NCBI GenBank assembly: GCA_016191845.1
Contig: JACPVF010000015.1
Coordinates: 248,001 to 312,000 of the forward strand
Length of the DNA stretch: 64,000 bases
DNA from: Chloroflexota bacterium
GTDB lineage: Bacteria; Chloroflexota; Anaerolineae; Anaerolineales; Villigracilaceae
Direction: 5' to 3'
In this document: piece after piece, positions 1-64,000 of the stretch
Layout: each line of letters starts with the position of its first letter
Position numbering within the stretch: position 1 is the stretch's first letter
Position numbers and translations under genes: made by a program
The notes under the pieces: model-generated
Seen by the model: the letters and a program-made list of their open reading frames with translations, nothing else
The model's database searches: none
Told to the model about the DNA's origin: nothing

Positions 1-593
1 ACGGCAGGCTTCGAGAGCGGCAGGTAGATGCGCCAGAAAATGTCGAAGAGCGAGGCGCCGTCCATGCGGGCGGCATCCACCAGGTCGCGCGGGATGGTGA
101 GGAAATATTGTCGCAGCAGGAAGGTGCCGAAGGCTCCGCCCCAGAAGGCGGGCAGGATCAAGGGCCACTGTGTGCCGATCAGATGCATGTACTTGAAGAT
201 GATGAAGTTCGGGATGAGCGAGACCTGCGGGGGAATCATCATGGTGGCCAGCAGCAGCGCGAACAGCAGGTTGCGTCCCTTGAACTTGACCACGGCGAAC
301 ACGAAGGCCGCCATGGCGCAGGTCAGGACCTGGCCGATGACGGTCAGGATCGAGATCTTGAAGCTGTTGAACACCAGCGCGAGAAAGGCATTGTTGGGCA
401 AAACCCGAAACAGGTCGGCATAGTTCTGGAACACGATCGGGTCGGGGATGAGGTTGCGCGAATATTGCTGGGCAGGCTCGCGGAAGGAAACCGAGATCAT
501 CCACACGAACGGGAGCAGCATGGTCAGCGCGCCGATGCCCAGCACGAGATAAGCCAGCGTATCGAGGACGGTCTTTTGCAGAGACTTGGTCAT
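1..593 (-). CDS. Sugar ABC transporter permease, MalG/AraQ type (partial, runs off the left edge)
   Basis: Inner-membrane half of a carbohydrate importer. Translation on the minus strand from ATG at 593 begins MTKSLQKTVLDTLAYLVLG and shows several hydrophobic segments. It includes the EAA loop DAARMDGASLFDIFWRIYLP, the site where such permeases contact the ATPase. The C-terminus lies outside the window. It starts 9 nt after the stop of the MalF-type permease gene, so the two are cotranscribed with the binding protein upstream. No ATPase gene is visible. These clusters often share a distant MsmK/MalK-type ATPase, so substrate is inferred only as a sugar or sugar derivative. Confidence 0.9.
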   Translation of the reverse strand, partial: MTKSLQKTVLDTLAYLVLGIGALTMLLPFVWMISVSFREPAQQYSRNLIPDPIVFQNYADLFRVLPNNAFLALVFNSFKISILTVIGQVLTCAMAAFVFAVVKFKGRNLLFALLLATMMIPPQVSLIPNFIIFKYMHLIGTQWPLILPAFWGGAFGTFLLRQYFLTIPRDLVDAARMDGASLFDIFWRIYLPLSKPA

Positions 594-602
594 GGCAACA
601 CC

Positions 603-1490
603 TTATTCGTAGACCACATAACGGCGTTCCCACCAGAACATCACGCCCATGAAGGCCGCCACCAGCAGCGCCAGTTGAATGGCCTGCGCGCTGGCATCGC
701 CCATGCGGAAGAAGTGGAAGGCGTTGCGGTAGATCGAGAAGACCGCCACGGGCACCGAACTGTCACCGCCGCTGCGACGGGTGAGCATGTAAATGTAGTC
801 GTAAGCCTGGAAGGCATTGATGGCGGCGATCAGGGTCTGGAAGAAAATGCTGGGCGTCACCAGCGGGATGGTCACGCGCAGGAATTGCTGGAAGCCGCTC
901 GCGCCGTCGAGCTCGGCCGCCTCGTAATAATCGCGCGGGATGGCGGTCAGCCCCGCCAGGAAGATGATCATGCCCTCGCCGATCGCGCCCCACACGTTGA
1001 CGATCACCACCGACAGCATGGCGTTGTTCGTGCACAGCCAGCAGATGGGCGACAGGCCAACTGACTCGAGCATGAAGTTCAGGATGCCCGTATCCCTGCC
1101 GTAGATCATGTTCCAGACCAGGGCCGTGGCCACCGCCGACGTGACCGTGGGCAGGAAGTAGATCGTGCGGAAGATGCCCACGCCGCGGATCTTGCGATTG
1201 AGCAGCACCGCCAGCAACAGGGAAATGATGACCACGCCAGGCACATACATGGCCGAGAACTTCAACGTGTTCGAGAACGCCTCCATATAGGATTCATTCT
1301 GGAACAGTTGAACGTAATTGGAAAACCCTGCCCAGGTGGGCGCGCCGATCAGGTCCCAATCGAAGAAGCTTAACGTCAACGTGGCAAGCAGAGACCCGAT
1401 GGTGCCGAAGGCCAGTCCGATGATGGTCGGCACCAGCATCAGCCATAGCCAGAGTTTTTCACGTCCAAGCGGTTTGAGGCCGTATTCCAT
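603..1490 (-). CDS. Sugar ABC transporter permease, MalF/UgpA type
   Basis: First permease of a MalFG pair, about 295 residues with six predicted membrane segments. The EAA loop reads YEAAELDGASGFQQFLRVTI near residues 195-215. Two in-frame ATGs exist, at 1496 and 1490. The AAGGA motif directly abuts the first but sits 6 nt before the second, so 1490 is the better start. The gene lies between the lipoprotein binding protein and the MalG-type permease, as expected for a type I sugar importer. Substrate is unknown. The neighbouring SIS isomerase and amidohydrolase suggest a modified or amino sugar, which is inference. Confidence 0.9.
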   Translation of the reverse strand: MEYGLKPLGREKLWLWLMLVPTIIGLAFGTIGSLLATLTLSFFDWDLIGAPTWAGFSNYVQLFQNESYMEAFSNTLKFSAMYVPGVVIISLLLAVLLNRKIRGVGIFRTIYFLPTVTSAVATALVWNMIYGRDTGILNFMLESVGLSPICWLCTNNAMLSVVIVNVWGAIGEGMIIFLAGLTAIPRDYYEAAELDGASGFQQFLRVTIPLVTPSIFFQTLIAAINAFQAYDYIYMLTRRSGGDSSVPVAVFSIYRNAFHFFRMGDASAQAIQLALLVAAFMGVMFWWERRYVVYE

Positions 1491-1504
1491 GACCATTCCT
1501 TGCC

Positions 1505-1538
1505 AGCCCTGACAGGTTCAGATGAACCTGTCAGGGCT
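1505..1538 (-). promoter_or_regulatory. Intercistronic stem-loop between binding protein and permease
   Basis: A nearly perfect inverted repeat with arms of about 15 bp (AGCCCTGACAGGTTC and its complement) separated by about 4 nt. It lies just after the binding-protein stop and ends about 10 nt before the permease start. There is no T-run on the minus side, so it is unlikely to be a simple terminator. Stem-loops here in sugar ABC operons are known to protect the binding-protein mRNA and lower permease output, as between malE and malF. That role is inferred. Confidence 0.6.
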
Positions 1539-1546
1539 TTTGTGGA

Positions 1547-2818
1547 TTACTTGTTGTTCGCCAGAATCTCGTCCGCAGACTTGACCACTTCGTCCAGCGT
1601 GGGACCCAACTCGGCTTCGCCATCCCAGACGGGGATCAGCCCGTCGCCGACGACGCCCGCCCATTCCTCATAGCCCTTGAAGACGGGCTTCATATGCGCG
1701 AAGGCCAGCGAGTCGAGGAAGACCTTCTGGTCGAAGCTGCCAGCCTGCTTTAGGTAGGCATCGCTCTCCGCCACGGACTTCAATACGGGGATGGAAAATC
1801 CCAGCTCGGCCAGGCGCTTCTGCCCCGCTTCGCTCAACGCGAACTTGATAAAGGCAAAGGCTGCATCGTGATTCTTGGAATCCTTCGAGACGACAAAGCC
1901 CGCGCTGTTGACGCTGGTGGCCGCACCCTTCGGCCCCTTCGGCATGGGCGCCACGCCGAAGTTGATATTCGACGCCACGTAACCAGGCACCGCCCAGTGG
2001 CCGATGGTGGTCATGGCCGCCTGCCCCGACTGGAACAAGTCGCCGCCGTATTCGCCCGCCGTGGCAGGTGTGGGCATGATGCCTTCCTTGTACAGCGTGT
2101 CGATGTAGGTCCACGCATCGCGCGCGCCGCCCTCGGCGATCAGGGTCTTGGTGTGGTCGGGGCTGATGATCTCGCCGCCGTTGGCCCAGATCAACTCGCT
2201 CCAGAACAGCTCCATGTCCCAGGTGTCGGTCCACAGACCATACTGGTCGGTCTTGCCGTCGTTGTCCTTGTCGAGGGTCAACTGCTTGGCGGCGGCCAGC
2301 AGGTCGTCGTAGGTCCAGTCGGCGGTGGGGTAGGCCATGCCAGCCGCATCGAACATGTCCTTGTTGTAGAACAGGGTGATGGTATTGAAATCGCGCGGCA
2401 GGCCGTAATAGCCGTCATCGAGTTTGTAGGCCGTCAGCGTTTGCGGGTAGAAGCCATCCAGGAAGCCAGGATTGGCGTCAATGTAAGGCTGCAGGTTCAG
2501 CAGCGCGCCGCGGCTCTGCCAGTCGAGATACAGGGGTGCATCCATCGCGAACACATCAGGCGGTGTGCCCCCTGCGAACAAGGTGTTGAGCTTCGTCCAG
2601 TACGAATCCCAGTCCGAGACTTCCACGTTGACCTTGATGTTCGGGTTGGCGGCCTGGAAGTCATCCACCACCGCCTGCCAGACGGTCTGTTCTTCGGGTG
2701 CGCCCCACATCATAAAAGTGATGGTGACGGGACCGGTCCCAGCAGCGGGTTTCGTTCCACCGCCGCAAGCCGTCAGCAACAGGCTGGCTACTACGAGAAC
2801 GAACAGAAGTTTTCTCAT
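1547..2818 (-). CDS. ABC transporter solute-binding lipoprotein (family 1)
   Basis: Extracytoplasmic sugar receptor of 423 residues that delivers substrate to the permeases downstream. The N-terminus MRKLLFVLVVASLLLTACGG is a lipoprotein signal with lipobox LTAC. Next comes a Gly/Pro linker and the typical start ITFMMWGAPEEQTVW of the MalE/UgpB fold. GGAGA lies 4 nt before the ATG. It is the fifth gene in a minus-strand operon headed by a DeoR regulator. The ligand cannot be told from sequence. Confidence 0.92.
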   Translation of the reverse strand: MRKLLFVLVVASLLLTACGGGTKPAAGTGPVTITFMMWGAPEEQTVWQAVVDDFQAANPNIKVNVEVSDWDSYWTKLNTLFAGGTPPDVFAMDAPLYLDWQSRGALLNLQPYIDANPGFLDGFYPQTLTAYKLDDGYYGLPRDFNTITLFYNKDMFDAAGMAYPTADWTYDDLLAAAKQLTLDKDNDGKTDQYGLWTDTWDMELFWSELIWANGGEIISPDHTKTLIAEGGARDAWTYIDTLYKEGIMPTPATAGEYGGDLFQSGQAAMTTIGHWAVPGYVASNINFGVAPMPKGPKGAATSVNSAGFVVSKDSKNHDAAFAFIKFALSEAGQKRLAELGFSIPVLKSVAESDAYLKQAGSFDQKVFLDSLAFAHMKPVFKGYEEWAGVVGDGLIPVWDGEAELGPTLDEVVKSADEILANNK

Positions 2819-2924
2819 GTCTTCTCCACTTTACTAGGGATAGCCGCGACACCACGCTTGCGCGCGTGCCAGACAGGGAACACGGCTATCGGGTTGGACG
2901 CACCCCGCCGCTCGTCAAAGTCGA

Positions 2925-3932
2925 CTAGAAAACCAGTTTCACGACCGCCGTCAAGTTGGAGGGACGGTCGGGATTCAAACCCTTGGCCACGGAACGATAA
3001 TAGGCCATCAATTGCAGCACAGGCAGATACAGGACCCCGCGCACGCTTTCAGCCACGCCCGACTCGAAGACGATGTCTGCATCCGCCTCGCCCAAGCCTG
3101 TCACCGTGCCCCCGAGCGCCTTCATCTCTGAAAGCACCTTCGCCTCGTGAACGCGGTTCGCATCCGAGAGAAGCCCCAGCACCACCGCCTTCGGGTTGAT
3201 CATGCTCATCGGTCCATGACGGAACTCCAGCACGTGGAACGGTTCGCTGTGCGTGAGGGTCATCTCTTTCATCTTGAGGTTCACTTCACAGGCCAGCCCG
3301 TAGCGCGAACCCGAGCCGAGGAAGTAAAAGCGGTCGAAGTCCAGATTCTCGCCGAGGCTCTTCGCCAGGGACTCGTAGCGGCTCATCAAACGCTCGCCTG
3401 CCGCAGGCAATCCGCGCATCGACTCGAGCAGGTCATCGCGCCCCGCCATGCGCGCGCAAAAAGCCGAAGCCGCCACGAACATCGAAGCGAACGAGCGTGT
3501 CTGCGCCACGGACTCTTCCTGACCTTTGTCAATGACGATGTTGAAATCCGCCGAGCGCGACAGCACTTCGTCATAATTGGTGATGACGGCCACGTCACCG
3601 CGTTGTTCATCTTTGAATTTCTGCGCAGCCTTCACCGTCTCGGTCGTCGTGCCCGAGCGGCTGACCGCCACCAGCAGGGTCTTCGCATGGGTCAGCACGG
3701 TCGGCGTGTTCAGCAGCAACTCGCTGCCAGGCACGGCGCGTGCGGGACGGCCCGTCAGCTCCTGATACATGGCGGCTGCCGCCAGCGACAGGTAATACGT
3801 CGAACCGCAGCCTGTGAAAAGGACCTGCTCATAGTCCGCAGCCTTTGGCAGGGACGCGGCACAGGTCAGGTCCAGCGCCTGTGCCCAGGCTTCAGTTTGT
3901 GTTTTGATCTCTCGATAGGTGTAGTGTTCCAT
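2925..3932 (-). CDS. SIS-domain sugar isomerase/deaminase (AgaS/GlmS-C/FrlB-like)
   Basis: A 335-residue cytoplasmic protein with two SIS domains, the fold that binds and isomerises sugar phosphates. Domain 1 has FTGCGSTYYLS followed by AVSRSGTTTET, the phosphosugar-binding Ser/Thr loop. Domain 2 has FLGSGSRYGLA and EFRHGPMSMI, the conserved E-x-RHGP segment. No glutaminase domain is present, so it is not full-length GlmS. It matches deglycases and ketohexosamine isomerases in size. Its place between two binding-protein genes suggests that it processes the phosphorylated imported sugar. Exact reaction is not determined. Confidence 0.85.
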   Translation of the reverse strand: MEHYTYREIKTQTEAWAQALDLTCAASLPKAADYEQVLFTGCGSTYYLSLAAAAMYQELTGRPARAVPGSELLLNTPTVLTHAKTLLVAVSRSGTTTETVKAAQKFKDEQRGDVAVITNYDEVLSRSADFNIVIDKGQEESVAQTRSFASMFVAASAFCARMAGRDDLLESMRGLPAAGERLMSRYESLAKSLGENLDFDRFYFLGSGSRYGLACEVNLKMKEMTLTHSEPFHVLEFRHGPMSMINPKAVVLGLLSDANRVHEAKVLSEMKALGGTVTGLGEADADIVFESGVAESVRGVLYLPVLQLMAYYRSVAKGLNPDRPSNLTAVVKLVF

Positions 3933-3959
3933 GATGTTGATGACCTCTCAGCGAACGGG

Positions 3960-5174
3960 TTATCCGCCCAGCACCAGCGAGAGGCGCCTTTCATAATCTG
4001 CGAGTTTGGTTTCCACGATCTCCACAGGTTCCTGTTTCTGAAAATCCATCACGCTGCGCGCAATGTCGAACAGCATGTCGACCAGCATCGACTCGATGCG
4101 CCGCCACAACCGCGCAGGTGGATGTGGACGTCCCTCTTGAAGGATTTTCTCCAGGACGAGCCGCATTCCCTCTGGCTGGAACTCCAGATCCGTGTAAGCG
4201 TCCAGGCGTGCGGGCAGGATGGTGTTTTCGCGATACAGGCGGACCTGATTCTCCACCGATGCCAGCGACTCGATCAACGCCACGGCGGCCCGCTCCTTGT
4301 CGGGGTCCGTGCGGACGGTCTTCCACGCCACGAGATGATCGCCGCCGATCCACGGCACGCCAGGGATGGCGGCCACGCCGATCTGGTCACGAAATTCTTC
4401 AGGGATGCCATCATCCTCGAGCGCATCGCTGTAGGATTCTGCGCCTGCGATCATCACTGCCGTGTTGCCTTTGTTGAAGAATTCATCGAGGCAGGCTTCG
4501 TACGTCAGGCCGCGGAATCGGGCTGGGAGGAAACGATACAGGCTGAAAAACTCCACCAATCCCTGGCGGGCGTGCGGCGAATTGAAGATCACCCTTTTAC
4601 CATCGGCAGAGATGAAGTCACCGCCGTATGCGCGTACCCATGAAGATGCGATGTGTGGCAGGTCGAGGTAATGAGCGGTGGTGGGGAAGGCCCACGGTGC
4701 AATGCCCGCAGCTTGCAAGGCTTGGAAGGTTTCGCGCATGGACTCAGGCGTGGCAAACGCTGTAGTTTCGTCCACGCCCGCCTTCTTCAGCAGGTCGCGT
4801 CGATAGAAGATGACAAAGGTGTACACCGACCACGGAATGGCCCATACCTCGCTCCTGCCTTCCACGCGCACGGTCTGCCAGGCGGCGGGCACGAAGGCCA
4901 ATGGTCCGCCCAGGGCGCGGATCTCAGCCTCGCTGAACCAGCGCAGGCTATCCAATGCGGCTAAAGTCGGCGCCCAGGTGGAACCCACCTGTGAGACATC
5001 GCCGCCTTTGCCCTCCATGGCGGTCATCAGCAGGGTCTGCCAGGCACGCTCCCAAGATAGGCGTGTCACGTTGACCTTGACGTTATTGTCCGCCTGAAAC
5101 TCCTTTACCAGGCGGACGATTTCCTCGATATCTTCTGCAATATCGCCAATGGCGGAAAGATTCAGTTCGGTCAT
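3960..5174 (-). CDS. Family 1 solute-binding-protein homologue lacking a signal peptide
   Basis: A 404-residue protein with the layout of a family 1 binding protein: FQADNNVKVNVTRLSWERAW near the N-terminus, then IPWSVYTFVIFYRRDLLKKAG, and a helical C-terminal half. It starts MTELNLSAIGDIAEDIEEIV, with neither hydrophobic segment nor lipobox. The start is well fixed: GGAG lies 6 nt upstream, and the ATG overlaps the amidohydrolase stop by 4 nt. It therefore appears cytoplasmic. It may sense or carry the ligand inside the cell, or be exported by another route. A separate lipoprotein binding protein lies two genes downstream, so it is not the transporter's only receptor. Confidence 0.75.
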   Translation of the reverse strand: MTELNLSAIGDIAEDIEEIVRLVKEFQADNNVKVNVTRLSWERAWQTLLMTAMEGKGGDVSQVGSTWAPTLAALDSLRWFSEAEIRALGGPLAFVPAAWQTVRVEGRSEVWAIPWSVYTFVIFYRRDLLKKAGVDETTAFATPESMRETFQALQAAGIAPWAFPTTAHYLDLPHIASSWVRAYGGDFISADGKRVIFNSPHARQGLVEFFSLYRFLPARFRGLTYEACLDEFFNKGNTAVMIAGAESYSDALEDDGIPEEFRDQIGVAAIPGVPWIGGDHLVAWKTVRTDPDKERAAVALIESLASVENQVRLYRENTILPARLDAYTDLEFQPEGMRLVLEKILQEGRPHPPARLWRRIESMLVDMLFDIARSVMDFQKQEPVEIVETKLADYERRLSLVLGG

Positions 5175-6211
5175 TTCGACTCCAATCCCAGCAGGCGCAG
5201 CGCGTTCGTTCGATATACTTTTTGTAGCACTTCATCGGGCAGGGACAGTCCGTACGCATACCAGCGCCCCTGGCGCGGCAGGTCGCCTGGGTTGTAATTG
5301 AAATACTCATCGTCGGTTTCGAGCAGGCGGTAACTCAGACGATAGGCCTCCAAATCGGGGCTCATGTCCGAGCCATATAGAATTCGATCTTGATATTGAA
5401 CGAAGAATTTTCTGGCTGTGTACGGCTGACGTCCCAATTCCCCCAGCCGCGCAGAAATGTCGATGTAGTAATTGGGGCAGGCATCCAGCATGGCACCCAC
5501 CCAGCCCAGGTTCTCGGCGTAGCACCCCACGTGCGCGCCGATGAAGGTCGTGTTGGGATGTCGCTTCACGAGATTGAACCAACCGTTCATGATCTGCATG
5601 AAGGGCGGGAAGGGCGGACTGGTGAAAGCCCAATCGGGATGCGCGCCGATCTCCTCCCAGCGTTCGTTGGTCTCGTCGATCGGGTCGAAGAAGGCCACAG
5701 GGTCGGCCACGTGGACCAGCACGGGCAGCCCGAGATTGCCCGCCGCTTCCCATAACGGGATCAGGCGCGGGTCGTCGACCTGAATCAGATTCCCACAATG
5801 ATCGCGAATGTGCAGGCCGAACGGCTTCCAGATCTTGAGTCCCTGTGCGCCCATCCCCTTCTGGACCTTGAGCCTGCCTGCCGCCCATTCGGGGAATCCA
5901 TCACCCAGGCTTTCCCACTTCGACCAATCCACGCCGCCGAAGATCTGGAAACGCTCGGGAGCGCCTTCCTTGAAGTGCTTCAAGTGTGCCGCGAGGATAT
6001 CCTCACCCCAGCCGCCGTCGAGGTCGACGTAATGGGTCACGCCCGCCTCATCGAGCAGGTCGAGCAACTCGCCCAGAGGCTTCCGATCCCAGCCGCCGCC
6101 GAACTCCTCGCCCAGATGATTGTGCGCATCGATGACGGGGAAACGCGGCTTGTTCACCAGCGTGGTCCTGGTCACCAGTTGCGATTTGGGACGGAAGTTT
6201 TCCAGCAACAT
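5171..6211 (-). CDS. Amidohydrolase-2 family metal-dependent hydrolase
   Basis: A 346-residue TIM-barrel hydrolase. The metal-binding HxH is in FPVIDAHNHLGEEFGG. Further motifs are LVHVADP, TTFIGAHVGC and the late Asp in ILYGSDMSPDLE, the expected order for this family. AAGGA stands 6 nt before the ATG. Members hydrolyse or decarboxylate small organic substrates, including lactones. Here it probably acts on a product of the imported sugar. It lies 9 nt after the DeoR gene and overlaps the next gene by 4 nt, so translation is coupled. Confidence 0.82.
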   Translation of the reverse strand: MLLENFRPKSQLVTRTTLVNKPRFPVIDAHNHLGEEFGGGWDRKPLGELLDLLDEAGVTHYVDLDGGWGEDILAAHLKHFKEGAPERFQIFGGVDWSKWESLGDGFPEWAAGRLKVQKGMGAQGLKIWKPFGLHIRDHCGNLIQVDDPRLIPLWEAAGNLGLPVLVHVADPVAFFDPIDETNERWEEIGAHPDWAFTSPPFPPFMQIMNGWFNLVKRHPNTTFIGAHVGCYAENLGWVGAMLDACPNYYIDISARLGELGRQPYTARKFFVQYQDRILYGSDMSPDLEAYRLSYRLLETDDEYFNYNPGDLPRQGRWYAYGLSLPDEVLQKVYRTNALRLLGLESK

Positions 6212-6220
6212 GGCGTTTCC

Positions 6221-6997
6221 TTATTCCGCAGTGACCACGCGGATGTTGAGTTTCTTCAAAGCGTGCATAAACTCCTTGTCTGCGCCTGTATCGGTCACGA
6301 AGGTATGCATGCTGGTCAGCGGAGCCAACAGGGCCGTAGACACGCGGTTGACCTTGGTATGGTCCGCCGCCACGATGACCTCGCGCCCGATCTTCAGGAT
6401 GGCGCGGTCGGTCATCGTCTCGGGCAGGTAATCGTTGGTCAGGCCATGTTCGAGGCTGAGTCCGCGCGTGCCGATGAGCACCTTGTCCACGCGCAATTCG
6501 GACAACGCCTGCTCGGTGAGGTGACCAATGAAGGAGAGTTCGCTGTCACGCAGTTCCCCACCCAACGAGACGACCGTCACCTCTTTGAGGCCTGCCAGCA
6601 CGTTCAGCACAGGCAGGGAGTTGGTGACCACTGTCAGATTGCGGCGTTCGCGCAGATGACGAGCCGCCTCCAGCACGGTCGTCCCCGAGCCAAGAAAGAC
6701 CGTCTCACCATCATGGATCAGGTTCGCGGCGGCACGGCCAATGGCTGATTTCTCGCTCGTCTGCTCGTCCTGACGTTGCAGGATGGGCAACTCGGGCGGC
6801 GCCTGGTCGACGGCAATTACGCCGCCGTGCACGCGCTGAGCCTTACCTTGCGAGGTCAGAGTCTCCAGGTCGCGCCGCGCGGTGGCCTTGCTGATCGAGA
6901 ACTGGTCGACGATCTCGGCCACGCTCAAGCGTCCCTGCCTGGAGAGTAGGGAGAGGATCTGTTTCTGTCGTTCGGAGGTGGGGATAAAATCGCTCAT
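6221..6997 (-). CDS. DeoR-family transcriptional regulator
   Basis: About 258 residues. The N-terminal winged helix (ERQKQILSLLSRQGRLSVAE, then SISKATARRDLETL) is the DeoR DNA-binding signature. The C-terminal half is the DeoR-C sugar-phosphate sensor with FLGSGTTVLEAARHL and LGGELRD. A TTG at 7003 is in frame, but ATG at 6997 gives the usual short N-terminus. It is the first gene of the catabolic and transport operon and probably represses it until a phosphosugar binds. The phased repeats at its start are the likely operator. Confidence 0.9.
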   Translation of the reverse strand: MSDFIPTSERQKQILSLLSRQGRLSVAEIVDQFSISKATARRDLETLTSQGKAQRVHGGVIAVDQAPPELPILQRQDEQTSEKSAIGRAAANLIHDGETVFLGSGTTVLEAARHLRERRNLTVVTNSLPVLNVLAGLKEVTVVSLGGELRDSELSFIGHLTEQALSELRVDKVLIGTRGLSLEHGLTNDYLPETMTDRAILKIGREVIVAADHTKVNRVSTALLAPLTSMHTFVTDTGADKEFMHALKKLNIRVVTAE

Positions 6998-7050
6998 ATT
7001 CAATCAAAATCCATCATAATCAATCATAGCATGTTTTGTGAAAATTACAA
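6997..7050 (-). promoter_or_regulatory. Promoter and triple 10-bp operator for the DeoR operon
   Basis: On the minus strand three 10-nt direct repeats run head to tail over 7026-6997: TGATTGATTA, TGATGGATTT, TGATTGAATA. One helical turn separates equivalent bases, and the last copy touches the start codon. A promoter fits with TTGTAA (7050-7045), a 16-nt spacer and TATGAT (7028-7023), so the repeats cover the -10 and transcription start. DeoR-family operators commonly consist of such direct repeats. Autorepression is inferred. Confidence 0.7.
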
Positions 7051-7059
7051 GGGATGGAA

Positions 7060-7093
7060 TAAAAAAACTACCGTGTCCGAAGATGCGGCAGTT
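7060..7093 (-). terminator. Intrinsic terminator after the pgmB gene
   Basis: On the minus strand AACTGCCG pairs with CGGTAGTT across a 12-nt loop and is followed by a run of seven T. It lies just after the beta-phosphoglucomutase stop and before the DeoR promoter, so it separates the two minus-strand operons. Confidence 0.8.
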
Positions 7094-7111
7094 GATTCCT
7101 TATGAAATATT

Positions 7112-7762
7112 TTACTGACTGAAGGCGCTCAAGATCATGTCCAAATGCACTCCATGCAGAGAGGGGAACACGAGTTCGGCCTGTCCCACCCGTTCGCGTG
7201 GACCCAGGCCCAGGGTGCGGAATCCGCCCGTGAGGGCCGCCTCGATACCCGCCGCAGCGTCCTCGGCCACCACACATTCGGCGGGGTCCAGCCCAAGCTG
7301 TTTGGCCGCATGCAGGAAGAGGTCGGGGGCAGGTTTCTGGCGCTCGACGCTGTTCCCATCGGAAACTGCATTCAACAGGTTGGTTATGCCCAGACGGCGG
7401 ATAACATCGGGGGCGTTTTTGCTGGCCGAACCCAGGGCCGATTTCAGCCCCGCGGCACGGATTTCCTCGAGCAATTCGCGCGCGCCAGGCAACAAATCCT
7501 TTGGGCTGATCTCGCGAATGTATTCCAGGTAGTAATTGTTCTTGCGCTCCATCATCTCCTGGATTTTTCCCTCAGGGTAGGTGCGGCCCTTTAGAATCAG
7601 CATAAGCGACTCGCGGCGTGGAATACCGCGCAGGTGCTCGTTATCCTCACGAGTGAACGGGATGCCCTCCTCTTCAGTCAGGCGCTTCCAGCCGCGATAA
7701 TGATACTCGGCTGTGTCAGTCAGAACACCGTCCAGGTCAAAGATGAATCCACGAATGGTCAT
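7112..7762 (-). CDS. pgmB: Beta-phosphoglucomutase (HAD superfamily)
   Basis: Converts beta-glucose 1-phosphate to glucose 6-phosphate. The 216-residue protein begins with FIFDLDGVLTDTAEYHYRGW, where D9 is the phosphorylated nucleophile and D11 the acid/base. GSASKNAP, RQKPAPDLF and VAEDAAAGIEAA supply the remaining HAD motifs. It lies 28 nt downstream of the GH65 phosphorylase gene, which releases the beta-anomer this enzyme needs. The pairing makes the assignment firm. Confidence 0.93.
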   Translation of the reverse strand: MTIRGFIFDLDGVLTDTAEYHYRGWKRLTEEEGIPFTREDNEHLRGIPRRESLMLILKGRTYPEGKIQEMMERKNNYYLEYIREISPKDLLPGARELLEEIRAAGLKSALGSASKNAPDVIRRLGITNLLNAVSDGNSVERQKPAPDLFLHAAKQLGLDPAECVVAEDAAAGIEAALTGGFRTLGLGPRERVGQAELVFPSLHGVHLDMILSAFSQ

Positions 7763-7790
7763 GGAACCTCCAATCAGATATCGGAATGGA

Positions 7791-10064
7791 TTAGATGGAG
7801 ATCGTCAGATGGTCCGAAAGCTCGTAGACCATTTTGAAGATCGTCACCCGTTGGGCAGGGCCGGCCAATAATTTGGCCATGACCATCGACCTGTCCACGC
7901 TCACCTCCAGCAGGCTGCCGCGATAGGAAAAGCGGAAACGGTAACTCGTCCAGGCTGAAGGCAGTGAAGGTTGAAGGGATAGCCCCGTCTCCTTGATTCG
8001 CAGCCCGCCGAATCCGTACACGATCGCCATATACGTCCCGCCCATGTTGGCAGTGTGGATTCCGTCTTTCGTGTTCTTGTGCGTGTTGAACAAATCAAGC
8101 TTTGCAGAGTCGCCAAAGTAACGGTAAGCCTTCTCGCTAAAGCCCAACTTTGAGGCCACCACACTGAAGATGCAGGTCGAAAGTGATGAGTCGTGGGTGG
8201 TCACGGTCTCGTAGAACTCGAAGGACTTGCGGATGGTTGGTTCATCCTGCTCGTCCTCCAGAATGAAGTGTGCCAGCACGGTATCGGCCTGCTTGCAAAT
8301 CATGTGTCGGTACAGGTACATGGGGTGATAGTGCATCAACAGCGGCTTTTCGGCCTCGGTGATGGTGCTCAGATCCCAGGGCTTTTTCTGTAAAAAGGAA
8401 TCGTCCTGCGGATTGATGCCCAATTCTTCATCATAAGGCAGATACATGTTGTCAGATGCACGTGCAAACTCGACCAGTTCTGAGGGCCGCAGGCCGATTT
8501 TTTGCAGCACAGCCTGTCCGCATCCAGCCGCCTGTAAGAGTTCATGGAACTTTACCGCCCAGCGCAGATTGTGCCTGGCGATCAGGTTGGTGTAATAGTT
8601 GTTGTTCACCAGACAGGTATATTCATCGGGTCCCGTCACTTCGTTGATGTGGAATTTTCCCTTGTAATAGTTGCCCACATCCAGCCACAGGCGGGCGGTT
8701 TCGAAGACGATCTCCGCCCCGCATTCCTCGATCAAGTCCAGGTCGCCTGTTGCCAGATAGTAGGCGGTCACTGCGTAAGCCACATCTCCACTGATGTGAT
8801 ATTGCGCGGACCCTGAGGGATAGTGCCCAGAACACTCCTGGCCCATGATGGTGCGCCAGGGATAGGCGGCGCCCTTCTTGTGACCGAGAATCCTGGCGTT
8901 TTCCCTGGCATGGTCCAGGATGGAATAGCGATACCGAATAAGATTTTTGGACAGTGCAGGGATGGTCAGCGTGAAGAAAGGCTGCAGGTACATCTCCGTG
9001 TCCCAAAAATAATGTCCCTCGTAGCCTTCGCCGCTCAGACCCTTGGCAGCGATATTCCCATGCAGGTCCTTGGAAACGGACTGGATCAGCTGATACAAAT
9101 TGTAATGGACCGATAGATCGAGTTCATCGTCGCCGTTGATTTCGACAGCGTCATATACGCCCAGGCTTTCGAGGTAATCGCGTTGCTTCTCGAACAAGGC
9201 CTCAATCCCCAGGTTCAACGCGCGTTGAAGTGCATCCCGCGCTGCGATCTTTGGATCGGCGTAGCGGATCGAGTCGCAGATCACGGTGAATTTGTCGAGG
9301 GTGATGGTTTCACCTTGCTTTACATCCATCGTAATCATTTCCGTGATCTCGCCCTCCTCCTGGACTGTGCTTCGCTCCGCCTGCACCGAGATGGCATTCT
9401 TCACATGCGAGCAAATCGTCAGGCCTGACTTTGAAGTTTTTGCAAGGATGGAAGAAGCGCCATCCCGATACTCAGCTTCGGTGACCGTCAAATATTGGAT
9501 ATTCTCTGCAGCAACGCGCGGGTCGGATGGGTCGAAGAAGTTGCGCACGTCGCCGCGATGTCCCGATTCGATCCGAATCCGCCCGCTGAAATTAAGGGGC
9601 CGAATCCGTACCTGGATCAGGAATAACGGCAGGATTTCGAAGGACGCCATCCTGACGAACTGAATGGAGACCTCCCTGCCTTTTGGCGAGCGCCAGACGA
9701 CATTACGTTCGGTCACACCGTCCTTCATCCGCAACAGGCGCTCCCTGCTGATGATTTCACCGCTGAACATCGAAAATTTTTCACCCTCGAACGATATCTT
9801 AATGCTCTGCGTATCGCAGATATTTAACATGATCTGCTTTGCCTCGGTCAAACCATATAGTTTTTCGGCCTGCCCCATATAGGAAAAATCATAAAACCCG
9901 TTTACATATGTCCCACGGATGCTGTTGTAGCCATCAGGATACCCCTCCTCAAAATTCGAGCGAACGCCCAGATAGCCATTCGCATTGTGAAAGACCGTCT
10001 CGTCCACCACCAGGTCGGACGGGCTTAAAGAGAAATCCTTTTTTGCATACACCGAGATGCCCAT
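7791..10064 (-). CDS. GH65 disaccharide phosphorylase (maltose/kojibiose/trehalose type)
   Basis: A cytoplasmic inverting phosphorylase of about 757 residues: disaccharide plus phosphate gives beta-glucose 1-phosphate and glucose. The catalytic acid is the Glu of VTGPDEYTCLVNNNYYTN. EGYEGHYFWDTEMYLQPFF is the family substrate loop. The start MGISVYAKKDF at 10064 has AAGGAG 8 nt upstream. A longer in-frame version adds 20 residues without family similarity. It is cotranscribed with pgmB. GH65 specificity depends on loops that cannot be judged here, so maltose, kojibiose, nigerose and trehalose all remain possible. Confidence 0.92.
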   Translation of the reverse strand: MGISVYAKKDFSLSPSDLVVDETVFHNANGYLGVRSNFEEGYPDGYNSIRGTYVNGFYDFSYMGQAEKLYGLTEAKQIMLNICDTQSIKISFEGEKFSMFSGEIISRERLLRMKDGVTERNVVWRSPKGREVSIQFVRMASFEILPLFLIQVRIRPLNFSGRIRIESGHRGDVRNFFDPSDPRVAAENIQYLTVTEAEYRDGASSILAKTSKSGLTICSHVKNAISVQAERSTVQEEGEITEMITMDVKQGETITLDKFTVICDSIRYADPKIAARDALQRALNLGIEALFEKQRDYLESLGVYDAVEINGDDELDLSVHYNLYQLIQSVSKDLHGNIAAKGLSGEGYEGHYFWDTEMYLQPFFTLTIPALSKNLIRYRYSILDHARENARILGHKKGAAYPWRTIMGQECSGHYPSGSAQYHISGDVAYAVTAYYLATGDLDLIEECGAEIVFETARLWLDVGNYYKGKFHINEVTGPDEYTCLVNNNYYTNLIARHNLRWAVKFHELLQAAGCGQAVLQKIGLRPSELVEFARASDNMYLPYDEELGINPQDDSFLQKKPWDLSTITEAEKPLLMHYHPMYLYRHMICKQADTVLAHFILEDEQDEPTIRKSFEFYETVTTHDSSLSTCIFSVVASKLGFSEKAYRYFGDSAKLDLFNTHKNTKDGIHTANMGGTYMAIVYGFGGLRIKETGLSLQPSLPSAWTSYRFRFSYRGSLLEVSVDRSMVMAKLLAGPAQRVTIFKMVYELSDHLTISI

Positions 10065-10147
10065 TATTTCGCTCCTTAAGGGCAGCAGTATACTCCCGAT
10101 GATAAAATTACCAGTGTTCAGCAATCGATATCATTCCTTTCTCAAAA

Positions 10148-10166
10148 ACTGCGTTCTGATCGCAGT
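10148..10166. promoter_or_regulatory. Small inverted repeat between divergent GH65 and galT genes
   Basis: ACTGCG, 7 nt, CGCAGT forms a short dyad 25 nt before galT in the divergent intergenic region. It could be an operator for one or both sugar genes. There is no other support, so the call is tentative. Confidence 0.25.
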
Positions 10167-10190
10167 GAAATCATTCAGAAGGAACCAATC

Positions 10191-11225
10191 ATGTCCGACT
10201 CTCCCCATCGACGATTCAATCCCCTGACAGGTGAATCCGTTCTGGTTTCTCCGCATCGCGCCAAACGACCCTGGCTGGGGCAGGTGGAAAAGACTCCTCC
10301 CGAGAATCTACCGCAATACGACCCCTCCTGCTACCTCTGTCCGCGTAACGAACGGGCAGGCGGGGTGCGGAATCCTGATTACGAATCCACTTTTGCCTTC
10401 GACAACGACTTTGCCGCCCTGTTGCCCGACTCGCCAACGGATGCCCGTTCCGACCACCCATTGCTGGCCTCCGTCCCCGAGCGTGGACTCTGTCGGGTGG
10501 TTTGCTTCTCGCCTCGCCACGACCTGACCCTGCCCGAGCTGGAGCTTGCTGCCGTTGAAAAGGTCATCGCCACCTGGACGGAGCAAACCGTTGACCTGAG
10601 CAGACAGGATTTCATCCATTATGTACAGGTCTTCGAGAACAAGGGCGCGATGATGGGATGCTCCAACCCGCATCCGCACAGCCAGATCTGGGGCAATGAG
10701 TTCATCCCCAACGAGCCCGCCAAGGAATTGGAACGGCAACGGGCCTACATCCACCAGAACGGCCGCACGCTTCTATCCGATTATCTAGCCGAGGAACACA
10801 AACGCCAGGAGCGTGTCCTGTTCACGAATGATTACTTCACGGCGTTGGTCCCATATTGGGCGGTGTGGCCCTTCGAGACGATGGTCATCGCACACCGCAA
10901 TGTCGCGTATCTGAGCGAATTGACCCCCGCCGAAGTCAACGGATTGGCTGAGATCCTGAAGCGTGTCACCACCCGCTACGATAATCTGTTCGAGATCCCG
11001 TTTCCATACTCGATGGGGTTCCACCAGGCACCCTTCGACGGGCAGTCCCACCCCGAATGGACGCTGCACGCGCACTTCTATCCGCCCCTGCTGCGCTCGG
11101 CTACCATCCGCAAGTTCATGGTGGGCTACGAAATGCTTGCCATGCCACAGCGTGACATTACCCCCGAAACTGCCGCTGAGCGGCTGCGCTCGCTTCCCGA
11201 TATCCATTACAAGCATAGAGTGTAG
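10191..11225 (+). CDS. galT: Galactose-1-phosphate uridylyltransferase
   Basis: Leloir-pathway enzyme exchanging UDP between glucose 1-phosphate and galactose 1-phosphate, 344 residues. The active site is [16 protein letters not shown], with the nucleophilic His of HPH. The N-terminal CYLCPRN is part of the structural zinc site. NFKIVG-type loops are absent, and the C-terminal [20 protein letters not shown] matches the family. AAGGAA precedes the ATG. It is divergent from the GH65/pgmB operon, so glucose and galactose phosphate handling are adjacent. galK and galE are not in the window. Confidence 0.95.
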
Positions 11226-11261
11226 TGGCTTGTCAGTTGAAGGGGAGGGGCAAAAGGGAAT

Positions 11262-11315
11262 ATTTATCATAAAAGTGATAAAAATCTTGTCAAACCCTCG
11301 ACCCGATGATACAAT
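11262..11315 (+). promoter_or_regulatory. Promoter for the iron permease gene with nearby dyad
   Basis: TTGTCA at 11287-11292 and TACAAT at 11310-11315 are separated by exactly 17 nt, a strong sigma-70-type promoter. Upstream, TTTATCA and TGATAAA form a dyad around a 6-nt loop near 11262-11281, and TTTATGATAAA recurs just after the -10. These AT-rich dyads could bind a metal regulator, which is inference. Confidence 0.65.
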
Positions 11316-11324
11316 ATTTATGAT

Positions 11325-11355
11325 AAAACCAGTCTGATTTAGACTGGTTTTCTTT
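11325..11355 (+). terminator. Intrinsic terminator between galT and the iron permease
   Basis: AAAACCAGTCT and AGACTGGTTTT form an 11-bp stem with loop GATTT, followed by CTTT. It lies just downstream of the TTGTCA/TACAAT promoter, so the start site would fall at or inside the hairpin. It therefore ends galT transcription and also becomes the 5' leader of the iron-permease mRNA. Confidence 0.75.
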
Positions 11356-11376
11356 ATCCTATCCTACGAGGTGTTC

Positions 11377-12207
11377 ATGCTTCCCTCTTATTTATTGTCC
11401 CTGCGCGAAGGCATCGAAGCGGCGTTGATCATCGGCATCGTTATCGGTGCGTTGCGCAAGATCCGCCGCGCGGACCTGATCCCCGCCCTGTGGTGGGGTG
11501 TACTGAGCGCGGCCGCCGTCAGCGCGCTGGCCGCCGCCCTGTTGACTGTTCTCGGCCTGGAGCTGGAAGGTCCCGCCGAACCGATCTACGAAGGCGCGAC
11601 CATGTTGATCGCAGCAGGCATCCTGACCTGGATGATCTTCTGGATGAGCCAGCAAGCCCGCACGCTCAAGTCCGAGCTGGAGGAGGGCGTCCACAAGGCG
11701 GCTGCTTCCACGGGACGGCGCGCCATCTTCTGGCTGGCTTTTGTGGCAGTGGTTCGGGAGGGCATCGAACTGGCTTTGTTCCTGACGGCCTCGGTCTTTG
11801 CCTCGGATGCGTTGCAGACCGCCGTCGGCGCGGCGCTCGGGCTGGGGACCTCCATCCTGTTGGGTTGGTCCATGTTCGCGGCCATCGTTCGTCTGGACCT
11901 GCGGCGCTTCTTCCAGGTGACGGGTATTCTGCTGATCCTGTTTGCGGCGGGGCTGGTGGCGCATGGTGTGCATGAATTCAACGAGGTCGGTCTGATCCCT
12001 GCAGTGATCGAGCACGTTTGGGATGCCAATGCCTTCCTGCCTGCTGATTCAATCCTGGGTCAGTTCATGCAGACCCTGTTTGGATACAACCCCACCCCGT
12101 CGTTGACGGAGATGATCGCGTATCTCGGTTACATGCTGACGATCTTCCTGTCGCTGCGCGGAGGGCGGAAGCAGGTCGAGGGTACTGCGGCCCAGCCTCA
12201 GCCCTGA
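11377..12207 (+). CDS. FTR1/EfeU-family high-affinity iron permease
   Basis: A membrane protein of about 276 residues with seven predicted helices. Two REGxE motifs, SLREGIEAALI and VVREGIELALF, are the Fe-binding signatures of the FTR1 family. ATG at 11377 is preferred because GAGG lies 5-6 nt upstream. The GTG at 11371 overlaps that site. No EfeO, EfeB or ferroxidase gene is adjacent, so it may work alone or with unlinked partners. It has its own promoter and a terminator behind it. Confidence 0.9.
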   Translation: MLPSYLLSLREGIEAALIIGIVIGALRKIRRADLIPALWWGVLSAAAVSALAAALLTVLGLELEGPAEPIYEGATMLIAAGILTWMIFWMSQQARTLKSELEEGVHKAAASTGRRAIFWLAFVAVVREGIELALFLTASVFASDALQTAVGAALGLGTSILLGWSMFAAIVRLDLRRFFQVTGILLILFAAGLVAHGVHEFNEVGLIPAVIEHVWDANAFLPADSILGQFMQTLFGYNPTPSLTEMIAYLGYMLTIFLSLRGGRKQVEGTAAQPQP

Positions 12208-12221
12208 CCTGTGTTTAACGG

Positions 12222-12264
12222 AAACAGCCCGACGGATGGAAGAATCCCGTCGGGCTGTTTTTTG
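12222..12264 (+). terminator. Intrinsic terminator after the iron permease
   Basis: AAACAGCCCGACGG pairs with CCGTCGGGCTGTTT over an 11-nt loop and is followed by further T. It separates the plus-strand permease from the convergent lipoprotein gene. Confidence 0.85.
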
Positions 12265-12272
12265 ATCCCAGG

Positions 12273-12974
12273 CTAGGGCTTGTAAACGACGAAGTTATCG
12301 AACAGAATGCCGACATTAGGTGTGTCGAAGGTGCCGACAATCACGCCGACATCACCCGTACTGAAGCTGGAGTCGGTCACCGAGGAGGTCTGCTGGCCGT
12401 TGATGTACAGCGTCAGCGTGGATCCAATGCAGTCAGCGCGCAGGTGATTGGTGGCCGTGCCCGACTTGACGTTGGAGGTGGACTGCATCTTGTCGGCGGA
12501 GAGATAGCTGAACTGGCCCGCCTGGTATTTGCCGATGGCTTGATATCCATCGCTGGAGACGACGAAGAAATAGAAATTGTCGTTGTCCACGAAGCGGCAG
12601 ACCAGGCCGAAACTGTTGTCCTCGGGGCCGCTGGACTTGGTGGCGTCCACTTCCACGCGGACATCGCCAAAGGATTGCCCAGGGTGCGCCCAGACATCCT
12701 GCTTGGTGCTGAAAGCCTGTAGAAGATATTGGTTATCGGCGGTGTAGCTGGCAGACTTGTCTGTGTCGGCATCGGCAGGCCAGCCGCTGTTCGAGTCCGA
12801 GAAGTCATCCTGGAAGAGGACCTGTCCCGACGAGTTTTGCGGAACAAGCGTGGGGGCGTTCTGGTTGGACGGCTGGGTGGGGAGGGTGGGCGGGTTGCTG
12901 GTCCCGCTACTGACGGCGCTGCAGGCCAGGCTGGCCAGGACGAGGATGGCCAGGGCAAGGAAGATTCGTTTCAT
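12273..12974 (-). CDS. Secreted lipoprotein with a LamG/concanavalin-like jelly-roll domain
   Basis: About 233 residues. It starts MKRIFLALAILVLASLACSA, a lipoprotein signal with lipobox SLAC, then a Pro/Thr/Asn-rich linker. The rest, from FQDDFSDSNSGWPADAD to FDNFVVYKP, is beta-rich and resembles the jelly-roll fold found in LamG and DUF1080-type carbohydrate-binding modules. AAGGAG lies 6 nt before the ATG at 12974. The longer in-frame start at 13022 is rejected. Monocistronic. Ligand unknown. Confidence 0.8.
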   Translation of the reverse strand: MKRIFLALAILVLASLACSAVSSGTSNPPTLPTQPSNQNAPTLVPQNSSGQVLFQDDFSDSNSGWPADADTDKSASYTADNQYLLQAFSTKQDVWAHPGQSFGDVRVEVDATKSSGPEDNSFGLVCRFVDNDNFYFFVVSSDGYQAIGKYQAGQFSYLSADKMQSTSNVKSGTATNHLRADCIGSTLTLYINGQQTSSVTDSSFSTGDVGVIVGTFDTPNVGILFDNFVVYKP

Positions 12975-13059
12975 CTCATTCTCCTTTGGTTGGTAAAGCA
13001 AGTATATGAAATCAGACAGCATGCGCCAATCCTACCATGAGGGGATTTTCCGTAATTCG

Positions 13060-13088
13060 TTGACGAGTCACCATACCAGTGATAAAAT
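13060..13088 (+). promoter_or_regulatory. Promoter of tRNA-Glu
   Basis: TTGACG (13060-13065), a 17-nt spacer and TAAAAT (13083-13088), ending 16 nt before the mature tRNA 5' end. Confidence 0.75.
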
Positions 13089-13104
13089 CACGCCCGCTTC
13101 ATGA

Positions 13105-13177
13105 GCCTCCATCGTCTAGTGGCCCAGGACGAAGCCCTCTCAAGGCTTAAACCGGGGTTCGAATCCCCGTGGAGGCA
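13105..13177 (+). tRNA. tRNA-Glu (anticodon CTC)
   Basis: The acceptor stem GCCTCCA pairs with TGGAGGC, with discriminator A. The anticodon loop is CTCTCAA with CTC at the centre. The T arm is CGGGGTTCGAATCCCCG. No CCA is encoded: CAAAAA follows. A terminator and then copies of the tRNA 3' end come directly after. Confidence 0.95.
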
Positions 13178-13390
13178 CAAAAAAAGAGTCACCGTTTTGG
13201 TGGCTCTTTTCGTTTTAACCGTCGTCCCCGCAGGGGGGATGTTATTCGAATCCCCGTGGAGGCACAAAAAAAGAGTCACCGTTTTGGTGGCTCTTTTCGT
13301 TTTAACCGTCGTCCCCGCAGGGGGGATGTTATTCGAATCCCCGTGGAGGCACAAAAAAAGAGTCGCCGCTTTGGTGGCTCTTTTTGTTTT
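13158..13390 (+). repeat. 87-bp tandem repeat of the tRNA-Glu 3' end plus its terminator (2.7 copies)
   Basis: Copies begin at 13158 (inside the tRNA), 13245 and 13332. The first two are identical over 87 nt. Each unit holds the last 20 nt of the tRNA (T loop to discriminator), a hairpin AGTCACC-loop-GGTGGCT with T-run, and a CCCCGCAGGGG hairpin. The third copy is partial and its terminator stem carries AGTCGCC, still paired through wobble. The extra copies lack the D and anticodon arms, so they are not tRNA genes. Confidence 0.9.
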
Positions 13391-13420
13391 ATCTTTGCTC
13401 AATGTCGTAAATATTCCCGA

Positions 13421-13436
13421 TGTTATAATTTTCCCA
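13421..13436 (+). promoter_or_regulatory. Extended -10 promoter giving a leaderless mRNA
   Basis: TGTTATAAT (extended -10, hexamer 13424-13429) ends 7 nt before the ATG at 13437, and no Shine-Dalgarno sequence exists. Transcription would start at or next to the ATG. No clear -35 was found at standard spacing. Confidence 0.55.
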
Positions 13437-14627
13437 ATGTCCCTCTCCGTTCGCATCAGGCAATTCTTCGACATCCCCAACGCTTCGCCGCGCTGGGTCT
13501 GGAATCTGGTCCTGCTGCCCTTCCTGGTCACGCGGATAGTTTGGGTGCTGGTGGGAACCTTCGCGTACGGCAACTACGTCACCAACCCGAATTACACCAA
13601 GTACTTCGAGCGCGGATATTTCCTCACGAAATATTTCCTACTCGACATGTTCGCGCGCTGGGACTCGGCCTGGTACATGTCCATCATTCAGAATGGTTAC
13701 CAGCCTTCAGCGGACCTGACCAAGCTGTACAGCAATATGGCTTTCTTTCCGCTCTACCCGTATCTGGTCAAGAGCCTGGGCTGGTTGGGATTGGACTTAC
13801 CGAACGCGTATTATATTCTGGTCGGGTTGATTCTCTCGAACGGATTGTTCCTGGCGGCGATGGCGTTGTTGTATCGACTGATCCTTGTGGATTTGGGCTT
13901 CAGCGAGTCCACCGCCCAGCGGACCCTCGGCCTGCTCTTCGTTTTTCCGTCGGCGTTCTTCTTTGGGAGTTTCTACACAGAAAGCCTGTTCCTCTTCCTG
14001 GCCGTGCTGGGATTTACCTTTGCCATGCGCGGAAATTGGCTGGGCGCGGGCGTGGCAGCGGCCCTGGGCGTGCTGACCCGCTCTCAGGGCGCGGCACTGG
14101 CCGTCGGTCTGGGGTGGCTGTACATGGAGCAACGCAAATGGGACTGGCGTCAGCTCCGCCCGTCGGTGGGTTGGTTTGTGCTGGCTCCGCTGGCCTTGTT
14201 GGCCCATTTTTACACCTTGTATCTCAAGTCGGGACGTCCGCTGGCGATGTTCGAGGCCATGTCGGCTTGGGGACGCAACAGCGCCGACAACGTCCTCGAT
14301 CCCTTCCGCAATCTGTATGCCCCTCACCTGGACGTGTTCAAGATCGACCTGGTGATCTTCATGATCTTTTTTCTGTGCAGTTTGTATCTGTTGTGGAAGT
14401 GGCCGTACAAGGCTTATGGGGTCGCGGCCTTGCTGATGTGCATCCTGCCCGTGTATACGGGGCTGCTGGTTTCGGTCTCGCGTTACATGGTCATCATTTT
14501 CCCGGTCTTTATCCTGTTGGGGGAGAAGTTGGAGAACCGCAACGCGTATGACGCCCTGCGGGCGGTCTTCTTCGCCTTGCAGATCGTTTACTTTGCGGGC
14601 TGGGTCAACTACTACTGGATCGCCTGA
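13437..14627 (+). CDS. PIG-V-like mannosyltransferase, GT-C membrane protein
   Basis: A 396-residue integral membrane protein with about ten hydrophobic segments. FARWDSAWYMSIIQNGY and NMAFFPLYPYLVKSLGW match the conserved luminal motifs of GPI mannosyltransferase II (PIG-V) relatives found in bacteria. It probably moves a sugar from a polyprenyl-phosphate donor on the outer face of the membrane. An ORF reading further upstream to 13101 translates the tRNA and its repeats and is not real. The start at 13437 has a leaderless promoter. The next gene overlaps by one base. Confidence 0.85.
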   Translation: MSLSVRIRQFFDIPNASPRWVWNLVLLPFLVTRIVWVLVGTFAYGNYVTNPNYTKYFERGYFLTKYFLLDMFARWDSAWYMSIIQNGYQPSADLTKLYSNMAFFPLYPYLVKSLGWLGLDLPNAYYILVGLILSNGLFLAAMALLYRLILVDLGFSESTAQRTLGLLFVFPSAFFFGSFYTESLFLFLAVLGFTFAMRGNWLGAGVAAALGVLTRSQGAALAVGLGWLYMEQRKWDWRQLRPSVGWFVLAPLALLAHFYTLYLKSGRPLAMFEAMSAWGRNSADNVLDPFRNLYAPHLDVFKIDLVIFMIFFLCSLYLLWKWPYKAYGVAALLMCILPVYTGLLVSVSRYMVIIFPVFILLGEKLENRNAYDALRAVFFALQIVYFAGWVNYYWIA

Positions 14628-14971
14628 TGGAACCACCCCGACCTTCGTTCAATACGCGGGCTGTGTTGAGCCTGCTCTTCGCCGTGTTGACGGTGCTTTC
14701 GTTTTGCGTCGGCGTGGCGCCGATTCCCCTCACGTCGCTGATCTGTTATCCTGCTGCGCTTCTGCTGGGCGGGACTGCCCTGTGGCTGGGATGGTCGTCC
14801 CTGCGGGAGGTCCGCCAGAACGGTGGGCGCGGACGCCGCCTGGCGCTGATCGGCATGTGGACGGGCGGCCTGACCCTGCTGGCTGTCCTGTGCTTCTCCG
14901 CCGTCGCCATCGCCCTGGCCCCGACCATCTTTGACCTGCTGCGTCAGGCGTGGACCCAGCTTCAGCCCTGA
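14627..14971 (+). CDS. Small two-segment membrane protein (DUF4190-like)
   Basis: A 114-residue protein. Hydrophobic segments cover residues 11-55 and 72-100, separated by a basic stretch SLREVRQNGGRGRRLALIG, a layout typical of DUF4190-like proteins. The ATG overlaps the mannosyltransferase stop (TGATG), so the two are translationally coupled. Function unknown. Confidence 0.7.
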   Translation: MEPPRPSFNTRAVLSLLFAVLTVLSFCVGVAPIPLTSLICYPAALLLGGTALWLGWSSLREVRQNGGRGRRLALIGMWTGGLTLLAVLCFSAVAIALAPTIFDLLRQAWTQLQP

Positions 14972-15007
14972 GGCCATCCGCTTTCTCAGCCACACCTTAT
15001 CTCTTCC

Positions 15008-15036
15008 TTGCGGTTCCACCCTGCATCGGGTATCCT
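15008..15036 (+). promoter_or_regulatory. Promoter of tRNA-Sec
   Basis: TTGCGG (15008-15013) and TATCCT (15031-15036) with a 17-nt spacer, 7 nt before the tRNA 5' end. This is a modest match to consensus, placed so that transcription would begin almost at the mature 5' end. Confidence 0.5.
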
Positions 15037-15043
15037 TGACCGT

Positions 15044-15137
15044 GGGAGTGGTTAGGTCCCGGTGGGTCTCCTGGTCTTCAAAACCTGTGGCGGGTCGCGT
15101 TGCGGGCCGCGGTGGGTTCGACTCCCATCCACTCCCG
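15044..15137 (+). tRNA. selC: Selenocysteine tRNA (anticodon TCA)
   Basis: 94 nt with the special bacterial tRNA-Sec build. The acceptor stem has 8 bp (GGGAGTGG/CCACTCCC) with discriminator G. The T stem has 5 bp. The anticodon loop CTTCAAA carries TCA at 15078-15080. The variable arm is long, GCGGGTCGC-gtt-GCGGGCCGC, paired apart from one mismatch. One U-U mismatch occurs in the anticodon stem. It implies UGA decoding as selenocysteine, consistent with selA at 34372. No CCA is encoded. Confidence 0.95.
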
Positions 15138-15204
15138 CCTACTGCCCGAAGGTGGACGATGGTTCCAAGCCCATTGTCCACCCTGTCTGTTTATAAGGTG
15201 CTTC

Positions 15205-16464
15205 ATGAATCTCCCCGAAACTGAAATCTTGACCTCCCTTGTCGCGCCCATCTTCCGCATCGATGATGTCACCGCGGGCGACCCGCGCCAGTTCATCGTC
15301 CGTTATCGCGGACAGCTCCTCGTGGACGACTCCGCTCAAGCGTATGACCAACTGTCGGCGGCGCTGACGCCGTATGGCATCACGCCGCTCTTCCGCGTCG
15401 AGGACGGCCGCCACGTTATCCTGCTCATCCCGCGTCCTGCCGACCCCAAGCCTGCCAACGTCAATATCAACATCGTCTTATTCATCCTGACCGTCTTCAG
15501 CGTGATGCTGGCGGGCGCCCAGCCGGATGGCCCAATGCCGAACGACATCTGGGGGCAGATAGGCATGCTGGTCCGCAACATTTTCTCGGGCTGGCCCTTT
15601 GCGCTCAGCCTGCTGGGGATTTTGCTGGCGCATGAGTTTGGTCATTACCTGGTCAGCCGCTATCATAAGACGGCCGCCACTTTGCCGTACTTCATCCCAC
15701 TGCCGTTCAGTCCGCTGGGGACGATGGGCGCGGCCATCCTGATGCAGGGCACGCCCAGGAATAAGCGTGTGCTGTTCGACATCGGTGTGGCGGGACCGCT
15801 GGCGGGGCTGATCGTCGCCATCCCCGTTCTCTGGCTGGGATTGTCCCTCTCGCACACCGACATCATCCAGGATACGGTCTATCCCGCCCTCCAGCCGAAG
15901 GAGCAGGCCGCCTGCGCCGACCCTGTCTTCAACGCCGACGGCAGTTACACCTGCGTGGGGGATGGGTTCATTGAAGGCAATTCCCTGCTCTACCTCGGCA
16001 TGAAATATATGCGTTTCGGCAGCCTCCTGCCCGCGCCTGCCGATTACGGTGGTCAATCTCCGTTCCTGTACTGGTTGCGCTACTTCTTCACAGGCAGTCC
16101 CACGCCCTTCGGCGGCACGGATGTGATGATCGATCCCGTGGCCTTTGCGGGTTGGGCGGGACTGCTGGTTACCGCGCTCAACCTGCTGCCCGCGGGCACG
16201 CTTGACGGCGGTCACGTGGTCTTTGCCCTGTTCGGCAAGAAGGTGCGCTACGCCTTCCCTGTCATTCTGGTGCTGCTGGGGGTGCTCGGTTTCTTCTGGA
16301 TGGGCTGGTGGCTGTGGGCCGCCATCCTGCTCTGGCTGGGACGTGTCCAGGCCCAACTGCTCGACGAGATCACCCCGCTCGATACACCGCGCCGCGTCCT
16401 GGCTGTGGTGGTGCTCATCCTCTTCGTATTGGTCTTTACCCCCGTTCCCTTTGCGACCTTCTAA
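15205..16464 (+). CDS. Site-2 protease family intramembrane zinc metalloprotease
   Basis: A 419-residue membrane protease. HEFGH (residues 143-147) supplies two zinc ligands and the catalytic Glu. NLLPAGTLDGGH (326-337) holds the third ligand, Asp334. Residues 20-75 form a small soluble N-terminal domain, and a loop with CADPVFNADGSYTC lies between the motifs. The overall plan resembles the EGY/cyanobacterial branch. Start ATG 15205 has AAGGTG upstream. The longer frame to 15100 runs into tRNA-Sec and is rejected. The lipoprotein gene starts 4 nt after the stop. Substrate unknown. Confidence 0.9.
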   Translation: MNLPETEILTSLVAPIFRIDDVTAGDPRQFIVRYRGQLLVDDSAQAYDQLSAALTPYGITPLFRVEDGRHVILLIPRPADPKPANVNINIVLFILTVFSVMLAGAQPDGPMPNDIWGQIGMLVRNIFSGWPFALSLLGILLAHEFGHYLVSRYHKTAATLPYFIPLPFSPLGTMGAAILMQGTPRNKRVLFDIGVAGPLAGLIVAIPVLWLGLSLSHTDIIQDTVYPALQPKEQAACADPVFNADGSYTCVGDGFIEGNSLLYLGMKYMRFGSLLPAPADYGGQSPFLYWLRYFFTGSPTPFGGTDVMIDPVAFAGWAGLLVTALNLLPAGTLDGGHVVFALFGKKVRYAFPVILVLLGVLGFFWMGWWLWAAILLWLGRVQAQLLDEITPLDTPRRVLAVVVLILFVLVFTPVPFATF

Positions 16465-16468
16465 CTCA

Positions 16469-17836
16469 ATGAAGCTGACCCTGCGTCTATCCCTCCTGCT
16501 GGCTCTGTTGCTGACGGCCTGTTCATCTGCCACACCCGTCGCACCCACGTCGACCCCCAAACCCGTCAAGGCCGTCCCGACCCTTACCCCTACGCCCGCG
16601 GGCCTGCAGATTCCCGTTGACAGCCTGCGCGGGCTGACCGTGCGTGTGGCCCATCCCTGGTTTGGCTCCGATGCCAGCCTGTTCGAGTCACAGGTGGACG
16701 AGTTTAACCGCACCAACCCGTGGGGCATCCAGGTGGTGGCGGTGGGCAACATGAATTACAGTGAGCTGTTCGAGAATGTCAGTGCCGCGCTGCCCACCTC
16801 CGAAAGCCCCAGCCTGGCCATCGCTCTCCCCGAACATGCCCGCCTTTGGGATTCCGACGGCTTTGTGGCCGACCTGACTTCCTATCTCGCCGATCCAAAC
16901 TACGGCTGGAGCGAGTCCGAGGTGGCGGATTTCCCGTCCGTGTTTTGGGCGCAGGATGCGGAGGGCGACCGCCGCCTGGCGCTGCCCTATCAGCGTTCGG
17001 CCCGCTTCCTGCTCTGGAACCAGACCTGGGCGGCCGAATTGGGCTTCGACTCCCCCCCGTCCACCCCCGATGACTTCCGACAGCAGGCCTGCCGCGCCCG
17101 CCAATCCCTCACCGCCGACGCCATCCCCGAGAACGACTCCCTCGGCGGCTGGCTGGTCGACACCGATGCGATGACCGCCCTTGCGTGGATGCAAGCCTTC
17201 GGCGGCGGCGTGCTGGAAGGGAACGACTATCGCTTCATGACACCCGCCAACGTCAGCGCCTTTACCTTTGTGCGCAAACTCCAGGAGGATGGCTGCGCCT
17301 GGATGCCCGCCGCCGACACGGATCCTCTGACCGCCTTTGCCGCGCGCAACGCCCTGTTCATCACCGCGGACCTGGCGCAGTTCTCCGCTGTCACGCGTGC
17401 TTTCGGCACAGCGGGCAACACGGATACCTGGCGCGCGTTGGCCTTTCCGGGTGAAAAGCCCGCGTTGCCCATCTACGGCTCCTCGCTGGTCATGTTCAAG
17501 TCCACGCCGGAGAATCAACTGGCAACCTGGCTCTTCATGGACTGGCTGCTCTCACCTGAGAACGACGCCCGCTCCACGCAGACGACGGGCCTCTTCCCGC
17601 TGCGCACTTCGAGCATGAGCTGGTTGACCGATTACCAGGCCAGTCATCCGCAGTGGGCCCAGGCCGTGGAGTTGATCCCCGCTGGTGGACTCCAGCCGCA
17701 GCTGGGTTCGTGGCGGCTGGTGCGCATCATGCTTGGCGACGGTTTTGCGCAAATGTTTCGCATTGGCCTGCCCAGCGACGAGGTGGCCAAATTCCTCGTG
17801 CAGATGGAATCCACTTCACGCGATTTGAGCAAATGA
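16469..17836 (+). CDS. Extracellular solute-binding lipoprotein (family 1)
   Basis: A 455-residue lipoprotein. The signal MKLTLRLSLLLALLLTACSS has lipobox LTAC and is followed by a Pro/Thr-rich linker. The mature part has the family 1 plan, with FESQVDEFNRTNPWGIQVVA, TSESPSLAIALPEHARLWD and a late STQTTGLFPLRTS. No permease or ATPase is adjacent. It is sandwiched between the site-2 protease and a YibE/F protein, so it may be an orphan receptor or a partner of remote permeases. Confidence 0.85.
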   Translation: MKLTLRLSLLLALLLTACSSATPVAPTSTPKPVKAVPTLTPTPAGLQIPVDSLRGLTVRVAHPWFGSDASLFESQVDEFNRTNPWGIQVVAVGNMNYSELFENVSAALPTSESPSLAIALPEHARLWDSDGFVADLTSYLADPNYGWSESEVADFPSVFWAQDAEGDRRLALPYQRSARFLLWNQTWAAELGFDSPPSTPDDFRQQACRARQSLTADAIPENDSLGGWLVDTDAMTALAWMQAFGGGVLEGNDYRFMTPANVSAFTFVRKLQEDGCAWMPAADTDPLTAFAARNALFITADLAQFSAVTRAFGTAGNTDTWRALAFPGEKPALPIYGSSLVMFKSTPENQLATWLFMDWLLSPENDARSTQTTGLFPLRTSSMSWLTDYQASHPQWAQAVELIPAGGLQPQLGSWRLVRIMLGDGFAQMFRIGLPSDEVAKFLVQMESTSRDLSK

Positions 17837-17843
17837 GGTTTTC

Positions 17844-19037
17844 TTGAAAAAATCTGCTCTTTGGTTCTTGGTGGCCATGCTGACGATTGCGATCGGCGTG
17901 GCGGTGTATCCCTATTTTAAAAATGTCAAACTGCCAGAATCGACCTTTTCCGCTTACGGCTCGGAAACCGTCCGTGCGCGCGTGACGCAGATCCTAGAAG
18001 AAGGCACAATCGACATCGGCACTGGGCAATCCCAGCCATACCAAGTGGCGCGGGTGGAGATTCTGGAAGGGGAGTATCAGGGCATCCCGATGGAAATCGA
18101 CTATGGCAAGCGCCAGGTCCGCACCGACACCTACCGCCTCGCCGTGGGGGACCGTGTGCTGATCACCATCAGCAAGACGCCCGATAACGTCGTCAACGCC
18201 TACTTCGTGGACTATGAACGGTCCACGCCCTTGATCTGGCTGGCGGTCCTCTTTGCCGTTGCCATCCTGGTTATCAGCGGCTGGAAGGGATTGCGCTCCC
18301 TGTTGAGCATGGTCTTCAGCCTGCTGGTCATTATCGGCTACATCATCCCGCATATCCTGGCAGGCGAGGATCCGCTGACGGTCAGCATCATCGGCTCGGC
18401 CATTCTGTTGGGCGTGACCCTGTACCTGACCTACGGCTGGAACTTGAAGTCACACGCGGCCGTGTTCTCGATGGTGGTCGTGCTGCTGCTGACGGGCGGA
18501 TTGTCCTTCCTGTTCGTGGTGATCACCCGCCTGAGCGGCATGGGCGACGAGAATGCCATGTTCCTGGTGCAGAGCATGCAGAATCCGCTCAACATGCGCG
18601 GTCTGCTACTCGGCGGCATGATCATCGGCGCGTTGGGCGTGCTCGACGACCTGGTCACCACCCAGGCGGCAGCGGTCTTCGAGTTGCATCACGCCAACCC
18701 GAATTTTGGATTCCTTGGGTTGTACCGCTCGGCCATGCGCATCGGGCAGGATCATGTGGCAGCCACGGTCAACACGCTGGTGTTGGCCTATGCAGGCGCG
18801 TCCCTGCCAATGCTGTTGATGTTCTCGATGGCGCGTGGAAATTACGCCTACCTGGTCAACTTTGCCGTGGTAGCCGAGGAAGTCGTCCGCACGCTGGTGG
18901 GCTCGCTGGGGCTGATCGCGGCGGTGCCGCTCACCACGGCAGTCGCCATCGGATTCGCCCTCTACGCCGATCGGTTTGGGGCGTTGAGGCAGGTTCTCGG
19001 TCCAGAAGGAGCGGAGGGTGGTCACCACCACCATTAG
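17844..19037 (+). CDS. YibE/F-family membrane protein
   Basis: A 397-residue integral membrane protein. After an N-terminal signal-like helix comes a soluble beta-rich part (residues 35-125), then about eight membrane segments. GGMIIGALGVLDDLVTTQAA near residues 252-271 and AMRIGQDHVAATVNTLVLAY are hallmark YibE/F motifs. It starts at TTG, 7 nt after the previous stop. It ends in GGHHHH, a natural His tail that might bind metal. The biochemical role of the family is not established. Confidence 0.85.
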   Translation: MKKSALWFLVAMLTIAIGVAVYPYFKNVKLPESTFSAYGSETVRARVTQILEEGTIDIGTGQSQPYQVARVEILEGEYQGIPMEIDYGKRQVRTDTYRLAVGDRVLITISKTPDNVVNAYFVDYERSTPLIWLAVLFAVAILVISGWKGLRSLLSMVFSLLVIIGYIIPHILAGEDPLTVSIIGSAILLGVTLYLTYGWNLKSHAAVFSMVVVLLLTGGLSFLFVVITRLSGMGDENAMFLVQSMQNPLNMRGLLLGGMIIGALGVLDDLVTTQAAAVFELHHANPNFGFLGLYRSAMRIGQDHVAATVNTLVLAYAGASLPMLLMFSMARGNYAYLVNFAVVAEEVVRTLVGSLGLIAAVPLTTAVAIGFALYADRFGALRQVLGPEGAEGGHHHH

Positions 19038-19098
19038 TTTGTCGTCCTGTCAGGATGTCGTATAGTCAAACAGGATATTAAATTCACCGTTATGCTTT

Positions 19099-19155
19099 AC
19101 CGCCGAGTCGGAGGAGCAGAGAATTCAACCCTCTGTGCCTTTCTGCCTCGGCGGT
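19099..19155. repeat. Intergenic palindromic element (ACCGCCGAG...CTCGGCGGT)
   Basis: A 57-nt element with perfect 9-nt outer arms and an inner complementary pair, GCAGAG/CTCTGTGC, around an AT-rich centre. The same plan, with different bases, is seen at 46277-46345. It sits in the 269-nt gap before the sigma-factor gene. The rest of that gap holds only a short GCCAG-AAAAA-CTGGC hairpin and the sigma promoter. Confidence 0.65.
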
Positions 19156-19252
19156 TTGAGTCTCAAGACAAAACTTTGCATTTCGAGCGCCTTTGGGGTA
19201 CATTAATCTTGTCTGTTGCCAGAAAAACTGGCGAAATTCCCCTTTCAACCCT

Positions 19253-19278
19253 GCAACCATCCCTGATTCCCTGCGTAT
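19253..19278 (+). promoter_or_regulatory. Possible autoregulated ECF-type promoter
   Basis: GCAACC near 19253 and CGTAT at 19274 give AAC-N16-CGT, the spacing typical of promoters read by ECF sigma factors. It lies 28 nt before the sigma gene. No good TTGACA/TATAAT pair is present instead. Confidence 0.4.
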
Positions 19279-19306
19279 AGTTTGATAGAAAGTACAAGGA
19301 GCGCGC

Positions 19307-19909
19307 GTGAACGACGAAATGTCCTGGGTGCTCCAGGCGCAGCAAGGCAGCGATGAAGCCTTTACTTATATAGTCGAAACGTATCAGACGCCCGTCTACA
19401 ACCTGTGCTATCGCATGTTGGGCGAGTCTGAAGCCGCGGAAGACGCCGCGCAGGAGACCTTCCTGCGTGTCTATCAACACATCCAGCGCTACGACCAGAA
19501 ACGGCCGTTTGCCACCTGGTTGTTATCCATCGCTGCGCATTACTGCATCGACCGTTTACGCCGCCGTAAGCTGGCGATCTTTTCCATTGACGAAGCCGAC
19601 GAGGGCGAGGCGGGCTATGAACTGCCCGACCCCGCTGCCGTCACCCCCGAATCCGCCTCCCTCCGCAAGGAGGAGCGCGAGCAGATCCAGGGTCTGCTTC
19701 ACCACCTCGATGCCACCGACCGGGCCGCCATCGTCATGCGCTACTGGCATGAACTTTCGGAGGCCGAGATCGCCGAAGCGCTCCATCTTACTGTCAGCGC
19801 GGTCAAGAGCCGTCTGCACCGCGCCCGCCGCGAATTGGCGGGCCTGTGGCAGGGACAGGCTCCCAAGACCCGCTCGCAAAGGAGACCCCATGAATCACCA
19901 GCCTTTTGA
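19307..19909 (+). CDS. ECF-family RNA polymerase sigma factor (sigma-E type)
   Basis: 200 residues. Region 2 is QGSDEAFTYIVETYQTPVYN through EAAEDAAQETFLRVYQHI and FATWLLSIAAHYCIDRLRR. Region 4 is VMRYWHELSEAEIAEALHLT plus SAVKSRLHRARREL. The GTG start has AAGGAG 5 nt upstream. It overlaps the anti-sigma gene by 20 nt, the usual coupling of the pair. It is likely released by envelope stress, given the membrane anti-sigma and surface protein downstream. Confidence 0.95.
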   Translation: MNDEMSWVLQAQQGSDEAFTYIVETYQTPVYNLCYRMLGESEAAEDAAQETFLRVYQHIQRYDQKRPFATWLLSIAAHYCIDRLRRRKLAIFSIDEADEGEAGYELPDPAAVTPESASLRKEEREQIQGLLHHLDATDRAAIVMRYWHELSEAEIAEALHLTVSAVKSRLHRARRELAGLWQGQAPKTRSQRRPHESPAF

Positions 19910-20414
19910 ATCCTGGCTGCTGGATGACCTTCCCCTGGCGCCCGAGCAGCGCCGCGAACTGGATTCGCACCTGCGAACCTGTCCGCGCTGCACGGCCCTG
20001 GCTGAGACGGGCCTGGCCCTGCGCGCTCCGCGCATGGTGACGCCTGCCTCAGGTTTCACACAACGCTTCCAGGCACGCCTGGAAGCCCGTCGGCTGGCCG
20101 AACGCCGCCAGCGATTTTGGGGATTGATCCTCTTCTCCGTAACGGGGGTGGGGATCCTCACCTGGCTGGCTTCCCCCTTGTTGGGCAGGCTGGCTGATTC
20201 ACCCGCCGAGTGGATCAATCTCGTGCTGGGTTATCTCATGTTTCTAATTTCCTCCGTCCAAGTGCTGACGGAAGTGGGCTCAGTCCTGTTGCGGGTTGTG
20301 CCTGGTTTTGTACCACCCATCATGTGGATGGCCCTGGCCTCGGTGCTGGGTGGCATGAGTCTGTTGTGGACGGTTTCAATCTGGCGGTTTACCCGCGTCC
20401 CGCGAGGAGTGTAA
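19890..20414 (+). CDS. Membrane anti-sigma factor with zinc-finger (HC2) domain
   Basis: 174 residues. The N-terminal ELDSHLRTCPRCTAL contains H-x3-C-x2-C, the zinc-binding anti-sigma motif. Three hydrophobic segments follow (about residues 72-95, 110-132 and 143-165). Most such proteins have one, so this has a larger membrane part. It starts at ATG 19890 with GGAG 6 nt upstream and overlaps the sigma gene. It should hold the sigma factor at the membrane. Confidence 0.88.
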   Translation: MNHQPFESWLLDDLPLAPEQRRELDSHLRTCPRCTALAETGLALRAPRMVTPASGFTQRFQARLEARRLAERRQRFWGLILFSVTGVGILTWLASPLLGRLADSPAEWINLVLGYLMFLISSVQVLTEVGSVLLRVVPGFVPPIMWMALASVLGGMSLLWTVSIWRFTRVPRGV

Positions 20415-20416
20415 CT

Positions 20417-21505
20417 ATGAAAATGATTTCCAAAATTCTCACCAGCCTGCTTCTGCTGGCGCTGATGTTGGCGCCTGCCATGTCCGCTTCGGCGCAAGGC
20501 CTGGGCGACTCACTGTCCGAAGGTAAGGTCGTCTTTGGCGATAATTTCGTCCTGTCCAAGGGGCAGACCCTGGGCGGCGACCTGGTGGTCTTCGGCGGTA
20601 ATGTCACCATCGAAGAAGGTGCGACTGTCAAAGGCAGCCTGGCCCTCTTTGGCGGCAACGCCTCAGTGGCGAAGGGTGCAGAGATCAACGGCGACGTGGC
20701 CCTGTTCGGTGGCAACCTCAAAATGGACGGGACCGTCAACGGTAACCTGGCCATGATGGGCGGCGATGTCTCCCTGGGCGAAACTGCCTTGGTGGATGGC
20801 GACGTCAGCACCGTAGGCGGCCAGATCAGTCAGGCCGAAGGGTCCAAGGTGACGGGTGATATCGTCAACGATGTTGAGACGCCCACCATCAACATCCCTG
20901 CCGTGCCGTTTGGTCCGTCTGCACCCACGGCTCCCCAGCCGAACATCAAGGTCAACTTTAATCCCGTGTGGGATTTCCTCAACTCGATCGGCAGCGCCTT
21001 CGGCATGGCCATCATTCTGGCGGGACTCGCGATGCTGGCTTCCCTGTTCCTCCAGCCGCAGATGGAACGCGTCAGCGGTGCGATCATCACCCAGCCGCTG
21101 GTGGCAGGTGGCTTCGGCCTGTTGACCGTGGTCCTGGCTCCGTTATCCCTGCTGGTCCTGGCCGTGACGTTGATCCTGTCCCCGGTGGCTTTCCTCGGTG
21201 TGGTGGTGCTGGCCCTGGCTTGGCTGTTCGGCATCATCGCCCTCGGGCACGAAGTGGGCGACCGCCTGGCCCAGTCCTTCCACCTGACGTGGAGCACGCC
21301 TCTCGTAGCGGGCCTGGGGACCTTCGCCTTGGTACTGGCCACCAATCTCGTCGGCCTGATCCCCTGCCTGGGCTGGCTGGCTCCCTTCCTGATCGGCCTC
21401 GTGGGTCTGGGCGGCGTGGCGCTGACGGTCCTCAACTCGCGCCGACCCGCTCCCGTACCTGTGACCGTTTCCACTACGGATGAGCCTCTGCCCCCTGCGA
21501 GTTAG
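20417..21505 (+). CDS. Exported polymer-forming (bactofilin-like) repeat protein with membrane domain
   Basis: 362 residues. A signal peptide ends at SASAQG. Residues 30-150 form a beta-helix of short repeats such as GGDLVVFGGNVTIEEGATVKG and VNGNLAMMGGDVSLGE, the polymer-forming cytoskeletal pattern, here on the outside. After a Pro-rich linker come four or five membrane helices. It begins 2 nt after the anti-sigma stop, so it is the third gene of the sigma operon and could be its sensor, target or effector. Classical bactofilins are cytoplasmic, so this export is unusual. Confidence 0.8.
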   Translation: MKMISKILTSLLLLALMLAPAMSASAQGLGDSLSEGKVVFGDNFVLSKGQTLGGDLVVFGGNVTIEEGATVKGSLALFGGNASVAKGAEINGDVALFGGNLKMDGTVNGNLAMMGGDVSLGETALVDGDVSTVGGQISQAEGSKVTGDIVNDVETPTINIPAVPFGPSAPTAPQPNIKVNFNPVWDFLNSIGSAFGMAIILAGLAMLASLFLQPQMERVSGAIITQPLVAGGFGLLTVVLAPLSLLVLAVTLILSPVAFLGVVVLALAWLFGIIALGHEVGDRLAQSFHLTWSTPLVAGLGTFALVLATNLVGLIPCLGWLAPFLIGLVGLGGVALTVLNSRRPAPVPVTVSTTDEPLPPAS

Positions 21506-21522
21506 TTTCCCCCTTATCGGTT

Positions 21523-21559
21523 ACAGTCCGCAAGGATTTCCTTGCGGACTGTTATTTTT
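21523..21559 (+). terminator. Terminator of the ECF sigma operon
   Basis: ACAGTCCGCAAGG and CCTTGCGGACTGT form a perfect 13-bp stem around a 4-nt loop, followed by TATTTTTG. Confidence 0.9.
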
Positions 21560-21596
21560 GTACGGTATTTTCCTGATTTTTTACCTGTTGAACTTG

Positions 21597-21624
21597 TTGA
21601 CACAAATGACCTTTGGGGTATAAT
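21597..21624 (+). promoter_or_regulatory. Promoter of tRNA-Lys
   Basis: Consensus TTGACA (21597-21602) and TATAAT (21619-21624) with a 16-nt spacer. Both hexamers are perfect. The tRNA starts 15 nt downstream. Confidence 0.85.
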
Positions 21625-21639
21625 ACTGCCCGCACGTTT

Positions 21640-21711
21640 GGCCGACTAGCTCAATGGCAGAGCAACTGACTCTTAATCAGTGGGTTCAGGGTTCAAGTCC
21701 CTGGTCGGTCA
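21640..21711 (+). tRNA. tRNA-Lys (anticodon CTT)
   Basis: The acceptor GGCCGAC pairs with GTCGGTC (one G-U), with discriminator A. The anticodon loop CTCTTAA carries CTT. The T arm is CAGGGTTCAAGTCCCTG. CCA is not encoded. A GC-rich hairpin follows after 5 nt. Confidence 0.95.
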
Positions 21712-21716
21712 CAAGG

Positions 21717-21743
21717 ACAGCCTTCGCGGACCGCGGAGGCTGT
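21717..21743 (+). terminator. GC-rich hairpin after tRNA-Lys
   Basis: ACAGCCTTCGCGG and CCGCGGAGGCTGT are complementary around a single base, followed only by a short TTT. It is a probable terminator or processing signal for the tRNA transcript. Confidence 0.6.
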
Positions 21744-21804
21744 TTCCATGTAAAAGCCCGGTTGATAAGGATATAATTGGCCCGTCCAAGAGGCAACCAA
21801 AGTT

Positions 21805-22641
21805 ATGACAAATTCCCTGGCTCGAAGTTCGGAAATCTATGACAGCTCGCGGCGCGGCAACTCAGCGCTCGAAGAATTGCGCGGTGTTTTTCAATATCGC
21901 GACCTGATCTTCCAATTGATACGACGTGACATTGTGGCGCGTTACAAGCGCTCCGTGCTCGGCGTGGCGTGGACCATGCTCCAGCCATTGGGTATGATGG
22001 TGGTGATGACACTGGTCTTTTCGCGGCTTTTCCATCAAATTCAAGGATATCCCGCTTACGTGCTGAGTGGCTTAATCACGTGGACTTTCTTTTCACAAAC
22101 CACCACGGCGGCCATTCACCAGATGGTGTGGGGCGGGGCGTTGCTCAACCGCATTTATCTGCCGCGTACCTCCTTTTCCATTTCAGCTATTGGTACGGGG
22201 TTGGTCAACTTGGCTATCTCCATCATCCCATTAGTGGCGATTGTACTGGTGTTGCGCCTACCGTTGACGGTCAACATTCTCTTCATCCCCATTGCGATGC
22301 TGTTGCTGGCTTCCTTTGCTCTGGGGGTGGGACTTCTGCTCTCCACATTGGCAGTTAACTTCCCGGATGTGAGTGAGATGTATCAGATCATTTTGATGGC
22401 CTGGATGTACTTCACACCTGTCATCTACCCTGAAACAATGATTCCCCCTGAATACCAGCGTTGGATGTTTACCTTAAACCCGATGTATCATCTGGTGAAA
22501 CTGTTCCGCGCACCGATTTACGAGGGGAGATTGCCCGATCCACAGTCTTTGCTGATGGGAACTGTTATTTCCTTGGTTACCTTGGTAGCAGGCTGGATCG
22601 TTTTCTCCCGCGCAGCCGATCGCTTTGCGTATAAGGCATAG
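21805..22641 (+). CDS. wzm: Polysaccharide ABC exporter, permease subunit (Wzm/TagG)
   Basis: 278 residues, six hydrophobic segments, ABC-2 fold. QYRDLIFQLIRRDIVARYKRS, then VLGVAWTMLQPLGMMVVMTL, is the conserved N-terminal interfacial segment of O-antigen and teichoic-acid exporters. AMLLLASFALGVGLLLSTLA and YFTPVIYPETMIPPEYQ also match. TATAAT at 21772-21777 may be its -10. It pairs with the ATPase gene 9 nt downstream and heads the rhamnose cluster, so the cargo is probably a rhamnose-containing lipid-linked glycan. Confidence 0.93.
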   Translation: MTNSLARSSEIYDSSRRGNSALEELRGVFQYRDLIFQLIRRDIVARYKRSVLGVAWTMLQPLGMMVVMTLVFSRLFHQIQGYPAYVLSGLITWTFFSQTTTAAIHQMVWGGALLNRIYLPRTSFSISAIGTGLVNLAISIIPLVAIVLVLRLPLTVNILFIPIAMLLLASFALGVGLLLSTLAVNFPDVSEMYQIILMAWMYFTPVIYPETMIPPEYQRWMFTLNPMYHLVKLFRAPIYEGRLPDPQSLLMGTVISLVTLVAGWIVFSRAADRFAYKA

Positions 22642-22650
22642 GGTGAGGAT

Positions 22651-23397
22651 ATGGAATCAGTTTCGAATCGCGTTGTCGCCCTCGAAAACGTGACCGTGCG
22701 TTACCGTGCACCCGAAGTGCGTATTCGTACCTTTAAGGAATACGTAATCCGCATTCTCAAGCGCGATCTACGCTTCAAGGAATTTACCGCTTTAAGCGGG
22801 ATCAACATCGAGGTCCAACAGGGCGAGACGATCGGCATCATTGGCCGCAACGGTGCAGGCAAGAGCACCCTGTTGAAGGTGGTTTCGCGGGTATTGGTTC
22901 CCACCGAAGGCCGTGTCTGGATTCGTGGCAGGGTCTCGCCTTTGCTCGAACTGGGCGCAGGTTTCCATCCCGAGTTGACGGGACGCGAGAATGTGTCGCT
23001 CAATGCCACTCTGCTGGGACATTCCATGCGCGACGTACAGGAACGCATGGATGAAATCATCGACTTTGCTGAGATTGGCTCCTTCATCGAAGCGCCGCTG
23101 CGGACGTATTCCAGTGGCATGGTGGCGCGCCTTGGCTTTGCTGTTGCAACTGCCTGGGAACCTGAGATCCTGATCCTCGATGAGGTTCTTTCTGTCGGGG
23201 ACGAGGCCTTCCGACGTAAATGTCAGACGCGTATGGAGAATTTCCGTTCGGGTGGGACGACCACCTTCCTGGTCAGCCATACCATGGAAACGGTTCGGAC
23301 CATGTGTTCGCGCGCAATATGGCTCGATCATGGCCGTGTCATGGCAGTGGGAGAGCCGCAGGAAGTCATCCAGGCCTATCGCAAGGCGGAGGGCTAG
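22651..23397 (+). CDS. wzt: Polysaccharide ABC exporter, ATPase subunit (Wzt/TagH)
   Basis: 248 residues. Walker A is GIIGRNGAGKSTLLK and the signature is YSSGMVARLGFAVA. Walker B is ILILDEVLSVGDEAFRRKC. The H-loop lies in FLVSHTMETVR. It ends soon after the nucleotide-binding domain, so it lacks the C-terminal carbohydrate-binding domain of Wzt proteins that recognise a capped O-antigen. Export then probably does not depend on a terminal cap. The next gene starts at the base after its stop. Confidence 0.93.
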   Translation: MESVSNRVVALENVTVRYRAPEVRIRTFKEYVIRILKRDLRFKEFTALSGINIEVQQGETIGIIGRNGAGKSTLLKVVSRVLVPTEGRVWIRGRVSPLLELGAGFHPELTGRENVSLNATLLGHSMRDVQERMDEIIDFAEIGSFIEAPLRTYSSGMVARLGFAVATAWEPEILILDEVLSVGDEAFRRKCQTRMENFRSGGTTTFLVSHTMETVRTMCSRAIWLDHGRVMAVGEPQEVIQAYRKAEG

Positions 23398-23946
23398 ATG
23401 CAATTCGTCCCATTAGAGATTCAGGATGTGGTCCTGATTATCCCCAAGGTTTTCGAGGATGAACGAGGATTCTTCCTTGAGAGTTTCCGCGAAGACCGTT
23501 TTTTCGAGGCGGGTATCACAGCCAAGTTTGTGCAGGATAATCACTCGGCCTCGTCGCGCGGCGTCCTGCGCGGACTGCATTATCAAATCCAGCAGGCGCA
23601 GGGAAAGTTGCTACGCTGCGTGGCAGGTGAGATTTTCGACGTAGCCGTTGATCTGCGCCGCAGTTCACCGACCTTTGGACGTTGGGTTTCGGCGGTCCTT
23701 TCTGCGGAGAACAAACAGATGCTGTGGGTTCCGCCTGGATTTGCGCATGGGTTTTATGTGATGAGCGAGCGGGCTGAATTGCTCTATAAGGCCAGTGATT
23801 ATTACGCTCCGCAATATGAGCGCAGTTTATTGTGGAATGACCCCGCCTTGGGTATTTCCTGGCCGTTGGTGGATGGGCAGTCGCCCATCCTCTCGAAAAA
23901 GGATGCAGAAGGTACGCCGCTTTCACAGGCTGAGACGTACGCGTAG
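23398..23946 (+). CDS. rfbC: dTDP-4-dehydrorhamnose 3,5-epimerase
   Basis: Third step of dTDP-L-rhamnose synthesis, 182 residues, cupin fold. DERGFFLESFRED and SSRGVLRGLHYQ (with the catalytic His) are diagnostic, as is the substrate loop WVPPGFAHGFYVMSE. It directly abuts wzt. The cluster order is C, B, A, D. Confidence 0.95.
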   Translation: MQFVPLEIQDVVLIIPKVFEDERGFFLESFREDRFFEAGITAKFVQDNHSASSRGVLRGLHYQIQQAQGKLLRCVAGEIFDVAVDLRRSSPTFGRWVSAVLSAENKQMLWVPPGFAHGFYVMSERAELLYKASDYYAPQYERSLLWNDPALGISWPLVDGQSPILSKKDAEGTPLSQAETYA

Positions 23947-23970
23947 ATAAACATAAAACGAGGAGAGAAA

Positions 23971-25050
23971 ATGAAGCGTGTGTTGGTCACAGGCGGGGCT
24001 GGATTCATCGGCTCCAATTTCGTGAGATATTTACTGAAAACCGAACCTGATGTACAAATCGTCAATCTGGATTTGCTGACCTACGCGGGCAGTTTAGAGA
24101 ACCTCAAAGACTTGCCCGGTGGGAAACGCCATACTTTTGTGCAGGGGGACATTTGCGACCGCGAACTCATCCCCCAACTCTTGCGTCAACATCAGATTGA
24201 TACCATCGTCCACTTCGCGGCTGAGTCGCACGTGGACCGCTCGATTCTCGGTCCTGAACCGTTCATCCAGACCAATGTGTTCGGCACGTTCAACCTGCTC
24301 GAAGCGGCGCGCAAGGTCTGGTTGGAGGAGGGTCTTTTCCCCAGGGATCAGGTTCGTTTCCACCACGTCTCCACGGACGAGGTCTATGGCACGTTGAAGC
24401 CGGCCGACCCTGCCTTCTCCGAGACGACCCCCTATGCACCCAACTCCCCTTATGCTGCCTCGAAGGCATCCAGCGATCTTATTGCACGCTCGTATATCCA
24501 CACCTACGGCCTGCCCGTCACGATCTCGAACTGCTCGAACAACTACGGACCATATCAATTCCCCGAGAAGCTCATTCCGTTGATGATCCTGAACGGCATG
24601 ACGGGTAAACCCTTGCCTGTATACGGTGACGGCCAACAGATCCGAGACTGGTTATATGTGGAGGATCATTGCGAGGCCATCCACTTGATCCTGGCCAAGG
24701 GGCAGGTGGGCGAAACTTACAACATCGGCGGCGGAAACCAGCCTGCCAACCTGACCATCGTCGAGACCATCTGCGACATGCTGGACGAGTTCCAGCCCGC
24801 CTCGGAGTATATCCCGCACAACAAGCTCATCACTTATGTCACGGATCGCCCCGGGCATGACCGCCGTTATGCGATGAACATTGAAAAGATCCAGCGCGAG
24901 TTGGGTTGGTCGCCGCAGCACTCTTTGAGCGACGGCCTGCGTGACACGGTGGAGTGGTACCTGTCCAATTCCGCCTGGATGGATGCCATCCAGAAACAGC
25001 GCGAGTATCAGAAGTGGGTCGACCAGAACTATCAGAAACGGGAGAAATAA
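23971..25050 (+). CDS. rfbB: dTDP-glucose 4,6-dehydratase
   Basis: Second step of the dTDP-rhamnose pathway, 359 residues, extended SDR fold. The NAD site is [16 protein letters not shown] and the active site includes [16 protein letters not shown] gives the Tyr-x3-Lys pair, and [18 protein letters not shown] is the family loop. A GAGGAGAG ribosome site lies upstream. Confidence 0.96.
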
Positions 25051-25052
25051 CC

Positions 25053-25925
25053 ATGAAGGGAATCATCCTGGCGGGCGGGCGCGGCACGCGTCTCAACCCG
25101 CTCACGCTCGTCATGAGCAAGCAGTTGCTGCCCGTCTACGACAAACCGATGGTGTACTACCCCCTGTCTATGTTGATGCTGGCGGGCATTCGCGAGATTC
25201 TAGTCATCAGCACGCCCGAGGACCTGCCCAACTTCCAGCGCCTGCTGGGGGATGGGAGTCAGTGGGGGCTGAGATTCAGCTATGTCGAGCAGGACCAGCC
25301 ACGAGGCCTGGCGGACGCCTTCCGCGTCGGCGCGGATTTCATCGGCGGAGATTCCTCCTGTCTCATCCTGGGCGACAACATTTTCTTCGGTCATGGGCTG
25401 CCCGAGATGCTGCGTCGTGCGGCCGCGCTGGAGCAGGGCGCGTTGATCTTTGCCTACGCAGTGCGTGACCCTGAGCGTTACGGTGTGGTGGATTTCGACT
25501 CGAACGGCCTGGTGCTCAGCCTCGAAGAGAAACCTGCCAGGCCCAGGTCGAATTATGCTGTGCCGGGCATTTACTTCTACGACCCCAAAGTGGTCGAGTT
25601 GGCCGCGAACCTCAAGCCTTCGATGCGCGGCGAGCTGGAGATCACCGACCTCAACCGTCTGTACCTCGAACGCGGCGAACTGCGCGTGGATATCCTCGGG
25701 CGCGGTGTAGCCTGGCTGGATGCCGGCACGCACGAGTCGTTGCTGCAATCGGCGGGTTTCGTACAAGCCGTGCAGGAACGCCAGGGCATGATGATCTCCT
25801 GCCCCGAGGAGATCGCTTATCGTATGGGCTACATTAGCAAAGATCAACTGCGCGAACAGGTCAGCGGCATGGCCAACAATGGCTACACCGATTATCTGCG
25901 CCGCCTGCTGGAGCAGCGCTCGTGA
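25053..25925 (+). CDS. rfbA: Glucose-1-phosphate thymidylyltransferase
   Basis: First step of the pathway, giving dTDP-glucose; 290 residues. [13 protein letters not shown] is the nucleotide-binding loop. [18 protein letters not shown] and [10 protein letters not shown] complete the RmlA pattern. The start at 25053 lies 2 nt after the rfbB stop. The longer frame upstream is rejected. Confidence 0.96.
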
Positions 25926-26803
25926 AGATCATACTTTTCGGCGGCAAGCTGGGACAACTTGGCTGGGAACTGCGCCGCACGCTCGCACCTCTGGGTGAGG
26001 TGATGGCCGTGGATCGCGACGATCTGGACCTGCGGGATGCTTCCGCCTTGGAGGCCTTCCTGCGCGAACAAGCTCCGCAGTTGATCGTCAACGCCTCGGC
26101 TTATACCGCTGTCGACCGTGCCGAAACGGAGCAGGACCTGGCCTTCGCCATTAACGAGCAGGCCCCGCGCGTCATGGCCGAGTCTGCTCGCGCGTTGAGT
26201 GCAGGCTTGATCCATTATTCCACTGATTATGTCTTCGACGGGACGCTCGGCCGACCCTATGTCGAAGGCGACACGCCGAACCCACTCAGCGTTTACGGAC
26301 GTAGCAAACTGGCAGGCGAGCAGGCCATCCAGGCGGCGGGCTGCGCGCACCTCATCTTCCGTACCGCCTGGGTGTACAGCACGCGCGGCGATAGCTTCAT
26401 CACCAAGACCCTACAATGGGCGCGGCAAAAGACCGAGTTGCGCGTCGTGGACGACCAGGTCAGCAACCCCACCTGGGCACGGATGCTGGCCGAGGCGACA
26501 TCCATGTTGCTGTCGCAGGGGGTGGGAGATGTGCCCGCCTACGTGGGCGAGAAGAGCGGACTGTATCACCTGGCGGGCTGGGGATTTGCCTCCCGTTATG
26601 AGTGGGCGCAGCACATCCTCGCCAACGATCCCAAACGGACCGAACAATTGGTCCAGACCCTTCGGCCTGCCCACACCGATGAATTTCCCGCTCCTGCCGA
26701 ACGTCCGCTCTTCTCGGCGCTGGATTGTTCCCATTTCGAGCGAACCTTCGGTCTGTGCCTGCCGCCCTGGCAGGAAGCCCTTCAGCGCTGCATGGAAGCA
26801 TAA
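25922..26803 (+). CDS. rfbD: dTDP-4-dehydrorhamnose reductase
   Basis: Last step, producing dTDP-L-rhamnose; 293 residues. [16 protein letters not shown] is a variant Rossmann glycine motif. [12 protein letters not shown] and [13 protein letters not shown] provide Thr, Tyr and Lys of the active site. It starts with GTG and overlaps rfbA by 4 nt. No rhamnosyltransferase follows in this cluster. Confidence 0.95.
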
Positions 26804-26804
26804 T

Positions 26805-26841
26805 CCCCTTCTCCCTCTGGGAGAGGGATGGGGTGAGGGGA
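26805..26841. repeat. Intergenic palindrome of the CCCTCTCCCTCTGGGAGAGGG type
   Basis: CTCCCTCTGGGAGAG makes the core palindrome, flanked by CCCCTT on the left and GGGGTGAGGGGA on the right. It directly follows the rfbD stop. I recognise this sequence type from intergenic regions of many bacteria. It may act as a transcript 3' end. Confidence 0.6.
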
Positions 26842-26947
26842 GCTTTTGAAATGGAATTGATAACCCCTCCCTCCCATTGAAAAAGTATAATGACACGGGT
26901 AGGATAAAGTTGTCGGTACCGTCTTTAGTTGAAAAGGAGAGCGACTC

Positions 26948-29809
26948 ATGAACCCCTCCCAGAAATTCTGGAAACGTATCTTATCGCTGCTGGCTTTGAC
27001 AGTAGTGATCCTGTCAGCTGTGCAACCCGCCGCGGATGTGGGAGCCCAGGCTCAGGTCCAGGGGCAGACCCCCGACGGCCCGCAGCAGATCGTGCTTCGC
27101 CCGGTCAAGGTTGGGATCAGCACGATTCACCCCACCACTCCACCGGTAGGAACAAGCCCGCTCATCCCGAGCCCGACCCAAAACTGGCTCGGCATCATGA
27201 ACCATGAAAATCTGCTCCAGCCCTTCGGCACCGGAGTGTTGACCAACCCGCCTTACATGACTGGGGATATCGGACCCTCACACTATATCGAAGCCGCGAA
27301 TAACCTGTTCCGCATTTTCAGCCCCACCACGGGAGAAAAATTATGGGCTGAGGCCATCAGTCACCTCTTCCAGGGTTTTGGCGGGATGTGCGAGAACAAT
27401 GATGACGGTTCGCCGATGGTGGTCTACGATCACCTGGCCGACCGTTGGGTCATCAGTCAGATGGCGCGCGATGCCATCTATCCGGGCTTTGAGTATCACC
27501 AATGCGTGGCAGTTTCCACTACCGAAAACCCGGTGGACGATCCCTGGTATCTGTACGACTATGCCATCACCAGCCCTGGCGTGCAGATGTACTCGGCTCC
27601 CAAACTGTCCATGTGGTCCAACGGCTACTACCTGGCCCTTGACGAGTGGCAGTACGACACAATCAATAACAAATGGAACTATGTTGGGCAGGGCGTGGGT
27701 GTGTTCGAGCGTTCCAAGATGCTGCTCGGCCAACATACCGCCGCCCTGATTTATCTGGACGTGAAAAGCAATTCCACCCTGCATCGCATGCTGCCTGCCG
27801 ATTTGGACGGTTATCCACCGGCCTCCGATACCCCGGGCTTGTTCGTGCAGATGAACGATGATAACCGCGGTGATACCGCCGACCAGCTCGAGATTTGGCA
27901 GTTGATCCCTGATTGGACGAACTATATCGTTGCCTGGGGGGAAGCAAAAACCCTGGCGGTGAGTGCTTTCAACTCGAAGTTCACCTGCCAGAATGCCTCG
28001 CCCTTCAACGACTGCATCCCGCAACCGGGCGTCACCTCCGACAAATACCTGGATGTGGTCTCCGACCGCCTGATGTTCCGCGCACAGTACCGTTACCTGA
28101 ATGGGGAAGGCAACCTGGTGTTGAACCAGACTGTCAACGTCGGCTCGGACAAGGCTGGCCTGCGTTGGTATCACCTGCAGACCAACGCGATCAGCGGCTG
28201 GGAAGTGGCGGACCAGGGCACCTATGCTCCAGACTCGGATAACCGCTGGTTGGGCAGCGCCGCCATGGATGCCAGCGGCAATATTGCGATTGGTTACTCG
28301 GTGGCCAGCACTTCCACCTATCCGTCCATCCGTTATACCGGACGGTTGGCAGGTGACCCGGCGGGGACGCTCCCGCAGGGCGAAGGCGTGATCCAGGCCG
28401 GCACGCTGGCCCAAACCGATACCGCCAGCAGTTGGGGACCTCTCAGTTCTCTCTCGGTCGACCCGGTGGACCAATGCTCGTTTTGGTATACCGGCGAGTA
28501 TATTGGCAATGACATGCCAGAAGGTTTCAGTGGAACGCCAATCGTCAGCTGGCAGACCCGCGTTGCCAAATTCGACCTCGGTACAGGCAACTGCACCACC
28601 CCCACCCCCATCACCATCAGCGGCTTTGTTACTGATGTTGTATCAGGCCTCCCGATCCCCAATGCCATCGTAGTGACCAACACTGGTTACATGGCAAAGA
28701 CCGATACGAACGGCATTTACACCCTCAAGGGCCTGCCTGCCGATATGGTGACTGTGACAGCCAGCGCCACGGGGCACAACTCTGCCTCGCAGGATGCCAC
28801 TCCGCCCGCCACGGATGTGAACTTTGTGTTGTCCACCTCGCTCGATGATATCAGTGGTGCATCGGTCATCCCTGGCATCCCATACATGGACAACCAGGAT
28901 ACCACTCTGGCCACCTCTGCTGCCGATGACCCGCTCCTGACCAACGCCTGTGGCCTGCCTGCGAGCGCCAAGGGCAGCGCCACGCTCTGGTATTCGTTCA
29001 CGCCCACTGCCAGTCAGTTGGTTTACATGGATACCTACACCTCGGACTTTGACACCTTCATCGCGGTGTGGACCGGTGCGCGTGGAAATTTGACCTCGGT
29101 CATCTGTAACAACGACGCAGACGGGACCAAGCAATCGGCCCTGACCCTGAACGCGGTCAAGGACACCACCTACTACATCGAGGTCGGCCAGGCTACCACC
29201 ACCATCCCGACCGGCGGCAACCAGAGATTCCACCTGGCCACCTTCTCGGATGTTTCAGGCGGACATTGGGCCTGGCGCTATGTCGAGGGATTATTCAAGG
29301 CCAAGGTGACGGGGGGATGTTCCACCTCGCCCATGGCCTACTGCCCGGGCACTACTGTCACCCGTGACCAGATGGCGGTCTTCCTGCTGCGCGCCGAACA
29401 CGGCTCGGGATACAATCCGCCTCCTGCCACCGGTGTTTTTGCCGATGTGCCCACCAACTTCTGGGCCGCGGCCTGGATCGAGCAACTGGCGGCTGAAGGC
29501 ATCACCGGCGGATGCAGCGTCACCCCGAAACTGTATTGTCCGTCCACGCCCGTCACCCGTGATCAGATGGCGGTCTTCCTGCTGCGTGTGAAGCATATCG
29601 GCACGCCTGGGTATACGCCTCCTGATCCGACCGGTGTCTTCAATGATGTGCCGGTCGACTACTGGGCTGCACGCTGGATCGAGCAACTGGCCGCTGAAGG
29701 CATCACTGGCGGCTGCGGTAACGATAACTTCTGTCCAGCCTTCGCAGTCAGTCGCGATCAGATGGCGGTCTTCCTGGTGCGCACCGCCAGCCTGCCGCTG
29801 GCCCCATAA
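26948..29809 (+). CDS. Large secreted protein with three C-terminal SLH domains
   Basis: 953 residues. A signal peptide ends near QPAADVGAQA. Residues 60-550 are a beta-rich region of unknown type. A carboxypeptidase-regulatory-like fold lies near 557-635 (ITISGFVTDVVSGLPIPNA). A pre-peptidase C-terminal-like region covers about 640-760. Three SLH repeats close the protein, each with the pattern GITGGC...YCP...VTRDQMAVFLLR and a Cys pair. SLH domains anchor proteins to cell-wall glycans. GTATAAT upstream and AAGGAG before the ATG mark its own transcription unit. Confidence 0.85.
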   Translation: MNPSQKFWKRILSLLALTVVILSAVQPAADVGAQAQVQGQTPDGPQQIVLRPVKVGISTIHPTTPPVGTSPLIPSPTQNWLGIMNHENLLQPFGTGVLTNPPYMTGDIGPSHYIEAANNLFRIFSPTTGEKLWAEAISHLFQGFGGMCENNDDGSPMVVYDHLADRWVISQMARDAIYPGFEYHQCVAVSTTENPVDDPWYLYDYAITSPGVQMYSAPKLSMWSNGYYLALDEWQYDTINNKWNYVGQGVGVFERSKMLLGQHTAALIYLDVKSNSTLHRMLPADLDGYPPASDTPGLFVQMNDDNRGDTADQLEIWQLIPDWTNYIVAWGEAKTLAVSAFNSKFTCQNASPFNDCIPQPGVTSDKYLDVVSDRLMFRAQYRYLNGEGNLVLNQTVNVGSDKAGLRWYHLQTNAISGWEVADQGTYAPDSDNRWLGSAAMDASGNIAIGYSVASTSTYPSIRYTGRLAGDPAGTLPQGEGVIQAGTLAQTDTASSWGPLSSLSVDPVDQCSFWYTGEYIGNDMPEGFSGTPIVSWQTRVAKFDLGTGNCTTPTPITISGFVTDVVSGLPIPNAIVVTNTGYMAKTDTNGIYTLKGLPADMVTVTASATGHNSASQDATPPATDVNFVLSTSLDDISGASVIPGIPYMDNQDTTLATSAADDPLLTNACGLPASAKGSATLWYSFTPTASQLVYMDTYTSDFDTFIAVWTGARGNLTSVICNNDADGTKQSALTLNAVKDTTYYIEVGQATTTIPTGGNQRFHLATFSDVSGGHWAWRYVEGLFKAKVTGGCSTSPMAYCPGTTVTRDQMAVFLLRAEHGSGYNPPPATGVFADVPTNFWAAAWIEQLAAEGITGGCSVTPKLYCPSTPVTRDQMAVFLLRVKHIGTPGYTPPDPTGVFNDVPVDYWAARWIEQLAAEGITGGCGNDNFCPAFAVSRDQMAVFLVRTASLPLAP

Positions 29810-29833
29810 GCGGACGATTTCCCTGACTCTTTC

Positions 29834-29870
29834 GATGGCTCCTCATCCGCGTGGCGGGTGGGGAGCCATC
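29834..29870 (+). terminator. Hairpin after the SLH protein gene
   Basis: GATGGCTCC pairs with GGGAGCCATC over a GC-rich loop. No T-run follows, so it may only partly terminate and otherwise stabilise the 3' end. Confidence 0.5.
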
Positions 29871-29914
29871 TCCGATGATTGGATTGCGAGGCACCCTTGC
29901 TGAGAAGCCGACTC

Positions 29915-30973
29915 ATGAACATAATCTTTCCCCTGTTGCTCTGGTTTCAGAATCGAGTACTTGCCCGAATCAAACGTCCTAGCCTGACCACTTTACGGGT
30001 GTTCTACATCGGCGGCTACTGGCGTGGACCCAATGACGTGGTGGCCATGATGCTCGACGGCCTGGAGGCGCTTGGCGTGCAGGTCTTCGAGTTCAACACC
30101 GACGAGTATTTCGACGCGCTCGATGTGGAGAATCCGCCTTACGACCGCGGCACCTCGGGGCCCGTCTGGCTGGTGTGGGATCGGGTGGCGCCGTCCATCC
30201 TGAAGTTTCGCCCGCACTTGGTCATTTGCAACGCAGGCGGGCTGAGCTTCCGCCCGAAGGACGTGGCCACCCTGCGCGGGTGGGGAATCCGCCTGCTGGG
30301 CATCGCCCTGAGCGACCCCGAGGTCTACGAGGTCACCACCAGCCGCATCTGTCATAACTTCGATGTGTACTACACCATCGTCAAGGAGTTCGTGGAGCGT
30401 TACCGCGGCGTGGGTGTGGATGCCCACCGCCTGCCCATCGCCACCAGCGACATCTTCTTCCGCCCCATGCCGCCCCGCCCCGAATACGAGTGCGACGTGT
30501 TGATGCTGGGCGCGGTGCACGAGGACCGCATCGAACCCGTCCGCGCGCTGGTGGAGCATTTCGATACCCACGTCTACGGCGAGAACTGGGAGAAGTACGG
30601 CTTCCACAACCGCGGATTCCTGTACGGCGAGGATACGCTCAGCGCCCTGAACAGCGCGAAGATGGCGATCATCTTTCCGCGCACGGTCTCGGGCTTCCAG
30701 GCTGTCAAACTGGGCATCTTCGATTTCTTCGCCGCGGGCGGATTGGTCATCACCGAGGATTTCCCCGACCTGCATGAATACTTTGAGGTCGGCAGGGAGG
30801 TCATCGCCTTCACCGATACCGAGGACATGCTGAAGAAGGTCCGCTATTACCTCGACCATCCCGAGGAGGCGGACGCCATCCGCCAGGCGGGACGCAAACG
30901 CGTGGTGGAAAATTACACCTGGAAGAAGGCCTGGCCCGCCATCCTGAAGACAGCCCTGCCGCTGGCGGAGTAA
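29915..30973 (+). CDS. CgeB-like glycosyltransferase
   Basis: About 352 residues, GT-B-like. The N-terminal half begins FYIGGYWRGPNDVVAMMLDG. The C-terminal half has YECDVLMLGAVHEDRIEPV, LNSAKMAIIFPRTVSGFQAV and FFAAGGLVITEDFPDLHEYF, then FTDTEDMLKKVRYYLDHPEE, the pattern of CgeB/DUF3880 and Glyco_trans_1_2 proteins. ATG 29915 is preferred over an upstream TTG at 29879. It may decorate the surface protein or glycan made by the neighbouring genes, but donor and acceptor are unknown. Confidence 0.78.
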   Translation: MNIIFPLLLWFQNRVLARIKRPSLTTLRVFYIGGYWRGPNDVVAMMLDGLEALGVQVFEFNTDEYFDALDVENPPYDRGTSGPVWLVWDRVAPSILKFRPHLVICNAGGLSFRPKDVATLRGWGIRLLGIALSDPEVYEVTTSRICHNFDVYYTIVKEFVERYRGVGVDAHRLPIATSDIFFRPMPPRPEYECDVLMLGAVHEDRIEPVRALVEHFDTHVYGENWEKYGFHNRGFLYGEDTLSALNSAKMAIIFPRTVSGFQAVKLGIFDFFAAGGLVITEDFPDLHEYFEVGREVIAFTDTEDMLKKVRYYLDHPEEADAIRQAGRKRVVENYTWKKAWPAILKTALPLAE

Positions 30974-30987
30974 GAGCATAACAAACG

Positions 30988-31025
30988 AAAATGGCGCTGC
31001 GGCAAAGGCAGCGCCATTTTTCTTT
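30988..31025. terminator. Bidirectional terminator between convergent genes
   Basis: AAAATGGCGCTGC and GCAGCGCCATTTT form a 13-bp stem with a 7-nt loop, with T on the plus side and A upstream. It serves the CgeB-like gene and probably the convergent nitroreductase gene. Confidence 0.85.
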
Positions 31026-31537
31026 TACCACCTCTCCCAATGCACCACCTCGTCCAGGTCGCGGCGGCCGCCCTTCTTCGGCGGCATGGAGAGTTTGGCC
31101 TCGTCCGCGGGGTAGCCGAAGGAGAGCGCGATGCGCAGATGCCACTCGGGCGGGAACCTCAAAATGGCGCGGGACCGCTCGAAGTCGTAGAGCGAAGCGA
31201 GGCAGGAGCCGATTCCCAGCTCCCAGGCGGCCAGCTGCATGAAGGCCGCCGCCTGTCCCGCGTCGAACATCGTCTGGAATTTCTCGGCCGGTTCGGGGGT
31301 CAGGATGGCCACCCCCAGGGCGGCGCCCGCCAGATGTCCCGCCCACTCACCGCATTGGGACAATTCCTTGAGGATGGCCTTGTCCTGCACGGCGATGAAC
31401 TGCCAGGCCTGGGTGTTCTTCGAGGATTGCGACCTGCGCCCCGCGTTGAGGATGGCGTAGACGGTCTCGGCGGGCAGCGGCTGGTCGCTGAATTTGCGCA
31501 CCGCACGTTTGGTACGGATGGCTTCCGATACGTTCAT
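31025..31537 (-). CDS. Nitroreductase-family flavoprotein
   Basis: About 170 residues, FMN-binding fold. The N-terminal EAIRTKRAVRKFSDQPLPAE holds the family's Arg/Ser FMN-phosphate site. AGRRSQSSKNTQAWQFIAV and LGIGSCLASLYDFERSR match the rest. It starts at ATG 31537 with AGAGGTG upstream. The longer start at 31582 reads through that site. TATAAT near 31573-31578 on the minus strand may be its -10. Substrate unknown. Confidence 0.85.
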   Translation of the reverse strand: MNVSEAIRTKRAVRKFSDQPLPAETVYAILNAGRRSQSSKNTQAWQFIAVQDKAILKELSQCGEWAGHLAGAALGVAILTPEPAEKFQTMFDAGQAAAFMQLAAWELGIGSCLASLYDFERSRAILRFPPEWHLRIALSFGYPADEAKLSMPPKKGGRRDLDEVVHWERW

Positions 31538-31715
31538 GGCACCTCTTTCCAGTTTCGTCTTTTCATTGTCATTATAGTGCAACCGTCATAAATTCGACGT
31601 TGCGCTTGGCACTAGCAGAAGGGGAAGTTTATCAATGGACAGTCCGCCGCATTCCCTGGATAATGAGAATGGCTGAATGGCCGTCCAGACTTTGTTTTCC
31701 ATCAGGAGACCTTCC

Positions 31716-33869
31716 ATGACCTTACCTGTCGAATCGACCCTGTTGGGGGAATACACCTACGACCTGCACCCCGTGGAACGCGGATACGCCAACCGCACCC
31801 TGTACATCAACCTCAATGACAACAGTATCTACGAGAAACCCGTCACCCAGCAAATGAAGGACCTGTTCACGGGCGGACGTGGTTTTGCGCTCAAGTTGCT
31901 GTGGGATGCGGTCACGCCCGAAACCACCTGGGATGATCCGCGCAACGAGTTGGTCATCGCCAATGGGCCGATCTGCGGCATCACCGCCTACCCCGGTAGC
32001 GGCAAGGCCACCGTGGTGACCCTCAGCCCGCTGACCCAGAACGTGATCGACAGCAATGTGGGCGGCTACTTCTCACCCTTCCTCAAGTTCTCGGGCTTCG
32101 ATGCGCTCGAGATTCAGGGCAAGGCCGAAGAGGACGTGCTCATCTTCATCGACGGCGACAACGGCAGGGTCACCATCGAGCCGTACGCCTACGAGGAAGA
32201 GGATTCGCACCTGATCGGCAACATTCTGACCGCGAAGTATGGCGGCGACGAAAAAGGCCGACGCGGCGTCTCGGTCCTCTCGGCGGGACAGGCAGCCAAC
32301 CACATCCGCTACGCGGCCATCAACTCGACCTGGTACGATGTGCGCCGCAAGGAAGCCCGCCTCAAGCAGGCGGGACGCGGCGGCCCCGGGCGGGTTTTCC
32401 GCGACAAGAAGATCGCAGCCATCGTGGTGCGTTTCTCCGACATGGGCGGCGACAAGAACGGCGTAGCCGACATGGCGCTGGTCCGCAAGGCGGGCGCGCG
32501 CATCAACAAGGAGATCGCCGACCTGGACGACAAGCAGAACCAGATGCGCAAGGTCGGCACCGCCAACATCGTCGAGGTGATGGACCACTTCGACCTGCTG
32601 CCCACCCACAACTTCCGCTATGGCTCGCACCCCGAGACCTACAAGATCGACTCGAAGGTCTGGAAGGAAGCCTTCACCCAGGGCCTGCCCGATGGCTGCT
32701 GGTTGGGTTGCACCATGTCCTGTTCGCACGGCGTGGACCATTTCCCTCTCAAGACTGGACCCTATGCGGGAGATTGCGTGGTGGTCGATGGCCCCGAGTA
32801 CGAGAATGCCGCGGGCCTCGGTTCGAACATCGGCAACTTCGATCCGCAAAAGGTGCTCGAACTCAACTTCTACTGCGACACCTACGGCGTGGATACCATC
32901 TCCTTTGCCGATAGCGTGGCCTTTGCGATGGAGTGCTATGAGGAAGGCATTCTCAACAAGGACATTACGGGCGGGCTGGAACTGAACTTCGGCAACGGCG
33001 CGGCCGCGCTCGAACTGTTGCACCAGATGGCACACGGAGAAGGCTTCGGCGTCATCGTGGGGCAGGGCGTGCGTTCCATGAAGGAATTCTTCGTGCGCGA
33101 GTATGGTGCGGACCCGAAATTCGTCCACGACATCGGCATGGAGATCAAGGGCATGGAAGTGTCCGAGTATCTGACCAAGGAATCCATTGCCCAACAGGGC
33201 GGCTACGGCCTGGCCACCAAGGGCGCCCAGCATGACGAGGCCTGGCTCATTTTCATGGATCAGGTTCACAACCTGCTGCCCACCTTCGAGATCAAAGCTG
33301 AGGCATTGCACTACTTCCCGATGTGGCGCACCTGGTTCAGCCTGCACGGTCTGTGCAAACTGCCGTGGAACGACATCTCGCCCGAGAACAACAAACAGAC
33401 CAAGGAACCCGCCAAGGTCGAGGAGCATGTCGAGAACTACACCTGGATCCACGAGGGTGTAACGGGCAAGCCGACCCAGGTCGAGGATTTGCTGTCGCAA
33501 TCGGAGCGCGTGTACAACTTCCAGAAGGTCTTTGCCCTGCGCATGGGACGAATCGGTCGCAAGCACGATTATCCGCCGTACCGTGCGATGGGCCCCGTCA
33601 CCCCGTTGGAGTACGAATCCCGCCAGGAGCGCTATGACGAACAGCTCAAACGCCTGGTGGGGATCGATCCCACAGGCCTGCCCACCGAGGAGAAGGTAAA
33701 GCGCCTGCGCGCCTATCGCGAGGCGCAATACGAGAAGCTGGTGGATGCCGTCTACCTGCGCCGCGGCTGGGACGCGAATGGTATTCCGACCGTCGAGAAG
33801 CTGCACAATCTCGGCATCGACCTTCCCGAGGTGGTCGAGGCGGTTGAACAGGCACGCAAGAAGGCCTGA
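31716..33869 (+). CDS. Aldehyde:ferredoxin oxidoreductase family, tungsten/molybdopterin enzyme
   Basis: 717 residues, oxygen-sensitive W-pterin enzymes that oxidise aldehydes with ferredoxin. FTGGRGFALKLLWDAV and GPICGITAYPGSGKATVVTL are N-terminal AOR motifs. DGPEYENAAGLGSNIGNFDP is the pterin-binding signature. Iron-sulfur ligands are probably C328, C332, C336 (GCWLGCTMSCSHGV) and C547 (HGLCKLPWND). The first two are spaced C-x3-C, where characterised AORs have C-x2-C. AGGAG precedes ATG 31716. No adjacent ferredoxin or W-transport genes. Substrate not predictable. Confidence 0.9.
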   Translation: MTLPVESTLLGEYTYDLHPVERGYANRTLYINLNDNSIYEKPVTQQMKDLFTGGRGFALKLLWDAVTPETTWDDPRNELVIANGPICGITAYPGSGKATVVTLSPLTQNVIDSNVGGYFSPFLKFSGFDALEIQGKAEEDVLIFIDGDNGRVTIEPYAYEEEDSHLIGNILTAKYGGDEKGRRGVSVLSAGQAANHIRYAAINSTWYDVRRKEARLKQAGRGGPGRVFRDKKIAAIVVRFSDMGGDKNGVADMALVRKAGARINKEIADLDDKQNQMRKVGTANIVEVMDHFDLLPTHNFRYGSHPETYKIDSKVWKEAFTQGLPDGCWLGCTMSCSHGVDHFPLKTGPYAGDCVVVDGPEYENAAGLGSNIGNFDPQKVLELNFYCDTYGVDTISFADSVAFAMECYEEGILNKDITGGLELNFGNGAAALELLHQMAHGEGFGVIVGQGVRSMKEFFVREYGADPKFVHDIGMEIKGMEVSEYLTKESIAQQGGYGLATKGAQHDEAWLIFMDQVHNLLPTFEIKAEALHYFPMWRTWFSLHGLCKLPWNDISPENNKQTKEPAKVEEHVENYTWIHEGVTGKPTQVEDLLSQSERVYNFQKVFALRMGRIGRKHDYPPYRAMGPVTPLEYESRQERYDEQLKRLVGIDPTGLPTEEKVKRLRAYREAQYEKLVDAVYLRRGWDANGIPTVEKLHNLGIDLPEVVEAVEQARKKA

Positions 33870-33882
33870 CGCAAAACATCGA

Positions 33883-33913
33883 AACACCCTGGTCCTCCAG
33901 GGTGTTTTTTTAT
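33883..33913 (+). terminator. Terminator of the AOR gene
   Basis: AAACACCCTGG and CCAGGGTGTTT form an 11-bp stem with loop TCCT, followed by TTTTA. Confidence 0.92.
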
Positions 33914-33961
33914 GTCCATATGCCCTGTGTGTTGGTAACCTTCCCATGTCAGACTCACGGG

Positions 33962-33974
33962 TATAATTCAATCG
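33962..33974 (+). promoter_or_regulatory. Promoter giving a leaderless mRNA before the small membrane protein and selA
   Basis: TATAAT at 33962-33967 ends 7 nt before ATG 33975, and there is no ribosome-binding sequence between. The spacing equals that at 13424-13437. Confidence 0.5.
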
Positions 33975-34388
33975 ATGAGTTCTCCAACCACCTTCCGTGC
34001 TTATCTGGTTCCCGCGCTGCTCATGGCCATTGTCGGCTGGGGCGGGCTGGCCCTGTTGCTCAACTTCACCCAGCCCTACGTCTGGCCGCGCTGGGGCTTC
34101 TTCTTCCTGCTTGTTCTCGCGCTGACGGGCACCGTCCTGCCGTTCTCATACCTCATCAACCGCCGCTTTCCCAGCAACCCACCTGTCGAACCGCCCGTCA
34201 TCGTGCGCGAGGCATTATGGGTGGGCGTGTACGGCGCGACCCTGGCCTGGCTGCAACTCGGCCGCCTGGTTTCGCTCTACGTGTGGATGGGCCTGGCGGG
34301 TGGCCTGATCGTGGTCGAATACCTCATCCGCCTGCGCGAGAAGGCGCGCTGGAAACCTCCTGTGCCGAGCGATGAGCAACCTTCGTAA
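33975..34388 (+). CDS. Small integral membrane protein upstream of selA
   Basis: 137 residues with four hydrophobic segments (about 10-30, 42-60, 78-95 and 98-115) and a basic C-terminal tail RLREKARWKPPVPSDEQPS. I recognise no family. It overlaps selA by 17 nt and has its own leaderless-looking promoter, so selA expression is coupled to it. A selenium-related role would be a guess from position only. Confidence 0.7.
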   Translation: MSSPTTFRAYLVPALLMAIVGWGGLALLLNFTQPYVWPRWGFFFLLVLALTGTVLPFSYLINRRFPSNPPVEPPVIVREALWVGVYGATLAWLQLGRLVSLYVWMGLAGGLIVVEYLIRLREKARWKPPVPSDEQPS

Positions 34389-35730
34389 TCTCCCCTCCGT
34401 CGAAAGCCTGCTGCAGACGCGCGCTGCGGCGGAATTGATCGCCGCCTACGGCCGACCTCTGACCCTGGATGCCTTCCGCACCGAGTTGGCCGAGATCCGT
34501 GCCCGTTTCAAAGCGGACCCCGAGCCTGCCCTGCCAACGGCGGACGAGATCCTGGCCTTGGCCGAATCCCGCCTCTCCGCGTGGACGGCGCCCACCCTGA
34601 TGCCCGTCATCAATGCCACGGGCGTGATCCTGCATACCAACCTCGGGCGCGCTCCGCTCAGCGACGCCACCCTGCGCGCCATGGACGCCGTTTCGCGCGG
34701 CTATTCCACGCTCGAATACGACCTGGCCAAGGGTGTGCGCGGTTCGCGCCTGATCCATGCTGAATCCATCCTGCAAAAGTTGACAGGCGCAGAGGCGGCC
34801 GTGGTGGTCAACAACAATGCCTCGGCGGTGATGCTGGTGCTGGCTGCGCTGGCCAATCGCAGACGCGTCGTCATCTCGCGCACGCAACTGGTCGAGATCG
34901 GCGGCGGATTCCGCGTGCCCGAGGTGATGAAGCAATCGGGCGCGAAACTGATCGAGATCGGCGCCACCAACCGCGTCAACCTGGGCGATTACGAATCCGC
35001 GTTGGCCGAGCCGACCGCGCTGGTCATGCGCGCGCACCGTTCCAATTTCAAGATCGTCGGCTTCACCGATGAACCCGAACTTGCGGACGTGGTCACCGCC
35101 GCGCATGCTCGAAACGTGCCTGTGGTGGATGACCTTGGCTCGGGCGCCCTGCTCGATACGGCCCGCTTCGGCATTGTCCATGAGCCGACCGTGCAGGAAT
35201 CCCTGGCGGCGGGCGTGGACCTGGTCTGCTTTTCGGGTGACAAGCTCCTGGGTGGTCCGCAGGCAGGCATCATCCTCGGGCGCGCTGACCTGATCGCCAG
35301 GATCAAGAAGCATCCGCTGGCGCGGGCTGTCCGCGCGGACAAGAGTTGTCTTGCAGGCCTGACCGCCACGCTGCTGCATTATCTCAAAGACGAGGCCGAA
35401 CGCGAGATTCCCATCTGGCGCATGATGTCACTGACGTTGAAACAGGTGCAGGGTCGAGCTGAGGCGTGGCGGCAAACGCTGGGGCAGGGGGACGTCGTCG
35501 AAGCGGAATCCACCGTCGGCGGCGGCAGCCTGCCTGGCGAATCCTTCCCCACCTTCGTCCTCGCCCTGGACGTCAAATCCCCCGACAAGGTCCTGAAGAA
35601 AATGCGGATGCAGCATCCGCCCATCATTGCCCGCACCGAGGAAGACCGCGTGTTGATCGACCCGCGCACCGTGCTGCCCGAACAGGAAGGTGCATTGCTG
35701 GTCGGGTTGAAGAATGCCTTGAAGAATTGA
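34372..35730 (+). CDS. selA: L-seryl-tRNA(Sec) selenium transferase
   Basis: 452 residues, PLP-dependent. It converts Ser-tRNA-Sec to Sec-tRNA-Sec using selenophosphate. VINATGVILHTNLGRAPLS is the family signature. VVNNNASAVMLVLAAL binds PLP phosphate, VVDDLGSGALLDT holds the Asp, and K291 in CFSGDKLLGGPQAG is the Schiff-base lysine. The N-terminal LRNLPSVESLL is the tRNA-binding region. It matches tRNA-Sec at 15044. selB and selD are not in this window. Confidence 0.96.
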   Translation: MSNLRNLPSVESLLQTRAAAELIAAYGRPLTLDAFRTELAEIRARFKADPEPALPTADEILALAESRLSAWTAPTLMPVINATGVILHTNLGRAPLSDATLRAMDAVSRGYSTLEYDLAKGVRGSRLIHAESILQKLTGAEAAVVVNNNASAVMLVLAALANRRRVVISRTQLVEIGGGFRVPEVMKQSGAKLIEIGATNRVNLGDYESALAEPTALVMRAHRSNFKIVGFTDEPELADVVTAAHARNVPVVDDLGSGALLDTARFGIVHEPTVQESLAAGVDLVCFSGDKLLGGPQAGIILGRADLIARIKKHPLARAVRADKSCLAGLTATLLHYLKDEAEREIPIWRMMSLTLKQVQGRAEAWRQTLGQGDVVEAESTVGGGSLPGESFPTFVLALDVKSPDKVLKKMRMQHPPIIARTEEDRVLIDPRTVLPEQEGALLVGLKNALKN

Positions 35731-35796
35731 AATGTGATGGTCGAGTAGCTCTGAACGAGCGAGGAGCATTTAGAGAACCGTCTGGAAGGATGCACT

Positions 35797-36375
35797 ATGA
35801 TTATCGGTACCCCGTTGCGCGCTCTTAACAAAAAAACCGCCTTTAAATTCCCCGACCGATGCGTGAACTGTGGCCAGCCCAAGGCCGAGTTGTTGGGCTT
35901 GAGCCTGGACCTGGGCACGCAGGCGAAGATCCCCAACCTGCAAATTCAGGTGCCAATGTGCAAGGTCTGTGCCGACAAGGAACGCCGCGTCGCCATGGTG
36001 ACGCTGATCCCCTTCCTCGTGGCGGGCCTGTTGATCGGCATCGCGGTCTGCGTGCCTGTGGCTCTGGTTGCGCCCGAAGGCACCACGATCCAAACTCAGG
36101 CTTTCCCGCTGGTGTTGGGCGCTTTTGCAGGGCTGATTGGGGGGACGCTCGGCGGCTCACTGGTCGAGTTCGTGGTGAAAATGTTGGCGGCGCCCTTCTA
36201 CGGAAAATTGCTGCTCCAGCGTCCGCTGACGGCTGTCAGCCTGTTCAGCGCGCGCGACGACCTGATCGGCCTGTCTGCCCGCCTATCGAGCGCAGACCAG
36301 ACCCTCCAATTGATTTTCGAGAACGACGAGATCGCGCGCGAGTTTGCGCAGTTGAACCCTCAGGAGACCCCATGA
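35797..36375 (+). CDS. Zinc-ribbon-like membrane protein of unknown function
   Basis: 192 residues. Two CxxC pairs, CVNCGQPKAE (near 22-25) and CKVCADKERR (near 55-58), suggest a zinc ribbon. Two membrane segments follow (about 67-90 and 102-122) and a soluble C-terminus ending FAQLNPQETP. It overlaps the M24 peptidase by 4 nt (ATGA). No family recognised. Confidence 0.7.
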   Translation: MIIGTPLRALNKKTAFKFPDRCVNCGQPKAELLGLSLDLGTQAKIPNLQIQVPMCKVCADKERRVAMVTLIPFLVAGLLIGIAVCVPVALVAPEGTTIQTQAFPLVLGAFAGLIGGTLGGSLVEFVVKMLAAPFYGKLLLQRPLTAVSLFSARDDLIGLSARLSSADQTLQLIFENDEIAREFAQLNPQETP

Positions 36376-37625
36376 AATCTGACCTTGATGCCTTGATGCA
36401 AGCCCGCAACCTGGATGCCCTGCTCGTGCTGGGCAGCGCGGAACACAACCCGCCCATGTATTACCTGACGGGCGGCGGACATGTCAGCGGTGCGACGCTG
36501 ATCAAGAAACGCGGTGAGACGCCTGTCCTGTTCTGCAACGACATGGAGCGCGACGAGGCGGCCAAGTCGGGCCTGCCAACCCGCTCGATGAGCCTGTATC
36601 CATTTTCCGAGTTGATGAAAGAGGCGGGCGGGAATCAATCCCTGGCGAACGCGCTCGGAACGAAGAAGATGCTGGCCGACCTGGGCGTGACCAAGGGCCG
36701 CGTTGGCATTTACGGACACGTCGAGCTGGGCAGCGCCTTCGCCGCCCTGACCCAGCTTCAGCGCATCGCCCCCGACCTGGAGCTGGTCGGTGAGCACGGC
36801 ATGGACTCCGTCTTCATCCGCGCGATGGAGACGAAGGAAGAGGCCGAGGTGGAGCGCATCCGCCGCATGGGCCAGATCACCACCGAGGTCGTGCGCCTGA
36901 CGGCGGAGTTCCTCACTTCCTGCGAGGTCCGTGAGGATGAGGTCTTGCTCAACGAAAAAGGTGAGCCGCTCAAGCTGGGCGAGGTCAAGGACAAGATCCG
37001 CCTGTGGGTGGCCGAGCGCGGCGCGGAACTGCCTGAAGGCTTTATCTTCGCCATCGGTCACGACGCGGGTGTGCCGCACTCCGCGGGCAACCCCGAGGAC
37101 CTGATGCGCCTCGGCCAGACCATCGTGTACGACATTTATCCTGCCGAAGCGGGCGGCGGCTACTTCTACGACTTTACCCGCACATGGAGTCTCGGATATG
37201 CCACGCCTGAGGCCGAGGAACTGTACGGACAGGTCAAGGAGATCTTCGACAAGTTGTGGGAGAACTTCGACTTGAATGTGTCCTTCAAGCAATATCAGCG
37301 CATGACCTGCGAATATTTCGAGTCGAAGGGGCACAAGTCGCAACTGAACTTCGGTTCGCCCACCGAGGGCTACGTTCACAGCCTGGGCCACGGCGTGGGA
37401 CTCAACATCCACGAGCGGCCGTTCAGCGGGCTGATGACGGGTGACGATCACCGTCTGTCTCCTGGCGTGGTGGTCACCTCCGAGCCTGGGTTGTATTATC
37501 CCGAGCGCGGCATGGGCTTCCGTATCGAAGACACCTTCTGGGTACGCCCCGATGGTCGCATGGAAATGCTGGCTGATTATCCGTATGACTTCGTCCTGCC
37601 GATGAAGAAGTGGAAGAAGAAATAA
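36372..37625 (+). CDS. M24-family metallopeptidase (Xaa-Pro aminopeptidase/creatinase-like)
   Basis: 417 residues with a creatinase N-terminal domain (1-145) and pita-bread catalytic domain. Metal ligands appear in order: Asp in VYDIYPAEAG, Asp in YDFTRTW, His in HSLGHGVGLNIHE, Glu in TSEPGLYYPE and Glu in FRIEDTF. The true start is ATG 36372 with AGGAG upstream. The longer frame to 35859 is a shadow of the previous gene. It probably trims Xaa-Pro dipeptides or oligopeptides. Confidence 0.9.
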   Translation: MKSDLDALMQARNLDALLVLGSAEHNPPMYYLTGGGHVSGATLIKKRGETPVLFCNDMERDEAAKSGLPTRSMSLYPFSELMKEAGGNQSLANALGTKKMLADLGVTKGRVGIYGHVELGSAFAALTQLQRIAPDLELVGEHGMDSVFIRAMETKEEAEVERIRRMGQITTEVVRLTAEFLTSCEVREDEVLLNEKGEPLKLGEVKDKIRLWVAERGAELPEGFIFAIGHDAGVPHSAGNPEDLMRLGQTIVYDIYPAEAGGGYFYDFTRTWSLGYATPEAEELYGQVKEIFDKLWENFDLNVSFKQYQRMTCEYFESKGHKSQLNFGSPTEGYVHSLGHGVGLNIHERPFSGLMTGDDHRLSPGVVVTSEPGLYYPERGMGFRIEDTFWVRPDGRMEMLADYPYDFVLPMKKWKKK

Positions 37626-37634
37626 CCGCCTTTG

Positions 37635-38441
37635 ATGATTCACCTGAAGTCTTTGACAGTACGCGAGTTCCAGAAACCTGATCTTGATACCTTTCCTTTC
37701 AACCTGGCCCTGATCCGTTCGTTGAGGGAATTGAAGTTCACATCGCCGGTCACCTTCTTTGTCGGCGAGAACGGATCGGGTAAGTCCACGGTTTTGGAGG
37801 CGCTGGCTTGTGCGGTCGAATCGATCACGGTCGGGAGCGAAAGTGTTCGCACCGATCGGTCCCTGGCACCGTTGCGGGCGCTGGCTGCGTATTTCCGCCT
37901 TTCCTGGCAGAAGCGGACTCGTCGCGGCTTCTTCCTGCGCGCTGAAGATTTCTTCGGGTATGCCAGGCAGATGCGCCAGACGCAGGAAGAGTTCCAGCAG
38001 GATTTGCAAGATGTCGAGCGCGATTACAAAAATCGGTCCAGGTATGCACAGGAATTGGCCAGTATGCCGTACAAGGGTGAATTGGCTGCCATTCAGCGGA
38101 AATATGGTGATGGGCTGGATGCCCGCTCTCATGGCGAAGGTTTCCTGACCCTCTTCCAGGCGCGTTTTGTGCCCGAAGGTTTGTATCTGCTCGACGAACC
38201 CGAAGCGGCTCTGTCGCCCACCCGCCAGTTGACCTTCATTGCGGCGCTCAAACAAATGGTGGCGGAGAATTCGCAATTCATCATTGCCACACATTCACCC
38301 ATCATCCTGGCCTTTCCAGAAGCGCAGATTCTTCAATTCCATGAAGGACGGATTCGAGAGGTACAATATGAGGACCTGGAACATGTCAAGTTGACCAGGG
38401 ACTTCCTCAACCATCCTGAATCTTTTTTACGGTATCTATAA
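37635..38441 (+). CDS. AAA-type ATPase, ABC/OLD-like fold
   Basis: 268 residues. Walker A is FFVGENGSGKSTVLEAL, Walker B is GLYLLDEPEAALSPTRQ and the switch His is in IIATHSPIILAF. The ABC signature is replaced by SHGEGFLTLF. A helical insert around residues 110-160 separates the halves. Small stand-alone proteins of this kind are common in bacteria, and their role is not settled. It lies 9 nt after the peptidase gene and 1 nt before tsaD. Confidence 0.82.
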   Translation: MIHLKSLTVREFQKPDLDTFPFNLALIRSLRELKFTSPVTFFVGENGSGKSTVLEALACAVESITVGSESVRTDRSLAPLRALAAYFRLSWQKRTRRGFFLRAEDFFGYARQMRQTQEEFQQDLQDVERDYKNRSRYAQELASMPYKGELAAIQRKYGDGLDARSHGEGFLTLFQARFVPEGLYLLDEPEAALSPTRQLTFIAALKQMVAENSQFIIATHSPIILAFPEAQILQFHEGRIREVQYEDLEHVKLTRDFLNHPESFLRYL

Positions 38442-38442
38442 T

Positions 38443-39471
38443 ATGACTGACCTAAAACCCGCTCGAATCCTGGCCCTCGAATCCTCCTGCGACGAGACCG
38501 CCTGCGCCATCCTCGAAAATGGCCGCGTGCTGCTCTCGTCGGTGGTGGCCTCGCAGATGGACATCCACGCCCGTTTTGGCGGCGTCTTCCCCGAAGTGGC
38601 TTCGCGCCAGCACGTGTTGGCCGTTGTCCCCGTGGTGGAACAGGCCCTCTCACAGGCGCATCTCTCGCTCAGCGAAGTGGACGCGATCGCCGTCACCCGC
38701 GGACCCGGGCTGGCGGGCTCATTGGTGGTCGGATTGAACGCCGCCAAAGGACTCGCCCTCGGGCTGGGACTCCCGCTGGTGGGCGTCAATCACCTCGAAG
38801 GTCACATCTATTCTTCGTGGGTGTACAACGCGGGGGAGACCTTGCCGCCCGAACCGCAATTTCCGCTGATGGCGCTGCTTGTTTCTGGCGGACACACCGA
38901 GTTAAATCTGATGACCGACCACCTGACCTACCGACGTCTTGGCGCCACCCTCGACGATGCGGCGGGCGAAGCCTTCGACAAGGTCGCACGCCTGCTCTCG
39001 CTGCCATATCCTGGCGGACCATCGGTGCAGAAGGCCGCCGAGAACGGCGACCCGAGCCGCTTCCACTTCCCGCGCGCCTGGCTGGAGAACTCGTGGAACT
39101 TCTCGTTCAGCGGTCTCAAGACGGCGGTGTTATACGAGGTCAACGACTTGAAGAATCGCAGCGGTTCGTTGCCCGTGGACGACCTGGCAGCTTCCTTCCA
39201 GGCAGCCGTGGTGGACGTGCTGTTCAAGAAGACAATCGATGCGGCGCGCGAGTTTGGCGCGAAGGAAATTCTCGTGGCGGGCGGCGTCTCGGCCAACCGC
39301 GCCCTGCGTCAGGCCTTCCAATCTCAAACGGAATTCAAGGTTCACATTCCTCCGCTGTCTCTGTGCACCGATAACGCCGCCATGATCGGTTCGGCGGGAT
39401 ACTTCCGCTATGCCCTCGGTCATACCTCTGGCCTGGACATGGATGTCCAGCCGACCTGGCCGCTCTCCTGA
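38443..39471 (+). CDS. tsaD: tRNA N6-adenosine threonylcarbamoyltransferase
   Basis: 342 residues, Kae1/Qri7 family, final step of t6A37 formation. ILALESSCDETACAIL is the N-terminal ATP motif. Metal ligands lie in NHLEGHIYSSW (two His), and VSGGHTEL and VAGGVSANRALR complete the family pattern. It is the last gene of the plus-strand chain from 33975. tsaC converges on it from the other strand. Confidence 0.95.
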   Translation: MTDLKPARILALESSCDETACAILENGRVLLSSVVASQMDIHARFGGVFPEVASRQHVLAVVPVVEQALSQAHLSLSEVDAIAVTRGPGLAGSLVVGLNAAKGLALGLGLPLVGVNHLEGHIYSSWVYNAGETLPPEPQFPLMALLVSGGHTELNLMTDHLTYRRLGATLDDAAGEAFDKVARLLSLPYPGGPSVQKAAENGDPSRFHFPRAWLENSWNFSFSGLKTAVLYEVNDLKNRSGSLPVDDLAASFQAAVVDVLFKKTIDAAREFGAKEILVAGGVSANRALRQAFQSQTEFKVHIPPLSLCTDNAAMIGSAGYFRYALGHTSGLDMDVQPTWPLS

Positions 39472-39480
39472 TTAAAAACC

Positions 39481-39524
39481 CAAACCCCGCTTGGATCGGC
39501 CCAGATCCGTACGGGGTTTGTAGA
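39481..39524 (+). other. Hairpin after tsaD
   Basis: CAAACCCCG pairs with CGGGGTTTG at the ends, and GGATC pairs with GATCC inside. No T-run follows. It may protect the mRNA end, with termination at the hairpin near 39600. Confidence 0.5.
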
Positions 39525-39599
39525 GGAGAATGCATTTGTTATTATATGCAGGCACATAAAAGAAGACTGAACGAAGACTGAATTGCAGATAAGAGTTTC

Positions 39600-39629
39600 G
39601 AGGCCGCTTTTTAAGCGACCTCTTATTTT
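39600..39629 (+). terminator. Terminator between convergent tsaD and tsaC
   Basis: GAGGCCGCTT pairs with AAGCGACCTC (one mismatch) over a short loop and is followed by TTATTTT on the plus strand. Its right end covers the tsaC stop. Confidence 0.7.
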
Positions 39630-40243
39630 AAAACGGCGAGGATCTGTTCCTTCGTGAGTGGACCTTCGCGCAGGAGGACAGGTTCCGCACCAAGACAATC
39701 CACCAGCGTGGAGGGGACTCCGCCCGGGGTGAGGCCGCCATCCAGGATCAACGGGATGCGTCCATTTAACTGGCGCATCACCTCCTCGGCGTCGACCGGG
39801 CTGGGCTGGCCCGAGAGGTTGGCCGAGGTTACGGCCATCGGTCCCGCAGCCCTGAGCAGGGCACGTGCCACGGGATGGTCGGGAATGCGCACAGCCACGG
39901 TCGCGGTGGCGGAAACGGCTTCGGGGAGAGTCGGCTGTTTGGGCACGACCAGGGTCAGAGGTCCAGGCCAGAAACGGGCGGCAAGAATCCGCACCATGGG
40001 CGGAATGTCCACAGCGACTTTATCCAGGTCGTCTACATCTGCGATCAAAATGGGAATGGCCTTTTCGACGGGGCGGTCCTTGGCGGCGTAGATTGATTCC
40101 ACGGCGGAACCGTCGAAGGCCAGCGCGCCCACGCCGTAGACCGTGTCGGTGGGGAAGGCTGCCAGCCCGCCCGCGCGCAGGATGCGCAGGGCTTGTTCGA
40201 TGGCGTTGGGTTGTGCGGCAGGGATCAAACGCGTTTCGTTCAT
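39623..40243 (-). CDS. tsaC: L-threonylcarbamoyladenylate synthase (Sua5/YrdC)
   Basis: 206 residues. First step of t6A synthesis, from Thr, bicarbonate and ATP. GGLAAFPTDTVYGVGALAFD, YAAKDRPVEKAIPILIAD and MAVTSANLSGQPSP are the YrdC motifs. There is no Sua5 C-terminal domain. It overlaps the HD-GYP gene by 4 nt and faces tsaD, so both t6A enzymes meet at one terminator. Confidence 0.94.
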   Translation of the reverse strand: MNETRLIPAAQPNAIEQALRILRAGGLAAFPTDTVYGVGALAFDGSAVESIYAAKDRPVEKAIPILIADVDDLDKVAVDIPPMVRILAARFWPGPLTLVVPKQPTLPEAVSATATVAVRIPDHPVARALLRAAGPMAVTSANLSGQPSPVDAEEVMRQLNGRIPLILDGGLTPGGVPSTLVDCLGAEPVLLREGPLTKEQILAVLK

Positions 40244-41418
40244 TTGGCAAGTTCCTTGAGGAAGATATCCACCACGGTGGGATCGAAGTGCCTGCCCGCT
40301 TCACTGCGGATGTATTCGAGCGCCCTGGCCTTGGACCACGACTCCCGGTATGGACGGTCGGAAGTGAGCGCATCGTACACGTCCACCACGGCGAAGATGC
40401 GCGCCGCCAGCGGAATATCCTCGCCTTTCAGCCCGTCGGGGTAGCCCGTGCCGTCCCATTTTTCGTGGTGGTGGTGAGGGATGTCGAGGGCACCCTCCAG
40501 ATATTTGATGGGCGAGAGCAGTTCAAAGGCATAACCTGGATGGCGTTTCATCGACTCCCACTCCGCTTCGGTCAGCGGACCAGCCTTGTGCAGGATGTAA
40601 TCGGGCACGCCCATTTTCCCGATGTCGTGCAGCAAGGCCCCGCGCCGCACATGGACCAATTGTTCCGCGCTGAAGCCCATCGCTTTGGCGATGTGCAGGG
40701 TGAGTTCGGTCACACGCAGGGTGTGGCCTTCCGTCTCTTTGTCGCGCAGATCGAGAGCGTGGGACCAGCCTTCAAGGGTGGTCTCGTATGAATCCCTCAA
40801 TTCCTGGTTGCTGGCCTGCAAGTCGGCATTGAGGATCTCGATTCGAGTGACGGCACTTTCCAGACGGTCGGATGCCACCCAGGTGATGATGGTCACCACG
40901 AAGAGCGCGGTCATGCCGGTCACATCGTATGTGGCAAACTGGTCAGACTGGTACATTGCCGCCGTGTACATCAGGAGCGAGGCCAGGTAGATCCAGAAGG
41001 AGGCCCGTGGCTCGATCACAAAGCTGGCGATGGAGATAGGCAGAACGAACAGGACCAATCCGTTGCTGGGGTTATCGGGGGAGTAAAAGAACGCGATGCC
41101 AGTGGATGCCAGCAAGACCGTGGCGATCCCAATGACCCTGGTCCCGCCTCTGCGATTATAGAGCCATAAAAAGAAGATGGCGAGAAAGGACAGCAGGTCC
41201 GAGACGAGGTACCACGCAAACTCAGCCGATGGAGCAATGGCGAAATAATAAACGTTGTTGATGATGAGGGCGATGAGGGGGACGCACAGGAGGAATAGAA
41301 AGCCGGCCAGCAACTGTCCGCGCCGCAATTGGGCGGGATTTTCCGCTTGTACGGCGAAGAACCGGGCTGACCAATTTTTTAGTTTGGGGATAAGCCCTGG
41401 CTGGGCCTGAGGTTGCAT
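40240..41418 (-). CDS. Membrane HD-GYP phosphodiesterase
   Basis: 392 residues. Residues 30-205 hold six hydrophobic segments. A short coiled coil (RIEILNADLQASNQELRDSY) leads to an HD-GYP domain with LLHDIGKMGVPDYILHK and HHHHEKWDGTGYPDGLKGED, followed by IPLAARIFAVVDVYDALTSD. HD-GYP proteins degrade cyclic di-GMP. All metal-binding residues look present, so it should be active. The membrane part may sense a signal. It lies between prmC and tsaC in a minus-strand chain. Confidence 0.92.
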   Translation of the reverse strand: MQPQAQPGLIPKLKNWSARFFAVQAENPAQLRRGQLLAGFLFLLCVPLIALIINNVYYFAIAPSAEFAWYLVSDLLSFLAIFFLWLYNRRGGTRVIGIATVLLASTGIAFFYSPDNPSNGLVLFVLPISIASFVIEPRASFWIYLASLLMYTAAMYQSDQFATYDVTGMTALFVVTIITWVASDRLESAVTRIEILNADLQASNQELRDSYETTLEGWSHALDLRDKETEGHTLRVTELTLHIAKAMGFSAEQLVHVRRGALLHDIGKMGVPDYILHKAGPLTEAEWESMKRHPGYAFELLSPIKYLEGALDIPHHHHEKWDGTGYPDGLKGEDIPLAARIFAVVDVYDALTSDRPYRESWSKARALEYIRSEAGRHFDPTVVDIFLKELAK

Positions 41419-41464
41419 GGTGGGAATCCCTTCATGTCATTATACCCGCGGGAATCACACATCG

Positions 41465-42328
41465 CTAAAAAGTGGAACGAGGGCCGTCGATGACCAGCAA
41501 GCGGTCACGGCCTGTCAGGTCCCGGTGTAATTGGATTTCGGCTTCGGAGAAACGGTCATAGGCGAGCGAGAGCGCCTGGGACCCCTGGCCTGCCTCGATC
41601 TCGAGCATGATGCGCCCGCCCGGGGCCAGCCACTCGGGTGCGATATCCAGCAGGCGGCGGACAAGGTCCAGGCCGTCGGATCCACCGTCGAGGGCGAGGG
41701 TGGGTTCCGCCCCAAAAATGGGCAGCTCCTTGAGCGTTTCGGTGGGGATGTAGGGCAGGTTGGCGCAGATCAGGTCGAAGTGCAGGTCAGTGGGCAGGAA
41801 CTCGTGATGCGGAGGGAGGAGGTCGCATTCGACGAAGTCCATACGCTCCGACACGTGGAATTTGCGCGCATTCCCGAGCGCCACTTCCAGGGCGGGCATG
41901 GAGATGTCGGTGGCGAGCACGTAGACGTCGGGAACGTGCATAGCCAGGGTCACGCCGATGACACCCGAGCCCGTGCCCACGTCCGCCACGGTGCGGCGTT
42001 CGGGTGCGGCGTTCAGCCAGATAACGGCTTTTTCCACCAGCAGCTCCGTCTCTGGGCGGGGGATGAGCACGTCGGAAGTGACGGTGAAATCCAGCCCGTA
42101 GAATTCCCAGTGGCCGATGACGTACGGCAACGGCTCACCCGCCTCCAAACGAGAGACAGCGGCCTCCATGGATTCAAGCTGCGGGGCGGAAAGGTCCAGT
42201 TCGGGGTGAGCCATCAGCCACGAGCGCGGACGTTGCAGCACATGCGCCAGCACCACCTGTGCATCCAGGGCAGGCGTGTCGCCTGGCAGGCGGGCGGCGA
42301 TCTGCGGGATCAGGTTTCCAATGTTCAC
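41465..42328 (-). CDS. prmC: Peptide chain release factor N5-glutamine methyltransferase
   Basis: 287 residues, methylates the Gln of the GGQ motif of release factors. The N-terminal helical domain ends at EPLPYVIGHWEFYGLDF. VLIPRPETELLVE, VADVGTGSGVIGVTLA and LATDIS form the SAM site. The catalytic tetrapeptide, NPPY in most members, reads NLPY here (residues 190-193). Its target gene prfA lies 4 kb upstream on the same strand, with three genes between. It overlaps the MalG permease gene by 4 nt. Confidence 0.92.
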   Translation of the reverse strand: MNIGNLIPQIAARLPGDTPALDAQVVLAHVLQRPRSWLMAHPELDLSAPQLESMEAAVSRLEAGEPLPYVIGHWEFYGLDFTVTSDVLIPRPETELLVEKAVIWLNAAPERRTVADVGTGSGVIGVTLAMHVPDVYVLATDISMPALEVALGNARKFHVSERMDFVECDLLPPHHEFLPTDLHFDLICANLPYIPTETLKELPIFGAEPTLALDGGSDGLDLVRRLLDIAPEWLAPGGRIMLEIEAGQGSQALSLAYDRFSEAEIQLHRDLTGRDRLLVIDGPRSTF

Positions 42329-43179
42329 GAGGCGTCTCCAAACATCATGCGTTCAAGCAGGGTGCGTTGGAAGATGAGGAAGATGATCACCACGGGGATG
42401 GACATGATGATGGCCAGCGAGCCGAGATAGCTCCACGGTTGCGCGCCGCCCGAGTATTGGGTCTGCACGATGGCGTAGATGGACATGGCCAGCGTGACGT
42501 TATCGGCCTTATCCACGAAGAGCCAGCCGAGCGTGAACTCGGAATAGGCCATCAGGAAGGCGATCAAGCCTGCGACTGCGATGGAAGGCAGGGCCAACGG
42601 CAGGGTGATACGCAGGAAAGTGGTCAGGTCGCCCGCCCCATCGAGGAAGGCGGCCTCTTCCATCTCCTTGGGCACGGCCTGGAAGGCGGCACGCATGTTC
42701 CAGATGCAGAAGGGCATGGCAAAGGCCGCATAGGTGATGACCAACGCCAGCAGGGACGTGCGGATCTGCATCAAGCCGAGAATGATGTAGAGCGGTGTCA
42801 TGAAGGCCACAGGCGGCAGGACGGCCGTCAATAGCAAGGCGAACAATCCCGTCTGCCTGCCTGGGAAGCGGAAACGCGCAAAGGCGTAGGCCAGGCTCAC
42901 ACCAAGCAGGATGGCGATCAGCGCCGCGCCGAGCGAGATCAACAGGCTGTTCTTGAGCAATACCGTGAAGTGGACCGACTGGTAGGGTTGGTCCAGCACC
43001 TTGAGGAAGGCGTCGAAGGACCAGAGCTTGGGCGTGAGGCGGAACTCGGTGGGGCGTCCCTTCAACGAGCCGTCGAAGGCCAGGCGGGCGATACCCCAGA
43101 CGGGCAACAGCACAAAGAAGCCGATCAGCGCCAACGCCAGTTGGGTGGCCAATTGACGAAGCCAGGAGATTCTACGCAT
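42325..43179 (-). CDS. ABC transporter permease, MalG type (partner of the fusion protein)
   Basis: 284 residues with six membrane segments. The EAA loop is MEEAAFLDGAGDLTTFLRIT. A typical periplasmic segment follows the first helix (WGIARLAFDGSLKG). It overlaps the fusion gene by 8 nt and prmC by 4 nt. It should pair with the MalF-type half of the fusion protein. No binding protein or ATPase lies nearby, so the pair is an orphan transporter core. Confidence 0.9.
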   Translation of the reverse strand: MRRISWLRQLATQLALALIGFFVLLPVWGIARLAFDGSLKGRPTEFRLTPKLWSFDAFLKVLDQPYQSVHFTVLLKNSLLISLGAALIAILLGVSLAYAFARFRFPGRQTGLFALLLTAVLPPVAFMTPLYIILGLMQIRTSLLALVITYAAFAMPFCIWNMRAAFQAVPKEMEEAAFLDGAGDLTTFLRITLPLALPSIAVAGLIAFLMAYSEFTLGWLFVDKADNVTLAMSIYAIVQTQYSGGAQPWSYLGSLAIIMSIPVVIIFLIFQRTLLERMMFGDAS

Positions 43180-45319
43180 AGGTCACTCCCTCCCCTGCTT
43201 TGCTCCAACGGTTGAAGAGCGAAACGAAGACCATCAGGATGATGACGGCGATGATGTTGATGACCGCCGAGACGGCGAACTGTCCGCCGTTGGGGCCGAA
43301 TCCGCTGTTGGGGTTGAAGACGTTATACGATAGCGTGGCCAGGGTCGCGTCCTGGAAGTAGAAGGTTTGGAACAGGTAGAACTGATTGAAGGCGAAGATG
43401 CCGCGCACGATCAGGGCAGGGACCAGCAAAGGCTGGAGCAACGGCCAAATCACCGAACGGAAGGTCTGCCACGGGGTGGCCCCATCGATGGCTGCGGCGT
43501 CCAGCACGTCCTGCGGGATGGTCTTGAGTCCCGTGGACGCCGCCAGCATCATGAACGGGAATCCGTACCACAGGGCGGGAATCAGGAAGACGATCAGCCA
43601 CAGACTGGTGCCATGATTCACGGCCTGGTCGACCACCGCAAAGAAGGAGGTCGGCCCATATTTTTGAGCGGCCAGGGCCAGCCAGCCCCAATCGGTCATG
43701 AAGATGTTCAACCACATCTGCGCGCCAATCAACTCGGGGATGGCCCACGGCAGGATGAAGAGCGCCTGCCAGAATTTAGAGAGCCGCACGCCGCGCTGCC
43801 AGAGCAGGAGCGCCACGCCCAAGCCCAATCCGCATTGCAACAGGACGGACAGCACCATCCACATTGCGTTGAAAAACAGGATGCTCCAACCGTTGGGACC
43901 GGAGGTGATGTATCTGAAGACGGGCGCGTAGGCGTTCCAGCCGATGAAGTTAACCTGGTTGGCGCGCACGCCGACCTCGAACGGCTGGGCGGGGAGTTGC
44001 CCCGTCAGCCCGCCCGAGATGGCGCGCCATAACCCACCGTGGAATCCATCGCGGATGGAGGTGGCGTTGAAGTCAGTCAGCGAGATGCCGATCTGGAAGA
44101 GAAGCGGGATGAGCGTCAGCAGGGCAAAGGCGATCAATCCGGGCACCAGCCAGGGCAGGGCGCGGCGTGTGTCTGTTTTTGCGTAGACCTTTGCGGACTT
44201 GCGCGCCCGCCACCCATCCACGACGGGCTGCCAGAGGGTCAGCAGGCCCTCGCCCGCCGAGAGAGCCAGCGGCGCGGTGACGATCAGGATGTATTGCGGC
44301 CACTTGGTGCGCCAGACCAGCAGCACCACCAGTTCGAGCAGCAGCCAGACGCCGAAGACACTTTCCTTCTTCGACATTCGGCTGAAACCCACCACCGCCA
44401 GGAAGGCGATGAGCGTATCGGCCAGAAAGAGGAAAGCGTGGTTCTGGTCCCACGGCACGGACATGCTCAACCAGGCCAACTGCTGCCAGACGGGGTAACC
44501 CGCGCTATCCACGTTGGGGTTGGTGGTGGTATAGCGGACGGCGTCCAGCGTCTCTTGCAAGCGTGCGATGGGATTGGGCCACAGGTAAGGATTGGCGGCA
44601 AAGAAAACAGCAATGGATAGCAGGCCCCAGGTCAGGACCTTGCCCAACAGGCGGATACGCTGTTTGGGATCCGCTAGCGCGCTGCGTTGGGTGTAGAGCC
44701 AGTCGAGCAGGATGGCGAACCCGACCGTGCCGTGCAGGAACTTGGTATCGGCGGCCAGCCCGAGCAGGATCGCAGAGGCGACCATCCATCCGTTGGATGG
44801 TTTCCGTTTGTATTGGATATAGGCCAGAACCGTCCCCAAGCTGAGCAGGGAGGCCAGCCCGTCGAGCATGACCTGACTGGTGTATTTGATCGTGAAGCTG
44901 TGGATGGCCAGCATGAACCCGCCCAGCGGGTTGACCAGCGCCAGCAGGAAGGCCGTCAGCGTGCCGAAGAGGGCCGCCTCGGTTCGAGCGGCGTGGAGCT
45001 GGTCTTCGGGCAGGGAGGAGGCAGGCTGGGCCGTGATGGGCACGTCCGCGATGAGGGGTTGTTCGGGCAGGGGCAGCAGCGCGATGGCGTAGGCGATCTT
45101 GGCCAGCGGCGGATGCTCGGGACGGTAGTTCGTGTCAAGGAAGCCGCGCCAGTCGGAGGTCTTGATCAGGTGCGCGAATTGCTGACCCGCGCGCAGGTAA
45201 TCGTCCTCGTCGTAGTCGATGGACAGGAGCGAGGCGGCACGGGCGCGCAGGCTCCAGGCCAGCAGGGTCACTGCAGCTACCAGTAAGAGTCGAAGCAGGA
45301 GGTTAAGCCTTGGGTTCAT
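43172..45319 (-). CDS. Fusion of a GT-C glycosyltransferase (PMT/ArnT-like) and a MalF-type ABC permease
   Basis: One 715-residue ORF with two membrane domains. Residues 1-360 have the GT-C plan: LLSIDYDEDDYLRAGQQFAH with acidic residues in the first outer loop, YRPEHPPLAKIAYA (the HPPL motif of PMT_2 enzymes), MLDGLASLLSLGTVLAYIQY, ILLGLAADTKF and PQYILIVTAPLALSAGEG. A basic linker (370-386) leads to residues 388-715, a MalF-type permease with DAAAIDGATPWQTFRSVIWP as EAA loop. The two parts are normally separate proteins. It overlaps the ureohydrolase gene by 4 nt and the MalG gene by 8 nt, so the frame is under normal operon constraint. Role unknown: perhaps import linked to transfer of a sugar at the membrane. 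Confidence 0.85.
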   Translation of the reverse strand: MNPRLNLLLRLLLVAAVTLLAWSLRARAASLLSIDYDEDDYLRAGQQFAHLIKTSDWRGFLDTNYRPEHPPLAKIAYAIALLPLPEQPLIADVPITAQPASSLPEDQLHAARTEAALFGTLTAFLLALVNPLGGFMLAIHSFTIKYTSQVMLDGLASLLSLGTVLAYIQYKRKPSNGWMVASAILLGLAADTKFLHGTVGFAILLDWLYTQRSALADPKQRIRLLGKVLTWGLLSIAVFFAANPYLWPNPIARLQETLDAVRYTTTNPNVDSAGYPVWQQLAWLSMSVPWDQNHAFLFLADTLIAFLAVVGFSRMSKKESVFGVWLLLELVVLLVWRTKWPQYILIVTAPLALSAGEGLLTLWQPVVDGWRARKSAKVYAKTDTRRALPWLVPGLIAFALLTLIPLLFQIGISLTDFNATSIRDGFHGGLWRAISGGLTGQLPAQPFEVGVRANQVNFIGWNAYAPVFRYITSGPNGWSILFFNAMWMVLSVLLQCGLGLGVALLLWQRGVRLSKFWQALFILPWAIPELIGAQMWLNIFMTDWGWLALAAQKYGPTSFFAVVDQAVNHGTSLWLIVFLIPALWYGFPFMMLAASTGLKTIPQDVLDAAAIDGATPWQTFRSVIWPLLQPLLVPALIVRGIFAFNQFYLFQTFYFQDATLATLSYNVFNPNSGFGPNGGQFAVSAVINIIAVIILMVFVSLFNRWSKAGEGVTYA

Positions 45320-46260
45320 TTTGTCCCTTTCTGAAGGGCCAACAAAGACAGGTATTCAAAGACAACATTGGACGCAAGCACGGAGGTGATGTCGCCGTGA
45401 TCATAAGGCGGAGAGACTTCCACCAGGTCGAAGCCGACCAGGTTCAGGCCGTGTAATCCGCGCACGAGTTGCAGGAGCTGATAACTGGTCAGGCCGCCGA
45501 CCTCGGGTGTGCCCGTGCCGGGCGCGAAGGCGGGATCGGCCGAGTCGATGTCGACGGTGACGTAGGTCGGACCCGTCATGCGCACGTGGATCTCCTCCAG
45601 GATGGCGGGGATGCCCTTCTCCATCACCTCATGGATGGTGATGGTGCGCGCCCCCAGCGCGGCAGCTTCGGCGTAATCGTTCGCACCGCTGACGGGTCCG
45701 CGAATGCCAACTTGCACATACTCGCCTTTGCGGATCAGTCCCTCCTGCAGTGCGTAGCGGAAGGGCGTGCCGTGGCTGTATGGCACGGCTGGAAACTCGG
45801 CCTCCCAGGTGTCGAGATGCGCGTCCACGTGGACGAGGGAGAGTGGTCCGTGTTTTTTTGCGTGGGCGCGCAAGAGCGGTAGCGCGATGGAGTGATCGCC
45901 GCCCAGGGTGATGAGAGTCGTCCCCGTTTCGATGAACCCGCTGGCGGTTTCAGCGATGGCCTGCATGGTATGCTCGATGGAGGTCGGCACCACCGAGACG
46001 TCGCCATAGTCCACCACGTTGAGTCTTTCGAGCGGCGTGACATTCAACGTGGAGTTGTGTCCCCACAGCAGCAGCGACATCTCGCGGATCTTGCGCGGAC
46101 CGAAGCGCGTGCCGCTGCGATGCGAGGTGGCGCTATCGTACGGCACACCCAGGATGGCGGCGTCCACGTTTTGCAGGTCGCGCGTCACGGGCAGGCGCAT
46201 AAAGGAGGGGATGCCCATGAAGGGTTGCAGGTCGGCTCCAAAGGCAGGGTTTGGGTTCAT
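45316..46260 (-). CDS. speB: Ureohydrolase (agmatinase/arginase family)
   Basis: 314 residues, binuclear Mn enzyme. Metal motifs are LGGDHSIALP, LVHVDAHLDTW and YVTVDIDSADPAFAPGTGTP. SHGTPFRYALQEG and TSHRSGTRFGPRKIREMS match agmatinases and related formimino- or guanidino-acid hydrolases. The gene symbol is the best guess, since substrate choice within the family is hard to call. It is the first gene of a tightly overlapping chain with the fusion protein, MalG permease and prmC. Confidence 0.82.
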   Translation of the reverse strand: MNPNPAFGADLQPFMGIPSFMRLPVTRDLQNVDAAILGVPYDSATSHRSGTRFGPRKIREMSLLLWGHNSTLNVTPLERLNVVDYGDVSVVPTSIEHTMQAIAETASGFIETGTTLITLGGDHSIALPLLRAHAKKHGPLSLVHVDAHLDTWEAEFPAVPYSHGTPFRYALQEGLIRKGEYVQVGIRGPVSGANDYAEAAALGARTITIHEVMEKGIPAILEEIHVRMTGPTYVTVDIDSADPAFAPGTGTPEVGGLTSYQLLQLVRGLHGLNLVGFDLVEVSPPYDHGDITSVLASNVVFEYLSLLALQKGTK

Positions 46261-46276
46261 GGGTCTCCTAAAAAAA

Positions 46277-46345
46277 TCACCACAGAGGGCACTGAGCGCA
46301 CGGACTTTTTAAAGGTCTCGGTGAACTCCGTGATCACTGTGGTGA
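46277..46345. repeat. Intergenic palindromic element (TCACCACAG...CTGTGGTGA)
   Basis: A 69-nt element with perfect 9-nt outer arms; inner blocks CGGACT and CTCCGTG are partly complementary. It shares the plan of the element at 19099-19155. It fills the gap between prfA and the ureohydrolase gene. Confidence 0.65.
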
Positions 46346-46370
46346 AACAGGCACGGGGACTGCGGAGGTT

Positions 46371-47450
46371 TTATTCTTCGTCGTCATCGCCGCCCGTGGC
46401 CGCCAATCGGTCGGCCTCGTCGCGGGTGGAGAGTTCCTCGATGAATTGCTCGATGTCTCCATCCATGACAGCGGGCAGGTTATAGACGGAGAGTCCGATG
46501 CGGTGGTCGGTGACGCGGTTCTGTGGATAATTATACGTGCGAATCTTCTCGGAGCGTTCGCCCGATCCCACCTGCGAGCGGCGGTCGGCTTCCAGCTCCG
46601 CGCGGCGCTTGGCCTCCTCGATCTCGTACAGGCGCGCGCGCAGGATGCTCAGGGCACGCAGTTTGTTCTGCAATTGCGAGCGCTCGTCCTGGCAGGTGAC
46701 GATCATGCCCGTCGGCTTGTGATACAGGCGCACGGCGGTGGAGTTCTTCTGCACGTTCTGGCCGCCTGCGCCCGAGGAGCGGTAGACCTCGATCTCGATG
46801 TCCGAATCGGGGATGTCCACTTCCACGTCGTCCACTTCGGCCAGCACGGCCACGGTGGCAGTGGAAGTGTGGATGCGTCCCTGCGCCTCGGTGGTGGGCA
46901 CGCGCTGCACGCGATGCACGCCCGATTCGTATTTCAACTGCGAGTACGCGCCCTTGCCCTTGACCTCGAAGATGACTTCCTTGTATCCGCCCACGCCGAT
47001 GGCGTTCTCGGACATGATCTCGGTCTTCCAGCGTTTGTCTTCGGCAAAGCGTGTATACATGCGGAACAGGTCCGCGGCGAAGATGGCCGCCTCGTCACCG
47101 CCCGCCCCCGCGCGGATTTCCACGATGACGTTTTTGTCGTCGCGCGGATCCTTGGGAACGAGCAGGGTCTTGATCTCTTTTTCGAGGACTTCGATCTTGG
47201 GAGTAAGGTCATCCACGTCAGCTTTGGCCAGCGCCAGCAGTTCCGCATCGTTCTCGGACTGGAGGATGGCCTGCGCCTCCTCCAGGCTTTTCACCGCCTG
47301 ACGGTATTCCCGCGCCTTGGCGATGAGCGGCTCCAACTCCACGCGCTCCTTGTTGATCTCGGCCGCGCGCTGATAATTCGAACCGACCTCGAGCAGTTCG
47401 CTGCCGAGTTGTTCGTAGCGTTCTTCGATACCTTGCAATTTGTCGAGCAT
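46371..47450 (-). CDS. prfA: Peptide chain release factor 1
   Basis: 359 residues, terminates at UAA and UAG. The stop-codon-reading tripeptide is P-T-T (185-187, in [16 protein letters not shown]), fitting the RF1 PxT rule. GGQ lies at 229-231 in [12 protein letters not shown], and [13 protein letters not shown] follows. The C-terminus is acidic. It begins the minus-strand chain leading to prmC. Confidence 0.96.
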
Positions 47451-47490
47451 ACAAAACCTTTTTGCAGCATCATGCGCCGCGTGAAATGAC

Positions 47491-47518
47491 AGAATAAAGC
47501 GCGGCCTCTTTGCCGCGC
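47491..47518 (-). terminator. Terminator after the crcB/DUF190 genes
   Basis: On the minus strand GCGCGGC pairs with GCCGCGC over a 6-nt loop, followed by TTTATTCT. It ends the uvrC operon just before prfA. Confidence 0.75.
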
Positions 47519-47538
47519 GGACAGATTATACCAGAGGG

Positions 47539-47886
47539 CTAACGAGCGACTTGGCCGCCGCGATAGATGCGCACTTGCACCTTCTCGGTGGTCGCCAGCA
47601 TGCCGCGTTGGATATGGCTCTCGGCGAAGGCCAGAAAGGCCTCGATCTTCTCCGCGCTGTCGACGATCTCGACCACGATGGGCAGATCCTCGGACAGGCG
47701 CTCGATCTTGAAGGTGTGAATGATCTTCGAGTGTGCACCGAAGCCCATCATCCCGCGCAGGACGGTGGCGCCCGCCATCCCGCGCTGTTTGGCCTGGACC
47801 ACCAGCCACTCGTACAGCGGCTTGCCATCCAGCTTATCGCTTTCGCCGATGAAGATGCGCAGCAGCACGGATTCTTCAGGGAGCAT
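47539..47886 (-). CDS. DUF190 protein linked to the fluoride exporter
   Basis: 115 residues, ferredoxin-like alpha/beta fold of the PII-related DUF190 family. ESVLLRIFIGESDKLDGKPL, YEWLVVQAKQRGMAGATVLR and MMGFGAHSKIIHT are typical. Start ATG 47886 has GGAGGT 6 nt upstream, better than the in-frame start at 47904. It lies 2 nt after crcB. DUF190 genes commonly neighbour crcB, so a role in regulating fluoride export is likely but inferred. Confidence 0.9.
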   Translation of the reverse strand: MLPEESVLLRIFIGESDKLDGKPLYEWLVVQAKQRGMAGATVLRGMMGFGAHSKIIHTFKIERLSEDLPIVVEIVDSAEKIEAFLAFAESHIQRGMLATTEKVQVRIYRGGQVAR

Positions 47887-47888
47887 GG

Positions 47889-48272
47889 CTACCTCCAGAT
47901 CCAATAGGCCAAGGTCCGCCCAAGCCAGACCGCGCCCAATCCGAGCACGATCTGGAGGGTCAAGTTGGTCAGGGCAGAGAAGACCTCATTGTCGCGGAAC
48001 AGATTGAAGGTCTCGTTGCTGAAGGTGGAGAAGGTGGTGAATCCACCCAGCACGCCGACGAAGACCAGCGCGCGTGTCTCGGGTGTGAACACACCGCGCA
48101 CGTCCGCCAGTTGTGAGAGGAATCCGATCACGAGACATCCCAACAGGTTGACGGCCAGCGTCCCGAACGGAAATCCCGCGCTGGCAGTGACCTGCTGAAC
48201 CCATCCGCTGACCCAATACCGCAGGACCGATCCGACGAACCCGCCGACCCCCACCAGGAGTGCCTTGTTCAC
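47889..48272 (-). CDS. crcB: Fluoride ion exporter CrcB/Fluc
   Basis: 127 residues with four membrane helices. GGFVGSVLRYWVSGW, PFGTLAVNLLGCLVIGFLS and VGVLGGFTTFSTFSNETF are the Fluc signatures, including the Asn and Phe residues of the pore. It starts with GTG. It acts as a dual-topology dimer expelling fluoride. It is the fourth gene of an operon starting at uvrC, and no crcB fluoride riboswitch precedes it. Confidence 0.94.
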   Translation of the reverse strand: MNKALLVGVGGFVGSVLRYWVSGWVQQVTASAGFPFGTLAVNLLGCLVIGFLSQLADVRGVFTPETRALVFVGVLGGFTTFSTFSNETFNLFRDNEVFSALTNLTLQIVLGLGAVWLGRTLAYWIWR

Positions 48273-48274
48273 CG

Positions 48275-48385
48275 TTAATTGACGAAGAGCGACAAAACCA
48301 TCGAGAGCAGGACGAGCAGGGAGATGACCGCGAATACGATCTGGGCGGTGCTGATCTTGGGTTTAGAGGACTTGCTTTTTGTCAT
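48275..48385 (-). CDS. Small single-pass membrane protein (36 residues)
   Basis: ATG at 48385, stop at 48275. A basic N-terminus, MTKSKSSKPKISTAQ, is followed by one hydrophobic helix of about 17 residues (IVFAVISLLVLLSMVLS) and a short tail. AAAGG lies 8 nt before the ATG. It starts 1 nt after the response regulator and ends 2 nt before crcB, so it fits the operon exactly. Family unknown. Confidence 0.7.
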   Translation of the reverse strand: MTKSKSSKPKISTAQIVFAVISLLVLLSMVLSLFVN

Positions 48386-48386
48386 T

Positions 48387-48770
48387 CTAGGAACCTTTCT
48401 GGTGTTTTCTGAACGCGTCCCCCAACACGCGCTCCAATTCTTCGAGGGTCACGGGCTTGGTCACGTACCCGTCTGCACCGATGGCCATGGCCCGGTCGAC
48501 GGTAACATCGGCAGCCTCGGATGAAAGCATGACCACGGGCAGACCCTTCCAGGCCTGGTTGCGGCGCACGAATTCCAGCATGTCGAGGCCGGTCACCTCG
48601 GGCATGTTGATGTCCAGGATCAGGGCGTCGGGTTTGCGGCCCGAAAGCAGGGTACGCGCGGCCGAGCGCGCGTTCAGGAACGAGACCGATTCGCAGTCGA
48701 GCAGCTTCAACATCAGCCCGACCGCCCGCGCCATTTCCTCGTCATCATCCACGATCCAGACTTGTTTCAT
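48387..48770 (-). CDS. Stand-alone response-regulator receiver protein
   Basis: 127 residues, REC domain only. The acidic pair is in WIVDDDEEMARAVG, the phospho-acceptor Asp in ALILDINMPEVTG, the Ser in VVMLSSEAADV and the Lys in YVTKPVTLEEL. No output domain. It overlaps uvrC by 4 nt and no histidine kinase is near. It may relay a signal to a partner protein. Confidence 0.9.
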   Translation of the reverse strand: MKQVWIVDDDEEMARAVGLMLKLLDCESVSFLNARSAARTLLSGRKPDALILDINMPEVTGLDMLEFVRRNQAWKGLPVVMLSSEAADVTVDRAMAIGADGYVTKPVTLEELERVLGDAFRKHQKGS

Positions 48771-50644
48771 TCCAGGTTTGCCTTTACGCTTTCGGCGGCA
48801 GCCAGGTTCATGCCTGGCACCGCTGCCAATTCTTCGATGCTTGCGCCTCTAATCTTATCCACAGAACCGAAATGTTTCAAGAGCGCCTTGCGCCGCGCAG
48901 GACCAATGCTGGGGATCGAATCCAGAATGGAAGCCATTCCCTGCTTCGAGCGGCGGGCGCGATGGGCGGTGATGCCGAAACGGTGCGCCTCGTCGCGGAT
49001 GCGCTGCACGAGATAGAGTCCTTGCGAGTGGCGCGGAAGCAGCAGCGAGTTCGAACGGTGCGGGAAGAAGATCTCCTCCTCCTGCTTGGCCAGTCCCACG
49101 ACGGGGACCTGGTCGGCCAGCCCGAAGTTTTCCAGCACCTTGACGGCCCGCCCAAGCTGGCCCTTACCACCGTCGATGATGATCAGGTCGGGCAGGAAGG
49201 AGAACGAGGCATCGGGTTTCTTGGCCCCTGGAGTGGACTCCGTTTGTTGGCCGCCCTGCCAGCGGCGGAAGCGGCGGGTCAGCATCTCTTCCATCGAGGC
49301 GAAATCGTCGGGCGCACCGATGCTGGTGCTGTCGATGTTGAATTTGCGATACAGTTTTTTATCGGGCACACCCTGGGTGAAGACCACCATCGAACCAACC
49401 GTGGCTACGCCCTGCGTGTGAGACACATCGTAGCACTCGATGCGATTGGGCGGCGCGGACAGGTTCAGCGCGGATTGCAATTCGGCCAGCGCGGTCTCCT
49501 GCTTGTGGGTGTCGGCCTCCCACTGGGCACGCAGCGCGGAGAGCGTCTCGGTGGCGTTCTCTGCTGCCATCTTGACCAACTCCTGCGGCTGACCTTCCTT
49601 CGGGACGAAGAATTCCATCTTCTTGCCGCCGCGCTTCGACCGGAGCCACTCGCCGATGATCTTGGTCTCTTCGATCTCCTGGGGCAGCATCACCTGTTCG
49701 GGGACGCTGGCGGCCTCGGTGTAAAACTGCTTGATGAACTCGGACATCACCTCGTTGTCGGCGCTGTCTTCGGTGCCTTCCAGAATGAAATATTCGCGGC
49801 CGATCAGTTTTCCATTGCGGATGAAGAAGATCTGCACGCAGGCTTCGCCATTGTTACGCGCCATGGCCAGTACGTCCGAGTCCTTGTAATCGCTGGCGAA
49901 GACGATCTTCTGCCGCTCGATGATGGACTGGATGGCCTTGAGCTGGTCTCGCACGGCGGCAGCCTTCTCGAAGCGTAACTCCTCGGCGGCCTTCTCCATG
50001 TCGCTTTGCAGGCGGACCACGATCTCGTCGCTGTGTCCGCTCAGAAAATCCATCAGGTCCGAGATCATCTGACGGTACTGGGCCTGGTCCACGGCGCCGA
50101 TGCAGGGCGCGCTGCACAATTTGATGTCATAGTACAGGCAGGCACGTTTGTCGAGGCCGGTGATCTCGCGGTCGCAGGTCAGGTAGGGGAAGACCTTACG
50201 CAGCACGTCCAGGGTCTGGTACACGGCCCAGGCCGAAGTGTACGGACCGAAATAACGTGAGCCGTCCTTCTCGTCCATCTGGCGCGTGACTGTCACCTTG
50301 GGGAAGGGCTCGTTCCAGTGGACCTTGATGTATGGGTAGCGCTTGTCATCTTTGAGACGGATGTTGTACTTCGGCCGGTGCTTCTTGATCAGGTTCATCT
50401 CGAGGATCAGCGCCTCGAGTTCCGAGCCGACGACGATCCACTCGATGTGGGCGATCTCGCGCACCAGGCGGCGGGTCTTGTTATCGTGGCTGGCGTCCGC
50501 GTGGAAATACGACCGCACACGGTTCTTCAGGCTGATGGCCTTGCCGACGTAGATGATCGTCCCCTCGGCGTTCTTCATCAGGTAACAGCCCGGTTTGGCG
50601 GGCAGGGTTTTGAGGATGCCCTGGATGTGCTCGGAGATTTCCAT
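48767..50644 (-). CDS. uvrC: Excinuclease ABC subunit C
   Basis: 625 residues. GIY-YIG nuclease domain (about 12-95: PGCYLMKNAEGTIIYVGKA), UVR motif (about 200-235), RNase H-like domain with CYDVSHTQGVATVGSMVVF and DLIIIDGGKGQLG, then a helix-hairpin-helix end (IGPARRKALLKHFGSV). It makes both incisions in nucleotide-excision repair. It leads an operon with the response regulator, small membrane protein, crcB and DUF190. Confidence 0.96.
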   Translation of the reverse strand: MEISEHIQGILKTLPAKPGCYLMKNAEGTIIYVGKAISLKNRVRSYFHADASHDNKTRRLVREIAHIEWIVVGSELEALILEMNLIKKHRPKYNIRLKDDKRYPYIKVHWNEPFPKVTVTRQMDEKDGSRYFGPYTSAWAVYQTLDVLRKVFPYLTCDREITGLDKRACLYYDIKLCSAPCIGAVDQAQYRQMISDLMDFLSGHSDEIVVRLQSDMEKAAEELRFEKAAAVRDQLKAIQSIIERQKIVFASDYKDSDVLAMARNNGEACVQIFFIRNGKLIGREYFILEGTEDSADNEVMSEFIKQFYTEAASVPEQVMLPQEIEETKIIGEWLRSKRGGKKMEFFVPKEGQPQELVKMAAENATETLSALRAQWEADTHKQETALAELQSALNLSAPPNRIECYDVSHTQGVATVGSMVVFTQGVPDKKLYRKFNIDSTSIGAPDDFASMEEMLTRRFRRWQGGQQTESTPGAKKPDASFSFLPDLIIIDGGKGQLGRAVKVLENFGLADQVPVVGLAKQEEEIFFPHRSNSLLLPRHSQGLYLVQRIRDEAHRFGITAHRARRSKQGMASILDSIPSIGPARRKALLKHFGSVDKIRGASIEELAAVPGMNLAAAESVKANLE

Positions 50645-50690
50645 ACAGGGGAGTATTTTACCCGATGCGGCCCGTCTCCCAAGTTTCCTG

Positions 50691-50718
50691 TTGACTTTGT
50701 CCCTGTTGGGGCTACAAT
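50691..50718 (+). promoter_or_regulatory. Promoter of the Yip1-domain gene
   Basis: TTGACT (50691-50696), 16 nt, TACAAT (50713-50718). AAGGAG follows at 50736, 6 nt before the ATG. Confidence 0.75.
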
Positions 50719-50747
50719 TTTAGTATCACGTATTTAAGGAGAATATC

Positions 50748-51470
50748 ATGTCCGAACTTTCCAACGAACCCGTCATGCCGGTCGGTCCCGAGCCCTTCTT
50801 CAAAATATGGATCAAGGCTTTGACCAAACCCAACGAGCAAACCTTCGCCGAATTGGCGGCCTCTCCCAGTGCCAAAGCCACCACGGGCTATCTGTGGTAT
50901 TTCGTGGCCATGTTGATCCAACTCTTCTTTGCCTCCCTGGTGCCGAACGAGGCTACACGGCGGCTATTGGAACAGTACGGGAGCCAGTATGGAGCGCAGC
51001 TCCCCGTGAGCGGCGGATTCGTCTCGAATCTGATCTCCGCCATCTGCGGCGCGCCGATCATGGCGCTGATCGGAACCCTGTTATTCGCCCTCGGCGTGGC
51101 CCTGATCCAGTGGATTGCCAGGATGTTCGGCGGACGCGGTACCAATGATCAGCTGGTCTATGCCATGTCGGCCATCGTTTCGCCATTTGCGCTGGTCAGC
51201 ACTGTGTTGGGCCTGTTGGGAGCCATTCCGTTTGTCGGCCTATGCTTCAGCTTGATCAGCCTGTTGGCTGCCATCTACATCATTGTTCTGGAAGTCATGG
51301 CGGTCAAGGGTGTCAATCAGTTCGGCTGGGGACAGGCGTTGGGCTCCTTCTTCATCCCTGCGCTGGCTTTTGCCTGTTTGTGTGCCTGCTTGGTGGGTGG
51401 GACCATTGCTTTGATTGGCCCTGTCATCGGAGACACGTTCCGTCAAATCCAACAAGGCCTGGGCCAATAA
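50748..51470 (+). CDS. Yip1-domain membrane protein
   Basis: 240 residues. A soluble N-terminus (1-45) includes FFKIWIKALTKPNEQTFAEL, then five or six hydrophobic segments with the Yip1-like pattern ending in EVMAVKGVNQFGWGQALGSF. Bacterial Yip1 proteins have no settled function. Monocistronic, with its own promoter and terminator. Confidence 0.8.
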   Translation: MSELSNEPVMPVGPEPFFKIWIKALTKPNEQTFAELAASPSAKATTGYLWYFVAMLIQLFFASLVPNEATRRLLEQYGSQYGAQLPVSGGFVSNLISAICGAPIMALIGTLLFALGVALIQWIARMFGGRGTNDQLVYAMSAIVSPFALVSTVLGLLGAIPFVGLCFSLISLLAAIYIIVLEVMAVKGVNQFGWGQALGSFFIPALAFACLCACLVGGTIALIGPVIGDTFRQIQQGLGQ

Positions 51471-51479
51471 GATCATCGA

Positions 51480-51513
51480 AAAAATGCCTCCCGATAAACG
51501 GGAGGCATTTTTG
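51480..51513. terminator. Bidirectional terminator
   Basis: AAAATGCCTCCCG and CGGGAGGCATTTTT form a 13-bp stem with loop ATAAA. A-rich and T-rich flanks let it serve both the Yip1 gene and the convergent kinase gene. Confidence 0.92.
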
Positions 51514-51516
51514 ATT

Positions 51517-53658
51517 CTATCCACCGTCGTAATTTTCGGGGGTGGGGGGAACCACCTGGGGAGTGGGCCCCGGCGGCATGATCTGTCCCTGCCCGGACAG
51601 AATCAGGATGTCGGCCATGTAATAGGCATGTTGATAAGCCGTCTTCACCCCGCCTTCACCCGGGATCGGGTCGATCTGTTCGTCGCCATTCAAATCCACG
51701 CCGTTGACGATCTGGTCGGCCAACCCCACCGCCTGGACGATGATCCCGCGCATATTCCCATCGAACGGGCTGGCCAGGATGTTCAGGGCCAGGTCACGCA
51801 ATTGTACGCTCCAGCCTTCCACGTTGGTGATGCAGGCTTCCACATGTCCGCCGTGCAGGAGGACCGAGGCAGGTGCATCGCCCGTGGTCATGGCGTAGGT
51901 GGTGTGTGAATAGACGCCGCCCGTGTACCCTGGGCTTTCACCGTTGAGCAGCAGGCCGTAGCCATCGCCCGGATCGGTCACTTCGCCGTCCTGGTCCAGG
52001 TCGCCGTATTGAGCCGACTGTTTGCCCACGATCAGGTTGACCACCGCCTCGGCATTCTTGCGCGCGGCGGCTTCGTCGCCCGCCTCGTAACTGACCAGCA
52101 TGGCGTTGGCGGCCTGGTCCACCAGGGTCGCGTCGGTCCACAGGCCGTGCATCAGGCCGATCTGGTTCGGCGTATCGGGCATCGACACCAGCAGGTGACG
52201 GACATGCATCAGCGAGTCGCTGGGCACGCCCGAGGAAAAGGCCACCTCGTTGGATGGGTTTGGGCTGGGGTCGGGGTTGGGCTCGAGGGTGATCTCCATG
52301 CGGTCGTAGCGCGCCAGCAGGTTGCGGCTTTGTTCGTCCACGAACTGGAGCGAGCCATCCCCGCTTGCGTCCAAATTCAGGATGCCCAGGCTGCGGCGCG
52401 TCTCTCCGCCCGTGCCCACCAGCCAGACTTCATATTGCTGACCCTCGGGCGCGGCGGGCATGCCATTGGCCGAGACCAGCACGCCGTCGACGTGGGATGC
52501 CACATCCTGGAAGCGCATCAGGCCCACATCTGCCACCGCCTGTGCGGGACCGACAGCTGGCTCCGTCATGGAATGCGGAGTCGCGGCGGGCGGTTGGAGG
52601 CCGTGATCAAGGGCGGCGGTGGCCGTCGGGACGGAGGCAGGCGCGGGCGTCGGCTTCAGGAATAGGAATCCAGCCAGGGCCGCAACGGCCAATCCCGCAG
52701 CGCCGATCCAGATCCACGGCTTGGGCTTGCGGGCGGAGCCTTCCGCTTTGGGCGCAGCATGGAATATGGACGGCATCAGGGTGGGGGCATCGGCGCGCTC
52801 GAGCAGGGCGACCTCGAAGGCGCGTGCCAGTTCGAGCGGGGTCTGGAAGCGGTCTTCGGGTTTCTTGGCCAGGGCGCGGTCGATGACGGCTTGAAGGGCG
52901 GGGGCCAGCCCGGGGATGGGCTCGGGCGGTTCGCTGATGTGTTTAAGCAGCACGCCCATGGTGCTGTCGGCTTCGAAAGGCACACGCCCCGCGAGGATCT
53001 CGTACAGCACAATGCCGAGTGAGTAGATGTCGGTGCGGGCATCGGTGCGCTCGCCGCGCGCCTGCTCGGGACTCATGTAGGCGGGGGTCCCCGCGATCTG
53101 TCCCGTGGCGGTCTGCGTGGCGGAGTTGAGGTACCGTACCAAGCCGAAGTCGGTCAGCACAGGCTGGACATCGGGCGGGAGCGGCTTGCCTTTTTCGACG
53201 GGCGCACTGCGCGAGCTGAGCAGGATATTGCCCGGTTTGACGTCGCGGTGGATCACGCCACTCTCGTGCGCGTATTGCAAGGCCTCGGCCAGGCTGGTGA
53301 GCAACCGCGCCACGACGGGATATTCGAGCCGCAGGCTGTTCTCATGCAGGGAACGCAGGTAGGCGGAAAGCGCAAGGCCAGACACGTACTCCATGACGAG
53401 ATACGGCTGGCCCTGGATCGAGTCGAAGTCGAAAACCTGGACGATGTTGGGGTGACGCAGATTGGCCACGACCCGTGCCTCACGCTGGAAGCGCTCCAGC
53501 AGTTCGGGATCGTCCTGGTATTGGTTGCGCAGCAACTTGACGGCCACGGACCGCTGCAGGGTGGTATGCGTGCCGAGATAAACCTCGGCCATGCCCCCGC
53601 GGGCCAGCAGAAGTTCGATGCGTACCTTTCCCAGTGTCTTGCCAATCCAATCGGACAT
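51517..53658 (-). CDS. Membrane Ser/Thr protein kinase with RskA-like and EF-hand-like outer regions
   Basis: 713 residues. The Hanks-type kinase domain (about 11-285) has LLLARGGMAEVYLGTH, Lys41, HRDVKPGN (137-144), DFG (170-172) and GTPAYMSPEQARGE, all needed for activity. A membrane helix lies at about 315-334. Outside, residues 378-475 resemble the C-terminal domain of anti-sigma-K RskA (GQQYEVWLVGTGGET, YDRMEITLEPNPDPSP). Two EF-hand/dockerin-like loops follow (DLDQDGEV 553-560, DLNGDEQI 655-662). No PASTA repeats. The -10 TATAAT ends 10 nt before its ATG. Confidence 0.88.
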   Translation of the reverse strand: MSDWIGKTLGKVRIELLLARGGMAEVYLGTHTTLQRSVAVKLLRNQYQDDPELLERFQREARVVANLRHPNIVQVFDFDSIQGQPYLVMEYVSGLALSAYLRSLHENSLRLEYPVVARLLTSLAEALQYAHESGVIHRDVKPGNILLSSRSAPVEKGKPLPPDVQPVLTDFGLVRYLNSATQTATGQIAGTPAYMSPEQARGERTDARTDIYSLGIVLYEILAGRVPFEADSTMGVLLKHISEPPEPIPGLAPALQAVIDRALAKKPEDRFQTPLELARAFEVALLERADAPTLMPSIFHAAPKAEGSARKPKPWIWIGAAGLAVAALAGFLFLKPTPAPASVPTATAALDHGLQPPAATPHSMTEPAVGPAQAVADVGLMRFQDVASHVDGVLVSANGMPAAPEGQQYEVWLVGTGGETRRSLGILNLDASGDGSLQFVDEQSRNLLARYDRMEITLEPNPDPSPNPSNEVAFSSGVPSDSLMHVRHLLVSMPDTPNQIGLMHGLWTDATLVDQAANAMLVSYEAGDEAAARKNAEAVVNLIVGKQSAQYGDLDQDGEVTDPGDGYGLLLNGESPGYTGGVYSHTTYAMTTGDAPASVLLHGGHVEACITNVEGWSVQLRDLALNILASPFDGNMRGIIVQAVGLADQIVNGVDLNGDEQIDPIPGEGGVKTAYQHAYYMADILILSGQGQIMPPGPTPQVVPPTPENYDGG

Positions 53659-53668
53659 ATTCTTTCTG

Positions 53669-53736
53669 ATTATACTGGAAGCTCAATCCTTACACGCTCA
53701 CACGAAGGAGGCAGGTCAGGTACTAGCCAGTATAAT
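53669..53736. promoter_or_regulatory. Two divergent -10 elements between kinase and cinA
   Basis: CCAGTATAAT occurs on both strands: TATAAT at 53674-53669 (minus, toward the kinase) and at 53731-53736 (plus, toward cinA). GAGGTG follows the plus copy as cinA ribosome site. No clear -35 boxes. Confidence 0.5.
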
Positions 53737-53756
53737 GAATACCCTGAGGTGAATCC

Positions 53757-54242
53757 TTGCAAAAACCAATCGAAATTCAACTGGGCGAGACCCTTCGCAC
53801 ACGCGGATTGAAACTGGCGACGGCTGAATCCTGCACGGGTGGGCTGATCGCCGACCGCATCACCGACGTGCCAGGCTCGTCGGATTATTTTCTGGGAGGC
53901 ATCGTGGCTTACGCGTACGAGGCCAAGGTGGCCCTGCTGGACGTGTCGTGGGATACGCTGCGCGCTCATGGAGCGGTCAGCCGCGAGGTGGTGCTGGAGA
54001 TGGCGCGCGGCGCGCGCAAAGCGCTCAGTGCAGACCTGGCTGTCAGCGTGAGCGGCATTGCTGGACCTGGCGGCGGCCTGCCCGATAAACCCGTCGGCAC
54101 CACCTGGCTGGGTCTTGTCACCCCCGACGGTGAATGGGCGCGCCAGTTCGTATGGGACAGTGACCGCCGCGGCAACAAGGAACTCTCCGCCGAAGCGGCG
54201 CTTCAATTTGTGCTGGATTATCTGGATGGAAAACTAAAATGA
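53757..54242 (+). CDS. pncC: Nicotinamide-nucleotide amidase (CinA C-terminal type, PncC)
   Basis: 161 residues, the stand-alone amidase domain. [20 protein letters not shown] contains the catalytic Ser, and [21 protein letters not shown] completes the family pattern. It lacks the N-terminal COG1058 domain of full CinA. It starts with TTG, with GAGGTG 6 nt upstream. It deamidates NMN in pyridine-nucleotide recycling. Overlaps the next gene by 4 nt. Confidence 0.92.
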
Positions 54243-54901
54243 AAATCGTCGTCATTATCTCTGCCAATGCCGAATGGCGCGTGGTCAAAGAACTGTATCC
54301 CCACCTGGAACTTCAGCATTCTCCCTTTGGCGAATACGCCGACTTGCAACTTGGCCCCCAACCCGTGACCCTTTTCCACGGCGGCTGGGGCAAGATCAGC
54401 GCCGCGGCCACGGCGCAATACGTCATCGACCACTTCCAGCCCGACCTGTTGGTCAACCTCGGTACCTGTGGCGGATTCGCGGGTCGCATCGAGACGGGCG
54501 CGGTCATCCTGGTGGAGCGGACCCTGGTCTATGACATCATCGAGCAGATGGGCGACGGGGCCGAGGCGATCGCACATTACGCGACGGATATCGATCTCTC
54601 GTGGATGGTCGATCAACCACGGTCTGCCTTGCGCGGTCTGCTTGTCTCTGCTGACCGTGACATCGTGGTCGAAGATATCCCGATGTTGATCGAAAAATAC
54701 GACGCCATCGCCGCAGACTGGGAATCGGGAGCCATTGCCTGGGTGGCAAAACAAAATGGCACGCGTCTGCTTATTCTGCGTGCCGTCAGTGACCTGGTAG
54801 GCGGGGATGGAGGCGAGGCATACGGAAACCTCGACTTGTTCCACCAGCGCACCAAGACCGTGATGAAGGATCTATTCGAGCAATTGCCCGATTGGTTATA
54901 A
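54239..54901 (+). CDS. Nucleoside phosphorylase/hydrolase family protein (MTA/SAH nucleosidase-like)
   Basis: 220 residues, PNP_UDP_1 fold. [36 protein letters not shown] and [17 protein letters not shown] are typical. [16 protein letters not shown] holds the Glu at the position of the purine-contacting region (normally VEMEGA), and RAVSDL the Asp. It could be a 5'-methylthioadenosine/SAH or futalosine-type hydrolase. Coupling to pncC suggests nucleoside or nucleotide salvage. Confidence 0.82.
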
Positions 54902-54908
54902 GTTATAG

Positions 54909-54928
54909 GGGCGAGCGGCCGCTCGCCC
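54909..54928. repeat. Perfect 20-bp palindrome (GGGCGAGCGGCCGCTCGCCC)
   Basis: A perfect dyad between convergent genes, flanked by TATAG and TTAC. I recall near-identical GGGCGA-type palindromes as a widespread intergenic repeat. It may serve as a shared transcript end. Confidence 0.6.
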
Positions 54929-54933
54929 TTACG

Positions 54934-56202
54934 TCACTTGGGTTCAAGTACCCGCCCTATGAACAGGACCTGTCCCGTTTGCAGGTCGCGGATGATGTAA
55001 ATGAATGGGCGATCTATAGTCAAATTTACATCGGCCATGCGCGCCATGGCCAGTTCCATGATGACGGCAGTCGCGGCGGCGGCTTCGGTGCCTTTCTCGT
55101 CCACGGCCACATAAGCTTTGTGGACCACCGTGCCGATGTACAGATCCTTGCTCCCCGTCATGCCTGAGAAGTCGGCCAAATCGGGGTCAAAGGCGTCGGT
55201 CATGCCGAGGGCGGAGAGTTGGTCGGCCAGCATAAAGTTGCTTTCCACTTTGAATTTGGGCAGGTGAAGAGACACGTTCTTCGTCTGGAGTCCGCTCCAC
55301 ATGGCGGAGACAGTTTGGAGGTCCAAGGAAGATTCGATCTCGTCGAAGCGGCCCTGGTCGGGGACGAGGATGTCCATGGCGGCGGTGCCGCCCGCGTAGG
55401 GTAGTTCGGCCATCTGCCAGCCGTCGCCTGCCGCATAGGGAATGTCCATCTCGTCGTTCATGGTCGGGACCTGGACCTGGGTTCCATCCAGCAGGTTGAA
55501 CGGGGCATCGCTGGTGTTGTTCGCGTCGAAAGGCGTCAACCAATCGGCCTTGAAGTAAATGGCATTGACCAGCACCATGCGTGTGGCAGAGTCGAGCGTG
55601 CCTGGCACAAGCAGGTTCTGGATCTTCTGGTTGGTCTGGTCGCTGACCCAGCCGTTGATCTCGTTGCGGACGGCTTCGTACTGGTTGATGAAATCGGACT
55701 GATGAACGCCTGCGCCATAATTGCGTGCCAGCGTGTCGAGGAAGTCGGATTGCAGCGGCAGGCTTTGCTCGGTCCACACGGCGTTGGCAATATTGAGCTG
55801 CAGTGGCTGCTGGTCTTTTGAGCCTTTGGGCTGGGATTCGAGTTTCTGGTCGAGGGCGTTGAAGGCGGGGTGGAGTTGATCCTGCGGCAGGAAGTGCAGA
55901 GCCTGGGTCATCTGCGTGAGCGTGTCATTGCGCGCGCCCGCCGAGGTCATGGCCAGGGCCAGGGAGATGCTGAACGGCGAGTAGGCCAGGTTGCGAGGTT
56001 CCGTGCGGAGCGAATGATACAGGTCAAAGGCGAAGGCGTTGTCCCCGTCGACCAGCGGGTGCAGGTCAGCATCCTGCACGGATGGATTTTCGCGCCGCAG
56101 ATTGGACTTTTTGACGGGGCCTTCCGTCTTGCCGCACGCAGCGAGGGTCAGGCTGAGAACGGCCAGCAGAGTCAGCAAGGCATACATGGGGGAATGCTTC
56201 AT
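54934..56202 (-). CDS. Serpin-family protease inhibitor, lipoprotein
   Basis: 422 residues. The signal ends in the lipobox LAAC (TLAACGKTEG). The serpin fold starts at NAFAFDLYHSLRTEPRNLAYSPFSIS. The hinge of the reactive loop, DEKGTEAAAATAV, keeps the small residues needed for loop insertion, so it is probably an active inhibitor. RPFIYIIRDLQTGQVLFIGR is the serpin signature. The loop around MELAMARMAD holds the cleavage site. ATG 56202 has AAGGAG 7 nt upstream. The long frame to 56484 is rejected. Outer-surface anchoring suggests defence against foreign or own proteases. Confidence 0.92.
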   Translation of the reverse strand: MKHSPMYALLTLLAVLSLTLAACGKTEGPVKKSNLRRENPSVQDADLHPLVDGDNAFAFDLYHSLRTEPRNLAYSPFSISLALAMTSAGARNDTLTQMTQALHFLPQDQLHPAFNALDQKLESQPKGSKDQQPLQLNIANAVWTEQSLPLQSDFLDTLARNYGAGVHQSDFINQYEAVRNEINGWVSDQTNQKIQNLLVPGTLDSATRMVLVNAIYFKADWLTPFDANNTSDAPFNLLDGTQVQVPTMNDEMDIPYAAGDGWQMAELPYAGGTAAMDILVPDQGRFDEIESSLDLQTVSAMWSGLQTKNVSLHLPKFKVESNFMLADQLSALGMTDAFDPDLADFSGMTGSKDLYIGTVVHKAYVAVDEKGTEAAAATAVIMELAMARMADVNLTIDRPFIYIIRDLQTGQVLFIGRVLEPK

Positions 56203-56220
56203 CGAATTTCTCCTTCTTTC

Positions 56221-56266
56221 GCCCTGAGCGGAGCCGCGCGTTTTCAGCGTGGCGAAGTCGAAGGGC
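56221..56266. repeat. Palindromic element GCCCTGAGCGGAG...GTCGAAGGGC (copy 1)
   Basis: A 46-nt element just upstream of the serpin gene. GCCCT pairs with AGGGC at the ends, with conserved GAGCGGAG and GTCGA inside. A second copy at 58561-58608 keeps the inner blocks but changes both stem arms together. Confidence 0.7.
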
Positions 56267-56335
56267 ATCATCGTTTTGTGGAACGAACTATAGACGTGGA
56301 GAATTAAATTGTGTTCCCGCCAATGGTCATGCTTT

Positions 56336-56821
56336 TCACAACACCAGTTCCATAGAGACATTGTCCATGCTCTCGCGATAGCTGGGGATTTCGACGAAGC
56401 CCAGTTTTTTGTAGAAGGCCAGCGCGCGCAGTTGTTCGCTGCCCGTCTGCAAGCGGATACGGGACCAGCCCTGAGCGCGGGCAAACGCCAACAGGCGCTG
56501 GACCACCTCGTAGCCGATGCGCTGTCCGTGATATTCCTCCAACAGCCAGAGACGCTTCAGCTCGGCGATGTCCGCTTCGAGGTGCTTGATCGCGCCCGTA
56601 CCCACCAGCCGACCGTCGTCCAGCACGGCCAGGAACAGGCCGTGGTCGCCTGTGTAGATCTGCTGATAATCGTCCACGTCGCGCAATTCGCCTTCCTCGG
56701 CCAGCACATCGTAGAAGTATTGCGGGGTCTGGTCGGGATAGTAGATGCGCTGGGCTACCGAGGCGATGACCCATTTGGCGTCTTCGATTTCATGCGGTTG
56801 CAGGGGACGGATCTCGATCAT
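56336..56821 (-). CDS. GNAT-family N-acetyltransferase
   Basis: 161 residues. Motif A, LWLLEEYHGQRIGYEVVQRL, contains the acetyl-CoA loop Q-R-I-G. ALAFYKKLGFVEIPSYR is the C-terminal motif B. The N-terminus MIEIRPLQPHEIEDAKWVI is typical. Substrate unknown. Monocistronic. Confidence 0.88.
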   Translation of the reverse strand: MIEIRPLQPHEIEDAKWVIASVAQRIYYPDQTPQYFYDVLAEEGELRDVDDYQQIYTGDHGLFLAVLDDGRLVGTGAIKHLEADIAELKRLWLLEEYHGQRIGYEVVQRLLAFARAQGWSRIRLQTGSEQLRALAFYKKLGFVEIPSYRESMDNVSMELVL

Positions 56822-56929
56822 GTGCGGATTGTACCGTAAGAATTTTCCCCTTCGATTCTCCTAGGTATACGTTCGGCTGATTTGCCGTATAATCCCCCCC
56901 GTTAAATTCCCCTCAGAGGTGTTTCTTAT

Positions 56930-58546
56930 ATGAAACAGGTTTCGACTGGTTTGGAACCGAAATGGAAAGTTTTGATTTCGGTCATGTTCGGTATTTTCAT
57001 GGTCATCCTCGATTCGACCATTGTCAACATTGCCTTTCCCACCTTGCGGCGTGAGTTTGGCGCGACCCTTTCGGATGCGCAGTGGGTATTGAGTGTGTAC
57101 GTGCTGGCGTTGGGCGTGACCACGCCCGTCTCGGGTTTCCTGGCCGATCGCTTTGGCATCAAGCGCATGTACCTGTTGGGGATCGGGATCTTTGCCCTCG
57201 GCTCCCTGTTGTGCGGACTTGCTCCGACCCTGGGCATGTTAATCCTGGCCCGTGCCTTGCAGGGTTTCGGCGGTGGGATTGCCATGCCGCTGGGTCCTGC
57301 GCAACTGTATCGCGCCTTCCCCCCAAAGGAGCAGGGTACCGCGCTGGGCATCTTCGGCATCGCCCTGGTGGCGGCGCCCGCCCTGGGTCCCATCCTCGGC
57401 GGTTGGCTGGTGGACCTCAACATCTGGCGCGCCATCTTCTTCATCAACGTGCCGATCGGCATCCTGGGCGTTATTCTGGGTTCACAGTTTCTGCTCGATT
57501 ATCGCCTGGACCGTCGTCCGCGTTTTGACCCGCTGGGCCTGATCACGGCCGTGGTGGGATTCGGCTCCGTGCTGTATGCCGCCACCATCGCCGAAACCAA
57601 CGGCTGGACGGGTTCTGCGACGTTGTTCTGGTTCGGTCTGGGGCTGGTGTCCCTGGTCTTGCACGTCTTCGTGGAATTAAAGGTGGCCAAGGAACCGATG
57701 ATGAACCTGAATCTGTTCACCAATCCGACCTTCCTGAACGCCAGCCTGGTCGGATACGTTGCCACCGTGGCGTTGTTCGGCGCGGAATTTCTGATGCCGA
57801 TCTACCTGCAGGCCTTTCGCGGCCGCTCCGCCCTGGACGCGGGCCTGATCCTGCTTGCGGTGGCCGCCACCTCCGCTGTGGCCACGCCGCTGGCGGGTCG
57901 TCTGTTCGACAAGATCGGTCCGCGCGCCATCATGGTGACGGGCTTCGTGATCCTGTGCATCAACACCTGGCAGTTGTCCAAGATCGAGGGGGCCACGTCG
58001 ATCAATTACATTGTCTTCCTGCTGGCCCTGCGCGGATTGGCCGTGGGCTTGACGATGCAGACCTCCTACGTCACGGCTCTGAGCAGTATTCCGCTCAACC
58101 TGCTTCCGCGTGGCTCGTCCCTCTTGAACAGTACCCGTTCGGTGGTGCAGGCGGTGTCGGTGGCGGCGTTGGCCACCCTGCTGGTCAGCTCCCTGTCGCC
58201 TGCGGTGAAGGCCCAGCAGGATCAGATGCAGGAAACGATGGTTACTGAAACTGCACCCTTTGGCGTGTGCGAGACGCCCGGCGTAGCCGCAGCAGACAAT
58301 TTGCCTCCCTCGGCGAAGGCGTCCCTGGCTGCCATGCCTGCCGCAGCGGCGGATGCGGCCAAGGCCAAGATCCTGTCTGGGCTGCAGGTGGCGTGTGACG
58401 AGTCCATGCAGGGCTTTGAATCGGCCTATCGCATCACTTTTTATGCGTCCATTGGCGCGCTGATCCTGGCGGCCTTCCTGCCGGGTTGGCCCGCCAAATG
58501 GGGCGGACGCGGATCCACGCAAACGCCCATGGCTGGCGGACATTAA
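56930..58546 (+). CDS. MFS drug exporter, DHA2 (EmrB/QacA) family
   Basis: 538 residues with 14 predicted membrane segments. MVILDSTIVNIAFPTLRREF (motif D1), GFLADRFGIKRMYLLGIGIF (motif A) and ALVAAPALGPILGGWLVD (motif C) mark a proton-driven drug antiporter. Before the last helix is an Ala-rich outer loop of about 80 residues with two Cys (VCETPGV and VACDESM). TATAAT at 56888 and GAGGTG upstream mark its start. No repressor adjoins. Confidence 0.9.
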   Translation: MKQVSTGLEPKWKVLISVMFGIFMVILDSTIVNIAFPTLRREFGATLSDAQWVLSVYVLALGVTTPVSGFLADRFGIKRMYLLGIGIFALGSLLCGLAPTLGMLILARALQGFGGGIAMPLGPAQLYRAFPPKEQGTALGIFGIALVAAPALGPILGGWLVDLNIWRAIFFINVPIGILGVILGSQFLLDYRLDRRPRFDPLGLITAVVGFGSVLYAATIAETNGWTGSATLFWFGLGLVSLVLHVFVELKVAKEPMMNLNLFTNPTFLNASLVGYVATVALFGAEFLMPIYLQAFRGRSALDAGLILLAVAATSAVATPLAGRLFDKIGPRAIMVTGFVILCINTWQLSKIEGATSINYIVFLLALRGLAVGLTMQTSYVTALSSIPLNLLPRGSSLLNSTRSVVQAVSVAALATLLVSSLSPAVKAQQDQMQETMVTETAPFGVCETPGVAAADNLPPSAKASLAAMPAAAADAAKAKILSGLQVACDESMQGFESAYRITFYASIGALILAAFLPGWPAKWGGRGSTQTPMAGGH

Positions 58547-58560
58547 TAGCGAATCTATTC

Positions 58561-58608
58561 GCGCTGAGCGGAGGGGCGAGTGCTCGTCGAGACCCGTAGT
58601 CGAAGCGC
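58561..58608. repeat. Palindromic element GCGCTGAGCGGAG...GTCGAAGCGC (copy 2)
   Basis: A 48-nt element after the MFS gene. GCGCT pairs with AGCGC. Compared with copy 1 at 56221, the third base of the left arm and its partner have changed from C/G to G/C, so pairing is kept. The central loops differ. Confidence 0.7.
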
Positions 58609-58640
58609 AGGGTTAAGAGAACAACTCACATTCAAATAAA

Positions 58641-58669
58641 AACTCGGATGCCATCGCGACATCCGAGTT
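58641..58669 (-). terminator. Terminator after metG
   Basis: On the minus strand AACTCGGATG pairs with CATCCGAGTT over a 9-nt loop and is followed by TTTATTTG. It may also stop the convergent MFS transcript, since the plus side has GTTGTTT. Confidence 0.85.
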
Positions 58670-58674
58670 GTTGT

Positions 58675-60465
58675 TTACTTTCCTAATCTGGCCCGTTCTT
58701 CCTCGGCCACGCTGGGCTCGAGTTTCTTGAAGAGCGGGGTGGGCTGGTTGAGGCTTTGCCCAGGTTTCAGGTCGCTGGGGTGCCAGTACGAGCCGTCAAC
58801 GGGTTTATAGCGCAGTACCTTGTGCTCGCCAAGCGCGTCCTTTACGACCTCGGTGTATTGCTCACCGAAGAGCGGCGTCTCATAGCCGAAGAACTCGTGC
58901 AGGCGCTGGGACGTGAAGGGCAGGAAGGGCGCGAATAGCACCTTGAGCGAGTCGATGGCCTTCAGGGCGGTGTAGACCGTCTTGGCGGCGGCGTCCTTGT
59001 CGGTTTTGACTGCCGACCATGGGGCCTGTACGTCGAGATATTGGTTGACGGCGGTGGCCAGCTTCATGGTCTCGCCCAGGGCGGAGCGCAGGCGCACGGC
59101 TTCGAGTTCCGCACCCACAGCCTGGAAACCGTTCTCGATGGTGGCCAGCAGGGCCAGGTCCGCTTCACGCAGGGTGGCGGGGTCCACATTGGGCACGTGA
59201 CCTTCCCAGTGCTTGTAGCAGAACGACAGCACACGATTGGCCAGGTTACCCCAGGTGGCAACCAGCTCGTTGTTGTTGCGCGCCACAAACTCGGCCCAAT
59301 CCCAGTCACTGTCCTTGGCTTCGGGCATATTGATGGTCAGGTAATAGCGTACGGCGTCGGGGTCGAAGCGGGTCAACACGTCGCGGCCCCACACGGCCCA
59401 ATTGCGCGAGCCGCTGATCTTCTTGCCTTCCAGGTTCATGAACTGATTGGCGGGCACGTCGTAGGGCAGGATCAGCGGGATTTCCTCGCCCGCGAAGATC
59501 TCCATGAAGGCGCTGCCCACGCCCATCAGTTCGGCGGGCCACAGCGAGGTATGGAAGAAGATATTGTCCTTGCCGATGAAGTGGAACTGCTTGGCAGCGG
59601 GATTGGTCCACCACTCGCGCCAGGCCTCCGCTTGACCTGTGACCTGGCTCCACTCAATGGGCGCGGAGAGGTAGCCGATGACGGCCTCGAACCACACGTA
59701 CAGGCACTTGCCGTCCCAGCCTGCGACGGGCACGGGGATGCCCCAGTCCAGGTCGCGGGTGATCGCGCGCGGCTTGAGCCCTTCGGCCTCGATCTTGCGC
59801 AGCGACTCGCCCAGCACGGTCTCGCGCAGGTGGTCGGAGCGGTCCTGTAGATATTTCTTGACGTCAGGCTCGAGCTTCGAGAGGTCGATGTAGAAATGCT
59901 CGGTGTCGCGCAACTCGGGTGAGGAGTTGTCGCCCTCGACCTTCGAGCGCGGGTTGACCAGCTTGGTCGGGTCGAGTACGTTGCCGCACGCGTCGCATTG
60001 ATCGGAGCGCGCACCCTCGGTGCCGCAGATGTAACAGGTCCCTTCCACGTAGCGGTCGGGCAGGAAGCGGTTCAGCCCGGGCGAAAACCATTGCGGCTCG
60101 ACCTTCGTGAAGAGGAAGCCGTTCTTCTGCAAGGCCAGGAAGATGCTCTGCGAGACCTTGAAGTGATTCTCGCTGTGCGTGGTGGTGTACAGGTCGTAGG
60201 TGATGCCGATCTTCTGGAACAGATCGATGAAGCCTTCGTGATAGATTTTGTAAACTTCCTCGACGGGCTTGCCGAGTTTGTCTGCGCTCATCGTGACGGG
60301 CGTGCCGTGCGAGTCAGTGCCTGTGATCATCAGCACCTTGTCGCCTTTTAGACGGTGATAGCGTGCGGCGATGTCACCCGGCAGGTGAGAACCCGTCAGG
60401 TTGCCCACATGGATCTCAGCGTTGGCGTAAGGCCAGGCAACAGCAATTAAGATATTTTCAGGCAT
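58675..60465 (-). CDS. metG: Methionyl-tRNA synthetase
   Basis: 596 residues, class I synthetase. The HIGH motif is HVGN in PYANAEIHVGNLTGSHL. The zinc knuckle is C144-x2-C147 and C157-x2-C160. The KMSKS position reads KISGS (349-353 in LEGKKISGSRNWAVWG), an unusual form lacking the second Lys. There is no C-terminal EMAP/tRNA-binding domain. The ATG has GGAGG 5 nt upstream. About 120 nt further upstream is a terminator preceded by a Met-rich ORF, which suggests attenuation control. Confidence 0.95.
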   Translation of the reverse strand: MPENILIAVAWPYANAEIHVGNLTGSHLPGDIAARYHRLKGDKVLMITGTDSHGTPVTMSADKLGKPVEEVYKIYHEGFIDLFQKIGITYDLYTTTHSENHFKVSQSIFLALQKNGFLFTKVEPQWFSPGLNRFLPDRYVEGTCYICGTEGARSDQCDACGNVLDPTKLVNPRSKVEGDNSSPELRDTEHFYIDLSKLEPDVKKYLQDRSDHLRETVLGESLRKIEAEGLKPRAITRDLDWGIPVPVAGWDGKCLYVWFEAVIGYLSAPIEWSQVTGQAEAWREWWTNPAAKQFHFIGKDNIFFHTSLWPAELMGVGSAFMEIFAGEEIPLILPYDVPANQFMNLEGKKISGSRNWAVWGRDVLTRFDPDAVRYYLTINMPEAKDSDWDWAEFVARNNNELVATWGNLANRVLSFCYKHWEGHVPNVDPATLREADLALLATIENGFQAVGAELEAVRLRSALGETMKLATAVNQYLDVQAPWSAVKTDKDAAAKTVYTALKAIDSLKVLFAPFLPFTSQRLHEFFGYETPLFGEQYTEVVKDALGEHKVLRYKPVDGSYWHPSDLKPGQSLNQPTPLFKKLEPSVAEEERARLGK

Positions 60466-60483
60466 TCAGGCCTCCATAAGGAT

Positions 60484-60585
60484 CATTGCGAGCGAGTCAA
60501 TCTCTTCGCAATAATTGGTTTTAATTTATTGTCTTGATAAAGTCGCTTCGAGCACATCACATTGCCCTTGCAACGACAGGGCTTT
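60484..60585. repeat. Degenerate intergenic repeat (ATTGCGAGCGAG type)
   Basis: TCATTGCGAGCGAGTCAATC with TTCGCAAT, and a second block AGTCGCTTCGAGC...ATTGCCCTTGCAACGAC, resemble the ends of a common ATTGCGAG palindrome with an AT-rich middle. It lies inside the metG leader, between the attenuator hairpin and the start codon. Confidence 0.4.
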
Positions 60586-60621
60586 ACAAACAAAAAGGCT
60601 GTCCGCATCGTGGACAGCCCG
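60586..60621 (-). promoter_or_regulatory. Attenuator hairpin in the metG leader
   Basis: On the minus strand GGCTGTCC pairs with GGACAGCC over a 7-nt loop and is followed by TTTTTGTTTGT, a good intrinsic terminator. It starts 24 nt after the stop of the Met-rich ORF and lies 120 nt before metG. Its 5' flank and arm (AAAACGGGCT) can also pair with AGCCCG plus TTTT inside that ORF (60719-60709), an alternative that would break the terminator. Confidence 0.75.
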
Positions 60622-60642
60622 TTTTGATTCAGGAATGCTGAA

Positions 60643-60729
60643 CTAACGTGCTCTCCACGTGCGGCAAGACATCTCCATTCGCATGGCCATGGTCATTGGC
60701 ACCATTGGAAAAGCGGGCTTGAAGTTCAT
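60643..60729 (-). CDS. Met-rich leader peptide of metG (28 residues)
   Basis: ATG at 60729, TAG at 60643. Residues 9-20 read MVPMTMAMRMEM: six Met in twelve, seven Met in 28 in all. The rest is MNFKPAFP before and SCRTWRAR after. There is no ribosome site. A TAAAAT -10 (60743-60738) ends 8 nt before the ATG, so the mRNA would be leaderless or nearly so. It stands between the strong terminator of the upstream gene and the attenuator hairpin. Stalling at Met codons when charged tRNA-Met is short would control metG, as leader peptides do for his, trp and ilv genes. Confidence 0.7.
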   Translation of the reverse strand: MNFKPAFPMVPMTMAMRMEMSCRTWRAR

Positions 60730-60796
60730 AGGCCGCTATTTTACTACAACCGTTTCATTTCACATAGGAATCTTATCTCGTTCCTTGGCGAATCAA

Positions 60797-60826
60797 AAAA
60801 CTGTCCCAGAAACCTGGGACAGTTTT
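60797..60826 (-). terminator. Terminator of the upstream lipoprotein gene
   Basis: AAAACTGTCCCAG and CTGGGACAGTTTT form a perfect 13-bp stem with loop AAAC (plus-strand reading), followed on the minus strand by more T. It isolates the metG leader from upstream transcription. Confidence 0.92.
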
Positions 60827-60846
60827 GGATCGTGCTTGAGCAAAGG

Positions 60847-61305
60847 CTATTGATTCAATTCGGCCTGGACCTGTTCGAAGAGCGGGCCAATGGCTGCGAA
60901 TTCGTCCAGGGCGGCCATCATGGCATCCTTGTCCTGGGATTCCAGTGCAGACTTCATGTCCGAAACGAACAGGCTGGTCTGGTCACTGATCTGCACAAGC
61001 AGGTTGTTGAGGTCGGTCCACTTTTCAGGCACCTGGTCAGTAGGCGTGGCAGCCATGGTCTGGGCAGCCGATTCCATGTGGTCAAGCGCGGCGAAAGTGG
61101 CATCCATCCAGGCCTGATCGTTGAGAGCGTCGTTATTGATACTGTCGAACTGGGTACCGACCTCGTTTATAGCGGTGTTGTAATCTTCAACAGCGGGGGC
61201 CAGATTGGTGAAGTAGGTCTCTTCAGCGCTGGGTCCGCAACCAGTGACGGCCAGAGTCAGCGTGAGGACAAACATGAATAGGGCGAAGCGTTTCAATGTG
61301 GACAC
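60847..61305 (-). CDS. Small helical lipoprotein of unknown function
   Basis: 152 residues. The signal STLKRFALFMFVLTLTLAVTGCG ends in a lipobox VTGC (sequence quoted in two parts: STLKRFALFMF, VLTLTLAVTGCG). The mature part is acidic and almost all helical (LAPAVEDYNTAINEVGTQFD, AALDEFAAIGPLFEQVQAEL). GTG 61305 is preferred because AGGAG lies 7 nt upstream. The longer frame to 61356 covers that site. Single gene with own promoter and terminator. No family recognised. Confidence 0.78.
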   Translation of the reverse strand: MSTLKRFALFMFVLTLTLAVTGCGPSAEETYFTNLAPAVEDYNTAINEVGTQFDSINNDALNDQAWMDATFAALDHMESAAQTMAATPTDQVPEKWTDLNNLLVQISDQTSLFVSDMKSALESQDKDAMMAALDEFAAIGPLFEQVQAELNQ

Positions 61306-61339
61306 GGTGCATCTCCTGATTGTGAAAAAATATGCGAAT

Positions 61340-61367
61340 ATAATACCCCTGCTCAATCAGGAATCAA
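61340..61367 (-). promoter_or_regulatory. Promoter of the small lipoprotein gene
   Basis: On the minus strand TTGATT (61367-61362), 16-nt spacer, TATTAT (61345-61340). The remaining gap up to 61484 is AT-rich and shows no further feature. Confidence 0.6.
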
Positions 61368-61484
61368 GGATTTAAGCAATCTTAGCAAGTTATTGTCGAT
61401 GCTTTGTAATGTATATCTTGGGTTGTCTAGATTTCCACCCTCAAGTTGTGTATGGGTGTTTGATAGTATCCGTAACCTTGATGA

Positions 61485-62636
61485 TTACAAATATTCCTTG
61501 AGTTGACCCGCCTGTTTGGGGTGACGCAGACGCCGCAGCGCGCGACCTTCGATCTGGCGGATGCGTTCGCGTGTCAGGCCGAATTTCTGTCCCACCTCTT
61601 CGAGCGTGTACGGGTTGCCGTCATCCAGGCCAAAGCGCAGGCGCAGGATGTGAGCCTCGCGCGGTGACAGGGACGCCAGCACCTCTTCGAGTTTTTCCTT
61701 GAGCATGGATTGGTACGCGCTTTGCAGCGGGGTGGGGCTGAACTCGTCTTCGATGAAGTGGCCCAACTCTGACTCCTCGTCGTCGCCGACGGGTGACTCG
61801 AGCGAGAGCGGCAGCCATGAGACCTTTGTGATCCACTGTACCTTGGCAACGCTCAACTTCATCGCTTTGGCGATCTCTTCGACCGTGGGTTGGCGGCCGA
61901 GTGTTTGTTCCAACTCGTGGCTGGTTTTGTACATCTGACGGATGCGGTCGGTCATGTGCACGGGCACGCGGATGGTGCGTGCCTGGTCGGCAATGGCGCG
62001 TGTGATGGTCTGGCGGATCCACCAGGTGGCGTAAGTGGAGAAGCGGAATCCGCGTTTGTAGTCGTATTTCTCGACCGCTTTCATCAGGCCCAGATTGCCT
62101 TCCTGGATCAGGTCAAGGAAGGCCACGCCGCGCCCCATGTAGCGTTTGGCGATGCTGACCACCAGGCGGGTGTTGGCCTTGATGAGATGTTCGCGGGCCA
62201 GCAATCCGTCCTGGATGACGGTGTCTAATTTGCGGCGCAGGGCGACGTTGGCGCGTCCGCTCAGCTTGAGGCGGTCCTTTTTGGCGCGACGTCCCTTTTC
62301 GATGCGGATGGCCAGGTCGAGTTCCTCGTCCACGGCCAGCAAGGGCACACGCGACATTTCCTTGAGATACAAACCGACGGGGTCTTCGCTGGCAAGCGAA
62401 TCGCCTGGGAGGAAGTCGAGGTCAAAAGTATCGGATTCAGGTTCGAGGTCGGGGGAATCGTCTTCGGGGTCCATCACGTCCACGCCGCGATGGCGCAGGG
62501 CAGTCAACAGGACACGCATATGCTGGGCGTCGGCATCGGGTGCCACTTCCATCAGATCGTCAGTGGTCAGGTAGCCTTGAACGTCAGCCTTTTCCATGAG
62601 CAGGTTGAGGGCCGCTTGCTGTCTCTTGTGTGCCAC
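61485..62636 (-). CDS. rpoD: Primary-type sigma-70 factor
   Basis: 383 residues. Region 1.1-like helices (2-55), an acidic stretch (56-85: [20 protein letters not shown]), region 1.2 ([20 protein letters not shown]), region 2 with [20 protein letters not shown] and [16 protein letters not shown], region 3, and region 4 with [20 protein letters not shown]. This pattern fits RpoD/SigA. GTG 62636 is chosen because AAGGA lies 7 nt upstream. Longer readings run into the DUF177 gene out of frame. It starts 20 nt after DUF177. Confidence 0.93.
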
Positions 62637-62656
62637 GGGGCCATCCTTGGACAGTG

Positions 62657-63163
62657 CTAGAGGAGTTTTTTCAGGACCGAGAAGGGTGAGTCGTTGTTTT
62701 CGGTGTGGTGGCCGCAGTCGACCAGGTTCAAGTTCTCGCCACACTCGGGACACAGGCCCTTGCACTCGGGCTTGCAGACCGGGCTGATGGGGACTTCCAG
62801 GAGGGCGTATTCGCGCAGGAGCGGTTCGAGATCGATGTGGGCATCGTCGGGCAGGAGCAGGCCCGAGTCGGTGATGGATTTTTTGTTGAAGGCGTACAGT
62901 TCGGTAAAGTCCCAATGCAGGCTGTACGGGAAGTTGGTGAGGCAGCGCACACATTCGAGCGTGATGCCGCCCTGGAACTCTCCCTGCACGAGCAGACCTT
63001 GCGGCGTGCGGCTGATGGTGGCCACGCCCGAGAAGTCCGTCAACGTCAAATCATCTTCGAGTTTGGCTTTCTCGAACTCAAAGGGAATCTTGTGGACGTA
63101 TCCGACTTCTTCACTGATGATGAAGCCGACATTGATGCGGAATGGTTTACGAGGGTTGGTCAT
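62657..63163 (-). CDS. YceD/DUF177-family protein
   Basis: 168 residues. [20 protein letters not shown] and [20 protein letters not shown] are the conserved Cys motifs. DUF177 proteins aid ribosome or 23S rRNA maturation and usually precede rpmF. Here rpmF is absent and the rpoD-type sigma gene follows. First gene of that pair. A 150-nt gap upstream holds only the terminator at 63284. Confidence 0.88.
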
Positions 63164-63283
63164 GGCGACCGCTGGGGAGTGGATTCAGGCTTTCGCATAA
63201 GAAAACCTGTGCGCTCATTGTAGCACGGGTGATTCTCATCGTCAAGTTTGCTGCGCGTAGCCAATCTGGGGGCGAACCAGCGA

Positions 63284-63307
63284 TAAAAAAGCCGCCAAAC
63301 GGCGGCT
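63284..63307 (-). terminator. Terminator of the polyprenyl synthetase gene
   Basis: On the minus strand AGCCGCC pairs with GGCGGCT over a 4-nt loop, followed by a T-run, directly after the synthetase stop codon. Confidence 0.9.
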
Positions 63308-63313
63308 GAGGCT

Positions 63314-64000
63314 CTACATTCTGCGGTCGACGATGTATTTGGCCAGGCTTTCGAGGGCCTCGCGCTCCACCCCAGGGTGAAGTGGTTCGAGGCGGGCCAG
63401 GGCGCGGTCCACGAACTGACTGGCCTCCTGCATCGAGCGCTCGATGGCGTCGCTCTTGCGGATGTTCTCGATCAGGCGGGCCATGTTTTCGGCATGAGTC
63501 CAGCCGCCGTTGGGCAGGGACTGCACGTCGGGGTCGTTGGGATGGGATTCGGCGTAGTAGATGGCGGGCAGGGTGACCAGACCGTTGAGCAGGTCCGAGC
63601 CGACGGGCTTGCCGACGGCGGCCTGGTCGCCGTTGAAGTCGAGGATGTCATCCACGACCTGGAAGGCCATGCCGATCTGGTAGCCGAAGTCGCGCATGGA
63701 CTCGATCAAGTCCTCATCCACAGGACTGACCATGGCGGCGGCGCGCGAGGTCATCTCGAAGAGCGAGGCGGTCTTGGCGTAGATGCGCTTGTAGTAGTTG
63801 TCACGCTCGATCAGGCCGCGCGAGGAGAACATCTGGGTCAACTCACCGTTGACGATGATGGCCAGGGTTTCGGAGAAGGCCTTCATCAGCGGCAGGTGAT
63901 CGGTCTCGGCGGCCAGTTTGGCGGCGCGCGCGAAGAGGAAGTCGCCCGTCAGCACCGTGGCAGGCGGGGACCAACGCGCGTTGAGGGTGGGGATGCCGCG
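63314..64000 (-). CDS. Polyprenyl diphosphate synthase (partial, runs off the right edge)
   Basis: 229 visible codons, open to the window edge. RGIPTLNARWSPPATVLTGD and FLFARAAKLAAE match the segment after the first Asp-rich motif. GYQIGMAFQVVDDILDFNGD is the second DDxxD motif. GKPVGSDLLNGLVTLPAIY is the conserved Lys/Asp loop. The first DDxxD motif lies outside the window, so chain length cannot be predicted. It makes an isoprenoid for quinone or undecaprenyl carriers. Confidence 0.93.
   Translation of the reverse strand, partial: RGIPTLNARWSPPATVLTGDFLFARAAKLAAETDHLPLMKAFSETLAIIVNGELTQMFSSRGLIERDNYYKRIYAKTASLFEMTSRAAAMVSPVDEDLIESMRDFGYQIGMAFQVVDDILDFNGDQAAVGKPVGSDLLNGLVTLPAIYYAESHPNDPDVQSLPNGGWTHAENMARLIENIRKSDAIERSMQEASQFVDRALARLEPLHPGVEREALESLAKYIVDRRM

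Follow-up and report, generated by a model that had tools for sequence, protein, structure and literature searches.

The methionyl-tRNA synthetase gene metG of this member of the Chloroflexota is preceded by a short, methionine-rich ORF and an intrinsic terminator, which together very probably form a ribosome-mediated transcription attenuator that senses charged tRNA-Met, the response to charging being an inference. The parts of this leader, their conservation, a covarying pairing between the 3′-terminal codons of the ORF (region 2) and the 5′ arm and loop of the terminator (region 3), and the spacing between Met run and region 2 were established by computation. The transcription start, the translation of the ORF and the response to tRNA charging are inferred, without transcriptome, translation or reporter data. 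Attenuation is the best-supported reading because the ORF and the terminator are conserved, the antiterminator covaries with the terminator and the spacing of the Met run fits. The initial annotation, which had proposed attenuation by charged tRNA-Met, was thus supported, albeit with another antiterminator than the one it had named.

All parts are located on the minus strand of the window, i.e. the whole stretch of 64,000 nucleotides that was analysed (Table 1). Re-reading of the sequence confirmed the coordinates assigned initially to leader, terminator and metG, including the 28-codon ORF and its seven ATG codons, of which six lie within residues 9-20, and the 8-bp stem and T-run of the terminator. 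A strong terminator further upstream had also been claimed, and a stem of 13 bp is indeed present; it was read from the sequence and is absent from the output of the terminator pattern scan. This terminator closes the upstream gene and isolates the metG unit. Elsewhere in the window, a selenocysteine tRNA gene was detected at 15044-15139 (+) by ARAGORN and Rfam.

Table 1. Features of the metG leader and its surroundings, in window coordinates.
Feature	Position	Strand	Remark
Terminator of the upstream gene, AAAACTGTCCCAG-GTTT-CTGGGACAGTTTT	60797..60826	(-)	13-bp stem, then T; read from sequence
-10 box TAAAAT, presumed leader promoter	60738..60743	(-)	ends 8 nt before leader ATG
Leader ORF, 28 codons, MNFKPAFPMVPMTMAMRMEMSCRTWRAR*	60643..60729	(-)	seven ATG codons; without Shine-Dalgarno; probably leaderless
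Met run, ATG codons 9, 12, 14, 16, 18, 20	60670..60705	(-)	proposed stall sites
Region 2, antiterminator 5′ arm, CCGCACGTGGAGAGCACGTT	60645..60664	(-)	last codons of the ORF and stop
Small apical hairpin TTCAG-CATTC-CTGAA, apex of the antiterminator	60628..60642	(-)	between stop codon and terminator
Region 3, AACGGGCTGTCCACGATGCGG	60603..60623	(-)	common to antiterminator and terminator
Intrinsic terminator, regions 3:4, GGCTGTCC-ACGATGC-GGACAGCC-TTTTTG	60591..60619	(-)	8-bp stem and T-run
Shine-Dalgarno GGAGG of metG	60471..60475	(-)	
metG, methionine--tRNA ligase, 596 aa	58675..60465	(-)	NCBIfam TIGR00398

A comparison of metG upstream regions from related genomes had been suggested as a check, and it turned out in favour of the proposal, as the Met codons are kept and the antiterminator covaries with the terminator. 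A metG match was obtained in 97 of 100 genomes of the family, and 90 upstream regions were used. For the remainder of the order and class, 58 regions were taken and 51 parsed (7 were lost as the start motif was missing), one more region of less than 250 nt being excluded from the Met-enrichment test only (n = 50), and from other classes of the phylum 32 regions were taken and 21 parsed. The relatives found by the metG search were mostly Anaerolineales, Anaerolineae or Chloroflexi MAGs (among the 80 loci kept). At least four internal Met codons within 14 codons were present in 57 of the 90 family regions, compared to 1/90 on the reverse strand and 4/1800 dinucleotide shuffles. With at least three, the counts were 78/90 forward, 5/90 reverse and 84/1800 shuffles in the family, and 14/50, 1/50 and 35/1000, respectively, in the class outside the family. 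By script, an ORF with at least two internal Met codons in 14 codons and a terminator 15-33 nt past its stop were found before metG in 73/90 family regions, covering 23 of the 26 sampled genera, and 70 of these 73 leaders carry at least three internal Met codons. Nine further leaders with terminators were recognized by eye; among the remaining script-negative family regions, one (G082) contains a probable leader, one (G094) stayed undecided, and inspection by eye revealed no Met leader in six family members. A strict composite test, combining Met run, spacing, complementarity and terminator with thresholds set after viewing the family, was passed by 50/90 family regions (reverse strand 0; shuffles 0/450) and by 5/51 regions of the class outside the family (reverse 0; shuffles 0/255), and by none of the 21 parsed regions from other classes of the phylum (reverse 0, shuffles 0). 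The Met-rich leader ORF before metG is therefore real and not a product of chance. Within its own genome, the pattern ATGNNNATGNNNATGNNNATG gave 11 matches in 10 places, compared to one match for the reversed pattern. The nine places other than metG each overlap a stop-to-stop open frame of at least 267 codons on either strand, and the metG leader itself overlaps a 217-codon frame of the other strand; judged by such overlapping frames, without gene calls, there is no convincing second Met-run leader in this genome.

Several peculiarities were seen while reading the individual leaders. One of the six family regions without a Met leader (L093, from G003) retains promoter and terminator, and its leader MDSCSCAWTRNSRPPM lacks a Met run and contains two Cys codons, as judged by eye. 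Six leaders (from G002, G017, G030, G053, G067 and G073) share an in-frame insert of approximately TLAPGASAGVT, which is GC-rich and palindrome-like and is located between the start of the ORF and the Met run, giving the impression that a small repeat was added while the device stayed intact. In another class, three short ORFs before metG (L268, L270 and L272) have no Met run and end in a recurrent W.GLRLTARG(F/Y)MA peptide.

The position of the presumed promoter suggests how the leader is expressed. In 67 of the 73 script-found family leaders, 6 or 7 nt separate the end of the -10 box from the leader ATG, and a TTGACA-like -35 box was detected in 55/73, with a 17-nt spacer in 44 of those; only 35/1355 of the other ATGs in the same regions are accompanied by such a -10 box at a distance of 3-9 nt. 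A Shine-Dalgarno-like motif was found at none of the 73 leader starts, compared to 66 of the 73 metG starts. As the leader start was taken where TAnnnT lay 2-9 nt upstream, if such a motif existed, the -10 result is partly due to selection by this loose rule, which did not impose the peak at 6-7 nt; for three leaders (G059, G073 and G079) the rule took an earlier ATG than the choice by eye. From the proximity of the -10 box and the missing Shine-Dalgarno motif, transcription probably starts on the leader AUG or directly beside it, which would make the ORF leaderless, in the absence of a mapped start site. For 4 of 12 Chloroflexi genomes, leaderless genes are given as 4.7% in the part available of an in silico survey (PMC3160421). 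Inspection by eye distinguished three types of leader promoter, TTGACA-17-TAAAAT, CTTGCMA combined with CATAGTAAACT, and CTTGTAGTAAAAT accompanied by a poor -35 box, perhaps reflecting different sigma factors.

Known RNA devices were searched for at the same position. No T-box (RF00230) was found at metG in the window at the gathering threshold, nor at E ≤ 0.01 in 60 metG upstream loci (20 from the family and 40 from the class, a subset of the loci fetched). Comparison of window positions 60400-60860 with Rfam led to three matches, none with E under 3.5 and each falling well short of the cut-off, and one batch of scanned metG loci gave a single tRNA gene as sole Rfam match. A T-box, a SAM riboswitch or any other Rfam element at metG was rejected, as none was found in the window or the scanned loci. 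T-boxes, regarded initially as the usual RNA device for metG, do occur in the genome of the window: eight T-box matches with E of 3.4e-10 or less precede pheS, trpE, thrS, a trpB-like gene, valS, ileS, ilvE and serS, named by their best NCBIfam match, with some genes cut by the end of the fetched stretch. Only the match at pheS exceeds the Rfam cut-off of 93 bits, the other seven scoring 51.8-90.1 bits. In the class, a T-box over this cut-off was present in 127/150 genomes. The accessible part of an earlier study lists T-boxes at the Ile synthetase, trpE and a trpB-like gene in two Dehalococcoides genomes (PMC2494555).

Region 2 is complementary to the 5′ arm and loop of the terminator, and the minimum-energy fold of the window RNA (83 nt from the last Met codon on) is the region 2:3 hairpin and not the terminator (z -4.7), whereas the RNA past the stop codon, folded alone, gives the terminator. 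The sequences of region 2 and region 3 differ by lineage, with TGGARAGC/GCTGTCCA, YGGRCAG/CTGTCCR and GCCAG/CTGGC, and with TGGCGGTC/GACCGCCA (G107) and TGGCGCGGCT/GGCCGCGCCG (G260) in other families. When each region 2 was paired with its own and with foreign regions 3, the mean duplex energy was -15.65 kcal/mol for cognate and -12.91 kcal/mol for non-cognate pairs (n = 86; z -10.7; equalled by 0/20000 permutations). Restriction to one genome per genus (n = 36; 23 family genera and 13 outgroup genomes) gave z of -7.8 to -8.2 in three draws, and the preference was seen within the family alone (n = 23; z -4.7 to -5.4) as well as within the outgroups alone (n = 13; z -4.6 to -4.7). This sampling controls the relatedness of the genomes only partly, and the 13 outgroup leaders were required to have just two internal Met codons and a terminator, so that some may not be real leaders. 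Five decoy segments at n = 36 all remained at |z| of 1.0 or less, namely the 5′ half of the leader (-0.0), the promoter side (-0.6), the sequence after the terminator (-1.0), the metG start (0.2) and the reverse complement of region 2 (-0.1). The gap between stop codon and terminator pairs below chance (z +3.3; n = 36), and a reversed region 2 also prefers its cognate (z -3.4; n = 36), indicating that composition accounts for part of the signal. Among the 51 leaders that contain the CTGTCC motif (13 of 64 lacking it were omitted), the base after CTGTCC and its partner in region 2 are T-A in 31, C-G in 12 and other in 8, i.e. 43 Watson-Crick pairs seen vs 27.4 expected. Taken one by one, just 18/86 leaders perform better than their codon shuffles at p < 0.05. 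A consensus fold of 37 leaders of the window type by RNAalifold led to the region 2:3 hairpin (-23.1) with an unfavourable covariation term (+12.6); the terminator could not compete in this consensus, as the sequences had been cut before region 4. An antiterminator that uses the last codons of the ORF is thus conserved and covaries with the terminator.

For the antiterminator put forward initially, between codons 4-7 and AAAACGGGCT, the result was different. This pairing does exist in the window, where with -12.2 kcal/mol it ranks 2/73, but it is not conserved: its AGCCCG occurs in the leader of the window only, and it was rejected from the lack of a cognate preference across the 73 family leaders (z -0.0; one per genus, n = 23: z 0.1, -1.0 and -0.5). 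In one leader type, represented by five leaders (from G019, G026, G046, G074 and G085), the arrangement CAGTTC...GCCAGA TGAACTG around the stop codon is strongly conserved; as judged by eye, a 6-7 bp hairpin, possibly a pause hairpin, spans the stop there and holds region 2 in its loop.

The distance between the Met run and region 2 was determined by an ungapped complementarity search. Region 2 starts 11-14 nt past the end of the nearest upstream Met codon in 40/86 leaders, compared to a mean of 8.0 and a maximum of 18 in 200 codon shuffles with Met positions fixed; the range was picked after the distribution was known. With one leader per genus, 12 to 15 of 36 fall into it vs 3.4-3.5 in shuffles. 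In 72/86 leaders, no more than 16 nt separate the end of region 2 from the stop codon. With the footprint size of a ribosome taken from general knowledge, the Met run is located about one ribosome half-width upstream of the 5′ arm of the antiterminator, so that region 2 would be more or less free when a ribosome waits with its A site on the last AUG, and covered when the ribosome has reached the stop codon. A Met-rich stretch that is conserved might also be explained by a nascent-chain arrest peptide, which would stall in the exit tunnel on a ligand such as methionine or SAM, and as AUG has no synonym, codon and residue cannot be separated from the sequence. Unlike arrest peptides with their defined residues, though, the runs vary, on reading the leaders, in length, spacing and neighbours (PMVPMTMAMRMEM, MMM, MSMPM, MPMAM); this variation, and a stall-to-region-2 spacing consistent with an A site on an AUG at the close of the run, make such a peptide extremely unlikely.

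Attenuation by a stalled ribosome was also followed by a fold scan over ribosome positions, with the footprint kept unpaired and folding at equilibrium. For the window, a ribosome with its A site on one of the six internal Met codons led in every case to a terminator probability of 0.07 or less and a ribosome at codon 21 to the stop to 0.98-1.00, with the oddity of 0.73 for a ribosome at codon 19. Without a ribosome the window RNA favours the antiterminator (terminator 0.03). This, together with the close -10 box and the missing Shine-Dalgarno motif, would suit a sensor acting at initiation, in which initiator fMet-tRNA or free 70S ribosomes would be sensed by the 5′-terminal AUG, the Met run playing a secondary part. 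We regard this as highly improbable, as it leaves the Met run and its spacing to region 2 unexplained, and as the terminator probability without ribosome is below 0.5 in only 4/73 family leaders, that of the window included. Switching as such, defined as a terminator probability of less than 0.3 with the ribosome at one or more Met codons but more than 0.5 with it at the stop, was observed for just 14/73 family leaders, among them the window; in most, the terminator wins regardless of the ribosome. A general equilibrium switch across relatives, which had been expected, was hence not upheld beyond the window and these genomes, and in most relatives the attenuation model needs co-transcriptional kinetics. 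The order of transcription, with region 2:3 formed before region 4, could rescue the model there; this was not simulated.

The dominance of the terminator is also what would be expected if the ORF were simply a small-protein gene with its own terminator, followed by a separate metG promoter and without any regulation by methionine. The distance from terminator to metG start, with a median of 93 nt in the family, would offer room for such a promoter in many genomes. In 22/73 family leaders, however, this distance is 60 nt or less, which leaves little room for another promoter, so that metG there is probably read through the terminator. Moreover, the 3′ codons of the ORF covary with the terminator, and the peptide outside the Met codons, from reading the leaders, changes freely between genera, making a small-protein gene very unlikely. 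By reading only and without statistics, no peptide motif common to the leader types was seen except the region-2 codons.

For the attenuator, the following course of events can be proposed. Transcription would start on the leader ATG or no more than about two nucleotides from it, and a ribosome would translate the Met-rich ORF behind the RNA polymerase. With ample Met-tRNA it would reach the stop codon and cover region 2, allowing region 3 to pair with region 4, so that the terminator would form and metG would remain untranscribed. When charged elongator tRNA-Met is short, the ribosome would wait with AUG in its A site; region 2, beginning about at its leading edge, would stay free and could pair with region 3, and the polymerase would read through into metG. 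The attenuator would thereby probably raise MetRS when charged Met tRNA runs short. A dual sensor that departs from the his/trp scheme, in which translation of the ORF would require initiator fMet-tRNA at the leaderless +1 AUG and the internal AUG run senses elongator Met-tRNA, is possible but rather unlikely; in the version of the window, with the read-through favoured by its ribosome-free RNA, it would mean that loss of either charged tRNA raises MetRS.

Attenuation by leader peptides is textbook knowledge for amino acids including His, Trp, Leu, Ile/Val, Thr and Phe, of which PMC1262725 names several. The classical attenuators (his, trp, leu, ilv and pheST) share with the metG leader a short ORF rich in the cognate codon, an intrinsic terminator, an antiterminator that overlaps the 3′ end of the ORF and a downstream gene for the same amino acid; the metG leader differs in its amino acid methionine, in its gene metG and in its phylum Chloroflexota. 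Leaderless short ORFs of mycobacteria rich in cysteine reportedly attenuate the genes behind them, according to the title of a 2020 article by Canestrari et al. As far as that title tells, these polycysteine ORFs resemble the metG leader, itself only probably leaderless, in being leaderless, short and rich in one amino acid; they concern Cys and, as a citing paper has it in the part available, act by translation attenuation of cysteine genes, whereas the metG leader concerns Met and has an intrinsic terminator.

The closest published cases come from Streptomyces lividans TK24, for which the accessible part of PMC8079986 describes leaderless leader peptides with the pairs leuL2/leuS, trpL2/trpS, thrL/thrS and metL/metNIQ. 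Like the metG leader, which is probably leaderless, these include leaderless short ORFs before synthetase genes, with leuL2 followed by a hairpin and a U-stretch (PMC8079986). The proposed Met leader metL has 29 aa and is described as containing several methionines; it precedes a methionine importer and has, from what is available of the paper, two internal Met in its 29 residues and no typical terminator (PMC8079986). In contrast, the metG leader possesses Met runs, a terminator and a covarying antiterminator and belongs to another phylum, and no metG leader appears among the S. lividans leader peptides in the available part (PMC8079986). Attenuators before trpS and leuS were described in Streptomyces, with pheST mentioned as well, and no conserved RNA structure was reported before the methionine operons of Actinobacteria, as far as the accessible text goes (PMC1262725). 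According to the part available of a 2010 article, leader peptides were known by then from Proteobacteria and Actinobacteria only, besides the atypical ermC leader, and hisS paralogs of Firmicutes were added there to leader-peptide attenuators (PMC2965389). Among T-boxes, one for Met that is specific for initiator tRNA at metICFE of Staphylococcus aureus and a Met T-box at metS of Bacillus cereus are given in the accessible part of PMC3771891. T-boxes sense tRNA charging and control synthetase genes by antitermination, as is proposed for the metG leader, but a T-box binds the tRNA directly, whereas the sensor proposed for the metG leader is the translating ribosome. In print, as far as the sources were accessible, control by methionine comprises riboswitches, T-boxes and metL as one proposed leader without a clear terminator.

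The initial annotation knew of no Met leader peptide for metG, and none was found in the open-access literature searched, among the best matches and in the parts available, metL being proposed for metNIQ; a description elsewhere is not excluded. The accessible part of PMC12123629 holds nothing on a metG leader, and no description of leader-peptide attenuation in Chloroflexota was found in the literature searched. As leaderless leader peptides and metL were already known from Streptomyces, the novelty resides in the amino acid sensed, the gene controlled, the phylum and the strength of the comparative evidence. In all likelihood, the metG leader represents the classical attenuator in a version for methionine, with a leader ORF that is leaderless, conserved in one family.

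If this is true, a classic mechanism gains a new specificity and a new phylum, and metG would have diverged in its control from pheS, thrS, valS, ileS and serS, which have T-box matches in this genome. Region 2 has been rebuilt from differing sequences while its distance to the last Met codon stayed similar, which would represent a record of ribosome geometry in the sequence alone. Methionine is an awkward case for attenuation, since Met starvation also removes initiation, and the metG leader may serve as a natural system for how cells tell a shortage of initiator from one of elongator Met-tRNA. Should the dual sensor hold, the sensed amino acid would be the very one that starts every protein.
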